From positions 1-45,739 of the IMG/VR virus record IMGVR_UViG_3300025276_000059: DNA of 45,739 nucleotides; one strand, given 5' to 3'. Position 1 is the stretch's first letter, and each line of letters opens with the position of its first letter. The DNA comes from a virus. The notes under the pieces are model-generated. The model did no database searches. It was not told where the DNA came from and saw nothing but the letters and a program-made list of their open reading frames with translations. Below, one piece after another: positions 1 through 45,739 of this stretch. The position numbers and the translations under genes are program-made.

Positions 1-62
1 TAAATTATCAGTTTAGATAATCACTATATTAGCTTTCTTTTTCAACCCCTAAAAAACACACC

Positions 63-188
63 ATGAACGACACAGACTTCGGCTACGATGATGGCTTCTC
101 TGACTTTGTAAACGAGCTAACAAATGACAAAGCAAATGAAAAAGCTTGCAGTATAGATAATCCTGATTGTGAAGGATGTGGTAGTTAA
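63..188 (+). CDS. Small acidic Cys-containing protein, unknown function
   Basis: A 41-residue reading frame opens with ATG and ends with TAA just before the next gene. The protein is acidic (many Asp and Glu) and its C-terminus carries three cysteines in a C-x6-C-x2-C pattern, which could bind a metal. I do not recognise the family. It is the first complete gene at the left edge and lies 11 bases upstream of the next gene in the same direction, so it probably belongs to the late transcript. Its small size leaves some doubt that it is translated. Confidence 0.55.
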   Translation: MNDTDFGYDDGFSDFVNELTNDKANEKACSIDNPDCEGCGS

Positions 189-199
189 AAACTTGTAAT

Positions 200-382
200 A
201 TGAAAGCCCAAAAGTCTAAAGTAAACGAAGCGGGAAACTATACAAAGCCTGGAATGCGTAAGCGTATATTCAATAGAATAAAGGCAGGCAGCAAAGGTGG
301 AAACTCTGGGCAATGGTCTGCTAGAAAGGCACAGATGTTAGCGAAGGCTTATAAGACCGCTGGAGGCGGGTATAAAGACTAA
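200..382 (+). CDS. Small basic virion-associated protein (KxGGxxGQWSARKAQ type)
   Basis: This 60-residue, strongly basic protein is rich in Lys, Arg and Gly. It contains the segments RKRIFNRIKAGSKGG, QWSARKAQ and a Gly-rich tail (AGGGYKD). Short proteins of this type recur in marine phages and some large eukaryotic viruses, usually near structural or lysis genes. Their function is unknown, and the charge suggests nucleic acid or capsid interior contact (inference). Its TAA stop overlaps the ATG of the next gene (TAATG), so the two are probably translationally coupled. The next gene starts with a similar basic domain. Confidence 0.75.
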   Translation: MKAQKSKVNEAGNYTKPGMRKRIFNRIKAGSKGGNSGQWSARKAQMLAKAYKTAGGGYKD

Positions 383-1164
383 TGGCAATTAAGAAATCAC
401 AAGAGTCCCTAAGAAGTTGGACTAAGCAAAAATGGAGAACCTCTGATGGAAGTAAATCAGAAGGTAAGAAACGTTATTTGCCTGATGCAGCATGGAAGGC
501 ACTGAGCCCAGCAGAAAGAGCAGCAACTAACAGAGCGAAAGCAAAGGGTAACAAGTCGGGTAAGCAATTTGTAGCACAGCCTAAAAAGATTGCCTCAAAA
601 GTAAAGGGTTATAGGTCTTATGTAGATGGAGGTATGGTTACCGACCCCCCGACTAGGCCTAATACTGCTGCAAAGTCTGACACGTTAAATACAATGCGTG
701 GACCAGGATCACAAGAGATTTTACGTAGACAACAATTTAAAGAGTCAACCTTTAATCCTAAAGCAGTGTCTCCTGCGGGTGCAAAGGGGCTAGGACAAAT
801 TATGCCTAGTGTAAAAGCCGATGCTGTTAAAGCAGGAATTATAAAGGAGACTGATAACTTATTTGATCCTGAGATAAACAAGAAGGTGCAGCAGTGGTAT
901 ATGGAGGATTTGTATAACGCGTCTTTCATTAATAAGCCTAACCAAGACAATAAGATACGTTTAGCTAAAACACTTGCAGCGTATAATTGGGGGCGTGGAA
1001 ACATGTCTAGTTATCTTAATAAAGTGAAATCACAAGGTGGTGATATCTATAAGTCATTAGATTGGGTAGAGGGTTTACCGCTAGAGACTCGTGACTATGT
1101 ACAAAAAATACTATTGAAAGAAAATCGTAACTTTGAAGAACAGATAAAAAAAACATCTAAATGA
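382..1164 (+). CDS. DUF5872-like basic domain fused to lytic transglycosylase
   Basis: The 260-residue protein has two parts. Residues 1-75 are basic and match the DUF5872 pattern (SWTKQKWRT near residue 12, KGNKSGKQFV near 55). Residues 105-255 form a soluble lytic transglycosylase domain: the putative catalytic Glu121 lies in FKESTFNPKAVSP, followed by GAKGLGQIMP and later AAYNWGRGN near 199. The enzyme would cleave peptidoglycan glycan strands by forming 1,6-anhydro-muramic acid. No signal peptide is seen, so it probably acts from the virion during entry, although a role in lysis is possible. A VDGGMV motif at 81-86 resembles the GGKV-type motifs in several other virion proteins here. It overlaps its neighbours by 1 and 4 bases. 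Confidence 0.85.
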   Translation: MAIKKSQESLRSWTKQKWRTSDGSKSEGKKRYLPDAAWKALSPAERAATNRAKAKGNKSGKQFVAQPKKIASKVKGYRSYVDGGMVTDPPTRPNTAAKSDTLNTMRGPGSQEILRRQQFKESTFNPKAVSPAGAKGLGQIMPSVKADAVKAGIIKETDNLFDPEINKKVQQWYMEDLYNASFINKPNQDNKIRLAKTLAAYNWGRGNMSSYLNKVKSQGGDIYKSLDWVEGLPLETRDYVQKILLKENRNFEEQIKKTSK

Positions 1165-1532
1165 AAGCAGTAAGGAAGGTCTATGAAAAAGGAGGCGAAG
1201 TTAGAGATAACAACGGAAATTTATTATCCGCTAATGACGTTCGTAAGTTGAGAACATATGACTCAGGCGCGACAGGTACATCACCTTCAAATTCAGCTAG
1301 AGATTATGAAAAGAAATCTGTAGTTGCCCCTACGCCTAAACAATTTCTAAATCAGACTACAGAAAAGGAGCTAATTAAAGCTTTGAAATCTAGTGAGCCT
1401 AATGGAAATTGGAGAAATCTTACAGGTAAAAAACTAATATCAGCAGCTAAAACTAAAGGAGTTTATCAAGAAGGCCGCCAGGCCGCTGTCGCTGTATATC
1501 GTAAGAAATACGGAGAAGGTTTACAGAAATAA
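1161..1532 (+). CDS. Hypothetical virion-associated protein
   Basis: The 123-residue basic protein overlaps the previous gene through ATGA coupling. Its N-terminus has YEKGGEV, similar to motifs in the proteins at 37638-38627 and 11289-12083. The C-terminal half looks like a helical domain with a basic end (AVAVYRKKYGEG). I do not recognise a family. It is the last gene before a strong terminator and probably belongs to the same late operon as the transglycosylase. Confidence 0.7.
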   Translation: MKAVRKVYEKGGEVRDNNGNLLSANDVRKLRTYDSGATGTSPSNSARDYEKKSVVAPTPKQFLNQTTEKELIKALKSSEPNGNWRNLTGKKLISAAKTKGVYQEGRQAAVAVYRKKYGEGLQK

Positions 1533-1535
1533 TAA

Positions 1536-1566
1536 AAGGGAGGTTTTTAGCCTCCCTTCTTTTTTA
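1536..1566 (+). terminator. Bidirectional rho-independent terminator
   Basis: AAGGGAGG (1536-1543) pairs perfectly with CCTCCCTT (1551-1558) around a 7-base loop, followed by a T-rich run on the plus strand. The loop and flanking A-runs also give a usable terminator for the converging minus-strand gene that ends at 1568. Confidence 0.85.
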
Positions 1567-1567
1567 A

Positions 1568-1933
1568 TTATTGCCTAGTATCTACCGAGCCATATAAAGT
1601 GATTAACATCAAGTCACCTGTTTTCTTGTGACGTTCACCCGAAATATACAATTGTCTGCCATCTAGCATGTTGTATATATCAAATTCTACCACAGCGCCT
1701 TGAGTTAATAAACCCTCCGAGTGTTTCTCCCATTGCGATTCAGTTACTACATCAACGTAAAAGCTATCCGCTGCTAACGTAAAATCAAAGTAGTCCTGCT
1801 GAATGTACGTTGCTTGCAATTCATTAATAGCAGAAGCTTTATAGCTCACACCATTCACTTTTACTTCTTCTTTAAATTGAGCGAAAGCTTGACTCCCCAG
1901 GCATACCGCTAATACAATCATTAATTTTCTCAT
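1568..1933 (-). CDS. Exported protein of unknown function (signal peptide)
   Basis: The 121-residue protein starts with a classical Sec signal peptide: MRK, a hydrophobic core, then GSQAFA with a predicted cut before Gln19. The mature part is about 100 residues, probably beta-rich, with no recognised motif. It is the only gene on the minus strand in this part of the late block and converges on a terminator, so it should be expressed independently. A phage protein sent to the host periplasm or surface could block superinfection or alter the envelope (inference). No family was recognised. Confidence 0.75.
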   Translation of the reverse strand: MRKLMIVLAVCLGSQAFAQFKEEVKVNGVSYKASAINELQATYIQQDYFDFTLAADSFYVDVVTESQWEKHSEGLLTQGAVVEFDIYNMLDGRQLYISGERHKKTGDLMLITLYGSVDTRQ

Positions 1934-2011
1934 AGTAATTGGTTATTTATTTGATATCAAGTAACGATATCAACATGATATAAACAAATTAAATGGTTAA
2001 GTTTTTTATAC

Positions 2012-2019
2012 TATTTTTG
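2012..2019 (+). promoter_or_regulatory. Bacteroidota-type -7 promoter element (TATTTTTG)
   Basis: TATTTTTG matches TAnnTTTG, 24 bases before the scaffold-like gene start. No clear TTG is seen at the usual -33 distance. It lies downstream of a terminator and a divergent gene, which fits a new transcription start for the capsid genes. Confidence 0.6.
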
Positions 2020-2043
2020 TAACACACTTAATTTCAATTCATT

Positions 2044-3168
2044 ATGAGCGATTTAGAAAGAGCTGCAGAAGCATTAGGCATTCAAATAAGCGATGACCCT
2101 AGTACTTTTGACTCAACGCAAACAGAAGAGCCTCAGCAAGAAGTTCAAGAATCAGTACAAGATGAGCCGCAACAAGAAGTTGAATCGGCTCAAGAACCAG
2201 TACTAGATGAGCCGCAAGAGGATACTGCTATCCAACCCCAGGACGAGGTTGTTGATACGGAAGAAGATTTAGAAGTCTCTGGACAAGAGCAACAAGAGTT
2301 AGCACTTAGTATGGTAAGCGAAATGCTAGGGTACGAAGATTTAACTTTTGAGCAATTATCAGAGATTGTAAATAGAGAGCCAGAGGAAACTCAAGCTAAA
2401 ATTGACGAGCGGTTACAACCTATTCTTGACTTTGTTAAGGAAACAGGACGTTCACCAGAAGATTGGTTTAGATATCAGCAACTTAATCCATCCGAAATGG
2501 ATGATTTATCAGCAGTACGTCTATCAATACAAAGTGAATATCCAGACTTAACAGGAAAAGAGGTTAACCGATTGATGAACCGTAAGTACAAATTGGATTC
2601 AGAGAGATTTGATGAAGAAGAGGTTGCGGACTCAACTCTTGAATTGAAGATTGACGCTACGAAAGCTCGCAAGGATATTTCTTCCCTACGTGAAGGCTAT
2701 ACATTACCTGTAGAGTCAGCCGCTACCCAAGGGGAAGTAGAAAGTCCTTTTGACGATAGTTGGTACTCATCCATGGAACAAGAAACCTCATCACTTGAAG
2801 GCATTGACTTTGAGTTACCAGGTGGAAAGTCATTTAATTATGGCCTACGTGATGATTATCGCCAACAACTCGTTAATAAAAACTCACGATTAGAAGAGTA
2901 CTTTGACCAATATGTGGAGAGTAACGGATCGTGGAATATTGACAAGTTGAACATGCATCGTACTGTGGTAGACAACATTGACGAAATTGTCAAAAATGTT
3001 TACCAACAAGGTATGAGTGATGGTCAACGCAAGATTGTTTCTAACGCGTCTAACGTGCAGGCACAATCTCCGTCAAATACTCCGCAAGAAGGTGGTCAAG
3101 ACGCACAGATGGAAAGATTACTTAGAGAATTGGGTGGTGGTAATAATGTAATGAATATCAAACGTTAA
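2044..3168 (+). CDS. Putative capsid scaffolding protein
   Basis: The 374-residue protein is very acidic. Residues 20-90 are a low-complexity stretch of Glu, Gln, Asp and Pro with repeated EPQQEV-like units. The middle is helical and the C-terminus is Gln/Gly-rich. It lies 11 bases upstream of the major capsid gene, where scaffolding proteins normally lie, and its composition suits that role: help capsid subunits assemble and then leave. No protease motif was seen. The call rests on position and composition, not on a recognised family; a minor capsid or cargo protein is the alternative. Confidence 0.65.
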   Translation: MSDLERAAEALGIQISDDPSTFDSTQTEEPQQEVQESVQDEPQQEVESAQEPVLDEPQEDTAIQPQDEVVDTEEDLEVSGQEQQELALSMVSEMLGYEDLTFEQLSEIVNREPEETQAKIDERLQPILDFVKETGRSPEDWFRYQQLNPSEMDDLSAVRLSIQSEYPDLTGKEVNRLMNRKYKLDSERFDEEEVADSTLELKIDATKARKDISSLREGYTLPVESAATQGEVESPFDDSWYSSMEQETSSLEGIDFELPGGKSFNYGLRDDYRQQLVNKNSRLEEYFDQYVESNGSWNIDKLNMHRTVVDNIDEIVKNVYQQGMSDGQRKIVSNASNVQAQSPSNTPQEGGQDAQMERLLRELGGGNNVMNIKR

Positions 3169-3179
3169 AAAACAAGCAA

Positions 3180-4517
3180 ATGGCTTTTACATCAACCCCT
3201 TCGGAATTTAGCCCAAGTTCAATCAAAAGACTTGATCCGGCTAAATACACATCTTTGTCAGATTATATTGACGAAGTAAACAAACCAGATAATCGTGATT
3301 CTTTAGTTAAGACTTATGGTAATCAAGGTATTACAGGATTCTTACAATTAGTAGGAGCTGTTACATCGGCAGGAACTGCTGACGAAGTTCAGTACTGGGA
3401 AGAAGCTCGTCTTCACCCACGTCAAACTTACACTATTTCAGGATCAGCTGTTACTGCGGCTAAAATCGTTACTCTAACTTTCGGTTCAGGAAATGCACCA
3501 GTAGTACGTGTAAACGATGTCGTTTTACTAAACGGTGACGAGCGCGGTGTTGTTACTGCTGTAAGTGGTACTACATCTTTCACTGTTGCTAACTTGGCTG
3601 ACGCTAACTTTAGCGGTACTGAATTAGCAGTAGGTACTCACATCATTTCTATCGTTGGTAACTTGTATGGACAAGGAACTGACCAACCAGGAGAGTACTT
3701 GGAGAGTAACGTTATTAAGCGTTCAAACCCTTACATGATTGTTAAGGAAATCTTCAAAGTAACTGGTTCTCAAGCTACCAACATCGGTTGGATTAACTTG
3801 GGTGGTGGAGACTACCGTTGGTACGTTAAAGGTGAGCAAGATACTCGTCAGCGTTTCATGGACAAGCGTGAGATGATGATGCTTCTAGGTCAGAAAAATG
3901 CCAACACAGCAAATGCAGCAGCGGCTACATTCGGTGGTGGTTCAGAAGGTTACTTCTCTGCTATTGAAGATCGTGGTATGGTTCATAATGGTCTTATTGA
4001 CTCTATGGCTAAGTTGGACTTAATTGTTAAAGAATTTGACAAGCAAGGTGCTGGTTCAGAGTACGCATTGTACGTAAACCGCGACCAAGATTTAGCTATT
4101 GATGATTTAGTAGCAGGTCTTTACTCAGGTGGTGGTCTAGCAAATGCTTACGGTGCTTTCAATAACAGCGCAGACACGGCTATAGAGCTTGGTTTCAAAT
4201 CATTCGGACGTGGTGGATATACATTCCACAAGCATGACTGGAAGTTGTTGAACGACCCAACTTTGTTAGCTGATTCTGATTTCAAAGGTGTTGCAATCCC
4301 TATGTCAACTGTAGTTGACCCACAAAGTGGAGATCGTAACCCATCTTTGGAGATGAACGTTAAGAACACTAACGGCTATTCTCGTGAAATGGAGCACTGG
4401 ATTACAGGTTCATTCATGGGTGCAACTAACGACACTAAAGATATTGCTCAGTTCAATTACCGTTCTGAACTCGCTTTGGTAACTCGTGCTGCAAACCGTC
4501 ACATGCTTATCAAGTAA
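3180..4517 (+). CDS. Major capsid protein
   Basis: The 445-residue protein has the size, position (after the scaffold candidate) and composition of an HK97-fold major capsid protein of Bacteroidota podoviruses. Residues about 85-165 are a beta-rich, Thr/Val/Gly-rich insertion. Residues 225-236 hold RFMDKREMMMLL, a helical stretch of the kind I associate with capsid proteins of crAss-like and related phages. Codon choice looks more uniform here than in neighbours (frequent GCT, GGT, CGT), as expected for the most abundant protein. A terminator follows directly, so its transcript may be short and abundant. Confidence 0.85.
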   Translation: MAFTSTPSEFSPSSIKRLDPAKYTSLSDYIDEVNKPDNRDSLVKTYGNQGITGFLQLVGAVTSAGTADEVQYWEEARLHPRQTYTISGSAVTAAKIVTLTFGSGNAPVVRVNDVVLLNGDERGVVTAVSGTTSFTVANLADANFSGTELAVGTHIISIVGNLYGQGTDQPGEYLESNVIKRSNPYMIVKEIFKVTGSQATNIGWINLGGGDYRWYVKGEQDTRQRFMDKREMMMLLGQKNANTANAAAATFGGGSEGYFSAIEDRGMVHNGLIDSMAKLDLIVKEFDKQGAGSEYALYVNRDQDLAIDDLVAGLYSGGGLANAYGAFNNSADTAIELGFKSFGRGGYTFHKHDWKLLNDPTLLADSDFKGVAIPMSTVVDPQSGDRNPSLEMNVKNTNGYSREMEHWITGSFMGATNDTKDIAQFNYRSELALVTRAANRHMLIK

Positions 4518-4531
4518 TTGATACCAATTCA

Positions 4532-4562
4532 GGGAGGGGGGAAACCCTCTCCCTTTTTTTTA
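4532..4562 (+). terminator. Rho-independent terminator after capsid gene
   Basis: A G-rich arm at 4532-4540 pairs with CCCTCTCCC at 4545-4553 (one mismatch, GAAA loop), followed by nine T. It would separate the capsid message from the downstream neck genes. Confidence 0.85.
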
Positions 4563-4582
4563 ATTCTATTTAATTCTATATA

Positions 4583-5416
4583 ATGGCAACACAACAAAGA
4601 AAAGTGGCTAGTGCAAAGTCTGCACCCACCACAAAAACACCTACTGCTCCCGAAAAAGCAGAATACACTCCAAAGCGTAAAGGTCAAGAAGAAAAGACTG
4701 GCAGACAGGAGAAGATTTATTCGGTAATCAAAGGTTCTGGTATTTGGTATAAACTAACCCAGGGCAACATTACTATCTATGATGTTCAAACTGATAAGGT
4801 GCGTGAAATACGCTACTGTGAAAACGAACCTTCCGTGTTCGCTGATGAGCAGTCTTCAAATGCAATCCGCTCACATATTGTTTTTAGAGAGGGCTTACTA
4901 ATAGTACCCGCTTCAAAAGCTAACCTTCAGGACTATCTAGCACTACACCCACACAATAAAGAAAATGGGGGTTCTTCTTTCACAATCATAAACAAAGAAG
5001 CTAAGGCTATAGTAGAACTAGATAAAGAATTCTTATTAATAGATGCAGTAAGTATTGTACGTGACAAATCTATTGATGAGTTACTTCCTTTATGTATGTA
5101 CTTAAATATTGACGTTAATCAACGTAATAACGAAATACGAAGAGAACTACTGCTAGAGGCAAAAGGCAATCCAAAGAACTTTATTGAACTAATGGATAAC
5201 CCTTATGTGCGTAGTATGTCAGCTATCAAGCAAGCAATTGACTATAACATATTAAAATCTAAAGAAGATGGAATGTATTGGATGGATAGCGGTAGATTAA
5301 TTGTTACTACACCGGTGGGACAAGACACATCTACTGTTATGACCCGATTCTGTATGACCGAGAAAGGTTCGTCTGCATATGATGAAATAGTCAATCGTCT
5401 TGAAAAGATAGATTAA
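4583..5416 (+). CDS. Structural (head-neck) protein, unknown
   Basis: The 277-residue protein has a basic, Pro/Thr/Lys-rich flexible N-terminus (residues 1-45) followed by a mixed alpha/beta body. It lies between the capsid gene and the ring-protein candidates, separated from both by terminators. Position suggests a head-completion, neck or minor capsid component. I do not recognise a family motif. No promoter of the TAnnTTTG type is visible in the 20 bases between the upstream terminator and its ATG, so read-through from the capsid promoter may drive it. Confidence 0.65.
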   Translation: MATQQRKVASAKSAPTTKTPTAPEKAEYTPKRKGQEEKTGRQEKIYSVIKGSGIWYKLTQGNITIYDVQTDKVREIRYCENEPSVFADEQSSNAIRSHIVFREGLLIVPASKANLQDYLALHPHNKENGGSSFTIINKEAKAIVELDKEFLLIDAVSIVRDKSIDELLPLCMYLNIDVNQRNNEIRRELLLEAKGNPKNFIELMDNPYVRSMSAIKQAIDYNILKSKEDGMYWMDSGRLIVTTPVGQDTSTVMTRFCMTEKGSSAYDEIVNRLEKID

Positions 5417-5439
5417 CTCTTAACTATTTGATTATGAGG

Positions 5440-5468
5440 GGGGTCGCAATTTGTGACCCCTTCTTTTT
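5440..5468 (+). terminator. Rho-independent terminator
   Basis: GGGGTC (5440-5445) pairs with GACCCC (5455-5460), followed by TTCTTTTTT. The loop contains the TTG of the next promoter, so terminator and promoter are interleaved. Confidence 0.8.
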
Positions 5469-5479
5469 TGGTATATTTG
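5451..5479 (+). promoter_or_regulatory. Bacteroidota-type promoter (TTG-N18-TATATTTG)
   Basis: TTG at 5451-5453 and TATATTTG at 5472-5479 are separated by 18 bases, close to the Bacteroidota consensus TTG-N19-21-TAnnTTTG. It lies 19 bases before the next ATG and would drive the neck-muzzle operon. Confidence 0.7.
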
Positions 5480-5498
5480 TATAAAATAAACAATTACC

Positions 5499-6239
5499 AT
5501 GGCAAGTGTAGAATCAATATATTTTGCTTTAAAAGATTTAGCTAACAAGGATCAGCGTGGATTTATCACACCATCTACTTTCAATCGTTTTGCACAAGTA
5601 GCGCAACTAAACATATTCAACAGCCTATTTGTAGATGCTCGTAAGGATAAGGTTGCACGTCTTAGAAACATTGAGGGAGCAAGATCATTAGGAACAAAAA
5701 AACAAATTAAAGAAGATTTATCTTTCTTTAGTAAGGAATCTGTATTGAGTCAAGTGAATGGTGTATTTGCTAAACCAGATGATTTATCACGTATTATATC
5801 GTTACGAACTAATGGTAAATTCATGTTTGGACAAAGTAACTCAACGAACATTGATATCGTATATGATGAAGAAAAGTTATACTATATATTAAATAGCACT
5901 CTTTCTGTTCCTACGGAATCAAGACCTGTAGCAGTACTAGGTGATGACGTAGAGGTTTTTCCAACAAGTATTAAAAAGGTAAAGCTTAGATATTACAAAT
6001 ACCCTGAAGGCAAGTTAGCTACCACCGGTGTTCGGACAGCTTTCACTCCTAAGTTTGGCTACACAGTTAGTAACGGTGTGGAGCAATATAGTGCTGCAAC
6101 AAGTGTAGACTTTGAGCTACCAGCTCACTACGAAGCTCAATTAATCAATGAGATGGCAAAACTAATTGGTGTCAATTTACGTGACTCTGATGTATACAAC
6201 TATGCTACTACCGAGCAGCAAAGAAAAATTACTGAATAA
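5499..6239 (+). CDS. Putative connector/ring protein
   Basis: The 246-residue protein starts with a helical region and ends with a helical segment containing ELPAHYEAQLINEMAK and GVNLRDSDVYNYA (about 205-240). That C-terminal pattern recurs in neck proteins of Bacteroidota podoviruses of the crAss-like group, where stacked ring proteins join the portal to the tail. It is first in an operon with the next neck protein and the muzzle protein; its TAA overlaps the following ATG. Role assigned from context and general resemblance. Confidence 0.65.
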   Translation: MASVESIYFALKDLANKDQRGFITPSTFNRFAQVAQLNIFNSLFVDARKDKVARLRNIEGARSLGTKKQIKEDLSFFSKESVLSQVNGVFAKPDDLSRIISLRTNGKFMFGQSNSTNIDIVYDEEKLYYILNSTLSVPTESRPVAVLGDDVEVFPTSIKKVKLRYYKYPEGKLATTGVRTAFTPKFGYTVSNGVEQYSAATSVDFELPAHYEAQLINEMAKLIGVNLRDSDVYNYATTEQQRKITE

Positions 6240-7036
6240 TGGCAAGAAACCTAGTACCTATATCAGACGTTGTAAACGACTTTATACTTAGTGTAACGGA
6301 AGATGACTACTCTAATGATGTAAGCAACACATTGGTGCATAACTATGCGCTACGTGGTTTACGTGAAATGGGCTTTGATACCTTGCAAGTGGTTAAAAGT
6401 TTAAAGCTACCAATCAATCAAACTCTTGGCACAGTTGAGCTACCAGACGATTTTGTTGACTTAGTGAAAGTTGGAGTTGTTGGGTCAGATGGTCTTGTCT
6501 ATGTCTTTGGACAAAATAAAAACATCAACTATAGCCAAAAATACAAATCTGATTCTGGAGGGAACAATATAGATTCTAACTCTGATGGTGTATTTGACAG
6601 GGTTAATGACAAAGCTCTACCAGAAGTTGTATTTCAAAACTATCTAAATGAAAATAGATTTGGCTCTCTATATGGATACAATACTTCACATGCTGTAGGT
6701 GGCGGTCATTACTCAGGTGAATACAGAATGAACTATGAGCAAAATAGATTAGAGGTATCGTCTTCTAATTACACAGAAGTGGTTATAGAGTATGTTGCTG
6801 ACGAAGCTCGTTCTTCTAATCCTGCTATTCATGTTTATGCAGAGAATGCATTAAGGTCTTACATATATTATCGCGTTATAGAGCGTAAGAGTAGTGTCCC
6901 TTACAATGAGAAAATGAGAGCAAGGTCTGAGTATTATAATGAGCGTAGACTCGCTAACGCCCGCTTAAAATCATTTACTAAAGATGAGGCTTTAAAGACT
7001 ATTAGAAAAAACTTTAAACTATCTACTAAGCATTAA
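6239..7036 (+). CDS. Putative neck/tail-tube ring protein
   Basis: The 265-residue protein has an N-terminal helical part (SDVVNDFILSVTEDDYSND, then a long Leu-rich helix), the segment TVELPDDFVDLVKVGV near residue 60, and a C-terminal helical part with AENALRSYIYYRVIERK. This layout resembles gp4-like tail-tubular or ring proteins of podoviruses. It overlaps the previous stop (TAATG) and is followed three bases later by the muzzle gene, consistent with a neck operon. Assignment is by architecture and context. Confidence 0.65.
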   Translation: MARNLVPISDVVNDFILSVTEDDYSNDVSNTLVHNYALRGLREMGFDTLQVVKSLKLPINQTLGTVELPDDFVDLVKVGVVGSDGLVYVFGQNKNINYSQKYKSDSGGNNIDSNSDGVFDRVNDKALPEVVFQNYLNENRFGSLYGYNTSHAVGGGHYSGEYRMNYEQNRLEVSSSNYTEVVIEYVADEARSSNPAIHVYAENALRSYIYYRVIERKSSVPYNEKMRARSEYYNERRLANARLKSFTKDEALKTIRKNFKLSTKH

Positions 7037-7039
7037 CGC

Positions 7040-10000
7040 ATGGCTATAGATAAAATAACTCCACGTCAACTCAATAAAGATGAGGACTATCTCTTGGTGA
7101 AATCAACCGAGATGATAGACGCTCTTAATGTTAGAACAACCGAAGATACAGACGGCAATAGAGGTGTGCTCAAAAACATTAAAGGCAACACAGAGATAAC
7201 TCTAGCAGGGGCGAATGTTTTACCCGCTGGTACTAATCGGGTTATTGGAACATGTTCTTTTAATCAAAAGGATTTAATATTTTATTTTGTTTGGAACTCA
7301 AATAATGACCATTGCTTATATCAAATAAATACTAGCGGTGCAGCATTAAAGGTTACCACAGGTTCTTTCTTGGAATTTTCAGCTACACACATTATACACT
7401 CTAACGCTATTGAGGATGCTAATAAAGATATACTGCTATACTGGACAGACGGGATAAACGAAACGAAAAAAGTAAACATATCCAAGTGTTTAGACTCAAG
7501 TGTAACTTACCCCGCAGGATCTAACGATGCTGAAAAGCTTTTAGAGTTAACTATAGCAAAGCAACCACCAAGCACGCCTATATCATACGAGTATAGAACG
7601 GATGATACTATAAACGCAAATAGTGTATACGAACAGACATTTCAATTCGCCTATCAATACATATATAGGGATGGAGAGATTAGTGCATTGTCTCCGTATA
7701 GTACAATGGCTTATAGTCCGTGGATGGCGAATAGAGCAAATATTAAGCCTCCATACACTAATGCTGACAATTACATTAGGTTGACAATAGGGACTTCTAC
7801 CGCAGCGGTAGAAAAGGTTCGCTTGTTGGTACGGAATAACAATATAGATACATTTGCTTTAGTAAAAGACATAGAGGTAACTACTGATGGAGTTGATGAG
7901 GTTTTTGATTTTTATAACGATGGCCTATATTCATTAATTGGAACTAGTGAGTCAGACAAGACTTACGATGCTGTTCCTAAGAATGCTCAATCTATGACTA
8001 TAAGCAACAATAGGTTGTTTATGGGTAATTACACAGAAGGATTTGACCACTATGTACCTGCTAATATTTCTTTAGGAACACAATACCTAGAGACACCTAG
8101 AGTCATTGATGCAGTTATTGAAAAGGTAACAGAAGAGGATGTTACTATAGATTTATCATCACTGCCTAACATAATAGATGGTAAGCGTTCTGTTTTTATT
8201 AAACTTGTGTATGATTATAAAAGATTTAGTTACGGAAACGCTAGCGGTGTAGGGACAATAACAGTAATTGATGGCACAAGCACCAAAGATTATAATATTG
8301 TACAGGTTAACGTGAGTACCAATGGTGTGGAGTTTTTTAAAGAGATAAAGCTTCCAAACGATACTTATACAAGAACTCAATTTGGCCAACTCATGGCTAC
8401 CACTATATCTAATTTTTCTGATGTTGTTGTAGATGCGTGGCAAGACACAAGATCAAGTGCAGCAAGATCACAATATTTTACTAGTTTAACTACAGTAGAC
8501 TATCTAGACCTTAAGGGAACATTAACATATGGGTTTTTTGCTTCTACCTACAATACTAGTACAAAAAAGATAGAGTTAGATCTTGGTGTTAAGTCACATG
8601 CATTAACAGCTGTAAAAGTTGACGACACTACCTTTGGATTTACCTCAGCTGAAGTATTTGAAAATACATTTAGTTCTAATGTAGATGGGTTAAATTATGT
8701 AGGAATAGTGCCTAGTGTTAGCTATTTATCAATCCCAATTGATTCTAAACGCACGTCTACTTTTAAGTCAAATGCTGACCATAGTTTTGGTTTAGTATAC
8801 TACGATGATAGAGGTAGAGCAAGTGGTGTTAGAGACATAGGATCTGTAAATATAGCTTCATGGGGGGCAGGTGAAAGAGATGGTAATAATGGCGCTGCAA
8901 ATGTTGTGGTTGACATCCCAACGGATGCCCCTTCTACTGCTTCATCATATTCTATTGTATACGCTAAAAACAATAGATACTTGAATTTTCAACAGTATTC
9001 TGTTATGGAAGCTTTAAAAGCTGATAATGAGGAATCTGAAGATGTGGGAGCTAGTGTAGGTAGTGACAACATATATTTAGCGTTGTCTTCTTCTCAAGGG
9101 AAAGAAGATTCATATAGCTCATCAAAAGCTTCGGGTTTTAAACTTCAGGCGGCATCAGGCGATAAAGTTAGAATTGTAAGATATTATGACCGTCAAGGCG
9201 GTGCATACGTCTATCCTCAAAATCATGAGTTTGAAGTAGTAGGTATTAAAAGCTACAATCTAGAAAACACTCCCTTTAGCGCTGATGTATCAGGAAGCAA
9301 TAATGGTGATAACAAAAAAAGAGAGTATAGAATAACAGGGGATTTTTTAGTGTTACGCAATGAGGTTTATCCAGATTTTACTTTTACTGATTTAACAGAT
9401 GTAAACACCACTGCTAACGATTTATGGCACTCAGCGGTAACTATTGAGATGTACACTCCTTTAAAGTCTACAGAGACTAAGCTTTACTATGAAATGGGAT
9501 ACAACTTCCCTGTAAACTCTAGTAGAAAACATGTAGGCGGAGATGTTACTATTGGCGATGTTGTTGGATTGACCATAACAAATCAAACCACAAACACTTT
9601 AACGGTGTCGGGGGGTAGTTTGCTATCAGTATCTCCTGGGGAATACATTAGGTTTGCTAGTGATCCTGATTCTCAGGCTTATCAAGTAGCCAATATTGTA
9701 TACGAAGCAAATCAAGCTATATTTTACTTTATAGCAAATTTACCAGCAAGTCAGACTACAGTGTATTGGACTTCTAGTGTTTCTAGAACTATACTAAAAC
9801 ACGGAGACACATATTTAGTTCCTAGAGAGTTAAGGTATCATAGCCGAACAGTAGGTTATGACCCTCAAACTTTTGCTAATAAAGTATTTGAAAGCGCGTA
9901 TGTGGAAGCAGATGTTATAAGCGACTACTTTGATTCTAACGTGTTTTCTTACGGCAAGCCATACGCTATCATAGATAACGAGAAGGAAGTCACTAGAAAG

Positions 10001-11272
10001 GCTTCTATCACCTATAGCGACCCTTATAACCAGTCTTCTAAAAGGTTAACACTATCAAACTTTACCCCTGCTAATATTCCATTCTATGACTTTGACGTAA
10101 GTAAGGGTGGTATATATGGACTAGTAGACATGAAGAACTATATCATGGGTTTACAAGAAGATTCCGTTATGAAGATTCCAGTGGGTGCAAACATCTTAGA
10201 TTCAGCAAGTGGTGATAATATTCCTACAATTTCTACTAATGTATTATCCCGTCCTATTGAGTATCAAGGAGTATTTGGTATTAACACTCAGCGTGATGCA
10301 TTCATCTCTTTTGAAGGAGCGGTATTCCTCGCTGATGTCTATAGAGGAAAGGTTTGGAAGGTAACAAGCCAAAGCGTTGCTGAGATTAGCTCTAACGGAA
10401 TGTCATCATATTTCAACTCTAAATTTTCAGAGTTCAAGTCTCATGAAAGCGACACAAGCAAAGTGTTTATAAAGCTAGGCTTTGATAGAGAAAATAAAGA
10501 ACTTATAGTTTCAGGTGTCAAGTCTACTGGTGTCACATTTACTAATGACTTCACAGTAGCGTATAACTTCCGAAAAGACCTATGGTCTTCTTTCTACTCT
10601 TTCGTAGGTGAAGGATATGCGGAACTCAATAATGTTCTTTATTCCTTTAAAGATGGTAAAGCTTATTCTCATAATACTAATACTAATCGTAATTCTTTCT
10701 ATGGTACTACTTATACTTCAAAAATTGAAATTGTTTCAAACCAAAACCCTTCAATGGTTAAAGCATGGGAAGCGCTCAACATTGAGAGCGATACTTCATG
10801 GAGTTTTACAGCTTACACATCAGATCAAACAACTTCACAAATCACGTCACTAACAAAGAAGGAGAGATTATTCTATTCTCATATACCTCGTGATACATCT
10901 TCTATTAGTACAAGTCAATTTATTACATTAGGAGTTGTTACTGGTATTGATATTGACGATAACGTAATTATAGGAAACCCTATAAACAAGATTCCGTTTA
11001 GTGGTGGTGACGCTGTATACGCTGATGGGGCAAACACTAACGAGGTGATGACTACACTTACTGCTAGAAATCAGTTTATCATGAGTGACCCTAGCGTATT
11101 GTCAGTAGGTGACATCATAAGTGTCAAAAAAAATAGCGATCTTGAGGGAGATCAACTTAGAGATAGATATATTAAACTAAAACTTGAGAAGTCTACTTCC
11201 GACCCTATAGAATTGTATGGAGTTGGTGTTGTTTTTGACAGATCAAGATTGCATAATGACTTAGTAAACTAA
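7040..11272 (+). CDS. Large tail hub / muzzle-like stabilisation protein
   Basis: This 1410-residue protein is beta-rich throughout, with many Ser, Thr, Asn and Tyr and no membrane segment. Its N-terminus (PRQLNKDEDYLL, then MIDALNVRTTED, and KNIKGNTEIT at about 46-55) is a pattern typical of the large tail stabilisation or 'muzzle' proteins of crAss-like phages and comparable to the P22 gp10 hub. It would form the distal tail assembly carrying fibres and gating DNA exit. It ends an operon of neck genes, and the next gene has its own promoter. No enzymatic motif was seen. Confidence 0.75.
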   Translation: MAIDKITPRQLNKDEDYLLVKSTEMIDALNVRTTEDTDGNRGVLKNIKGNTEITLAGANVLPAGTNRVIGTCSFNQKDLIFYFVWNSNNDHCLYQINTSGAALKVTTGSFLEFSATHIIHSNAIEDANKDILLYWTDGINETKKVNISKCLDSSVTYPAGSNDAEKLLELTIAKQPPSTPISYEYRTDDTINANSVYEQTFQFAYQYIYRDGEISALSPYSTMAYSPWMANRANIKPPYTNADNYIRLTIGTSTAAVEKVRLLVRNNNIDTFALVKDIEVTTDGVDEVFDFYNDGLYSLIGTSESDKTYDAVPKNAQSMTISNNRLFMGNYTEGFDHYVPANISLGTQYLETPRVIDAVIEKVTEEDVTIDLSSLPNIIDGKRSVFIKLVYDYKRFSYGNASGVGTITVIDGTSTKDYNIVQVNVSTNGVEFFKEIKLPNDTYTRTQFGQLMATTISNFSDVVVDAWQDTRSSAARSQYFTSLTTVDYLDLKGTLTYGFFASTYNTSTKKIELDLGVKSHALTAVKVDDTTFGFTSAEVFENTFSSNVDGLNYVGIVPSVSYLSIPIDSKRTSTFKSNADHSFGLVYYDDRGRASGVRDIGSVNIASWGAGERDGNNGAANVVVDIPTDAPSTASSYSIVYAKNNRYLNFQQYSVMEALKADNEESEDVGASVGSDNIYLALSSSQGKEDSYSSSKASGFKLQAASGDKVRIVRYYDRQGGAYVYPQNHEFEVVGIKSYNLENTPFSADVSGSNNGDNKKREYRITGDFLVLRNEVYPDFTFTDLTDVNTTANDLWHSAVTIEMYTPLKSTETKLYYEMGYNFPVNSSRKHVGGDVTIGDVVGLTITNQTTNTLTVSGGSLLSVSPGEYIRFASDPDSQAYQVANIVYEANQAIFYFIANLPASQTTVYWTSSVSRTILKHGDTYLVPRELRYHSRTVGYDPQTFANKVFESAYVEADVISDYFDSNVFSYGKPYAIIDNEKEVTRKASITYSDPYNQSSKRLTLSNFTPANIPFYDFDVSKGGIYGLVDMKNYIMGLQEDSVMKIPVGANILDSASGDNIPTISTNVLSRPIEYQGVFGINTQRDAFISFEGAVFLADVYRGKVWKVTSQSVAEISSNGMSSYFNSKFSEFKSHESDTSKVFIKLGFDRENKELIVSGVKSTGVTFTNDFTVAYNFRKDLWSSFYSFVGEGYAELNNVLYSFKDGKAYSHNTNTNRNSFYGTTYTSKIEIVSNQNPSMVKAWEALNIESDTSWSFTAYTSDQTTSQITSLTKKERLFYSHIPRDTSSISTSQFITLGVVTGIDIDDNVIIGNPINKIPFSGGDAVYADGANTNEVMTTLTARNQFIMSDPSVLSVGDIISVKKNSDLEGDQLRDRYIKLKLEKSTSDPIELYGVGVVFDRSRLHNDLVN

Positions 11273-11276
11273 ATCG

Positions 11277-11284
11277 TATTTTTG
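11277..11284 (+). promoter_or_regulatory. Bacteroidota-type -7 element (TATTTTTG)
   Basis: TATTTTTG lies only four bases before the ATG at 11289, so transcription from it would give an almost leaderless message. The nearest upstream TTG (11249-11251) is 25 bases away, longer than consensus. Confidence 0.55.
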
Positions 11285-11288
11285 TAAC

Positions 11289-12083
11289 ATGGGAGATAAT
11301 AACGCAGACTACACCGCTCAAGGTATTGGTGGTCTTACCGACATTGGACTAGGGATATACAATGTTGTACAGGGTAGTAGAGCAGCTAAACAAGCCAAGG
11401 CTGACCTAGCTACCGCAATGGGTAATAGACCCGATTTAAACCCTAGTACCGCTTTTGCAGATGCGGAGCGTAATGCATATTCAAAGAAGATGTTGAACAT
11501 GCAACGTCAATCTCTTCAGCGTAATCTTGCCTCTGGTATTCAGGCGGCGAGTGCTGACCCACGTGCTTTAGCGGCATCTCTAACAGGCATGCAACGTCAG
11601 TCTGCAATAAGCGGGCAACAAGCTATGCAAGCTCAAGCTGACACTCAAATGAAGGCGACTATACAAAGAGGTCAAGCAGAGCAGCAGTCTACTATGTTAA
11701 AAGAGAGACGTAGCCAAGGAGATATTGAACGTGAAGGTCAAAACTTAGCCTCTGCTCGTCAAGCTATAGGCGCAGGTATTGGAGGTATAGCTAGTGGTGC
11801 AGGTTCTGTAGTTGGTGGAATGGCAGGAGGCGGATTTGGCGAAAAAGTTGCGGGTTGGTTTGCTGAAGGTGGCGCTAAGGTTAAAAAAACTCCAGGAAAA
11901 TTTAGTCATGAAGCTAATCCAATTGATATCGTAAGAGGTAGTAATAAAATTGGAGAGATGACAGGGGGCGAGTATATTCTAAACCCAACACAAGCAAAAG
12001 ATATTAAGAGCGCTGTAGCTAGTGGAGACAAAAAGAAACTCCATAACTACATGAAGTCTCTAATCAAAAAATTTGAAAAGTAA
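11289..12083 (+). CDS. Internal virion (ejection/cargo) protein candidate
   Basis: The 264-residue protein has a Gly-rich N-terminal segment, a long Ala/Gln/Arg-rich helical region (about 35-155), a Gly/Ala-rich hydrophobic stretch (160-185) and a distinct C-terminal domain: FAEGGAKV, then GKFSHEANPIDIV, IGEMTGGEYILNP and a basic helical end. This C-terminal signature is common in phage virion proteins. The helical, membrane-seeking middle suits an ejected protein that helps DNA cross the envelope. It overlaps the next gene by one base. Function is inferred. Confidence 0.65.
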   Translation: MGDNNADYTAQGIGGLTDIGLGIYNVVQGSRAAKQAKADLATAMGNRPDLNPSTAFADAERNAYSKKMLNMQRQSLQRNLASGIQAASADPRALAASLTGMQRQSAISGQQAMQAQADTQMKATIQRGQAEQQSTMLKERRSQGDIEREGQNLASARQAIGAGIGGIASGAGSVVGGMAGGGFGEKVAGWFAEGGAKVKKTPGKFSHEANPIDIVRGSNKIGEMTGGEYILNPTQAKDIKSAVASGDKKKLHNYMKSLIKKFEK

Positions 12084-13423
12084 TGTCAACACCATTCCAA
12101 GCAATAACGACAGGAGGTAAGTCTATAGCTGAAAGTGTATCCGCTCCACTACGTGCAGTTAAATCAGAATTCACGCAAAGGAGAAAGACTGCTGAAGCCA
12201 CTTATGATGCCTTGGATGTTGATTATACAGGTCTTCCTAATAATCAAGTTCAACTTGCACAAACATGGGGAGATGCTGTGCGTGAAAACCTTGTTGAAGG
12301 GTATCGCACAAACAATCAAGACTTAATTCGTCAAGCGAAACAACAAGGAAGAGCTTTAACGTCTTACATCACAACTATGCAACAAGACTATTCAATAGGT
12401 CGTGGAAGCATGAGGCGTGCTGAAGAGAAGCAGTATCAAGACTTGTCGGAAAGTAGAGAAGAAATTACTGCTGGATTTAAAAATCGTTACGAAGAACCTT
12501 TAGGATATAAATTAGACGAGAAGGGATATCCAAGCAACCTAACCGTAGGTGGTCAAGATGTAGCTATAGGTCAGTTTGTCAACACAATGAGGGACAATCC
12601 TTTTATGGTTGTAGATGCTGTTGATTTTGGCGGTGGATATATAGCTGAGACAAACGCTGCTAGACATAGTTCTGAAATGGTAGCCGCCACAAGTTTAGGT
12701 GACGCTGAAAGCAAAGCTTCTAAATATGCTCAGATTGACATTGATAACGGACAGGTTTCTTCTGAAGACCTAGCGTTGTTATATGTCGTTAGAAACAAAT
12801 TGATTAGCGATGTCAACAACCCTAGCGAAAAGGATGTGCAGCTAATACAATCTATAACTCAAGACCCTAAAAAGTTAGGGGAAGCTCAAGAGATGTATGT
12901 TACTGATTATTCTGACTACCTAGTAGATCAATATAAAACTAGAGAACAAGCTAAGGCTAAACAAGACCGTGAAACTCAAGAGAAGGTTGCCTCACAAGGT
13001 ATCTTAGCACTTGACCCAGTAGTTGCTAACGTTGGTGGTGAAAATATAGCTGTATATTATACCGATGTAGATGGTGCGTCGTTTGATATCAAGGGTAATG
13101 AACGTGTATCATCTGTAGGTATTAATGCTGGTGGTGACATTAAATATGTAGAAGTGGTAGTTAAAATACCAGGTGATTTGTTTGCAGGTACACAAGCTAC
13201 CTATGAAACTAAGCAATACGCTGGTTCGGAATTGACAGATGAGATTATATCACTTGTTCAGAATCGCATTGAGATTAAAGCTCCAAAACAGATTAATGGT
13301 TGGAAAAGATTTACTGATAAAGCTAAAAATGCATTAGAAAATGCACCTAAACAAGAAGATGTAAGTGGAGCTACGGATGCTTTCAAAATAGACCCTCCAG
13401 TAAATTTCAATCAAGGAACTTAG
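12083..13423 (+). CDS. Internal virion protein candidate
   Basis: The 446-residue protein is mostly helical in its first half and mixed alpha/beta later, with no signal peptide or recognised motif. It sits between two proteins that look like internal/ejection components and starts on the stop of the previous gene (TAATG). Three consecutive large proteins after the tail hub match the position of inner-core or cargo proteins in podoviruses. No enzymatic activity can be claimed. Confidence 0.65.
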   Translation: MSTPFQAITTGGKSIAESVSAPLRAVKSEFTQRRKTAEATYDALDVDYTGLPNNQVQLAQTWGDAVRENLVEGYRTNNQDLIRQAKQQGRALTSYITTMQQDYSIGRGSMRRAEEKQYQDLSESREEITAGFKNRYEEPLGYKLDEKGYPSNLTVGGQDVAIGQFVNTMRDNPFMVVDAVDFGGGYIAETNAARHSSEMVAATSLGDAESKASKYAQIDIDNGQVSSEDLALLYVVRNKLISDVNNPSEKDVQLIQSITQDPKKLGEAQEMYVTDYSDYLVDQYKTREQAKAKQDRETQEKVASQGILALDPVVANVGGENIAVYYTDVDGASFDIKGNERVSSVGINAGGDIKYVEVVVKIPGDLFAGTQATYETKQYAGSELTDEIISLVQNRIEIKAPKQINGWKRFTDKAKNALENAPKQEDVSGATDAFKIDPPVNFNQGT

Positions 13424-13448
13424 TAATATTCAAGTAGTTAGTTTTCAT

Positions 13449-13456
13449 TATCTTTG
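13449..13456 (+). promoter_or_regulatory. Bacteroidota-type -7 element (TATCTTTG)
   Basis: TATCTTTG lies 21 bases before the ATG at 13478 and just after the stop of the previous gene. No consensus TTG is visible upstream. Confidence 0.55.
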
Positions 13457-13477
13457 TTTTTAAGTAAAAATCACACA

Positions 13478-16400
13478 ATGAACGATAAGTACGAAGAGAT
13501 GATGGCTCAAGCCGTAAAGGGCGGCTTTAGTTTAGAGCGTTTTCAAGAGGTGTTAACTGAATACAATTTCTCAGAAGAGCTTATTGGAACTTTATCAGAA
13601 GCATATTCCTTAAAAAAAAAAGGCAATACCACTTCAGAATCGCAAGTCGCGGAGGGTTCTATGGACTCTACTTCGTCTTCGGTGGACGCAGACTCTTCAT
13701 TGGATGCACTATCGGGCGACACATACCTAGAGGGTAGTCCTATATTATTTAGACAGGGACAAGGTGTAGACGAATCAAAAAGCAATGCTCGTGTTAATCA
13801 ACTTGCTCAAATACCAGATTTTAATTTTGAGTATTATAACAACGCTTCTTCTGCTGAGAAAGAGAAATACGTTAAAGAGGTTTCTAACAACAAAGACTTA
13901 AATATTGATATTGTTCGTGAAAGAAAAGAACAACTAGAGGTATTTAATAATAAAGTGAATAGCGCTATTACACCTGGTCAAAAACTAGCATTAGGGTTAA
14001 AAGCTGAAGAATTAAACAAAGAATATACTGACCTTACAGGAGATAAAGAAAACATTATAGATTCCGATGGAATTGTAGATGAAGTCTCTTCAACACGGTT
14101 AAATCAAGATTACAGACGCGTTTCTTACGAGATATATGATGATGTTACGGATAGAGCTAAGGAAATGGCTAACGAATCTGGTACACCTGTTTATATTTCA
14201 GCGATGGCTCAATCAATAGTCAATCAAAGTACTGGTTTGTTTTACACTCTTCAAGATGTAATACAAGACGACAACTCAAGGCTAGATCAAGATTTCAGAA
14301 CATTACGTTACGACCAACAAATAGAATCCTTAGCAAATTTATATAAATTAGGTGTTGATGAGGATAGACTTCAAACCTCAGCAACTGAAGATTTATTTAA
14401 AGTAGATGAGAACGGTAACCTAAACGTAGGAGATGGATTAAAAAAAATAGGTCTTGGTGTTGCTCAAACTATACCTCAGATAGCTTTTACAATCGTTGCT
14501 CCAGAAGTTGCATTACCTATTATGGGTTTAGCTTCAGGTACTTCAACATGGGTTGATGTTCGTGATAGAGCAGACCTTAACACAGCACAAAAAGTAAGTC
14601 TTTCTGTTATTGCAGGTGCTGCGGAATACGCTTTTGAGAGAATCGGTATAGGTGAAATAACTAAGGCTCGTAAAGCTCTAGGACTTATAGATGATATCCC
14701 TAAGTCAACTCGCTTACTACGCGCTAAAGATTGGATTACAGAAAACCATAAAGTTGCTGGAGCGTTTGTGAATAGTCGTGTAGGGGGAGCATTAGGTTCA
14801 GCCACGGCAGAAGGTCTTGAAGAACTTGGTGTATCTATTACAAATCAAACAGCAGCATTCGCAATAGCAGGAGACGAATACAATGGGTACGAGATTGCTG
14901 ATTCATTTTTAATTGGATTTGCAGCGGGGGGCGGTACTGCTACCGTTCCAGCGGTACTAGCGGGAGGCTATTCCGCATTAGGTTCATCGCCATTTTTAAA
15001 AGATCGTGTTAAGATTATAAACGACATTAAAAAGTATAAAGAATTAGCCGCTAACCCAAACCTTTCAAAAGCAGAACGTAAAGAATTAGAATTAGAATTA
15101 GAAAGGTCTAACCTAGAATTAAAAGAGCTTGTAAATAGAGATGAAAAATTCTACTCATCAATGAATGAGCAAGACCAAGTAGACCTCCTTTCACTAAATC
15201 AAAAGATTCGTAGCAAGATTGACCTTCATTCTAAGATGCAATCACAAGAAGGCAAGGACAAAATCATGAAAGAAGTTCAAGGATTGCTAAAGGATAAGCA
15301 GTCTATTGAAAAATCTTATGGTGATCCTTTTTCTGTTGTACAAAACGAAGACGGAACAGTTCAGCGTAAGCCATATAAGGATCGTAAGCGTGCTGAGAAG
15401 ATAAACTCTATGCTTAATGAACTTGGTATAGGTCAAGTAGAGGAAACCGATGAAACACTAGAAGATTCTACAGTAGAGTTTACTGAAGAAACAGATTTAG
15501 ATATGATTGTGAACGACTTCTTAGGAGATATTACCGACTCCCAATTAGAGAAGTATGGAACAAGCCGTACCGAAATAACTCAAGCATTAAAGGAAACACG
15601 TAACATGTTTAGTGCTTTACAAAGCATTAACCCTGATACTAAAATATTTATACATAAAACTCCTAAAGCGTTTGAAAGCGCTACAGGCGAAAGCGCACTA
15701 GATGCTTCTGGTCTTTTCCTACCTAGAGAGTCTAATAAAAATGAAATACACTTGTTTGGACCAGCACTCGCAGCGGGTACTGCTATACATGAAGTGGGTC
15801 ACGAAATTGCAGGTCAATTAGGTGGAGGCTTTATCCAAGAGTTCATGAAGGGGATGTCTACTGCTATTCAAGGAGATTCATTCTTATCAGAAAGATATGG
15901 TTCATTCTTAAAAAGTTATGCGGAAGCTGGGGCTGATTTATCTGAAATACAAGAAGAGTTCTTTGCTGAATTCTTACAAGACCTTGCGAGAGGTAACGTA
16001 TCGGTTGAAATAGAAAAGTCTTTGCTTAACAAACTTAGGGGGCTAATAAACAAGTATACTAATAGCAATCTCAGTATTACCGATTCACGCAGTACGTTGA
16101 TAGAAGCGGTAGGGCGTATGGGCGAGAAGATTGCTAGAGGAGAAGATATATTAGATGAAGCGCTTCTTGCGACTGTATCTCTTGATGATGGCACGGGGGT
16201 AGCAGTGGTTAATGCAAATGAATCGGATGTAGTAAATAAGAAGAAGAAACGTCAAATCATTACCTCGGATGATGTAGAAACCTATTCATTTAAAGATGTT
16301 ATTGATCGGGTTAATGGGCGTGTACTTATAATTACTTCCGATAATACAGGTGTAGGTAATGTAGATGGAGATGAACTATATGGAGGGCTACTATACTCAT

Positions 16401-19400
16401 TCCTACCAGAGAACGTAAGAGATGGAGTTGGATTTGCATCGGTAGATAAAAAGTCAGTTAGTAGTATAATGAATTTTGTGGAAGCAGTTGGTCCAGAGGG
16501 TCAAGATGTAGCAGTATTTGTTATGCAACAATCGCCAGGCGCTATGCTCGGTAACTATTATGGAATGAAATACTTCTTAAGCGCTGTCTCTAAAAGTGTA
16601 CCTAAAGAGCAAACTAGAGAGGTGTTGGATAATTTAAAATCAGCAATAGTTGGCAAGAAAGATGTAATTGAGGCATTAAAATCTGATCTCCCTATAGTTA
16701 AAAATATTCCTGAAAGCCAAAGAGATAACATTGATTGGACTCAATATGGCAATTGGAAAGGTAGAACAGCACAGGAAAAGCAGGCTTCTGAAAAGGTTTA
16801 TAATGATTTCGTAGAAATGATTGACTCTGTTGAAGAGTTAAGTCCTGAAGTAATCTCTGCGCTTATTGATGTTACTAGTTTTAAGTTTAGAAAAGCCCTA
16901 ATGGAATTCCTTATTCCTAGTGGATACGGAAAGGTAGAAGGTAGTGTAGAGTTCAAAGCTCCATATGCTTCTGAAAAAGCTCCATTGATAAAGAAGATAT
17001 TAGCAGAGTCAGGTTATTCTCAAGCGGACTTCTTTATGAAATACTCTCAGCCAGAGTTTGCTCAACCAGAGGAGTTAATAAGTCAACTTAAAGAAGGTAA
17101 AGAGGCTGATTGGGGATACACATATTCTGGGTTCATCACAAATAAAAACTTAGAATCAGGTGAGAAATTCCAAGAAAATTCAGGTGTGGTACATCCACAG
17201 TTTAACGCTAAAATCCCTTCTAGTGAAAACTTCTTGCTAGACAGTGGGTATCAAATTGACAACAAGTTTAAAGGTGTACTTAATTATAGAGATTCTAACA
17301 AAGACCCTAATTACATACGTGTAAGTATTGCGGGTAGTATGTTTATGGGTAGCCGTGGTAAAAAATCACAGGCATCTGTGGTTACATTAGCTAACTCATT
17401 GCTTGGCGGTGAGAAAGAAGGCCTTACTACTCAAAGCGTTATAAAGAGTACTGCTAAGAAACGCATGCGTGTTAATGAAAACAAAGTAGAGCCGTCTAAC
17501 GAAGGCACATGGATTCGTTCACGTGATTTTGATAGCGTGATGAACGAGTTCCCTGATCTCTACAAAGAGTCTATTGATGAAGAGGCTGAGGCTAGCGGTA
17601 CAGGAAATGAGACTCAGGTTACAACCAACAACGGTACGTATCAGAAAATGATTAACTACTTCAAGGGTATTGATAAAAACTTTAAGAGCAAAACCTTTGC
17701 AGATATTAATGGTGGGCTTGGTACATCAAACCAATTGAAATACGAGAATGACATTGATAACTATCAAGTTATTGAGCCGTTCTACGATAGAAAGCGCTTC
17801 CCTGTTTACTCTATGACCATGGAGGATGCTAACAAAGCTATTAAGCTTTTAGGATTAAACGAAACGGATAAGCCACACGGTGAACTCAATAAGTATGTAA
17901 AGAAAAACGAAGAAAACTTCACACGTTTTGAAACTCTTGTAAAGAAAGGTAAACTTCCTTCATCTAAATTAGCTCCAGATTACGTAGAGCAAAATGGATA
18001 TGACATCCCTAGTGAGAGTATAGACTATGCTATGAGCAACGCTGTACTCAATGTAATACCAGGAGACATACGCCAAGATGTTACTTTAAACTTTGGGCGG
18101 GCATTAAAAGTAGGCGGTGTTGGTGTTCTTTCTACACGCGGTAAAGATGTTGCTACCAACAAGACTAATCAAAGTTTAAGTAAAGATCCATTAGAGTTTT
18201 ACGTAGCATCTAAGTATACCTATCAAAAAGGATTTACTCCTTCTGAACTTCAAGCATATGTTCAAGATGTATTAGGTCCAGACTTTGAGGTAGAGAAATA
18301 TAGTAAGTTATCTGGTCCTGCGGTTGTTGTTAAACGTATTGACAACGCTCAAGACTTAGAGTCTAAGTTTGTATTTCAAAATAAAGAAAAGCAAAAAGCT
18401 AAGAAGAGACTCAATACATCAAACATGGGTTTTGTGTCTAATAGTGTTGGTTCATACGTGCAATCTTCATTGAAGAAGCAAGGGTATGTTGTTGACGTGC
18501 CCTACAAAAACCCAGCAGATAAAAGCATATACACATATATTTACGCAAGAAAAGGAAGTCAAGACCGATTGGTTATTGCCCTTCGTGTATCCGATCACCC
18601 ACAACGTGAGAGCGGTAGTATATATATGTCTGAGGCGTTTAGAAAACCAACTGTAGGTGATCCTTTCTTTAAGCAATTTAAAGGGGATGCTAAATTTGAC
18701 GCTCCAAATAATGTCATGATATTTAATATGTATGACTCTAACTCTTATAGTCTAGTTATGAATAAGCTAGAACAAGAGGGGTTAGTACCAAAGGGTTCTA
18801 GAAACCTATTACTTTCACGTAAAGCTGTGTTAGAAGGATTTATTGAGGCATTTGCTGCGCTACCAGAAAAAGGACGTGAAAAGGCTTTTGAAAACATGAT
18901 TTATGATTTAGGCTTTGATAGAGCAACAGCTAAGGAATTTACTAAGCAAGTGTCTAACGAGTCTAGTAAAGAAGTATCTACATCTGTAGGGTTTGGGAGA
19001 AATGTTATGGCTAACATATTTCAAGCAACAAAAAAGAATGATAGCGTACTGCTAGATAAGTTCTTTGGAGATATTGAGGCTTCACTACTTGCGGGTCAAG
19101 ACCTTCAAGACGTTATGGATAAATACCTTGTAGATATTAAAAAAGGAGCTAGCAAGGAAGAGATATCAGTTCGCATGGCCAAAACACTTCGTAATTTAGA
19201 GAAGCAGTTTATAGATCGCCAGAGCAATGTTAAAAGGCTTATTAATGAGGCTAACATGGAAGCGGTTGAAGATTTACTCGTTACACGTGCTGGGGCTGGG
19301 GCTTGGTCTAAAATTCAGTTCAATAAATTTGAAAAAGAAATATATTCTGGCTTAAGTAATCAGCAATTAGAAGGATTAGATAAATTAATCTTTGCTATGC

Positions 19401-21991
19401 GTGTTATTCAAATTGATACTAATTTTGATGCACGAGGTAAAGAAAGACCTAAGCATACTTTAGATTTCACAAAAGAAAAAGCCGAGGGTTCTATTAGGGC
19501 ATTAAAAATGTCCATGGGTACTGAAGTAGTAGAAGACTTAGAGAGAAGAGCTGACTTATACTTTAATGCAATGCGGGAACTTTTTGCTGAAGCATATGAA
19601 GAAGGCTTGACTAGTAAAGAAGCATACGATTTGCTTAAAAACGACAACTATTCTCCTCGTAAGTTTTTAAACTTTGTGTTAAGCCCTAAAGATGGAAGTT
19701 TTAAAGACTCAGACAGTAGTAGTAAAGACTTTGTTCAAGTAATAGAATTTGGCTCTGAAGAGTCTCAAGTTATGGACTCTAGATATTTACTACAGGTACA
19801 TACTAGAAACACACAGAATAAAATCTTCTACAATAGAATGGTCTTTAGTCTTGCCGAACAAATTGAAGGAAAGGATTTAGATTGGATTATGCCTTCTAAT
19901 ACAAAAGATGTAGAGGTTGGTGAGCCTATTGATTTATCGGAACCAGGCGAGGAGTCCTTTATGTATCAAAAGACACAAGAAGAAGTTACTAAGCCTGACA
20001 AGGGATACAAAAACCTATACTATTTCCAAGGCGGGGTATTAAAAGCCTTACAAATAAAAGAAGAGTATTACAGCGAACTACTAGATCTTGAGGTGTTAGC
20101 TAAAAACGACAGTAATTTTTGGGGCCCAGTAGAAAAAACTTTAGGAGCTTTAAACTCTGTTCTTAGATTTAACGCTACAGGTGCAGGTAACCCATTGTTC
20201 TTTATGAAGGATTTCTTCCGTAACTGGTTGTATGCTATCTTCAAGAGTGATGTATATGGTCGGACGACTTTTACTTTTTCCTCAATGATGATGATGAAAG
20301 ATTTGTATTCATCTACTAAAGATAAGGTTCTTGGTCGTCAAGACTATATTGACCTTGCAAAACATGGAGGGTTGATGGATTTTCTTTCCATAGAGTCATC
20401 TCCATTTAAAAACTTAACGTATCGCAAAAGCGATACAATGGGGTACGTTAAAAGAGGAATACAAAAAACAACAACTGGCCTTACTTATTTAAGTGAAACA
20501 ACAGAGGTTGCATTCCGTATAGCTATTTATAAGCGTGATTTAAAGCAAAGAATACAAGATTATATAGCCAAAGAAGGACATGAGCCTATTCAAGATGAAC
20601 TTGAGGCATTAAAGTTTGCTTCGGCAAGAGCTTCACGCGAAATTTTAGATTTTTCACAAGGTGGTTTAGCTTCTAAGACATTAGATAAAACATTAACGCC
20701 TTACTTAAACGTAGCTATCCAGGGGACAAGAGGGATCTTGCAAACAATGCGTAACGACCCAAGTAAGTTCATGAGATATACTGCTGAGCTAGGTACAGTA
20801 GCTGCGGCAATCACATATCTAAGATTATCTGTTGATGATGATGATGATGATGATAACATTGGCGAATACGATAAGCGTAAAAACTTTATATTTTGGACGG
20901 GAGAAAGAGGCGAAGACAATAAAAGAGAATATGTTCGTATACCAAAAGCCGAACAGACTGCTGGCTTCTTACGCGTATTTGAAATTGCGATTGAGAAAAA
21001 ACTGAAGGGTGAAAAACAACTTCAAAAGTTAATAGATATCTACGTAGATAATAACGGAAGAGAGCCGTCTGAATCTGAAATCAAAGAAATGAAAGAATCA
21101 CTTCCTAGTGCTTTTGAAAACTGGAAAGCAGAAGACTGGAAGGCATTGGGTGAGGCGTTTAGCATGTTTGTACCGGTGTCTGACGTTGGTTCTTTTATGC
21201 CCGCATGGGGTCAATCATTAATGGCTTATGCTGGCAACTATGATTGGTTTAGAAAAGAAGTTGTAACATATGAGATAGATGATTTGTTGCCAAAAGATGA
21301 AGGTGTAGGTAATGAACGTGTAGAGTATTTCTATAAAGCTTTAGGCAGTGCTATGAATGCTTCTCCTATACGTATGAAAGCAGCAGTAGAGAAAATGACT
21401 ACAACCCCAGCAAACTCTATCGTTGTATCACTTGCTTATGGTATTGCAGATGCATTAGCGTATGGCACAGTAGATTTAGGCGATGAAATAAAAGCTAAGT
21501 CCAAAAAATCTTCAGCATATCAGCTCATTAAAGCATTAAATCCTAAAGAAAGATTTATTAGAGAGTCTAACCCTGAACTCAAAAATTATCAATACGACCC
21601 GATTGCTGAGGAGATGATAAAGGAACAGGGTTCTCAAATAAAAATGCTTAAACTCAATACTGAAAAGTATTCAGATGCTCTTATAAATAAAGAAATCACT
21701 ATTAAAGAGGTTGTTTCCAAGGTAAAAGAGTTAACTAATGAGCCAGATTTAATAAAACTAACTGTTAGATGGGTTCAAAAAACTGCTATAAGACGTGCTT
21801 TAGGAATCGGATCAACACATTGGGATGTATACTCCGCACGCACCGCTAAAATACAGGCGTACTATTTAGTGAAACACTTTGGTGACGAAGAAAGCATTAG
21901 AGAAGAAGTAGGTAGAATGAATAAGGCAATTGGATTTAGACCTGCTATGGGACTAAAACAAAAAGTAGATGAACTATTAAAAAAGAAATAA
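13478..21991 (+). CDS. Giant polyvalent virion protein: metallopeptidase-, methyltransferase-like and LPD38-like regions
   Basis: The 2837-residue protein starts at the ATG; an upstream in-frame TTG lies inside the promoter and is unlikely. Regions: hydrophobic Gly/Ala stretches at about 326-355 and 478-505; a zinc metallopeptidase signature HEVGH at 771-775 with EEFFAE near 825 as possible third ligand; a class I methyltransferase-like part with D1409 before GGLG (1412-1415) and NAVLNVIP (1521-1528) before a Gly-rich strand; and a C-terminal region (about 2220-2590) like large polyvalent protein domain 38. Seven Asp in a row occur near 2453, encoded by seven GAT codons. Such proteins are thought to enter the host with the DNA and act early against host systems. 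Activities are inferred from motifs. Confidence 0.8.
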   Translation: MNDKYEEMMAQAVKGGFSLERFQEVLTEYNFSEELIGTLSEAYSLKKKGNTTSESQVAEGSMDSTSSSVDADSSLDALSGDTYLEGSPILFRQGQGVDESKSNARVNQLAQIPDFNFEYYNNASSAEKEKYVKEVSNNKDLNIDIVRERKEQLEVFNNKVNSAITPGQKLALGLKAEELNKEYTDLTGDKENIIDSDGIVDEVSSTRLNQDYRRVSYEIYDDVTDRAKEMANESGTPVYISAMAQSIVNQSTGLFYTLQDVIQDDNSRLDQDFRTLRYDQQIESLANLYKLGVDEDRLQTSATEDLFKVDENGNLNVGDGLKKIGLGVAQTIPQIAFTIVAPEVALPIMGLASGTSTWVDVRDRADLNTAQKVSLSVIAGAAEYAFERIGIGEITKARKALGLIDDIPKSTRLLRAKDWITENHKVAGAFVNSRVGGALGSATAEGLEELGVSITNQTAAFAIAGDEYNGYEIADSFLIGFAAGGGTATVPAVLAGGYSALGSSPFLKDRVKIINDIKKYKELAANPNLSKAERKELELELERSNLELKELVNRDEKFYSSMNEQDQVDLLSLNQKIRSKIDLHSKMQSQEGKDKIMKEVQGLLKDKQSIEKSYGDPFSVVQNEDGTVQRKPYKDRKRAEKINSMLNELGIGQVEETDETLEDSTVEFTEETDLDMIVNDFLGDITDSQLEKYGTSRTEITQALKETRNMFSALQSINPDTKIFIHKTPKAFESATGESALDASGLFLPRESNKNEIHLFGPALAAGTAIHEVGHEIAGQLGGGFIQEFMKGMSTAIQGDSFLSERYGSFLKSYAEAGADLSEIQEEFFAEFLQDLARGNVSVEIEKSLLNKLRGLINKYTNSNLSITDSRSTLIEAVGRMGEKIARGEDILDEALLATVSLDDGTGVAVVNANESDVVNKKKKRQIITSDDVETYSFKDVIDRVNGRVLIITSDNTGVGNVDGDELYGGLLYSFLPENVRDGVGFASVDKKSVSSIMNFVEAVGPEGQDVAVFVMQQSPGAMLGNYYGMKYFLSAVSKSVPKEQTREVLDNLKSAIVGKKDVIEALKSDLPIVKNIPESQRDNIDWTQYGNWKGRTAQEKQASEKVYNDFVEMIDSVEELSPEVISALIDVTSFKFRKALMEFLIPSGYGKVEGSVEFKAPYASEKAPLIKKILAESGYSQADFFMKYSQPEFAQPEELISQLKEGKEADWGYTYSGFITNKNLESGEKFQENSGVVHPQFNAKIPSSENFLLDSGYQIDNKFKGVLNYRDSNKDPNYIRVSIAGSMFMGSRGKKSQASVVTLANSLLGGEKEGLTTQSVIKSTAKKRMRVNENKVEPSNEGTWIRSRDFDSVMNEFPDLYKESIDEEAEASGTGNETQVTTNNGTYQKMINYFKGIDKNFKSKTFADINGGLGTSNQLKYENDIDNYQVIEPFYDRKRFPVYSMTMEDANKAIKLLGLNETDKPHGELNKYVKKNEENFTRFETLVKKGKLPSSKLAPDYVEQNGYDIPSESIDYAMSNAVLNVIPGDIRQDVTLNFGRALKVGGVGVLSTRGKDVATNKTNQSLSKDPLEFYVASKYTYQKGFTPSELQAYVQDVLGPDFEVEKYSKLSGPAVVVKRIDNAQDLESKFVFQNKEKQKAKKRLNTSNMGFVSNSVGSYVQSSLKKQGYVVDVPYKNPADKSIYTYIYARKGSQDRLVIALRVSDHPQRESGSIYMSEAFRKPTVGDPFFKQFKGDAKFDAPNNVMIFNMYDSNSYSLVMNKLEQEGLVPKGSRNLLLSRKAVLEGFIEAFAALPEKGREKAFENMIYDLGFDRATAKEFTKQVSNESSKEVSTSVGFGRNVMANIFQATKKNDSVLLDKFFGDIEASLLAGQDLQDVMDKYLVDIKKGASKEEISVRMAKTLRNLEKQFIDRQSNVKRLINEANMEAVEDLLVTRAGAGAWSKIQFNKFEKEIYSGLSNQQLEGLDKLIFAMRVIQIDTNFDARGKERPKHTLDFTKEKAEGSIRALKMSMGTEVVEDLERRADLYFNAMRELFAEAYEEGLTSKEAYDLLKNDNYSPRKFLNFVLSPKDGSFKDSDSSSKDFVQVIEFGSEESQVMDSRYLLQVHTRNTQNKIFYNRMVFSLAEQIEGKDLDWIMPSNTKDVEVGEPIDLSEPGEESFMYQKTQEEVTKPDKGYKNLYYFQGGVLKALQIKEEYYSELLDLEVLAKNDSNFWGPVEKTLGALNSVLRFNATGAGNPLFFMKDFFRNWLYAIFKSDVYGRTTFTFSSMMMMKDLYSSTKDKVLGRQDYIDLAKHGGLMDFLSIESSPFKNLTYRKSDTMGYVKRGIQKTTTGLTYLSETTEVAFRIAIYKRDLKQRIQDYIAKEGHEPIQDELEALKFASARASREILDFSQGGLASKTLDKTLTPYLNVAIQGTRGILQTMRNDPSKFMRYTAELGTVAAAITYLRLSVDDDDDDDNIGEYDKRKNFIFWTGERGEDNKREYVRIPKAEQTAGFLRVFEIAIEKKLKGEKQLQKLIDIYVDNNGREPSESEIKEMKESLPSAFENWKAEDWKALGEAFSMFVPVSDVGSFMPAWGQSLMAYAGNYDWFRKEVVTYEIDDLLPKDEGVGNERVEYFYKALGSAMNASPIRMKAAVEKMTTTPANSIVVSLAYGIADALAYGTVDLGDEIKAKSKKSSAYQLIKALNPKERFIRESNPELKNYQYDPIAEEMIKEQGSQIKMLKLNTEKYSDALINKEITIKEVVSKVKELTNEPDLIKLTVRWVQKTAIRRALGIGSTHWDVYSARTAKIQAYYLVKHFGDEESIREEVGRMNKAIGFRPAMGLKQKVDELLKKK

Positions 21992-21993
21992 TT

Positions 21994-22218
21994 ATGAAAA
22001 AGTTTGTGCAGATTTTTAAAGACGACAACGATTGGAATGAGAAAACGATTATAGGTTTCTTGTCCTTCGCTGTGATGGTGATTGTGATGCTTGCTGATGT
22101 TGTTAGCGGAGCTTGCGGAAAAGACTTAGTGATTAATGAATTCACTTATAATTCTTTTGTAATCGTAAGCCTTGGTGCATTCGGGATAGCAGGAATTGAA
22201 AAATTCGCTAAGAAATAA
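21994..22218 (+). CDS. Putative holin (two membrane segments)
   Basis: The 74-residue protein has a charged N-terminus and two hydrophobic segments (about 20-38 and 54-70) separated by a short polar loop with VINEFTYNSF. Small proteins of this kind occur before lysis genes in Bacteroidota phages. It lies two bases after the giant gene and its TAA overlaps the next ATG, starting a compact lysis cassette. A holin would open the inner membrane to release or activate the lysis enzyme. Family assignment is by topology and position. Confidence 0.7.
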   Translation: MKKFVQIFKDDNDWNEKTIIGFLSFAVMVIVMLADVVSGACGKDLVINEFTYNSFVIVSLGAFGIAGIEKFAKK

Positions 22219-22691
22219 TGGAGCTAGAGGTACTAAGATTTAGCAGTCAGTTGGACTCAACTAATGGCTTGTTATTTGATATCACAAAAGGGAAAAGAGA
22301 TTTCTTGTGTTACACCCTTGAAGACGAATACAGGGACGATAAGGTAATGGGGGAGACAAGAGTCCCTTCGGGTTCTTATAAGGTCACGTTACGCACCACA
22401 GGCGGGTTTAATAGCAGATATGAAAAGAAGTATGGTGAGATGCACAAAGGAATGCTATGGGTTCGTGATGTCCCTAATTTTGAGTATATCCTTATTCACA
22501 CTGGTAATACTGACGAACATACTGCTGGGTGCTTACTTCTTGGTGATAGTCAACAAGCGAATTTTGGCACTAGCGATGGTTTCGTTGGTTCGTCTGCTAA
22601 GGCTTATAAAAGAGTGTATCCTGCGATTGCTAAAGCTCTTGTTGAAGGGGAAGAGGTAACTATTACTTACGTAGATTTTGATGATGTATAA
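22218..22691 (+). CDS. DUF5675 family protein, putative lysis enzyme
   Basis: The 157-residue protein matches the DUF5675 pattern: YTLEDEYRDDKV near 32-43, RVPSGSYKV near 48-56, and a C-terminal core with His94 in ILIHTGN and Cys105 in TAGCLLLG. The spaced His and Cys resemble the catalytic pair of L,D-transpeptidase-type enzymes, which suggests action on peptidoglycan cross-links, but activity of this family is not established to my knowledge. Lying between a holin candidate and a spanin, it takes the place where an endolysin would be expected. No signal peptide is present. Confidence 0.75.
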   Translation: MELEVLRFSSQLDSTNGLLFDITKGKRDFLCYTLEDEYRDDKVMGETRVPSGSYKVTLRTTGGFNSRYEKKYGEMHKGMLWVRDVPNFEYILIHTGNTDEHTAGCLLLGDSQQANFGTSDGFVGSSAKAYKRVYPAIAKALVEGEEVTITYVDFDDV

Positions 22692-23118
22692 ATGGAAAAG
22701 ATTAAACCTGTTGGCAGTGTTGATAGTGAGCGTGTTATTAAGCTCTTGCAGCGCGACATGGCATCTAGAGAGAGCAGTAAAGAAGAACCCCCTAATACTG
22801 GAAAAAGACACGCTGGTTGTGATGGACACGGTTGTCAGCCCACCTGTGGCTATCACGGATACTGTGATTTTGAAGCAACGCGATACTATAACACTGATAA
22901 AGGACAGGCTGAGAGTGCAGATAAGAAGAATCAACGACACGATTACTATAGACGCAGTATGCGACTCTGACACTATCATAAGAACTATTGAAGTTCCTTA
23001 CGACAAGCTTATATATATAGAAAGAGAATCTTTACTTGATAAGATTAAGTCTTATGCTATATACATAGGGTTAGGTTTTATAGCCTTCAAGATTATCATG
23101 AGGCAGTTTGATAGATAA
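22681..23118 (+). CDS. Unimolecular spanin candidate (lipoprotein with C-terminal membrane segment)
   Basis: The 145-residue protein has a hydrophobic signal ending in LLSSC (Cys23), a lipoprotein lipobox, then a Thr/Ile/Asp-rich middle, and a C-terminal membrane segment (about 124-140). Outer-membrane lipid anchor plus inner-membrane helix in one chain is the layout of u-spanins such as T1 gp11, which fuse the two membranes at the end of lysis. Two ATG codons (22681, 22684) are possible starts. It overlaps the end of the DUF5675 gene by 11 bases and is last in the late block. Another frame is open across 22692-22970 but looks like a shadow. Confidence 0.75.
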   Translation: MMYKWKRLNLLAVLIVSVLLSSCSATWHLERAVKKNPLILEKDTLVVMDTVVSPPVAITDTVILKQRDTITLIKDRLRVQIRRINDTITIDAVCDSDTIIRTIEVPYDKLIYIERESLLDKIKSYAIYIGLGFIAFKIIMRQFDR

Positions 23119-23121
23119 AAA

Positions 23122-23150
23122 AAGGAGGCAATATCGCTACGCCTCCTCTT
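23122..23150. terminator. Bidirectional terminator between converging blocks
   Basis: GGAGGC (23124-23129) pairs with GCCTCC (23141-23146). A-rich sequence lies on the left and T-rich on the right, so it can stop the rightward late transcript and, less ideally, the leftward early transcript. Confidence 0.75.
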
Positions 23151-23189
23151 TAACCAAACCAATGTCCTATGTGAACATATCAAATGTAA

Positions 23190-23396
23190 CTATTTTTCTT
23201 CAATTGCAGAGTTAATTAAAGAAAGTTCTGTTCTTATTTCTTTTACTGCTTTTTGAATTCTAGATTTAATCCACTCAGCATCATCTTGCTTGGGGATTCC
23301 CTTGCTATCATGCAGGTCTTCGTAAAGCTCAACAAGTGTGTCTTGTGATCTTGAACATGCAAGGTGATATAGAGCTGATAAGCTATGTAATTCCAT
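23190..23396 (-). CDS. Small helical protein, unknown function
   Basis: The 68-residue protein is predicted to be helical with mixed charge (segment AEWIKSRIQKAVKEIRTEL). It is the last gene of the leftward early block, 22 bases after the RusA-like gene and 40 bases before the shared terminator. No family recognised. An overlapping frame starting at 23443 looks like a shadow. Confidence 0.6.
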   Translation of the reverse strand: MELHSLSALYHLACSRSQDTLVELYEDLHDSKGIPKQDDAEWIKSRIQKAVKEIRTELSLINSAIEEK

Positions 23397-23418
23397 TTGT
23401 CGTTAATATACAAAAATA

Positions 23419-23787
23419 CTAAACGATACGATACCCAAAACATTTTATTTTAACAATATATGTGTTCTTTTCAATGGTGCTATCGTAGGCAATCACAACC
23501 TTATCATAATACTTAGGGCTGTCATCTACAACTATCCCTTCAGAAACTAAAGTATCTGCTAAAAATTTTGATACAAGAATACCATTGTCAATATCCATCC
23601 TACTGTTGTAAGTAATGAAAAACTGAAAACTATCGCACTTAAAATCATCCAACTTCTCAAGCTGTTTGATACATTCCTTCTTATAATCATCTTTATATTT
23701 TTTACGTACCGCCCAATGCTTACCAGCATAAATCATGTTTAAACTCGGAGGCTTAGGCAATACTAATTCAACTTCTGTATATTCCAT
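23419..23787 (-). CDS. rusA: RusA-like Holliday junction resolvase
   Basis: The 122-residue protein shows the RusA pattern: PKPPSLNMIYAGKHW at 11-25, RMDIDN at 63-68 with acidic residues D65 and D67, K74, and VVDD at 86-89. In RusA the equivalent Asp residues bind Mg2+ and cut Holliday junctions symmetrically. It would resolve branched DNA made by the annealing protein and exonuclease encoded upstream, before packaging. Length fits the family (about 120). Its ATG overlaps the stop of the primase-helicase gene by one base. Confidence 0.85.
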   Translation of the reverse strand: MEYTEVELVLPKPPSLNMIYAGKHWAVRKKYKDDYKKECIKQLEKLDDFKCDSFQFFITYNSRMDIDNGILVSKFLADTLVSEGIVVDDSPKYYDKVVIAYDSTIEKNTYIVKIKCFGYRIV

Positions 23788-25613
23788 TAAAAAGAGGTGT
23801 CAAGGGTTATTCCTTGGGTTAAATCATAAGGTATTTGAGACTGCTTAATATCACTAAAATTCATAGGGTCAAACATACTACCTCCTTGAGATGGCCTAAA
23901 GAATGTTCTAGGTGAGTTCATTTCAAAGGTGAGCGGTTCATATATAGGAGTTGGATTTGACCCCGTTTCTGTCTCCCTAATCTTACGTACATGTAGCTGT
24001 GTAGTCCTACGTATAGCAGGATCTTCATGCTGAATTACTCTATGTATGCTAAGAAAATCATCGCTGCGGTTCACGAAAAGTCCCCCTCCTTCTGTATCTT
24101 CTGCAAATGGGGGTGAGCTATACCCATCCCTATCCTTACGTCTTTGAGCCTCTGTAACAGCGTGGGTGTTTAAATACAACGCAATGTTTGATGAAGTAGC
24201 GTAAGTTAAGAATTCAGAAGCCGCTTCGTAGTGGTATTGATGTACTCCTTTAGCTTGAGAGGTTAGGTCTACTCTTAATGAGTTGTAGGGATCAACAAAA
24301 AAACCATCAATGTGTTGTTGCTTTCTAATTTTCTCGCAATAAACTATTAAATCAAAGTAAGAAAGAATCTTATTATTGTTAATGAATACAAAGTGATCGT
24401 TAACCCATTCAAAAGCCATCTTACGTACCTCGTAAGACATACGATTCACTTCTTCATCCATGAGAAATTGCATTAGCTTGATTTTAACACTAGCGGTTCT
24501 ATTTTCGCTGGTGTATATAAGCCATTTCCAACCATGTAATCTAGAAGAGGTGACTAATAAAAATAATAGGAACGTTGTCTTTCCTACGTTTGAGTGTCCG
24601 TTGATGATTGTAAAGTTTTTCTTGAACCTCCAATGTTTGTCTACGTACTCATTACCTGTTGTAAGTCCTAGTTGTATTTTCCCCTCGGCAAAATTATTTA
24701 TCCATTGAAAGTCGCTATCATCTGAGGATAAGAAAGACATGTCCCCGCCAAGTAGTTTAAGCTCTCTAGTGATTTTATCTTCTTCCTGGATTGTCTCACG
24801 GATAGGAATGTTCTTCCCATACTCTAACCCATCACGAATCGTCATGCGTGCATGAAACTCACTATCAATCTCTCTCTTAGATATCTCATCCCATAAAACA
24901 TGGACTGCTGTATCTTCAATCATACGACCCGCAGATATATATCCCCCTGCTAGACGTGCAGCCTTTAAAAGTGTAGCATGTTTATCACCTTCCTCCGCAT
25001 TACGAATCATGTTTGCTAAGATCGCTACCTTGTTGTAGTCTGTCTCAAATGTTTGCTTTACTTCTTGAGGCGCATCAGATGCACGTTCTGTTATAAAAGC
25101 AGTAAAGGTTTTTGAATTCTCGTTAAGGTATAGTTCAGAATCGTAAGACTCAAAACAAGCACGAGACTCATTGATACCTGAAGGGTCAACCTCAAGGTTA
25201 TACTGCTTTTCAAAGTAAGTTGTTAAGCCACGAAACTGATCTCTATGACGCTCATGAAACTTAATCTTAACCAAGGCTTTCAAACCATCACCACTAGGGG
25301 ATATCCAACAAGCATACACGTGGTCATCTTGCGATATAATAGGTTTTGTTTTCTCTACGTCTAGGTGGTCAAAATCAAGAACTATTAACCCGCTATGTTC
25401 ATGTAGGGACTCATCCTTACGCTCGGTAAACATACCCGACCATAATACGATAGGTAGTTCTGTCTTCTTAGACTTATCTCCCGCACGTACTTGCTCAACT
25501 AATTGTTGGCTCTTCCCAGAACGTATACGGCTTATTGCCTGGAGCGGGTTGAGGTAATGAGGTTCGTCCTTTTTGTAGACTGTTTGGTAAATCGTTACTT
25601 GTTTCATAGACAT
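23787..25613 (-). CDS. Primase-helicase fusion (VirE_N/BT4734-like primase plus DnaB-type ATPase)
   Basis: The 608-residue protein has two modules. The N-terminal module matches the VirE_N/BT4734-like domain: IVLDFDHLD (D80, D82), SPSGDGLKALVKI from 105, and DPSGINESRACFESYD near 143-158. The paired Asp residues fit an archaeo-eukaryotic-type primase metal site (inference). After a helical linker (KHATLLKAARLAGGYISAG, about 211-229), a RecA-fold helicase carries Walker A GHSNVGKTT at 339-347 and a Walker B Asp near D441. It would prime and unwind phage DNA for the host polymerase. The second Met (25607) is an equally good start. It overlaps the DUF3310 gene by 119 bases. Confidence 0.85.
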   Translation of the reverse strand: MSMKQVTIYQTVYKKDEPHYLNPLQAISRIRSGKSQQLVEQVRAGDKSKKTELPIVLWSGMFTERKDESLHEHSGLIVLDFDHLDVEKTKPIISQDDHVYACWISPSGDGLKALVKIKFHERHRDQFRGLTTYFEKQYNLEVDPSGINESRACFESYDSELYLNENSKTFTAFITERASDAPQEVKQTFETDYNKVAILANMIRNAEEGDKHATLLKAARLAGGYISAGRMIEDTAVHVLWDEISKREIDSEFHARMTIRDGLEYGKNIPIRETIQEEDKITRELKLLGGDMSFLSSDDSDFQWINNFAEGKIQLGLTTGNEYVDKHWRFKKNFTIINGHSNVGKTTFLLFLLVTSSRLHGWKWLIYTSENRTASVKIKLMQFLMDEEVNRMSYEVRKMAFEWVNDHFVFINNNKILSYFDLIVYCEKIRKQQHIDGFFVDPYNSLRVDLTSQAKGVHQYHYEAASEFLTYATSSNIALYLNTHAVTEAQRRKDRDGYSSPPFAEDTEGGGLFVNRSDDFLSIHRVIQHEDPAIRRTTQLHVRKIRETETGSNPTPIYEPLTFEMNSPRTFFRPSQGGSMFDPMNFSDIKQSQIPYDLTQGITLDTSF

Positions 25614-25815
25614 TGTTGGTTGTTTGGTGTTTTAACTCTCTTTGAAGATGCACAATAGCTTTTTCTATATCTTGAGTTATGGGGTTGTTTGGTTTTTTCC
25701 CCGCCCTCATTAGATAAGTCAAAGCCGTTCCAATATTATAATTATCCTCTGAGAAATCCAAGACAACATCCATTGCCTCAATATTCTTGTACTTTCCTTG
25801 ATAATAATCTGGCAT
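25495..25815 (-). CDS. DUF3310 family protein
   Basis: The 106-residue protein has a DUF3310-like core at residues 1-62: YQGKYKNIEAMDVVLDF, YNIGTALTYLMRAGKK, then QDIEKAIVHLQREL. Such proteins are frequent in phage replication regions; their biochemical role is not established to my knowledge. The last 40 residues are Pro-rich, unlike the core, and are encoded by the same DNA as the primase N-terminus in another frame. It starts two bases after the methyltransferase gene. Confidence 0.75.
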   Translation of the reverse strand: MPDYYQGKYKNIEAMDVVLDFSEDNYNIGTALTYLMRAGKKPNNPITQDIEKAIVHLQRELKHQTTNNVYETSNDLPNSLQKGRTSLPQPAPGNKPYTFWEEPTIS

Positions 25816-25816
25816 C

Positions 25817-27028
25817 TTATTTAAATTTAAATATTGGTTTTAGTTTTTCTGCTATAGCTTCTACGACATCTACCGTTACGGCGTTACCACATTGCTTATA
25901 GCGTTGTGATTTACTCACCTTTTTAACCTCTCCATCATAATCACCATACTCGGTGTGGTTATCAGGGAAGCCTTGTAACCTCTCCGTTTCAATAGGATGA
26001 AGCCTACGTATGCGGTAACCATCAAATAACGCTGCTGCGTTATGCTTAGGGTCAATTAGCGTAGGAGATATACTACGTAGCGACTTGTTGTATAAGTCCA
26101 TCATTATAGGTGTCCCTTCAATGAATTTATCTTCGTTTTGGTCAATAGTTTTATTTACTGCTTGATAGGTATAATTCTTTTCCAACACGAACTGATCTGT
26201 GTATCCTACAATCTGCGGCTGAACGACTGCTTGGTCACACTTGGTGTCAAGAGTTTGTGCTTTTTGCTCACCTACCCTACCCCTACGTGTAGTGCTATTG
26301 ATAGCAGTAAGGTTTATGCTATCTCCTACATAAGCCTCATCATACCCGCGTGAGTTAGCGCTCTTTACTCTAAGCGGTTCTTTTATGAGTTGGAGTCCGC
26401 TATGCATATCTGCTTGTCCCCTCGCTGTAAGGCATTTTGCAATGGTTTTTCGTGAGCTTTCCACACTAACATGTTCTCTATCTGAACCGTAGATAGGAAA
26501 TATTCCTCTCCAATTTCTTCTAGGGGCATCAAGATATCCGACAAGGTAGACGCGCTCACGGTTTTGGGGTAAAAACCACGCTGTATTAAGCAATTGGAAT
26601 TCAAGTCTATAGCCCCCAATGTTGGTAAACTCTTGGAGGATTGCCGCAAAATCTTGGCCAGAGTTTGAGGAGAAAGTTCCCTTAACATTTTCCCAGATAA
26701 AAACTCTTGGTCTACACTCGCTAATGAGGCGAATTGCTTCAAGGATAAGGCTTGATCTATCTCCTCCCATTCCTTTACGGTTTCCAGCAATGCTAAAATC
26801 TTGACAAGGGCTTCCGAAGGTGATAAGGTCAATTCTTGGGAGGTCTGCTCCACGAACATCTGTGACTGATCCGACATGTGTACTATTTTTAAATTTATGT
26901 TTATATACTGCGATTGCATGGGGGTCTACCTCTGAGAAATATGACTTTACCTTAAACCCTGCTTTTTCAAATCCAAGATGGAAACCACCTATACCTGAGA
27001 ATAGGTCTAATTGATTAATTTTTTTCAT
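25817..27028 (-). CDS. dcm: DNA (cytosine-5) methyltransferase
   Basis: All main m5C methyltransferase motifs are visible in this 403-residue protein: SAM-binding DLFSGIGGFHLGFEKAG at 8-24, catalytic PCQ with Cys75, ENV at 113-115, QNRER at 155-159, and the C-terminal RRLHPIETERLQGFP and QCGNAVTV. The variable part between them (about 190-330) should set sequence specificity, which I cannot predict. The enzyme would methylate phage DNA and protect it from host restriction. A long same-strand frame inside it (26383-26919) is probably a shadow. A nuclease-like gene lies just upstream. Confidence 0.95.
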   Translation of the reverse strand: MKKINQLDLFSGIGGFHLGFEKAGFKVKSYFSEVDPHAIAVYKHKFKNSTHVGSVTDVRGADLPRIDLITFGSPCQDFSIAGNRKGMGGDRSSLILEAIRLISECRPRVFIWENVKGTFSSNSGQDFAAILQEFTNIGGYRLEFQLLNTAWFLPQNRERVYLVGYLDAPRRNWRGIFPIYGSDREHVSVESSRKTIAKCLTARGQADMHSGLQLIKEPLRVKSANSRGYDEAYVGDSINLTAINSTTRRGRVGEQKAQTLDTKCDQAVVQPQIVGYTDQFVLEKNYTYQAVNKTIDQNEDKFIEGTPIMMDLYNKSLRSISPTLIDPKHNAAALFDGYRIRRLHPIETERLQGFPDNHTEYGDYDGEVKKVSKSQRYKQCGNAVTVDVVEAIAEKLKPIFKFK

Positions 27029-27110
27029 TTTCTTTTTTCATTTTATAAATTAAAAACCCATTCCAAACCATCACCAATATTACTGCTAAAAGGACATCAC
27101 TTACAGTCAT
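27015..27110 (-). CDS. 31-residue single-pass membrane peptide
   Basis: This short frame has MTVSD, a hydrophobic helix (about 6-22: LLAVILVMVWNGFLIY) and a basic/acidic tail of Lys and Glu. It starts within the stop of the upstream gene (ATGA overlap) and ends 14 bases inside the methyltransferase gene, so it fits snugly into the operon. That coupling and the clean membrane helix support a real gene. Function is unknown; small inner-membrane peptides in early phage blocks often modulate host proteins (inference). Confidence 0.6.
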   Translation of the reverse strand: MTVSDVLLAVILVMVWNGFLIYKMKKENEKN

Positions 27111-27586
27111 AAATCAATAAACTTATAGTCACTAGGGTCAATCATATACATCGTTTGTATCCAATCCTTTTTTCTATCATGTATATCCTTTACAAACCAA
27201 TCCTCATGTGTTGTTGTTGGTACAAGTATAGCGTGTGTAAGTTGTTTGTTAACTAGAAAGTACGCTGATGGTTTTTCTTTATGCCTGTCATAAGACTTCT
27301 TAGCACACACTATAATAGATTTCCATGGTATATCCTTATGTGAAGTCCATTCCCATGATTGATGCTTTACTTCTATTTTCTCAGTCTTTTCATCCCGATG
27401 CAATATAATATCACAATCATCTATATTAGACTTATACTCAGATAAATCCTTAGCTATATGCAAAGCGGGTATTGTAATTGTGTATTTAAATGCGTGCAAG
27501 TACATCGCAACCCTCCATACCGCACCCGAAGATTTGCTAAGATTTTTAACGTAGTCATCCCAGGCTTCTTTAGTTATTACGTTCAT
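27107..27586 (-). CDS. PD-(D/E)XK nuclease-like protein
   Basis: The 159-residue protein has the core of a PD-(D/E)XK nuclease: D59 in NIDDCDIIL followed after 12 residues by IEVK (E72, K74). An upstream helix could supply another acidic residue. These enzymes cut DNA with Mg2+. The neighbouring m5C methyltransferase raises the possibility of a restriction-type pair, but a recombination or repair nuclease, or a counter-host nuclease, is equally possible. It overlaps the upstream gene by 17 bases. Confidence 0.6.
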   Translation of the reverse strand: MNVITKEAWDDYVKNLSKSSGAVWRVAMYLHAFKYTITIPALHIAKDLSEYKSNIDDCDIILHRDEKTEKIEVKHQSWEWTSHKDIPWKSIIVCAKKSYDRHKEKPSAYFLVNKQLTHAILVPTTTHEDWFVKDIHDRKKDWIQTMYMIDPSDYKFIDL

Positions 27587-27869
27587 CCTCTAATACTATT
27601 TTAAGTTGAGAAAGCTCATTGGTATCCATATCTAAAATCATCTCTAAATTAGATTGAATACGTGTAAATAAATTTGAATCAGTATTATCTAGGCTTTGGA
27701 GAGGCTCGTCAATAACTTTTTCTATTGACTTCTCAAGATTATTAATTTGGTTTTTTATTTTATGTTTATAGAGCATAGTACCTTTCATGGTGTCCATTTG
27801 CTCTAATACCGCTTGCATCAATGCTATAAGCTTAACCGCGTCTTTAAAAGCTTGGGGAGATTTATTCAT
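27570..27869 (-). CDS. Helical protein of unknown function
   Basis: The 99-residue protein is almost entirely helical, with heptad-like Leu/Ile spacing suggesting a coiled coil (about 35-60), and an acidic C-terminus. It overlaps the nuclease-like gene by 17 bases in the early operon. No motif or family recognised. Confidence 0.65.
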   Translation of the reverse strand: MNKSPQAFKDAVKLIALMQAVLEQMDTMKGTMLYKHKIKNQINNLEKSIEKVIDEPLQSLDNTDSNLFTRIQSNLEMILDMDTNELSQLKIVLEDERNN

Positions 27870-27921
27870 TCTCTATTCCGTTTTGATCCAGATCTCTCTG
27901 CATTAATTCTATTATTGTCAT
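27862..27921 (-). CDS. Possible 19-residue peptide
   Basis: A tiny frame with ATG at 27921 encodes MTIIELMQRDLDQNGIENE and ends overlapping the start of the next gene. The overlap matches the coupling style of neighbours, but the length is too short to be sure. It could instead be an untranslated leader. Confidence 0.25.
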   Translation of the reverse strand: MTIIELMQRDLDQNGIENE

Positions 27922-27997
27922 CTCTCTTTGGTGTTAAAGGTTTAAAAGAGGGGTCAGCTTGTATTTAACCTAAAGTGTTTCCCTTCAAGGGATTAAT

Positions 27998-28174
27998 TTA
28001 TAGTGAACTGCCCCTCTCTTTTAATTTCCTTGATGTAATTAATCTTTTGTATCGGTAAAGTGTACGCTTGGATATGCCTAGTGCCATTGCTACTTGTTCA
28101 TCTTTTCTATATCTAGAAAGGGCTATACGAACCAAGTATAAATGGTTGTCCTGTATATTTAGATTATTCGTCAT
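27998..28174 (-). CDS. Small helix-turn-helix protein (Fis-type)
   Basis: The 58-residue protein contains a Fis-like helix-turn-helix: DEQVAMALGISKRTLYRYKR at residues 25-44, with the typical Ala-x-x-Leu-Gly-Ile-Ser then Arg-Thr-Leu-Tyr-Arg turn and recognition helix. It should bind DNA, perhaps to regulate early genes or as a Fis-like factor near the DnaA-like protein. Its ATG overlaps the end of the upstream small gene by 11 bases. A short hairpin (about 27980-27992) follows its stop. Confidence 0.75.
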   Translation of the reverse strand: MTNNLNIQDNHLYLVRIALSRYRKDEQVAMALGISKRTLYRYKRLITSRKLKERGSSL

Positions 28175-28307
28175 CTTCTGAAATATTTATTACAATCTCT
28201 TCTTTACCTCTTTTTAAGAGTATGCCTCTTAATTTCCTAGCCTTATCTATGGTGTTATAAGTTCCGTATACAACACCCTTACATATAACTTTAAATAGTT
28301 TTTTCAT
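28164..28307 (-). CDS. Small basic protein, unknown function
   Basis: The 47-residue protein begins FKVICKGVVYGTYNTIDKARKL and continues into a basic helix, ending acidic. It may form a small beta-hairpin plus helix fold. ATGA overlaps join it to the DnaA-like gene upstream, and its end overlaps the HTH gene, so all three are probably translated together. No family recognised. Confidence 0.65.
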   Translation of the reverse strand: MKKLFKVICKGVVYGTYNTIDKARKLRGILLKRGKEEIVINISEDDE

Positions 28308-28873
28308 ATTAGGTTTTTTAGTCTTAATAATTCTTTCTCTAGCCTCTTGTTTCTTTCGTAGACTTCTTTGTTAGTCTTCTTTAAAAAAGTATTCTCTACC
28401 TTTATTTTATGAGGAATAGAATTGATTTTTTCAGTTAAAAGATTAACCTCTATTATCTTCATTCTTAATCTCTCAGAGGTGTTAACTAGCCGAAACCTTA
28501 ATTCACGTAAGTCAGTTATTTTTTCTGCCTCTCTATTTATACCTCTAACAGCTAGGACTTTCTTTATACCATGGTAAACTTCCTCGTAAGTATCTTCGTA
28601 GGTAGGTAAGAATAAGCAGTTGCTTCCGTGGTTCTTAATAGCATGAAGAACTGTTGCGTGATCTTTACCTAATATGCTACCGATATCTGTTAAAGAAAGA
28701 TTACTTAACTCTCTTACACTTGCAAATAGAGAATGCTTTAATATAACGTTGTGCCTTCTTCTATCGTTAATAAAGCCATTGTCTGATGAATATGTATTCC
28801 ACCATCCTACTATGGCTTGAAACTCCCCTGAGTGTTTCATCATTTGATTAAAATTAACTTTACCTGTCTTCAT
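28304..28873 (-). CDS. DnaA domain IV-like DNA-binding protein
   Basis: Residues about 36-82 match DnaA domain IV: an Arg-rich start (NDRRRHNVILKHSLF), then LSLTDIGSILGKDHATVLHAIKNH with the DHATV signature that reads DnaA boxes. The AAA+ ATPase part of DnaA is absent. The rest is a long coiled-coil-like helix (about 105-185) rich in Lys, Glu and Leu, probably for oligomerisation. It could mark the phage origin and attract the primase-helicase, or compete with host DnaA (inference). It overlaps the upstream nuclease gene by 14 bases. Confidence 0.8.
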   Translation of the reverse strand: MKTGKVNFNQMMKHSGEFQAIVGWWNTYSSDNGFINDRRRHNVILKHSLFASVRELSNLSLTDIGSILGKDHATVLHAIKNHGSNCLFLPTYEDTYEEVYHGIKKVLAVRGINREAEKITDLRELRFRLVNTSERLRMKIIEVNLLTEKINSIPHKIKVENTFLKKTNKEVYERNKRLEKELLRLKNLI

Positions 28874-29264
28874 ATGTTTTTATTTCTATATAGTCTTTAG
28901 CAAATCTTACATTCTTTGCTTGATTATTTTTTGTTGCAGTCATTCTAAGTCTAACGCTATGAATGAATTGGCTTTTATGGATATAGTAACACGTGTCTGT
29001 GTCTGGGCAAAAGATAGCTAGTATATCAAATTCAATATTGCTTACAACTTTTTCCTTGCCTTTAACAATTCTAGGAGATGACTCTATGCACCCATCTACC
29101 ATGTGTAAATACTTGACTTGTATTTTGTAAAAGAACCCTTTTATGGACACAACAAGATCATAAGGAAGCGAATCCAATAAAGGCTTATGTACGCGGTGTC
29201 CTTTATTGATTAAGTCAGCAACAACTCTATGCTCACCTATCGCTCCTTTTTCATAACTCTTCAC
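28860..29264 (-). CDS. PD-(D/E)XK endonuclease (I-Ssp6803I-like family)
   Basis: The 134-residue protein shows the compact PD-(D/E)XK endonuclease layout: KGAIGEHRVVADL with E11, YDLVV with D36, and IQVKY with Q49 and K51. The Gln in place of the usual Glu/Asp is typical of the PDDEXK_5 group that includes the intron-encoded I-Ssp6803I. It would cut duplex or branched DNA. No intron is visible here, so a repair, recombination or host-DNA role is more likely than homing. Confidence 0.7.
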   Translation of the reverse strand: MKSYEKGAIGEHRVVADLINKGHRVHKPLLDSLPYDLVVSIKGFFYKIQVKYLHMVDGCIESSPRIVKGKEKVVSNIEFDILAIFCPDTDTCYYIHKSQFIHSVRLRMTATKNNQAKNVRFAKDYIEIKTYEDR

Positions 29265-29266
29265 AC

Positions 29267-29473
29267 TTAATCGTCTAAAGAATCTTTGACTAATCTATTG
29301 ATTTTTTCAGGATCAAGCTCATGAATGCTACGAAGCTTTTTTCGCTCCTTTAGTTTTGCCTTATCATACTCTGATCTAGAACTATCAGAGCCTAAATTGG
29401 CGAACATCAATGCATTTTGTTTAAGAACACAATCTATGATGCGTTTATGTTCAGGATTATCGGTATAAGGCAT
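29267..29473 (-). CDS. Small charged protein, unknown function
   Basis: The 68-residue protein is highly charged, with a Lys/Arg/Glu-rich middle (DKAKLKERKKLRSIHEL) and probably helical. It lies two bases before the endonuclease gene in the early operon. No family recognised. Confidence 0.65.
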   Translation of the reverse strand: MPYTDNPEHKRIIDCVLKQNALMFANLGSDSSRSEYDKAKLKERKKLRSIHELDPEKINRLVKDSLDD

Positions 29474-29496
29474 AATTAAATTTATTTGATACTAAT

Positions 29497-29745
29497 TTAT
29501 GTATAAAAGAAGCTATTTCCAAGATATCTTGTTGAAATTATGTTAATAACCATGAGTTTTCTCACTCCCTTGTATTTTTTAGGGTAAACACGAGCCTCTA
29601 ACTGCTTCAACATTAGGCTATTCATGTTTATTTTATGAGGTTTATTCTCTGGACCTATAACCCAAGTATCAATACGCTGAATATTTGTTTTCTTTATCCC
29701 TTTATGGTACGAAACCAATACTTCGTTATAATGAATCTCTCTCAT
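29497..29745 (-). CDS. Hypothetical protein
   Basis: The 82-residue basic protein overlaps the preceding gene by 20 bases. Visible features are a Trp in DTWVIGPENKPHKI and a basic stretch RVYPKKYKGVRKLMV. It is part of the early replication operon. No motif was recognised. Confidence 0.6.
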   Translation of the reverse strand: MREIHYNEVLVSYHKGIKKTNIQRIDTWVIGPENKPHKINMNSLMLKQLEARVYPKKYKGVRKLMVINIISTRYLGNSFFYT

Positions 29746-30079
29746 GGCTTATCTCAACTTTTTCTTTTAGTTTAATATGAGGCACAATGTCTTGAACTTT
29801 GAACGGTCTGCTTACGATTTCATACACATCTTGTGTACGTAGCAGTACAAGGTTGTCTCCAGGTTTATCAGCAAACACTAAACATAGATAATCTGAGATA
29901 CTGTTGATTGAGATACTTATATCCCCTTGAAACTTTTCTAAGATCACGCCTTCAAACGTTATCTTTTTCCCCTTTTGCTTACCCAAAAAAAAGGGAGGTT
30001 CAAGTGCTAACACCTCAACCCCCCAATTCATTTGAGCAAATAATGCTATTGCATTACTCCACTTAGAATGGTAAGCCAT
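29726..30079 (-). CDS. Hypothetical protein of the SSB-exonuclease operon
   Basis: The start at 30079 (117 residues, beginning MAYHSKWSNAIALF) is preferred over a longer frame from 30166, because the longer one would overlap the SSB-like gene by 104 bases while this one overlaps by 17. The protein is mixed alpha/beta and ends in a basic/acidic tail. Its location between single-strand binding and other replication genes suggests a DNA metabolism role, but no motif was recognised. Confidence 0.65.
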   Translation of the reverse strand: MAYHSKWSNAIALFAQMNWGVEVLALEPPFFLGKQKGKKITFEGVILEKFQGDISISINSISDYLCLVFADKPGDNLVLLRTQDVYEIVSRPFKVQDIVPHIKLKEKVEISHERDSL

Positions 30080-30395
30080 CGCTACCTCCAAATGCTTCTT
30101 TAGGTGAACCAGCATTACTGCTACCACCTTTGTCTCCCCATGTGTTAGGGTCTTGAACTTCAGCATAAAGGCTACCCTTCTTTGAAGTCTTCAACTCTAA
30201 ATAAACACGTCTTGGTTTATCAGCATCTTTAGGAGTAGAAGCATACTTCTTGATGTCTTCTAGTTCGTTAAGAGTGAAGTTGAATTTACCAACTATACTT
30301 ACTTTACTGAGGTCTAGTTCCTCATACTTTCTTGTGGAATCATTCCACTTCTTCAACGGCTCAAAAAAGCCTGCAAATACCTTGTCGTTAGACAT
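30063..30395 (-). CDS. ssb: Putative single-stranded DNA-binding protein
   Basis: The 110-residue protein looks like a small OB-fold (beta segments KVSIVGKFNF and RRVYLELK near 31-70) followed by a Gly/Ser-rich flexible tail ending in GGSDGLPF. That end resembles the acidic C-terminal tip of SSB (DDIPF), which docks partner proteins. It lies directly downstream of the exonuclease and annealing genes. It would coat single strands during replication and recombination. A degenerate copy of the start-associated motif (GGTTAA at 30411-30416) lies 15 bases before its ATG. Confidence 0.7.
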   Translation of the reverse strand: MSNDKVFAGFFEPLKKWNDSTRKYEELDLSKVSIVGKFNFTLNELEDIKKYASTPKDADKPRRVYLELKTSKKGSLYAEVQDPNTWGDKGGSSNAGSPKEAFGGSDGLPF

Positions 30396-30416
30396 AACAT
30401 TAATTTTAAAGGTTAA

Positions 30417-31232
30417 TTAAATTTCTTTGTAAATAGCAAAAGACGATGTCTCTTTCTCAGGTGAATCCAACCATTTTGTAATGTTGGTAATGGCTGACCA
30501 AAACTTCGCCTCACCTACTGATAGGGTGCGTTGTGAAGCTTTGTATACCGCCACAGTGTATGGTGATGTTTTTGCTTGAGCAACCCAATAGAAATTAGGT
30601 TCTTGTTCAACATGACTATAGATGAATGCTTGAATATCATAAGACATCTTACCTACATCCCATTTGAATCCCGATAAGCTACGTGTAGTCTTTGAGTCCG
30701 TAATGAAACCATCACCACGTACATCTAAAAATCCGCGAATAGGTATATCATCAATCCAATCTACAATTTCATATTGAGCTTTGCCTTGTAGAAATCTACG
30801 GACAGGAATCATTTCACCGGTTTCGGGGTTCATTATCTCTGACTCATCTAAACGTGTTATCATCTCTTCAGCTTGAATAATCAAGTCTTCCGTTATGACA
30901 CGCTTACCACCCTCATTGGCAACAAAACTCTCCTCGGCCATCCAATCCTTATACTTTTTTGTAGACCTAGGCTTAGAGCCACCAATCTCCTGGACTATTT
31001 TCTCATCATAGATAACATGAAATTCATTGTTAAATGTGTCTGGTTCTAACAATAGCTTGTCGTATACATTACCAAAAGTAAACGCGTCACTTTGTTTGTA
31101 TAGTTGACCCCTCATGTAAAGCTCAAAGGTCTTCATGTCTTGTTGATCTGCCCCATCGGCGGCAAATTTAACAGCGGAATAGGAAAGATATCCTTTCCCC
31201 GTTCGCTCCATAAGTTTAGTAGCGAAGTCCAC
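30417..31232 (-). CDS. RecE-like exonuclease (PD-(D/E)XK)
   Basis: The 271-residue protein has the motif order of phage RecE/exonuclease VIII-type nucleases: FGNVYDKLLLEP (53-64), GFLDVRGD with D170, ITDSKTT with D179 and K181, and YDIQAFIYSH (Y198, Q201, Y205). It should degrade one strand of duplex ends to give 3' single strands. It overlaps the annealing-protein gene by one base, the classic exonuclease-annealase pairing for phage recombination. Confidence 0.85.
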   Translation of the reverse strand: MDFATKLMERTGKGYLSYSAVKFAADGADQQDMKTFELYMRGQLYKQSDAFTFGNVYDKLLLEPDTFNNEFHVIYDEKIVQEIGGSKPRSTKKYKDWMAEESFVANEGGKRVITEDLIIQAEEMITRLDESEIMNPETGEMIPVRRFLQGKAQYEIVDWIDDIPIRGFLDVRGDGFITDSKTTRSLSGFKWDVGKMSYDIQAFIYSHVEQEPNFYWVAQAKTSPYTVAVYKASQRTLSVGEAKFWSAITNITKWLDSPEKETSSFAIYKEI

Positions 31233-31771
31233 TAAACAAACTTTCTTAAAGCAGTCTTTTGCTTGTCGCTAAAGTTCTTTCCGTACTTAACTAACACTTG
31301 GTTGTAAGCGGTTTCTTTTGCAGACTTGCTATTTGCACTCTTAATGTATTCTACTGATTTTCCAAACACATCCGTGTCGTTGGCAGGAACATTTCCGCTA
31401 GTAGGTTTTGCATTTTGATTAGCTATAGCTATAGAAACCTCGGAGCTTGATGCAATAGATGTATCTATACCGATACCTAAGTTAGCTAAGGCACGACCCC
31501 ATGCCGATGTCTCACAATTCTCTACATAAGAGGTAGAGTTAATGCGTGAAGCACCTTTCTCTTCATAGGCTATACCTGTTGCAACTATGCGATCAGATAC
31601 ATCTTTAATAATAGCCTTAATACAAACCGTGTCGTTGGTGAGATGCACCATCTCTGACTCTAAGCAGTAACCTTTGTACTGCTCGTCTAAACGAAAGAAT
31701 TTTATTCTCTCATTTACTTCAACATAGGCTTTGCCTTTAATGTTGGTTGTTTTGAACTGATAGTTCGCCAT
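31232..31771 (-). CDS. Putative single-strand annealing protein
   Basis: The 179-residue protein has a beta-rich N-terminal domain (NERIKFFR, then TVCIKAIIKD, IVATGIAYEEKG) and a helix with SYVENCETSAWGRALANLGIG at about 81-101. This ends in the pattern seen in phage recombination proteins with a Rad52/ERF-like role. The C-terminal third is a flexible linker and a small helical bundle. Adjacent placement to the RecE-like exonuclease supports a strand-annealing function. The exact superfamily was not determined. Confidence 0.65.
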   Translation of the reverse strand: MANYQFKTTNIKGKAYVEVNERIKFFRLDEQYKGYCLESEMVHLTNDTVCIKAIIKDVSDRIVATGIAYEEKGASRINSTSYVENCETSAWGRALANLGIGIDTSIASSSEVSIAIANQNAKPTSGNVPANDTDVFGKSVEYIKSANSKSAKETAYNQVLVKYGKNFSDKQKTALRKFV

Positions 31772-31818
31772 AGTAAATTGTTTAATTAAATTATATAGTT
31801 AGCCCCTTATGTGATTAT

Positions 31819-31843
31819 GTGTGGGCGCTTGGGTGCGCCACAC
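31819..31843 (-). promoter_or_regulatory. Strong stem-loop before the annealing-protein gene
   Basis: GTGTGG-GCGC and GCGC-CACAC pair around a 6-base loop with one bulged G, giving a nine-pair stem. It lies 48 bases upstream of the recombination operon on the minus strand and is not followed by a U run, so it is more likely a processing or regulatory hairpin than a terminator. Confidence 0.5.
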
Positions 31844-31905
31844 GAGAGCAACGTAATTTGTTCAGGGAAGTTAGAATTTTTAAACCGAAAAGTCAAGTTT
31901 CCTAA

Positions 31906-32097
31906 TCACCTGGTCTTGAATACTTTATCTACTTTCACTAGTCGTGAGGTAGTGAAGAAAACGACAGATAACGTGAACAACACCACTAATGTAGTCACAC
32001 TTTGTACTTGAAAAGTAATAACCGCTACCCAAAAAAACATCATGGATAACCCTTCTAACCCACCTCTAACGTGGGATTTTGCTGAATAAACTCTCAT
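31906..32097 (-). CDS. Small membrane protein, unknown function
   Basis: The 63-residue protein has a basic N-terminus and one long or two short hydrophobic segments (about 17-48, rich in Phe, Val and Leu), ending with basic residues. It starts 26 bases after the HTH gene in the early block. A frame on the other strand (31811-32011) has no such features. Function unknown; possibly an inner-membrane protein. Confidence 0.55.
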   Translation of the reverse strand: MRVYSAKSHVRGGLEGLSMMFFWVAVITFQVQSVTTLVVLFTLSVVFFTTSRLVKVDKVFKTR

Positions 32098-32123
32098 AGA
32101 CTTAAAGTATTAGTTTAACTGAA

Positions 32124-32441
32124 TTATATAAGTTCCTCAACCAGAACTAGTTGGAGGTCGGACACCATGTCCTCTATCATTGACTGAATATTTTTTTGCA
32201 TTGACTTAGTGATCTTATCTTCCTTCAAGTTTTGCCTTAACCATTCACGTGTAACTCCTAGCCTATCAGATATATGCGTCATTGGAACTCCATAGTTTTT
32301 GTTTAAGTGCTTGATTAGGTAGACCGCTCTCACAGGATCAATAGGCACTTTGCCTTCTACCTTGTTAATCATCCTTTGCAATTCAAGTTGTGATTGTAGA
32401 GCGGTAACCCTGGCCTCTAGGTAATCGGTGACTGTTGTCAT
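32124..32441 (-). CDS. Helix-turn-helix DNA-binding protein
   Basis: The 105-residue protein has an N-terminal helix (about 1-28) and a helix-turn-helix around 44-72: AVYLIKHLNKN, then MTHISDRLGVTREWLRQNLKE. The turn and recognition helix (GVTREWLRQ) fit HTH regulators. The C-terminus is acidic and helical, perhaps for dimerisation. It may regulate early transcription or serve as a replication accessory protein. Its ATG overlaps the stop of the small upstream gene. Confidence 0.7.
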   Translation of the reverse strand: MTTVTDYLEARVTALQSQLELQRMINKVEGKVPIDPVRAVYLIKHLNKNYGVPMTHISDRLGVTREWLRQNLKEDKITKSMQKNIQSMIEDMVSDLQLVLVEELI

Positions 32442-32605
32442 ATCTTTTGTTTTTCTTGTGAAACATTTACTTCAATATTTGCTACAATTTCTTCAATTTG
32501 CTTTGCAACATTGTATAAGTATTGATTGCCCATAACATCTCCATACGTAGATATTAGTTCTAGTTTTTGGTTTAAAGTCTCAAACGACTTGTTAAGGTTT
32601 CCCAT
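32438..32605 (-). CDS. Small helical protein coupled to the HTH gene
   Basis: The 55-residue protein is helical and acidic (NQKLELISTYGDV, then AKQIEEIVANIEV). Its TGA overlaps the ATG of the HTH gene (ATGA), indicating coupled translation. It is the first protein gene after the tRNA-like element in the direction of transcription. No family recognised. Confidence 0.65.
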   Translation of the reverse strand: MGNLNKSFETLNQKLELISTYGDVMGNQYLYNVAKQIEEIVANIEVNVSQEKQKI

Positions 32606-32626
32606 ATTAAAATTGATTAAAGTTAG

Positions 32627-32729
32627 TGGACAAGCGAGGATTTGAACCTCTGTTTTACATCCAAGGGATGTTAACTAACGACTTTGCTAAACGTATAAAG
32701 CATTCCGACCACCAAGGTAGCACTTGTCC
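32627..32729 (-). tRNA. tRNA-like gene, 103 nt, amino acid undetermined
   Basis: The 5' GGACAAG pairs perfectly with 3' CTTGTCC, giving a seven-pair acceptor stem followed by A. A canonical T-arm (AGAGG-TTCAAAT-CCTCG, four pairs) is present. The interior is abnormal: 103 nt exceeds a class I tRNA by about 30, and a strong 6-bp hairpin with a 3-base loop (ACATCC/GGATGT) sits where an anticodon or variable arm would be. No standard 7-base anticodon loop with U33 and purine 37 is convincing. A D-arm-like sequence (TTAGC...GTTAA with loop AAAGTCGTTA) lies unusually far from the acceptor. It may be a class II tRNA, an intron-containing tRNA, or a decayed one. CCA is not encoded after the stem. Confidence 0.5.
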
Positions 32730-32737
32730 TTTTTATT

Positions 32738-32764
32738 GATTAAAACCGAGGAGCGATGCTCCCC
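32738..32764 (-). repeat. Start-associated element, copy 13 (before tRNA-like gene)
   Basis: GGTTTTAATC on the minus strand (32747-32738) preceded by a hairpin with stem GGAGC/GCTCC. It lies eight bases before the tRNA-like 5' end rather than before an ATG, the only such case. Confidence 0.75.
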
Positions 32765-32769
32765 TTATA

Positions 32770-32940
32770 CTATAATAAAAACCTCCACTTAAAGTGTTGA
32801 TTCATTTTCATGTTGAAGATCATCTCACCATAAATATCGGTTAGACTATTTTCACTCATGTACTTATACTTACCCGCTTTATACCCATAAGTATTAAACA
32901 CGTTAGTATCTCCAACTCTCCTTACCCATATAAGTAACAT
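32770..32940 (-). CDS. Array gene 12: small protein, unknown
   Basis: The start at ATG 32940 gives 56 residues beginning MLLIWVRRVGD; a longer frame from 32982 would begin inside the upstream hairpin and is rejected. The N-terminus is hydrophobic and the rest has several aromatic residues (YGYKAGKYKY). The start lies 14 bases after the GGTCTTAACC motif. Function unknown. Confidence 0.6.
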   Translation of the reverse strand: MLLIWVRRVGDTNVFNTYGYKAGKYKYMSENSLTDIYGEMIFNMKMNQHFKWRFLL

Positions 32941-32954
32941 ATACAAAATGTATT

Positions 32955-32984
32955 GGTTAAGACCGAATAGGCGAGTGCCCATTC
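32955..32984 (-). repeat. Start-associated element, copy 12
   Basis: GGTCTTAACC (32964-32955) preceded by an imperfect hairpin GAAT-GGC/GCC-ATTC with one mismatch and a four-base loop. Spacing to the ATG is 14. Confidence 0.8.
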
Positions 32985-33000
32985 ATTGTTGATTGAGATT

Positions 33001-33276
33001 TTACCACGCCATCATGGCGAGTCCTCGGTCAAAATCAAGGTACTCCTGGAAATTATTGACCGCTCCCAGGCTATCCATGTTAGGTACTAAAACACACGCA
33101 TTGACATTAGGGTTGTCATATGGTCGTCCATTACTATCCGACAATCCTTTACCAAAAGCAATTGCTCTTCTACGAGCTTGTGCTTTATTAATTGCGTTCA
33201 CGGTGTTACCACCACCACCTTCCCAAGCGAATGTGTACAACATCTCTCCTTGAGGGTTACGATACTTCTTTGGCAT
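33001..33276 (-). CDS. Array gene 11: basic hypothetical protein
   Basis: The 91-residue protein has FAWEGGGGNTVNAINKAQARRRAIAFGKG in the middle (Gly-rich then basic helix) and an acidic C-terminal part. The motif GGTCTTAACC lies 14 bases before its ATG, supporting the start. It may be a small nucleic acid or protein modifier, but no family was recognised. Confidence 0.65.
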   Translation of the reverse strand: MPKKYRNPQGEMLYTFAWEGGGGNTVNAINKAQARRRAIAFGKGLSDSNGRPYDNPNVNACVLVPNMDSLGAVNNFQEYLDFDRGLAMMAW

Positions 33277-33290
33277 AATTTATAATTAAA

Positions 33291-33319
33291 GGTTAAGACC
33301 GAAGTCGCTATGCGACTTC
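33291..33319 (-). repeat. Start-associated element, copy 11
   Basis: GGTCTTAACC (33300-33291) preceded by a perfect eight-pair hairpin GAAGTCGC/GCGACTTC with a three-base loop. Spacing to the ATG is 14. Confidence 0.85.
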
Positions 33320-33325
33320 TTTATG

Positions 33326-33490
33326 TTAAACAAGGTTGGTAGGTATTGCGTTATCTTCAGCCCATTGGCTTAAAAGACTTAACAATTTTTCAGGGCTTCC
33401 TTTAAAGTCCCCATCTCTACAAGTTATCATCCAAGTAGAGAGTTCATTTCTCACCTCTTCTAATGTTAGCACTCTTTCATTGTTTTTCAT
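33326..33490 (-). CDS. Array gene 10: small acidic protein
   Basis: The start at 33490 gives 54 residues (MKNNERVLTLEEVRNEL...), chosen because it lies 15 bases after GGTTTTAATC; the longer frame to 33517 runs into the repeat. The protein is helical and acidic, with Trp in STWMITC and LSQWAED. Function unknown. Confidence 0.65.
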   Translation of the reverse strand: MKNNERVLTLEEVRNELSTWMITCRDGDFKGSPEKLLSLLSQWAEDNAIPTNLV

Positions 33491-33505
33491 AAGACTTTTA
33501 TTTAT

Positions 33506-33535
33506 GATTAAAACCACCCCCTACTTATAGGAGGT
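33506..33535 (-). repeat. Start-associated element, copy 10
   Basis: GGTTTTAATC (33515-33506) preceded by an imperfect hairpin around CCTA/TAGG with flanking pairs. The 15-base spacer ATAAATAAAAGTCTT is identical to that of copy 9. Confidence 0.75.
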
Positions 33536-33550
33536 TTCTTTTTGGTTACA

Positions 33551-33754
33551 CTATAATATTTCAACAATCCTTGGGTCTACTTTGTCAAAGATAGAACCAT
33601 CTCTATATCTATCCATTTCATCCTCCGACCACCATACATTTATATAGCCTATGTTATTGATGTCAACTCTATAAACTTTTTTCACCTCATTGGTTTTTGG
33701 ATGTATTATAGTGTCACCACTTTGTAACTCGCATGTGTAAATAATTATTCTCAT
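33551..33754 (-). CDS. Array gene 9: small beta-rich protein
   Basis: The start at 33754 gives 67 residues (MRIIIYTCELQSGDTIIHP...), 15 bases after the conserved motif; the longer frame to 33829 overlaps the repeat and the next gene and is rejected. Sequence suggests a small beta-barrel-like domain (GDTIIHPKTNEVKKVYRV) with an acidic end. Function unknown. Confidence 0.65.
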   Translation of the reverse strand: MRIIIYTCELQSGDTIIHPKTNEVKKVYRVDINNIGYINVWWSEDEMDRYRDGSIFDKVDPRIVEIL

Positions 33755-33769
33755 AAGACTTTTATTTAT

Positions 33770-33798
33770 GGTTAAAACCATAGATGCAATGCACCTAT
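33770..33798 (-). repeat. Start-associated element, copy 9
   Basis: GGTTTTAACC (33779-33770) preceded by hairpin ATAG-TGC/GCA-CTAT with one A-C mismatch and a three-base loop. The hairpin overlaps the stop codon of the upstream gene and is nearly the same as that of copy 3. Confidence 0.85.
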
Positions 33799-33938
33799 AG
33801 GTCTTCAATGAATGTAGCATAAAGGTCATAGAGGTAATCCGTATCCTTTAGCTCTTCTTGGCTCAAGTTATGAGCGTTTACAAATCTCACGAATGCTATA
33901 CACAATTCAGGTGTATATTCCGAATGTAAATCTAACAT
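33795..33938 (-). CDS. Array gene 8: small acidic protein
   Basis: This frame of 47 residues starts at 33938, 14 bases after GGTCTTAACC, and ends with TAG inside the next hairpin. It is acidic and helical (SQEELKDTDYLYDLYATFIEDL). Without the repeat to mark its start it would be easy to miss. Function unknown. Confidence 0.65.
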   Translation of the reverse strand: MLDLHSEYTPELCIAFVRFVNAHNLSQEELKDTDYLYDLYATFIEDL

Positions 33939-33952
33939 AGTTATATAATTTT

Positions 33953-33977
33953 GGTTAAGACCACCGACCAAAGTCGG
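33953..33977 (-). repeat. Start-associated element, copy 8
   Basis: GGTCTTAACC (33962-33953) preceded by CCGAC-TTTG-GTCGG read on the minus strand, a five-pair stem with a C(UUUG)G tetraloop. Spacing to the ATG is 14. Confidence 0.85.
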
Positions 33978-33989
33978 GGTTGTTTTCTA

Positions 33990-34319
33990 TTACTTCTCAT
34001 TGATACGTTCACATGCTTTTTCAAGCATCTCCTCTTGAACTTCGTTAATGAAATTCATTCTCACATGTAGAGGCATCATCAAATCCATAAGGTTAGACAC
34101 ATAGCTATTACATAGCCCACCAAACTCGTTGAAATCATAGAATTCATGAATCAAATCTACTAGCGATTCTTTAGTGATCTTATCGTCTAGCAATAATTGC
34201 TCGGATACGTGGTCGTGGAATGAGATGTCATTCTCCATAGCATTCTCAATATCCCACACACCATTCATCACAACTTGTAATTTCAATGAGTTAATCAATG
34301 ATTCGTTAATTGTTTTCAT
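33990..34319 (-). CDS. Array gene 7: acidic helical protein
   Basis: The 109-residue protein is acidic and helical throughout (NESLINSLKLQVVMNGVW, then ESLVDLIHEFYDF, ending EKACERINEK). The start lies 15 bases after GGTCTTAACC. The segment DFNEFGGLCNSY resembles SEFGGDCNPDG in array gene 6, a possible shared short motif. Function unknown. Confidence 0.7.
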   Translation of the reverse strand: MKTINESLINSLKLQVVMNGVWDIENAMENDISFHDHVSEQLLLDDKITKESLVDLIHEFYDFNEFGGLCNSYVSNLMDLMMPLHVRMNFINEVQEEMLEKACERINEK

Positions 34320-34334
34320 ATAACATATAATTTT

Positions 34335-34361
34335 GGTTAAGACCTAGGTGCTATGCACCTT
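34335..34361 (-). repeat. Start-associated element, copy 7
   Basis: GGTCTTAACC (34344-34335) preceded by AGGTGC/GCACCT with a three-base loop, the same stem as copies 9 and 3. The stem overlaps the end of array gene 6. Spacer AAAATTATATGTTAT. Confidence 0.85.
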
Positions 34362-34617
34362 GGTATTCAAAAAACATACTTGCATATTCATCAAGTCGTT
34401 CTCTTGTTACTAATACTCCATCGGGATTGCAATCTCCACCAAACTCACTAAAGCACTCCGCTCTCATGATTGTGATTAAGTCGTTCTTAGCACCTTTGAT
34501 TTTCTCATCGTTTGCTAGTTCAATCAATCGGTTGAAGGTGTGTTGTAATTCATAGGTGTTGTCAATCCATATAGCAACACTCCAAGCCTCATAAGAGGTG
34601 TATCCATTGTAAGACAT
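34351..34617 (-). CDS. Array gene 6: phage protein with NGYTSYEAWSVAIWI N-terminus
   Basis: The 88-residue acidic protein begins MSYNGYTSYEAWSVAIWIDN, a pattern (Y-x-N/S-Y-E-x-W-x-V-A-x-W) seen in small proteins of many unrelated phages, so it belongs to a widespread but uncharacterised family. The rest is helical. Its start lies 13 bases after the conserved decamer. Presence in diverse phages suggests a general host-interaction role (inference). Confidence 0.75.
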   Translation of the reverse strand: MSYNGYTSYEAWSVAIWIDNTYELQHTFNRLIELANDEKIKGAKNDLITIMRAECFSEFGGDCNPDGVLVTRERLDEYASMFFEYQGA

Positions 34618-34630
34618 AATAAAATATTTA

Positions 34631-34660
34631 GGTTAAGACCGAGAGACTTAGAGCCTCTCC
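34631..34660 (-). repeat. Start-associated element, copy 6
   Basis: GGTCTTAACC (34640-34631) preceded by GAGAG/CTCTC plus an inner pair across an A-C mismatch. Spacer to the ATG is 13, the shortest in the array. Confidence 0.8.
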
Positions 34661-34848
34661 TTGCAATAGCGAACCGCTACTTGTTCACGAATTTGAGACT
34701 TGCTCAATGCGTGGAGTTGGTCGTAGTTCATACCCCAAATCTCTTGAGTAACTACATTCTTGTGAGCCTCAAAGAAACTAGGGTAGTTGACAAATTCACT
34801 ACCATCTCTCATTAGCCAATTGTGGTGATAATACTTCTTCTTTTCCAT
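34648..34848 (-). CDS. Array gene 5: small basic protein
   Basis: The 66-residue protein starts MEKKKYYHHNWLMRDGSEF and is basic and rich in aromatic residues and His, ending in a helical basic segment (QIREQVAVRYCKERL). Its start lies 14 bases after the GGTTTTAACC motif. Function unknown. Confidence 0.65.
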   Translation of the reverse strand: MEKKKYYHHNWLMRDGSEFVNYPSFFEAHKNVVTQEIWGMNYDQLHALSKSQIREQVAVRYCKERL

Positions 34849-34862
34849 AAGACATATAGATT

Positions 34863-34886
34863 GGTTAAAACCCCACCCGAAGGTGG
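34863..34886 (-). repeat. Start-associated element, copy 5
   Basis: GGTTTTAACC (34872-34863) preceded, on the minus strand, by CCACC-TTCG-GGTGG, a stable C(UUCG)G tetraloop hairpin. Spacing to the ATG is 14. Confidence 0.85.
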
Positions 34887-34898
34887 TTCACGGTGAAG

Positions 34899-34914
34899 TC
34901 CAGGATTACCTGGA
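34899..34914 (-). promoter_or_regulatory. Extra hairpin after array gene 4
   Basis: TCCAGG (34899-34904) pairs with CCTGGA (34909-34914) around a four-base loop, just downstream of the stop of the gene at 34917-35204. Only this junction has two hairpins. No U run follows. Confidence 0.6.
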
Positions 34915-34916
34915 TT

Positions 34917-35204
34917 TTAGAATAAATTACTAGACGTTACGCGCCTACTATACACGCTACCCTTGATAGCTAACAATACACCATCAAAGATTTTTTGATT
35001 GGTATTGTATTCAAAGATGTTGTCGGGTAATAAGTCATTACTTCTCCACCCACATTGTAAGTTTGAAAGTGAATGAGCCATCCTCGTTTTAGGGTCTACT
35101 AGTGAGTAGCTAACACTTCCTAAATCCGTATTGATGTACACATTCAAAGTTAGTTTGTTGTGTAAATCATCACTAAACTTGACTTGAGCAATTAATCTTT
35201 TCAT
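34917..35204 (-). CDS. Array gene 4: beta-rich protein, unknown
   Basis: The start at 35204 gives 95 residues (MKRLIAQVKFSDDL...), 15 bases after GGTTTTAACC; the longer frame to 35234 runs through the repeat and is rejected. The protein looks beta-rich (KLTLNVYINTDLGSVSYSLVD) with one Cys. Function unknown. Confidence 0.65.
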   Translation of the reverse strand: MKRLIAQVKFSDDLHNKLTLNVYINTDLGSVSYSLVDPKTRMAHSLSNLQCGWRSNDLLPDNIFEYNTNQKIFDGVLLAIKGSVYSRRVTSSNLF

Positions 35205-35219
35205 AAGACATATAATTTT

Positions 35220-35244
35220 GGTTAAAACCCCCACCTAAGTGGAG
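35220..35244 (-). repeat. Start-associated element, copy 4
   Basis: GGTTTTAACC (35229-35220) preceded on the minus strand by CCAC-TTAG-GTGG, a C(UUAG)G tetraloop hairpin. Spacer AAAATTATATGTCTT. Confidence 0.85.
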
Positions 35245-35255
35245 TTGATTGAGAA

Positions 35256-35681
35256 TTAATCATCGCATCCGCAATCCCAACATAATCCGTTGTTTAGCAT
35301 TGATGAAGGTAGCACCTTGCGACACGTCTCTCCTTCACAAGTAGATTCGGATTCTTCACTTAATTCAACATCTATTGCACCAAGTATTGAATCTAATTCA
35401 TCCCTCAATTCATGTATGTGTTTGATTTGATTATTCACATAGAGAGGTTCATCATACTTAATAATCTCCAAGGCAATCATGTTGAAGTGTTCACCGCCTT
35501 CATCATCCGTTGCATTAGGGCAATAGACTACGAACCATGTGTCATCATCAATGCTAAAGAATTGATTGTTACACGGCGAATTGTAATCCAACGTACCGCT
35601 AGAGGACATACTTCTATCGGATTCAATAGCGCTTACAATTTTATTCATAAGCACGTCTTGCACTTTAATAGGTAAATACAT
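35256..35681 (-). CDS. Array gene 3: acidic protein with C-terminal Cys cluster
   Basis: The 141-residue protein is the largest of the array. It is acidic, with a mixed N-terminal part (DDDTWFVVYCP, HFNMIALEIIKYDEP) and a C-terminal cluster of cysteines in CEGETC and CWDCGC, a likely zinc-binding knuckle. The start lies 16 bases after the conserved decamer. It could interact with nucleic acid or a host protein; no family was recognised. Confidence 0.7.
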   Translation of the reverse strand: MYLPIKVQDVLMNKIVSAIESDRSMSSSGTLDYNSPCNNQFFSIDDDTWFVVYCPNATDDEGGEHFNMIALEIIKYDEPLYVNNQIKHIHELRDELDSILGAIDVELSEESESTCEGETCRKVLPSSMLNNGLCWDCGCDD

Positions 35682-35697
35682 AAAGCATATAATTTTA

Positions 35698-35725
35698 GGT
35701 TAAAACCATAGGTGCAATGCACCTA
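35698..35725 (-). repeat. Start-associated element, copy 3
   Basis: GGTTTTAACC (35707-35698) preceded by TAGGTGC/GCACCTA, a perfect seven-pair stem with a three-base loop. The 16-base spacer TAAAATTATATGCTTT is identical to that of copy 2. Confidence 0.9.
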
Positions 35726-35733
35726 CTAGTCTA

Positions 35734-35931
35734 CTAGGCTAAAGAGAATACGTGGTCAAACTCCAACATAGTTTTGTTGGTTACCGATTTATTTTTGTTC
35801 GCCTCTATCAAAAGATTTGTGATAGCATCTTGCAAAGCGAATAGAGTGTCTTGGTCAAGCATATCGGAATACAATAGTCCACTTTCATTTGCGATTAGTG
35901 CTAATTTTTTAGCGAATTGATTGGTTGTCAT
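35734..35931 (-). CDS. Array gene 2: helical protein, unknown
   Basis: The 65-residue protein is helical (NQFAKKLALIANESGLL, then ALQDAITNLLIEANKNK) and close to neutral. Its start lies 16 bases after GGTCTTAACC. Function unknown. Confidence 0.65.
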   Translation of the reverse strand: MTTNQFAKKLALIANESGLLYSDMLDQDTLFALQDAITNLLIEANKNKSVTNKTMLEFDHVFSLA

Positions 35932-35947
35932 AAAGCATATAATTTTA

Positions 35948-35971
35948 GGTTAAGACCCCCACCGAAGTGGG
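35948..35971 (-). repeat. Start-associated element, copy 2
   Basis: GGTCTTAACC (35957-35948) preceded on the minus strand by CCCAC-TTCG-GTGGG, a perfect five-pair stem closed by a C(UUCG)G tetraloop. Spacer identical to copy 3. Confidence 0.9.
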
Positions 35972-35976
35972 TTGGT

Positions 35977-36240
35977 TTAGTATCCATGCTCAAGAACATA
36001 GTTATCCAATACCTCAATGAGATAATCCCCATTGGTAGTATTGAAGTAATCCGAATCATCGCCACGCTCATTCCAAACAAAAGTGAATATCTTCTTACCC
36101 TCATCTAATACAACTACCGCTATATTATCATGTCCTACTTGTAACGTCAAAACAATATTGCCTTCATGATTGAAGTGCATATCATACTCACCTAAAGGAA
36201 ATCCTACACCTTCAAGTTGCAAAAAGAATTTAGTAATCAT
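35977..36240 (-). CDS. Array gene 1: acidic beta-rich protein, first early gene
   Basis: The 87-residue protein is the first gene read from the early promoter. It is acidic and beta-rich (GNIVLTLQVGHDNIAVVVLDEGKKIFTFVWNE). The start lies 15 bases after GGTTTTAACC. As the first product after infection it is a good candidate for a host-takeover or counter-defence protein (inference). No family recognised. Confidence 0.7.
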   Translation of the reverse strand: MITKFFLQLEGVGFPLGEYDMHFNHEGNIVLTLQVGHDNIAVVVLDEGKKIFTFVWNERGDDSDYFNTTNGDYLIEVLDNYVLEHGY

Positions 36241-36255
36241 AACATATATTTAATT

Positions 36256-36291
36256 GGTTAAAACCAAGCACCCACGATTAAGTGAATGCTT
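36256..36291 (-). repeat. Start-associated element, copy 1 (first in array)
   Basis: GGTTTTAACC (36265-36256) preceded by a larger hairpin, AAGCA/TGCTT with inner CAC/GTG. It lies at the end of the long early leader. Spacing to the ATG is 15. Confidence 0.8.
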
Positions 36292-36380
36292 AGTTGGTTT
36301 CGGCTAATTTGTTAATGTAGGCTCTACTAGAATACCCTTAACGACCACAATAACCCCCTTCAAGCCACTCACTAAAGAGT

Positions 36381-36393
36381 ACGCAAAATGCGT
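36381..36393 (-). promoter_or_regulatory. Leader hairpin ACGCA/TGCGT
   Basis: A perfect five-pair stem with a three-base loop inside the early leader, between the promoter and the first array gene. No U run follows on the minus strand. Confidence 0.45.
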
Positions 36394-36489
36394 TCATCAG
36401 TTAACCTTGGGGTGTGGCGCAACTTACTTTGTGATGACATATTACTAGGGTCTACTACTTCTTCAACCTCAACTTTCATAGCATATCGT

Positions 36490-36505
36490 GTGGTACACGT
36501 ACCAC
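36490..36505 (-). promoter_or_regulatory. Leader palindrome GTGGTAC-AC-GTACCAC
   Basis: A seven-base inverted repeat with a two-base centre. It may be an RNA hairpin in the leader or a DNA operator about 80 bases downstream of the early promoter. Confidence 0.45.
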
Positions 36506-36512
36506 CAAAGAG

Positions 36513-36539
36513 TGCAACCCCCGAAGGGGTAGCGTTGCA
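36513..36539 (-). promoter_or_regulatory. Leader hairpin with UUCG tetraloop
   Basis: On the minus strand TGCAAC pairs with GTTGCA and an inner CCCC-TTCG-GGGG closes on a C(UUCG)G tetraloop, with a four-base bulge. This strand-specific stable loop, also used in array copies 2 and 5, indicates that the leader acts as structured RNA. Confidence 0.6.
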
Positions 36540-36582
36540 TTTACCAACAAACAAAGAACGTGTGTCGTTCCGAAGAACTTAA

Positions 36583-36614
36583 CAAAGGTAATGGTATCCA
36601 CACCATATATGCAA
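36583..36614 (-). promoter_or_regulatory. Early leftward promoter (TTG-N21-TACCTTTG)
   Basis: On the minus strand TTG (36614-36612) and TACCTTTG (36590-36583) are separated by 21 bases, matching the Bacteroidota consensus. No other consensus minus-strand promoter was found in this intergenic region. A transcript would begin near 36576 and run about 335 bases before the first array gene. GTATCCACA (36594-36602), one mismatch from a DnaA box, lies between the two promoter elements. Confidence 0.75.
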
Positions 36615-37396
36615 ACCATAGTTGACTATAGTGTTGAGGCACACTATTGATTTCTACCGCTAAAGCCCTGGAGATTAAAGAGTTAAGCGCCCTATAGTTT
36701 ATTTCACTTTAAGTATACATTTGACATTATATACCTAGAGCCTAACATTATGATAGGAGTATGATACTAGTAAACAATGCATACCCATCGTAAGGAGTTC
36801 ACGGTGAGGAGTTTAAGTATGGTGAGTTCAAGGGGGGATTGTTGTCACACCAACTAAGACTCTGGTTTTTAATGAGTTAGGTGTAGCGAGTTGAGGTGAT
36901 TGTATTATGTATATGGTGTAGATCACTCTATACTAGTGAGTTAGCCCCCAAGAGGTGAAGTAAACCTTGAAATGTTTGGGGTTAAAGTCCTGGAAATGAG
37001 GGGGTTGGGTCTAGGATTCCGTTTTGGGTTCGGGTCGCACGCGTTGTTATTATACTATAATCCCCCAGGTACGTAGAACTCATATTTTATTATATCCCCT
37101 AAAGCATGGACTATCATTGAGATAGCGGAGTTTAGTTAAAGTGATACTTTAAGTGTTTAAGATCCTGGAGGGTGTTTTGAGCGGTACTAAAAGAATAGGG
37201 TGCAAAATGAATTCAATGCGCCCGTATACAACTACTGTTGTGTTTGATAAAGAGAGTAAGTAAGTTTATGTGTGTTTCATCTTACTTTTTTGAAAGATAT
37301 GTTTTCTTTCTTAAAAGCGAAGGTACAACTTTTTAAGGACAATGTCAATAGTAAAGTACTGCTTTAAGTTAGGTTATGTAGTGTTCTGATTATCAG
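36615..37396. other. Non-coding region, candidate origin
   Basis: About 780 bases without a convincing gene on either strand, between the early leftward promoter and the late rightward promoter. It holds six GAGTT repeats at 36795, 36809, 36824, 36874, 36888 and 36938 (intervals 14, 15, 50, 14, 50), two of them linked to GGTGAG (36803, 36821), and an AT-rich stretch around 37080-37096. Repeats plus a divergent position suggest an origin of replication or a regulator-binding region. Function is inferred only from pattern and position. Confidence 0.5.
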
Positions 37397-37404
37397 TATA
37401 TTTG
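37397..37404 (+). promoter_or_regulatory. Late rightward promoter element (TATATTTG)
   Basis: TATATTTG lies six bases before the ATG at 37411 and opens the packaging-gene block. No clear TTG is seen about 20 bases upstream, so it may need a phage factor (inference). Confidence 0.6.
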
Positions 37405-37410
37405 CGTTAT

Positions 37411-37641
37411 ATGAAGGCAAGAAAAAGTACATCACAGTTCTATAAGGACAACCCTGAGTCGGCAGAAAAGCGTAGAAAAGCCCAGCGTAAGATCAATAGA
37501 CGACCAGAGAAGAGGAAGTATCGTGCCGAGCTTGTTAAGAAGCGTAGAGATGCTGGGCGTTATGGTAATGGTGATGGAATGGATTATGACCATACTGAGA
37601 AGAAGTTTATAACTGCTAAAAAGAATAGGAGCAAGAAATGA
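37411..37641 (+). CDS. Small basic phage protein with YGNGDG-DxDH motif
   Basis: The start at ATG 37411 gives 76 residues; an upstream TTG lies inside the promoter. The protein is very basic with a Lys/Arg-rich helix (RRKAQRKINRRPEKRKYR) and the conserved end RYGNGDGMDYDH followed by a NR pair, a combination seen in small proteins next to packaging genes in marine phages. The Asp-His and Asn could be a reduced HNH-like site, but that is speculative. It overlaps the next gene by four bases. Confidence 0.7.
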   Translation: MKARKSTSQFYKDNPESAEKRRKAQRKINRRPEKRKYRAELVKKRRDAGRYGNGDGMDYDHTEKKFITAKKNRSKK

Positions 37642-38627
37642 AACCACTAAAGAAAGTCCCTAGCGACAAAAAAGGATTAGGCAAGCTACCAACACCAGTA
37701 CGCAATAAGATGGGGTACATGAAGAAAGGTGGCAAAGTATATAAGGCAGGCGGAAAAGCACCAGTTGATCCACCTAATACAAGTTCTGAGAGTAAGTCAA
37801 AATACAGGATTGGTGATATGAACTTTCAAGGAGAAGAAGCTGACCGATTGATTGCCTTTAAAGAGCATCTAGATAACGACTTCTCAAACCTAGATTTATT
37901 TCAAAAGACGGAACAAGTTGAAAAGTTCATAAATTCAAAGGGACATAAGAGTAGTGAGTCTATGAAAGCTTATAACGTAGACCCTAATTTAAAGAATGCA
38001 AAATCCCCTTCATTGAAAGACGACTTTGAAAGCGCATTTGGAGATTCTCCTTTTGGGGGTTCTGACCCTTTTGCTGACGACCCTGATATAAAGCGTATGA
38101 AAGAAGAGGCTGCTGCTCGTGATAATAAAAAAGGTAGAAGAAAAAAATTCACCAATGGGGGCAAAGTATTAAGTAACTACAAGAAAGGTGGTAAGGTTAA
38201 GAAGAAAGGGATGACTACCGATGAACGCAAACTCAAGTATATGGGTTCTGTATATGATAAACAGGATAAAGAGCAGATAAATGCAAGTGCTGAAGATTAT
38301 GTAAAAGTTATGGCCTCTAGGGGATATAGCGATACGCCTTACGATGAAAGAAACAAACAAGCAAGGTCGTATGCGGATTACAATGAAAGAAAAAGAGAAA
38401 AAAATATTTACAAGCCTGCTAGAGCTGAAGCTTCTAAGAGGTTTGACAAGAACACAAGGTATGATGACTTATTAGGTCGTGCTACAAACCCTGATAAGAA
38501 GTACGAAAAAGGGGGCAAATTTTCTAAACCTCACAATATGTACAAGGATGGTAAATCAGTAATAGCTAAGACAATTGCAGACCACTTAAAACTCAAGAAA
38601 CAAGGATATAATCACAAGAAGCCTTAA
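37638..38627 (+). CDS. Lys/Gly-rich virion protein candidate with GGKV motifs
   Basis: The 329-residue protein is basic and low in hydrophobic residues, so probably largely flexible. It repeats a short motif: MKKGGKVYKAGGK near 28, NGGKV and KKGGKVKKKG near 175-192, and YEKGGKF near 292. Similar motifs occur in three other probable virion proteins in this window. It may be a DNA-binding or capsid cargo protein. Its last bases overlap the end of the converging minus-strand regulator gene. Confidence 0.65.
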   Translation: MKPLKKVPSDKKGLGKLPTPVRNKMGYMKKGGKVYKAGGKAPVDPPNTSSESKSKYRIGDMNFQGEEADRLIAFKEHLDNDFSNLDLFQKTEQVEKFINSKGHKSSESMKAYNVDPNLKNAKSPSLKDDFESAFGDSPFGGSDPFADDPDIKRMKEEAAARDNKKGRRKKFTNGGKVLSNYKKGGKVKKKGMTTDERKLKYMGSVYDKQDKEQINASAEDYVKVMASRGYSDTPYDERNKQARSYADYNERKREKNIYKPARAEASKRFDKNTRYDDLLGRATNPDKKYEKGGKFSKPHNMYKDGKSVIAKTIADHLKLKKQGYNHKKP

Positions 38628-39052
38628 TCCTCTAACATTCTATAGAATTGCCGAATGAGTAATCGGGCTTTCTGCGTTAATGCGTAGCGAACTCGGTAGC
38701 TCATTTTGCTTTCTTCATAGAAAAGATGCTCCTCATGGGTCATATTCTTAGGTGATAACCTATCAAAGTGCTTATATACTAAGTCTTTCTTCATCCCAGG
38801 GTATATAAACAGCTCCTTTACCTTCCTACTACTACGGTTTTGCTGTTCAGCTACGTAATCAGCAGTCCAAAACTCTAAATCATAGGTGAAAAGCATAATC
38901 ATCATGAATGTGTAGTTTAAATCGTGTTCACTACGCATGTATTTGAGTGATAAGTCTAAGTTTTTCAACTTATTACGTTCTTTATTGTACTCGTAGGAGC
39001 GGAGTTTAGCGAATTCTCGCATCTTCTTCTTCTTACTCCTCTTTGACTTCAT
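38624..39052 (-). CDS. Winged-helix (MarR-like) DNA-binding protein
   Basis: The 142-residue protein has a very basic N-terminus (KSKRSKKKKMREFAK), then a helical domain with WTADYVAEQQNRSSRKVKEL (possible helix-turn-helix) and a C-terminal pattern RYALTQKARLLIRQFYRMLE typical of the wing and last helix of MarR-type regulators. It stands alone on the minus strand inside the packaging block, as expected for a regulator with its own control. It could switch late gene expression; the target is unknown. Confidence 0.65.
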   Translation of the reverse strand: MKSKRSKKKKMREFAKLRSYEYNKERNKLKNLDLSLKYMRSEHDLNYTFMMIMLFTYDLEFWTADYVAEQQNRSSRKVKELFIYPGMKKDLVYKHFDRLSPKNMTHEEHLFYEESKMSYRVRYALTQKARLLIRQFYRMLED

Positions 39053-39061
39053 TTAATTCCC

Positions 39062-39069
39062 TATTTTTG
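39062..39069 (+). promoter_or_regulatory. Bacteroidota-type -7 element (TATTTTTG)
   Basis: TATTTTTG lies 18 bases before the ATG at 39088, in the short gap after the divergent regulator gene; this is the only place where that regulator and a rightward promoter are adjacent. Confidence 0.6.
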
Positions 39070-39087
39070 ATAAAAATACTAATTAAG

Positions 39088-39384
39088 ATGACCAACATAG
39101 AACTTTTTCTACAAGAATTCACCGAAAAAGCTAGAGAAATGACAGCTTTATTGGAGAAATACAAACTTGAGGAAGAGGTTACCATGGCTATAGGCGCTTC
39201 ACATACTATATGGGATGTAGATGAGCCTAAAGTACAGATCGCATTCACTTCTAACGCTCCTAGTCTTGAAGATTTTGATGAATTACTTTGTTACATTCAA
39301 GAGGCAACAGAAACTTATGAAAGTCCAAAAGAAGGGACTATAGATTGGTGGATAGATAAGTTTGGTGATGGAACGCTAAATTAA
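39088..39384 (+). CDS. Hypothetical acidic protein
   Basis: The start at 39088 (98 residues, MTNIELFLQEF...) follows a promoter; the longer frame from 39043 crosses it and is rejected. The protein is acidic and helical, with a C-terminal GTIDWWIDKFGDG. It begins a run of small genes leading to the terminase. Function unknown. Confidence 0.65.
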   Translation: MTNIELFLQEFTEKAREMTALLEKYKLEEEVTMAIGASHTIWDVDEPKVQIAFTSNAPSLEDFDELLCYIQEATETYESPKEGTIDWWIDKFGDGTLN

Positions 39385-39385
39385 G

Positions 39386-39622
39386 ATGGATTTAATACGT
39401 AAGATTGTAATCGGGCAAAACCCGAAAGATGCTATGGCATATTATGTAGGTATGCGCGTAGGGGATAGTAGAATAGTAGTAATTGAATTTAATGAAAGAG
39501 GGTACTACAAAAATGGCGAGCGTTGCTACAAGATATACATTGAAAATCCAGAACATGGCACAATGTTTTGGAAGGAGATTGTAAATGCGCCCTGTATCAT
39601 AGAGTACGACCTCAATTTTTAG
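39386..39622 (+). CDS. Hypothetical protein
   Basis: The 78-residue protein is beta-rich with many aromatic residues (YYVGMRVGDSRIVVIEF, GYYKNGERCYKIYIENP). It follows the previous stop by one base. No family recognised. Confidence 0.65.
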   Translation: MDLIRKIVIGQNPKDAMAYYVGMRVGDSRIVVIEFNERGYYKNGERCYKIYIENPEHGTMFWKEIVNAPCIIEYDLNF

Positions 39623-39623
39623 T

Positions 39624-40196
39624 ATGAAAGCATTAAGTATGTTTATCGTCCGACTTCCGCAGAAGTTCAAGGACACGATTTCTATTGCAGGGCAAGAGAT
39701 GTACCTCGCTTCAAAATTTGATGAATTCGGTAATCGTATAAACTATGCGGAGATAGTATCTACTCCTGCACGTTTTGAGACGAAAGCTTCCGTTGGAGAC
39801 ATATTGTATTTCCATCACCATGTGTGTGTAGAAAAAAAACTTCATTTAGAAGACGACCTATATATGGTCCAGTACGACCCTAATGGCGGTTATGGTTCTC
39901 ACGCATACGCGTATGAAACAAAAGACGGAAACATTCATATGTTATCGGATTGGGTTTTTATAGAGCAACCACAAAAAGCTACCGAAAAAATAGTAGAGGG
40001 AATCATAATCTTAGAAGAAGATGCCGATGCGGATCACGGATTCGTTAAATACGCTAATAGTGAGCTTAAATACCTAGGCGCAAACGTAGGTGATAAAGTT
40101 TATTTTTCAAAACATTCAGATTACGCCATGGAGGTTAAAGGTGAGACTCTTTGGAGAATGAGGAATGACGACTTGTTATATTCTCACAATGGCTAA
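39624..40196 (+). CDS. GroES-like co-chaperonin, probable tandem repeat
   Basis: The 190-residue protein is about twice the length of GroES. The C-terminal half matches the GroES barrel (NVGDKVYFSKHSDYAMEVKGETLWRMRNDDLLY, in two parts), and the N-terminal half has a similar VGDILYF with a mobile-loop-like insertion and a second strand set. This suggests two tandem Cpn10 domains. Like T4 gp31, it could replace host GroES to fold the capsid protein. It lies upstream of the terminase genes and overlaps the next gene by eight bases. Confidence 0.7.
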   Translation: MKALSMFIVRLPQKFKDTISIAGQEMYLASKFDEFGNRINYAEIVSTPARFETKASVGDILYFHHHVCVEKKLHLEDDLYMVQYDPNGGYGSHAYAYETKDGNIHMLSDWVFIEQPQKATEKIVEGIIILEEDADADHGFVKYANSELKYLGANVGDKVYFSKHSDYAMEVKGETLWRMRNDDLLYSHNG

Positions 40197-40482
40197 AAGA
40201 AGAAAATTTAGTTCATTAAACGCTGCCGAGAGATTATTAAACTCTATGGAGATAGCTATAGATAATATGATTGAAGAGATAAAGAAGCCTGTAGACCCTG
40301 ACCTTAATGGTTCGGGACGTAAAGCGGAGCTTCAGTCTATAAAGCAAACAGCAGTAGATGCGCGTGAACTACTACAAGAGCGTCAACGCCTTGAGGAGAT
40401 GATAAGATCATTAAAAGACAGCGGGGGAATGACAGAGGATAACGATTTCTCTGGAGGGTTTGCGGAAAGGTTTAGTAAATAA
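40189..40482 (+). CDS. Terminase small subunit candidate
   Basis: The start at ATG 40189 (97 residues, MAKRRKFSSLNAAERL...) fits the overlap with the previous gene better than 40165. The protein is helical with a basic N-terminus and a coiled-coil-like middle (LQERQRLEEMIRSL), ending acidic. Position immediately before the large terminase, with a one-base overlap, suggests the DNA-recognition subunit. No helix-turn-helix was confirmed. Confidence 0.55.
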   Translation: MAKRRKFSSLNAAERLLNSMEIAIDNMIEEIKKPVDPDLNGSGRKAELQSIKQTAVDARELLQERQRLEEMIRSLKDSGGMTEDNDFSGGFAERFSK

Positions 40483-42608
40483 TGGCAGGACTAGTAGACA
40501 TAGAGGACTACGAAGACAAAGTCGTCAATGTATGTGTAGATAATACCGTAGGTGAGGTTATAGAGATATCTGATTTATTTATACAATTACCTAAAGTCCC
40601 TAAAAAAAAAGACATATTATTTCACGACTTACCTAAGAAAGAGCAGTATTGGCGCAGGACACCGATGCCTAAAGATTTACTGTATATACGTTCTATGGAT
40701 GAATGGGCAGAAAGTCCTAGAGAGTTTCGTGCTACACATACGCCATATATTCAAAATGAATTTAAACGTAGGCGTGAGGGTGTGTGGTTTTACAATAACG
40801 GTAAACCTACCTATCTAACAGGGAGGCATTACATGATGCTTCAATGGAGTAAAATTGATATAGGATATCCATCTTTTTTAGATTTTCAGCGTAGGCTATT
40901 CACTCACTTCCTTGCATGTGAGATGGACAACAGGTCATTAGGACAGATATACACTAAGTGTAGACGTTCTGGATATACCAATATGAGTGCTTGTATTGAG
41001 GTTGACGAGGGTACACAAGTAAAAGAGAAGCTTTTAGGTATCATGTCAAAGACAGGGAAAGATGCCCAGGAGAATATCTTCATGAAGAAAGTCGTTCCCA
41101 TATTCAAGAGTTATCCGTTTTTCTTTAAACCTATACAAGATGGTACAACCAATCCACGTATGGAGCTTGCATTTCGCGAACCAAGTAAAAGGATAACAAA
41201 GAACAACAAAACCTCTCATAAAGGCGAGGCATTAGATACTATCGTCAATTGGAAAAACACTACTGCTAACGCATATGATGGTGAAAAACTTCACATGTTA
41301 TACCTTGATGAAGCAGGAAAATGGGAACGACCACTAGATATTCAAGATGTATGGCGTATACATAGAACGTGTCTTATTGTTGGGCGAAGGGTTATTGGTA
41401 AGGCATTGGTAGGGTCTACCGTGAACCCTTTAGACCGTGGAGGAACGCCTTTTAAAAAGTTGTACTATAGCTCAGATCCTTATGAGAGAAACGAGAATGG
41501 TAGAACAAAAAGCGGGCTATATAAGATATTCATACCTGCATATGATGCGCTTGAGGGATTCTTTGATAAACACGGAAACGCTGTTATCAACGACCCAGAA
41601 GAACCCGTGGAAGGATTGGACGGAGAGACTATAACCATAGGTGCAAAGACTTACTTACAGAATGAGCGAAAAGCACTAATGAGTGATCCCTATGAATTGA
41701 ACGAAGTCATACGTCAGTTTCCTTTCTCAGAAGATGAAGCTTTCCGCGACTCCACAAAATCATCTCACTTTAACATAGGTAAGATATACGAGCAGATAGC
41801 TAACAATGAAGAGCTATATCCATCACCTGTTGTGCGAGGAAACTTTATGTGGAAAGATGGGGTCCAGGACAGTGAAGTGTTATGGGCTCCAGATAAAAAT
41901 GGTAAGTGGCGTGTATCTTGGCTACCGCCAAGTGAGGTGAGAAACAAGAAAATAGCTAAATATGGAAAGATTGCCCCAGGCAATAGTTTGATTGGAGTTG
42001 GTGGGGTAGATAGTTATGATATTGACAAGACTGTAGATGGTCGTGGTTCTAAAGGTGCTTGTCACTTTTACAATAAATTTAGTATGCAGTACCCCTCAAA
42101 TATATTTGTAGCGGAATATGCTGAAAGACCACCATTAGCTAGAATATTTTATGAGGACATATTAATGGCTTCTATTTTTTATGGATATCCATTGTTGATT
42201 GAGAATAACAAATACGGCATAGTTAGATACTTTGAATCAAGGGGGTATGATGAGTATGTTATGAATAGACCTGAACACCTAACCCCACCAGGTGCAGTGC
42301 AGAACGTAAAAACAAAAGGTATACCATCCAACTCTAAAGATGTAATACAAGCTCATGCCCAAGCGATAGAAGCCTATGTGCATGAACACGTGGGTTTGCA
42401 TAATGAGACAGGAAACTACGGAAGGATGTATTTCAATAGAACTTTAGAAGACTGGATTGGATTTAATATTGACGACAGAACAAAGTTTGATATGTCTATA
42501 TCTTCTGGGCTAGCCTTACTCGCTTCACAGAAAATTATTAAAGAAGTGAAGAAGAAAGAAAACAATGATCAGGTGTTTTTCCGAAGATTCAAGGCTAGGG
42601 ATTTGTAA
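40482..42608 (+). CDS. terL: Terminase large subunit
   Basis: The 708-residue protein has the two domains of a packaging motor. The ATPase has a variant Walker A KCRRSGYTN (159-167), Walker B LHMLYLDE with D276 and E277, and coupling motif VGSTVN (310-315). The nuclease has GVGGVD with D510, LLIENNKYG with E573, and a further acidic patch near FDMSISSG. It cuts and pumps DNA into the capsid through the portal encoded next. The Walker A lacks the usual GK(S/T), as reported for some crAss-like relatives. A separate promoter precedes the portal gene. Confidence 0.95.
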   Translation: MAGLVDIEDYEDKVVNVCVDNTVGEVIEISDLFIQLPKVPKKKDILFHDLPKKEQYWRRTPMPKDLLYIRSMDEWAESPREFRATHTPYIQNEFKRRREGVWFYNNGKPTYLTGRHYMMLQWSKIDIGYPSFLDFQRRLFTHFLACEMDNRSLGQIYTKCRRSGYTNMSACIEVDEGTQVKEKLLGIMSKTGKDAQENIFMKKVVPIFKSYPFFFKPIQDGTTNPRMELAFREPSKRITKNNKTSHKGEALDTIVNWKNTTANAYDGEKLHMLYLDEAGKWERPLDIQDVWRIHRTCLIVGRRVIGKALVGSTVNPLDRGGTPFKKLYYSSDPYERNENGRTKSGLYKIFIPAYDALEGFFDKHGNAVINDPEEPVEGLDGETITIGAKTYLQNERKALMSDPYELNEVIRQFPFSEDEAFRDSTKSSHFNIGKIYEQIANNEELYPSPVVRGNFMWKDGVQDSEVLWAPDKNGKWRVSWLPPSEVRNKKIAKYGKIAPGNSLIGVGGVDSYDIDKTVDGRGSKGACHFYNKFSMQYPSNIFVAEYAERPPLARIFYEDILMASIFYGYPLLIENNKYGIVRYFESRGYDEYVMNRPEHLTPPGAVQNVKTKGIPSNSKDVIQAHAQAIEAYVHEHVGLHNETGNYGRMYFNRTLEDWIGFNIDDRTKFDMSISSGLALLASQKIIKEVKKKENNDQVFFRRFKARDL

Positions 42609-42631
42609 ATAATTGGCTACCATGTATTTAG

Positions 42632-42639
42632 TATATTTG
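42632..42639 (+). promoter_or_regulatory. Bacteroidota-type -7 element (TATATTTG)
   Basis: TATATTTG lies 30 bases before the portal start. TTG at 42613-42615 is 16 bases upstream of it, shorter than the usual 19-21. Confidence 0.6.
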
Positions 42640-42669
42640 TAGCAAAGTGGGTTTACCAATATACTGAAT

Positions 42670-45108
42670 ATGTCAAGTACAAAGAACTACGGAAGTTTCC
42701 CCGACCCGTTAGCATCGTTTGTTGAAAAATCAGCCAAGTCTTACGGACTAAAGTACGCACGTGCTATCGTAAGTCAATGGGGTTCTTCAAATGAGTCTAA
42801 CTCTCTCTATGGTCGTAGAATGAAAGAATTCAACACGAATAGAGATTATGCAAACGGCTCTCAAGCTACGTCAAAATATAAACAAGTACTAAACTCTCTT
42901 GATCCGAATAACGGAGATGGGACGTTATTAAATATTGATTGGTCACCTGTACCTATTATCCCCAAGTTTGTAAAAATCGTGGTCAATAAGATTCTTTCAA
43001 GAGAGCCTTATCCAAACCTTGAAGCAGTAGACCCTTTGTCTCTAACAGAGAAAGAACGTAAAAAAGCTGAGGTAAAAGCAGGTGTTGAGAATCGCGAATT
43101 CTTTAATAAAATGAAGGAAGCGGGATTAAATCCAGGGATAGACGTAGATCAAATACCAGACACTGCTGAAGAAGCTGAGATATTTCTTGATACTAATATT
43201 AAAGTATCATCAGAGATTGCAGCTCAAATAGCTACAAACTTAACATTACAATGGAATGACTTCCCCTCAAAAATATATCGTAGAGCGGTTGAAGACTTAG
43301 TCTCTGTAGGGATGGCTGTAGTTAAAAGAGATAACGATCCTAACTACGGAATTACTACTAAATATGTAGACCCAGAGTATTTCGTGCATTCTAAAACTGA
43401 AGACGCAACAATGTCCGATTTAAACTATGCGGGACATATTTCAAGAATAACTATTGAAGAGTTAAAACGTATTTCAAGAGGCCAGTTTGAAGAAGAAGAA
43501 TATGAAGAGATGGCTCGTCAAGTAAAAAATCGTTACTCCAATGACCCTACAAGATTAGGGAATAGTAGTTACGATGAAAGCTCAAACAAAAACGTTTTCG
43601 GATATGACAGCTATGTAATAGAGGTTCTTGATTTTGAATTCATGTCTACTGACTGTCTTCATTTTGAAGAAAAAGAATCTCGTTTCGGAAATGTAGGCTT
43701 CTACTACAAGGGTCAAGAAGAGGTTAATATACCATCGGGTAGTGTTTTTGAACGTAAGGCACATAAGATGGAACATGCAACTGTCTATGGAGGAAAGTTT
43801 GTTGTAGGAACTAAGTACATGTTTAATTACGGATTGAAGAAGAATTTACCACGTAATATTCATGATATCACTCGTACTCGTATGAGCTATTCCGTTATAG
43901 CTACAAACTTGCGTAAGATGATGCCTAAGAGTATGGTTTCTAGTATCAAGCAGTATGCTGATATGATGCAACTAGCTCATTTAAAATTGCAACAATCTGT
44001 TGCTAAGGCAAAACCAGACGGACTTATTATTGATGTTGAAGGTTTAGAAAACGTACAACTTGGTAAGGGTGGAGACTTGCAACCACTAGAGATACAAGAT
44101 ATATACGAGCAGACTGGTGTATTTTATTACCGCTCAAAAAACCCAGAGGGTGGGTTTCAAAACCCTCCTGTTCGGGAGATTGGAAACGCAATACGTAACA
44201 TCCAAGAGTTAATTGGAATATATAATCAATACCTAAATATGATTCGTGATACCACGGGTCTTAACGAGGTTGTTGATGGATCAACTCCAAAGGGTGACTC
44301 TCTCGTGGGCGTTAGACAACAAGCGATATCTGCTTCTAATAATGCTATATACGATATTACTCATTCATCACAAGTGCTTTATAAAAGAGTTTGCGAGGAT
44401 ATTGTAAAATGTCTTCAAGTATTACCTCAAGAGTCTATACTATATAAAGTATATGAGAAAGCAGTAGGAGAAACGAACATGGCTATGCTTTCTTCGTTTA
44501 AGGACTTACCTATGTTCAACTTCGGTGTTAGTGTTGTGACCAACATGAATGACGAGGATAGAATGTACTTAGAGCAAAACATTGCACAATCTATTGCACA
44601 AGGTGAATTAGATATTGAAGATGCTCTAGCCATACGTAGATTAAAGGATGTAGATCAAGCAGAACGTTTGTTAGTTGTAAGACGTAAAAAAAGAATGAAG
44701 CTACGTCAAGAAATGGCTCAACAAAATTCTCAAATGCAAGCTCAAGCTAACCAGCAGACGGCTCAGGTTTCAGCTCAACTAGACTCGCAAAAAATGCAGA
44801 TGGAGGCTCAGTTAGAATCTCAAAAAACTCAGTTAGAAACTCAAATGAAAGCCCAATTATTAGAAATAGAGTATGGGTATAAGATGGAGTTAGAAAAAAT
44901 TAAATCTCAAACTCGTGATTTAAACCTAGATCGTCAATACGGATTTCAACAGAGCGCTGAGGATAAAAAAGAAAAAGCGAAAGACAGTCGCATTAAAAAA
45001 CAAGCGGTTGAACAGTCTAAACTTGTTTCTCAACGTCAAGGTAAAAGAGGTGAGTTAACTGAAGATCAAGATGATGACTTGCTTTCACAACTATTTGATA
45101 ACCAGTAA
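42670..45108 (+). CDS. Portal protein
   Basis: The 812-residue protein is large and mostly helical. Visible features are the N-terminal dockerin-like stretch (LYGRRMKEFNTNRDYANGSQ), a long helical core, the segment IGIYNQYLNMIRDTTGLNEV near 515, and a Gln/Lys/Glu-rich coiled-coil C-terminus (about 675-790). This layout, the position right after terL, and the length match portals of crAss-like and related podoviruses. It forms the dodecameric DNA channel at the capsid vertex. Confidence 0.85.
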   Translation: MSSTKNYGSFPDPLASFVEKSAKSYGLKYARAIVSQWGSSNESNSLYGRRMKEFNTNRDYANGSQATSKYKQVLNSLDPNNGDGTLLNIDWSPVPIIPKFVKIVVNKILSREPYPNLEAVDPLSLTEKERKKAEVKAGVENREFFNKMKEAGLNPGIDVDQIPDTAEEAEIFLDTNIKVSSEIAAQIATNLTLQWNDFPSKIYRRAVEDLVSVGMAVVKRDNDPNYGITTKYVDPEYFVHSKTEDATMSDLNYAGHISRITIEELKRISRGQFEEEEYEEMARQVKNRYSNDPTRLGNSSYDESSNKNVFGYDSYVIEVLDFEFMSTDCLHFEEKESRFGNVGFYYKGQEEVNIPSGSVFERKAHKMEHATVYGGKFVVGTKYMFNYGLKKNLPRNIHDITRTRMSYSVIATNLRKMMPKSMVSSIKQYADMMQLAHLKLQQSVAKAKPDGLIIDVEGLENVQLGKGGDLQPLEIQDIYEQTGVFYYRSKNPEGGFQNPPVREIGNAIRNIQELIGIYNQYLNMIRDTTGLNEVVDGSTPKGDSLVGVRQQAISASNNAIYDITHSSQVLYKRVCEDIVKCLQVLPQESILYKVYEKAVGETNMAMLSSFKDLPMFNFGVSVVTNMNDEDRMYLEQNIAQSIAQGELDIEDALAIRRLKDVDQAERLLVVRRKKRMKLRQEMAQQNSQMQAQANQQTAQVSAQLDSQKMQMEAQLESQKTQLETQMKAQLLEIEYGYKMELEKIKSQTRDLNLDRQYGFQQSAEDKKEKAKDSRIKKQAVEQSKLVSQRQGKRGELTEDQDDDLLSQLFDNQ

Positions 45109-45113
45109 ATTAT

Positions 45114-45121
45114 TACCTTTG
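45114..45121 (+). promoter_or_regulatory. Bacteroidota-type -7 element (TACCTTTG)
   Basis: TACCTTTG lies four bases before the ATG at 45126, so transcription would be nearly leaderless. TTG at 45095-45097 is 16 bases upstream. Confidence 0.55.
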
Positions 45122-45125
45122 TAAC

Positions 45126-45485
45126 ATGGCTACACAGATAAACTTAGACAGTGCTACAAGAGTAGACGTAACATGCAGGAAGGGTGACACCTTTGAATTA
45201 GAATTCACATTTTCTGATGACGCTGGAGATACTATAAATCTAACTGGGTATACCTGGAAGATGGATGTAAAAGAAACAGACACCTCATCTTCAGACGTTA
45301 TAGCTGATAGCTCTTTTTCATACACAGGCACAGTTTTAGGGGTGCTAACAATAACCGCTTCAGCATCAGTTATGGCAGCGGTAAGCGGTGGGTTATATGT
45401 TTACGACCTGCAATCAACTAATTCAGGTGTTGTGAAAACCTGGGTATATGGAATATTCAAGATAAACGAAGACGTTAGTGAGTAA
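45126..45485 (+). CDS. Fibre or baseplate N-terminal-type structural protein
   Basis: The 119-residue protein looks all-beta, with RKGDTFELEFTFSDD, then INLTGYTWKMDVKE and GGLYVYDLQST. This order matches small beta-sandwich domains found at the N-terminus of phage fibre and baseplate proteins (BppU-like). It overlaps the next fibre-like gene by eight bases. It is probably an adaptor linking the fibre to the capsid or tail. Confidence 0.65.
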   Translation: MATQINLDSATRVDVTCRKGDTFELEFTFSDDAGDTINLTGYTWKMDVKETDTSSSDVIADSSFSYTGTVLGVLTITASASVMAAVSGGLYVYDLQSTNSGVVKTWVYGIFKINEDVSE

Positions 45486-45739
45486 CATACAGGTTAACAA
45501 CGGACAGTCAACTAGCATTAGTGGTATATCTACCACCAATACTTCCTTGGCTATAAAAGAGTCCTCTATAAATGTTAGCATTGCTAAAACCGGTGGGGAT
45601 AAAAATTACGTTCATAGTCAAGACTCCCCAAGTGCGTCTTGGACTGTAACACACAACTTAAATAAAAGAGCTTCTGTGTCTGTTGTTGATTCAGCGGGAA
45701 CAGTTATTATATGCGATGTAGACTATGTATCTGACAATC
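45478..45739 (+). CDS. Fibre-like protein, partial at window edge
   Basis: The frame starts at GTG 45478, overlapping the previous stop, and runs off the window after 87 codons. The end has WTVTHNLNKRASVSVVDSAGTVI, typical of a C-terminal fibre domain of tailed phages. If the window is circular, the frame would continue into position 1 as LNYQFR and stop at 18-20. That end is shorter than the usual domain, so either the gene is short or the right edge is not joined to the left. Confidence 0.6.
   Translation, partial: MSNIQVNNGQSTSISGISTTNTSLAIKESSINVSIAKTGGDKNYVHSQDSPSASWTVTHNLNKRASVSVVDSAGTVIICDVDYVSDN

Follow-up and report, generated by a model that had tools for sequence, protein, structure and literature searches.

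A putative hammerhead ribozyme heading a phage gene array and twelve core-less elements predicted to be its cleavage sites

Background

What is the repeated element that stands before the genes of a viral array, and by what is it read? In the window, i.e. the whole 45,739-nt stretch of viral DNA analysed here, a preliminary description had noticed thirteen hairpins abutting the decamer GGTYTTAAYC and had offered translation initiation, RNA processing and transcription as possible roles. Here, we compare the element with its sequence surroundings and with related and unrelated phages, and weigh these roles against a further one, cleavage by a ribozyme encoded at the head of the same array.

Results and discussion

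Thirteen copies of a hairpin and decamer

Both parts of the element proved to be real. The decamer occurs 13 times without mismatch, all copies being on the minus strand within 32738-36265 and none elsewhere in the window, and a perfect stem of 5-11 bp is found at each of the 13 copies. With one mismatch allowed there were 26 matches, against 12.0 +/- 3.7 expected from shuffles. The 3′ arm of the stem ends at the decamer or no more than 2 nt away in all 13 cases, an arrangement seen at 1.04% of random positions (binomial p ~2e-26).

The proposed link to gene starts held for twelve of the thirteen decamers, each with an ATG 13-16 nt downstream. The twelve small ORFs concerned lie on the minus strand within 32770..36240, one per predicted cut segment, at 35977-36240, 35734-35931, 35256-35681, 34917-35204, 34648-34848, 34351-34617, 33990-34319, 33795-33938, 33551-33754, 33326-33490, 33001-33276 and 32770-32940. 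Copy 13 departs from this arrangement: its decamer (32738-32747) is followed by 7 nt and then by a tRNA-like sequence (32627..32729, minus strand) with recognisable acceptor and T arms and no confident anticodon. This sequence reaches 15.5 bits with the Rfam tRNA model, under the cut-off of 29 (23.8 for its counterpart in the related contig L010), and ARAGORN found no tRNA there, so that neither standard recognises it as a tRNA.

A type I hammerhead core directly before copy 1

Just beyond the span covered by the preliminary description, and directly before copy 1, the minus strand carries a type I hammerhead core (36406-36256); no second hammerhead core was found elsewhere in the window. The order is GGUUAA, CUGAUGA, a domain, CGAAACC, a hairpin and GGUU/UUAACC, with the slash at the predicted cut. 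The type I letters CUGANGA, GAAA and NUH are present in this order within 36418-36256, and the cleavage triplet is flanked by stem I (GGUUAA:UUAACC) and by stem III (ACC:GGU plus the hairpin). The catalytic strand (36296..36418, minus) comprises the 5′ flank GCCACACCCC (36418-36409), the stem I arm GGTTAA (36406-36401), the core CTGATGA (36400-36394), two inserted hairpins (36393-36367), stem II GGCT:AGCC (36366-36363 with 36305-36302) leading into a structured insert, and the core GAAA with the stem III arm (GAAACC, 36301-36296).

Core and arms are identical in the window and the related contigs L009, L010, L014, L090 and L108. In the comparison 98.1% of the cells are paired, with three compensatory pairs, and the compensatory changes back the fold including a pseudoknot between the 5′ flank and the stem II loop. 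In L108, which is without the insert, stem II joins CUGANGA and GAAA directly; in the clade of the window GGCU:AGCC is preceded by two paired hairpins, of which one shows a compensatory change, and these could slow or block catalysis. Rfam at its gathering threshold gave no matches in the whole window, and the ribozyme remained unmatched and below the curated cut-off for RF00163 and RF03152. Weak matches to these models were obtained for a small hammerhead in L108, which is below both cut-offs (19.2 against 34 and 22.8 against 56.3, respectively), and for the ribozyme of L150 (27.4 against 56.3).

Twelve core-less putative targets

The decamer can be read letter by letter against this core: GGU pairs with ACC, UUAAYC pairs with GGUUAA, and the fourth base, H, is the predicted cut position. 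A core is present at the first element only. This cis site of the ribozyme (36256..36292, minus strand, as are all sites) consists of a hairpin and GGTTTTAACC with a predicted cut at 36262/36261. Target 2 (35948..35971) consists of a hairpin and GGTCTTAACC with a predicted cut at 35954/35953. It is followed by targets 3 (35698..35726), 4 (35220..35244), 5 (34863..34886), 6 (34631..34659), 7 (34335..34360), whose hairpin holds the stop codon of the upstream ORF, 8 (33953..33977), 9 (33770..33799), 10 (33506..33535, with GGTTTTAATC), 11 (33291..33319), 12 (32955..32984) and 13 (32738..32764, again with GGTTTTAATC). A search for a catalytic core near targets 2-13 found none, so that each alone lies outside the hammerhead class. 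Judged by their sequence, they are putative substrates rather than ribozymes and should be cut in trans or at long range. Sites that lack a core of their own and are complementary to both arms of one core, as would characterise a trans system, are thus present.

The bases around the predicted cut are constrained. In the relatives the fourth decamer position is A, C or T and never G. Hairpin-bearing core-less sites have C 64, T 42, A 17 and G 0 (overlapping loci counted repeatedly), and other GTNTTAAYC sites have C 56, T 52, A 33 and G 30; for the 44 distinct targets the absence of G has p=0.001. Stem III position 16.3 is G in 43 of the 44 core-less targets, matching C15.3 of the ribozyme, with U in a single L010 target. 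This position is free in 90 cis hammerheads (C 40, G 21, T 19, A 10; p=6e-18 against the targets, relatedness ignored). In isolated targets GGU is mostly paired locally, with a mean unpaired probability of 0.23, and the ribozyme would therefore have to displace local pairing. Stem I is short (duplex -4.1 kcal/mol) and, since it is invariant within the array phages, only stem III gives covariation between arm and target.

Related phages and a second, unrelated group

Relatives were searched with the fixed decamer and the ribozyme pattern, which is more specific than a covariance model of the 13 copies. Absence from all related phages, which the preliminary description had regarded as speaking against the element, was not observed: six related contigs have it, as does an unrelated group in which the arm is changed. 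One large 5′ ribozyme with core-less targets is the layout common to the window, L010, L014, L090 and L108, representing five species; the near-identical records L009 and L230 were also counted in the ribozyme-array group. Whole-record searches, covering the 15 records of the two groups, revealed one core per record, or two in L108 and L230. All sites lie on the strand of the core and, except for a stray GTATTAACCA in G007, in an array 3′ of it. Among relatives the cassettes are shuffled with junctions at the element, whose hairpin moves together with the upstream gene, and at one copy in L014 the spacer is 28 nt long.

The unrelated phage group is laid out alike but has another ribozyme arm, GAAACACC. 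There, 23 of 23 distinct targets read GGUGUC/UUAACC, i.e. arm and targets changed together. The stem III arms are ACC:GGU in clade A versus ACACC:GGUGU in clade B, and arm and substrate thus covary. In both groups an alternative ribozyme hairpin can free the substrate arm at a ddG of -4.3 to -0.2 kcal/mol; for 73 ordinary cis hammerheads the median cost of this refold is +5.7 kcal/mol.

In other phages several genes each have a full cis hammerhead in front of them, and L108 represents an intermediate state, in which five core-less targets accompany one large ribozyme and a single small cis hammerhead of the ordinary kind. Neither ribozyme nor targets were found in phage C75C1, which has a terminase with 75% identity to that of clade B, and in the cultured Elemovirus elemoB the 8-kb stretch examined contains a single cis hammerhead and is free of core-less arrays. 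A ribozyme scan of genome contigs gave seven chance matches, all without target arrays, and repeated 9-mers in more distant terminase relatives, mostly coding repeats, revealed no comparable array at gene starts.

Proposed mechanism

The 13 elements are, on this sequence evidence, likely hammerhead cleavage sites, at which one phage ribozyme would cut its own site and then the twelve core-less ones. The ribozyme (36418-36256, minus) would be located at the 5′ end of a leftward polycistronic RNA and cut its own site first. Once freed, it would pair GGUUAA with UUAAYC and ACC with GGU at the twelve downstream sites and cut them after GUH, either in trans or through long-range contact within one molecule. 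The predicted upstream product of each cut is an mRNA ending in a stable hairpin and GGUH>p, the downstream product a 5′-OH mRNA with a 19-22 nt leader starting with UUAAYC, and the last cut would release the tRNA-like RNA. This reading draws on what the genomes contain: the core, the complementarity, an H that is never G, matching arms in the second group and the potential to refold. From these we infer cleavage, its trans mode and its purpose, the supply of stable single-gene mRNAs. Probably this is a diffusible, multiple-turnover natural hammerhead, to which at least two unrelated phage groups independently reduced their cis clusters, keeping one ribozyme and core-less substrates, and which without protein divides a polycistronic transcript into mRNAs of one gene each, with hairpins at their 3′ ends.

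Alternative explanations

Of the three roles offered earlier, RNA processing gains support, whereas translation initiation as the primary role and a promoter or transcriptional role do not. With a tRNA-like sequence rather than an ORF behind copy 13, the element is no translation-start device; an SAS-like element is further rejected by the 28-nt spacer in L014 and because ribozyme pairing explains the decamer letters. These letters are those that pair with the ribozyme and contain nothing promoter-like. A 2845-aa protein and 3-nt loops brought an N4-type hairpin promoter, read by a virion RNA polymerase, into consideration; it gained no support, and neither Pfam nor PHROGs matched this protein to a polymerase. 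Cassette shuffling with junctions at the element might suggest a site acting at the DNA level, and an attC/integron-like site was considered for this reason. We give hardly any credence to such a recombination or cassette-exchange site or to a promoter: the element keeps strictly to the strand of the genes and the ribozyme, its conservation tracks RNA pairing, homologous shuffling needs only short shared sequence, and none of the genes examined was identified as a recombinase.

A core that acts only within its own transcript, cutting site 1 or looping to one downstream site without ever diffusing, is rather unlikely. The core is always on the strand of the targets and 5′ of the array, so contact in cis is possible, but twelve sites per transcript exceed a single-use cis ribozyme, the cut at site 1 would detach it from the rest, and the arm-freeing refold suits reuse. 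Recognition of hairpin and decamer by a protein, be it an endoribonuclease of phage or host or a factor in translation or regulation, appears improbable. A hairpin with constant adjoining sequence is a typical protein site, and isolated targets do fold locally, but a protein predicts neither the complementarity of the decamer to both arms of the adjoining core nor the H rule, nor the joint change of arm and targets in the second group. That the core-less sites are decayed cis hammerheads, inactive in cleavage and with hairpins merely protecting RNA 3′ ends, is very improbable. Full cis hammerheads before genes in other phages, the one persisting in L108 and an ACC kept 5′ of the hairpin in about half of the targets (24/44) fit such relics; yet relics would not hold the H rule, G16.3 and UUAAYC at 44 sites across diverged phages while hairpins vary freely, nor would they turn to GGUGUC in concert with a changed ribozyme arm.

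Comparison with known systems

SAS/ESAS elements of Cluster K mycobacteriophages recur upstream of start codons at a constant distance and have a dyad nearby. The likeness drawn to them earlier holds for position only: the present element is not restricted to translation starts, as target 13 stands before a tRNA-like sequence, and it pairs with a ribozyme; according to the preliminary description the sequences are unrelated. Laboratory use of hammerheads as trans-acting enzymes dates from shortly after their discovery. Those found in nature have been described as self-cleaving (PMC6412130, PMC6155905), and no description of a natural trans-acting hammerhead was found in the literature searched. 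If one phage ribozyme does act on a dozen mRNA junctions of the same phage, it would be such a hammerhead and a new form of operon processing. It would also offer naturally evolved designs for trans-cleavage in cells, namely the pseudoknot between 5′ flank and stem II and the arm-freeing hairpin switch, and the cleavage prediction is nucleotide-exact and inexpensive to check.

Martick et al. (2008), cited in PMC3088659, are said to have described a discontinuous hammerhead in rodent Clec2 mRNA with ribozyme and substrate strands split by a long insert. There the strands are separated, as here, but one ribozyme serves one site in cis. RNase P RNA has been termed a natural trans-acting ribozyme (PMC5839562) and is likewise an RNA enzyme with many substrates, the predicted targets here including a tRNA-like 5′ end; its fold, chemistry and size are unrelated to those of hammerheads. 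Clustered cis hammerheads flank prophage genes (Perreault et al. 2011, PMC3088659), but in contrast to the phage array these clusters have an own ribozyme at each cut site. The ribozyme resembles RAGATH-1 and type I hammerheads (RF03152, RF00163), with which it shares the CUGANGA, GAAA and NUH core, stem I GGUUAA:UUAACC and a location just before a phage gene. Known members of these families are self-contained, whereas here one copy with a large stem II domain would serve many core-less sites.

Repeated element and hammerhead core

The decamer GGTYTTAAYC occurs in 13 exact copies, all on the minus strand and with no further copy in the 45.7-kb record. A stem of 5-11 bp abuts all 13 decamers, compared to 1.04% of random positions. 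The preliminary description considered these hairpin-decamer units to be possible translation-start or processing elements, each preceding a gene. This arrangement holds for 12 copies, where 13-16 nt separate the decamer from an ATG, but copy 13 is followed by a tRNA-like sequence, which counts against the proposed role in translation initiation. The observation is confirmed, and its reading shifts from a start-associated element to a set of putative substrates for one phage hammerhead ribozyme.

The tRNA-like sequence (window 32627-32729; L010, a related phage contig, 2477-2576) has good acceptor and T arms and an abnormal middle part, and no tRNA was called there by ARAGORN. In the relative L014, the final target (1143) is followed not by the tRNA-like sequence but by a different one, which has no ORF at the expected position.

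The key to the decamer is one site in the more distant phage L108, GGTTAA-CTGACGAG-TCC-TGAAT-GGA-CGAAA-CCCCC-TTCG-GGGGG-TC|TTAACC, which represents a complete hammerhead with weak matches to the Rfam type I and RAGATH-1 models (91-nt search). Because of this site, the decamer is read as G+GUH+UUAAYC, with G as the end of stem III, GUH as the predicted cleavage triplet and UUAAYC as the 3′ strand of stem I; its fourth position is A, C or T in relatives. It is almost certainly a hammerhead cleavage site. Directly before copy 1, the window contains the same core, GGTTAA-CTGATGA (36406-36394) and then CGAAACC (to 36296), followed by a hairpin and GGTTTTAACC; a second core of this kind is absent from the window. 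The core is identically placed in L010, L014, L090 and L108. In ribozymes of the window's clade, CUGAUGA is separated from stem II by two inserted hairpins; both pair, and a compensatory change is seen in one. Compensatory pairs were found in three helices of the ribozyme alignment, one of which joins the 5′ flank to the stem II loop.

Related phages and exchange of cassettes

The record, an IMG/VR virus contig, has terminase and portal relatives at 30-47% identity among flavobacterial podoviruses (Elemovirus, Cellulophaga phages) and in an uncultured phage; it also has a crAss-like muzzle domain. Among the terminase relatives, the nearly identical L009 as well as L010 and L014 harbor the same array with 11-16 sites, and a search with a 91-aa cassette protein detected L108 with seven sites. 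Cassettes are swapped among relatives: an 88-aa MSYNGY gene has an identical 3′ hairpin in three phages and differing next genes. Thus, the hairpin goes with the gene upstream of it, and cassettes are joined at the decamer. Among close relatives (window 32770-36240; L010; L014), cassettes of an ORF and its 3′ hairpin occur in permuted order, several with the stop codon within the hairpin. A ribozyme-target cassette of L108 (2795-3703) encodes an anti-restriction protein (PHROG 7245), which suggests that genes for host takeover are part of the array. Elsewhere in the window, a 2845-aa ORF amid virion genes (13454-21991), whose sole match is a weak one to LPD38, could encode an injected polyvalent protein.

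Predicted pairing between ribozyme and core-less sites

At hairpin-bearing core-less sites G never occupies the H position, compared to 30 of 171 other GTNTTAAYC sites. Stem III position 16.3 is unconstrained in 90 cis hammerheads; of the 44 distinct core-less targets, 43 have G there (uncorrected for relatedness), complementary to C15.3 of the ribozyme. A second, unrelated group (L140, L145, L150, L187, L241-L247), whose terminase belongs to a different PHROG, has one core with the arm GAAACACC, and GGTGTC|TTAACC is the sequence of every one of its 23 distinct core-less targets. Ribozyme arm and targets changed in step between the two phage groups. In the IMG/VR contigs of the second group, one ribozyme is accompanied by up to five core-less targets. 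An ACC that could pair with GGU stands on the 5′ side of several hairpins there, as it does in about half of those in the window's group.

In all 15 whole records from both groups, every site lies on the core strand and, with the exception of one distant stray match in G007, within the array 3′ of the core. In both groups' ribozymes, a second ACC can pair with the GGU of the own site, so that the substrate arm becomes free. This change amounts to -4.3 to -0.2 kcal/mol versus a median of +5.7 in 73 cis hammerheads, only one of which falls below zero (nearest-neighbour estimates without tertiary contacts). The target GGU is frequently paired locally, and 24 of 44 targets have their own upstream ACC; one might speculate that both hinder ribozyme binding and aid product release. 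Overall, it is quite likely that the core-less sites are cut by the single ribozyme.

Proposed mechanism

Cleavage at the window's sites is what we infer from these patterns. The ribozyme, first in the transcript, would cut its own site, refold and release its substrate arm; thus freed, it would cut the twelve downstream junctions. Predicted products are single-gene mRNAs ending in a hairpin, short leaders with 5′-OH and a released tRNA-like RNA, the chemistry and end groups being those of established hammerhead biochemistry.

Cis hammerheads and comparison with known ribozymes

A scan for AAGGTTAACTGANGA yielded 120 stretches, among them dozens of phage contigs with small ordinary cis hammerheads (90 distinct), each with its own core just 5′ of a gene. 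Their common stem I, GGUUAA:UUAACC, was demanded by the scan; an A-U variant, GAUUAA:UUAAUC, also occurs. The substrate motif thus derives from a known kind of phage hammerhead. In L178, L198 and other phage contigs from the scan, four to seven such hammerheads precede successive small genes. Nearly all of them have one stem I in common, a pattern not expected of cis ribozymes. Cis hammerhead-like sequences that are not annotated as hammerheads are present in cultured Pelagibacter and Flavobacterium phages, namely HTVC131P (OR420738.1, about 2664), Jormungand EXVC012P (MT375528.1, about 38225) and elemoB 14-3B (MT497068.1, about 17240), near MarR/integrase or small early genes. In a hammerhead-like site of L137 (about 7280), CCGACGA replaces CUGANGA, perhaps as a decaying core; an intact hammerhead lies elsewhere in this contig.

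Natural hammerheads are described as self-cleaving and trans forms as engineered (PMC6412130, PMC6155905). No natural trans-acting hammerhead was found in the open-access literature searched, a scope too narrow for proof of absence. Core variants and pseudoknots are known to occur in hammerheads, and clusters of cis hammerheads beside prophage genes have been reported, with mRNA processing proposed as their function (Perreault et al. 2011, PMC3088659). The unusual feature of the window is that 12 of its 13 sites have no core.
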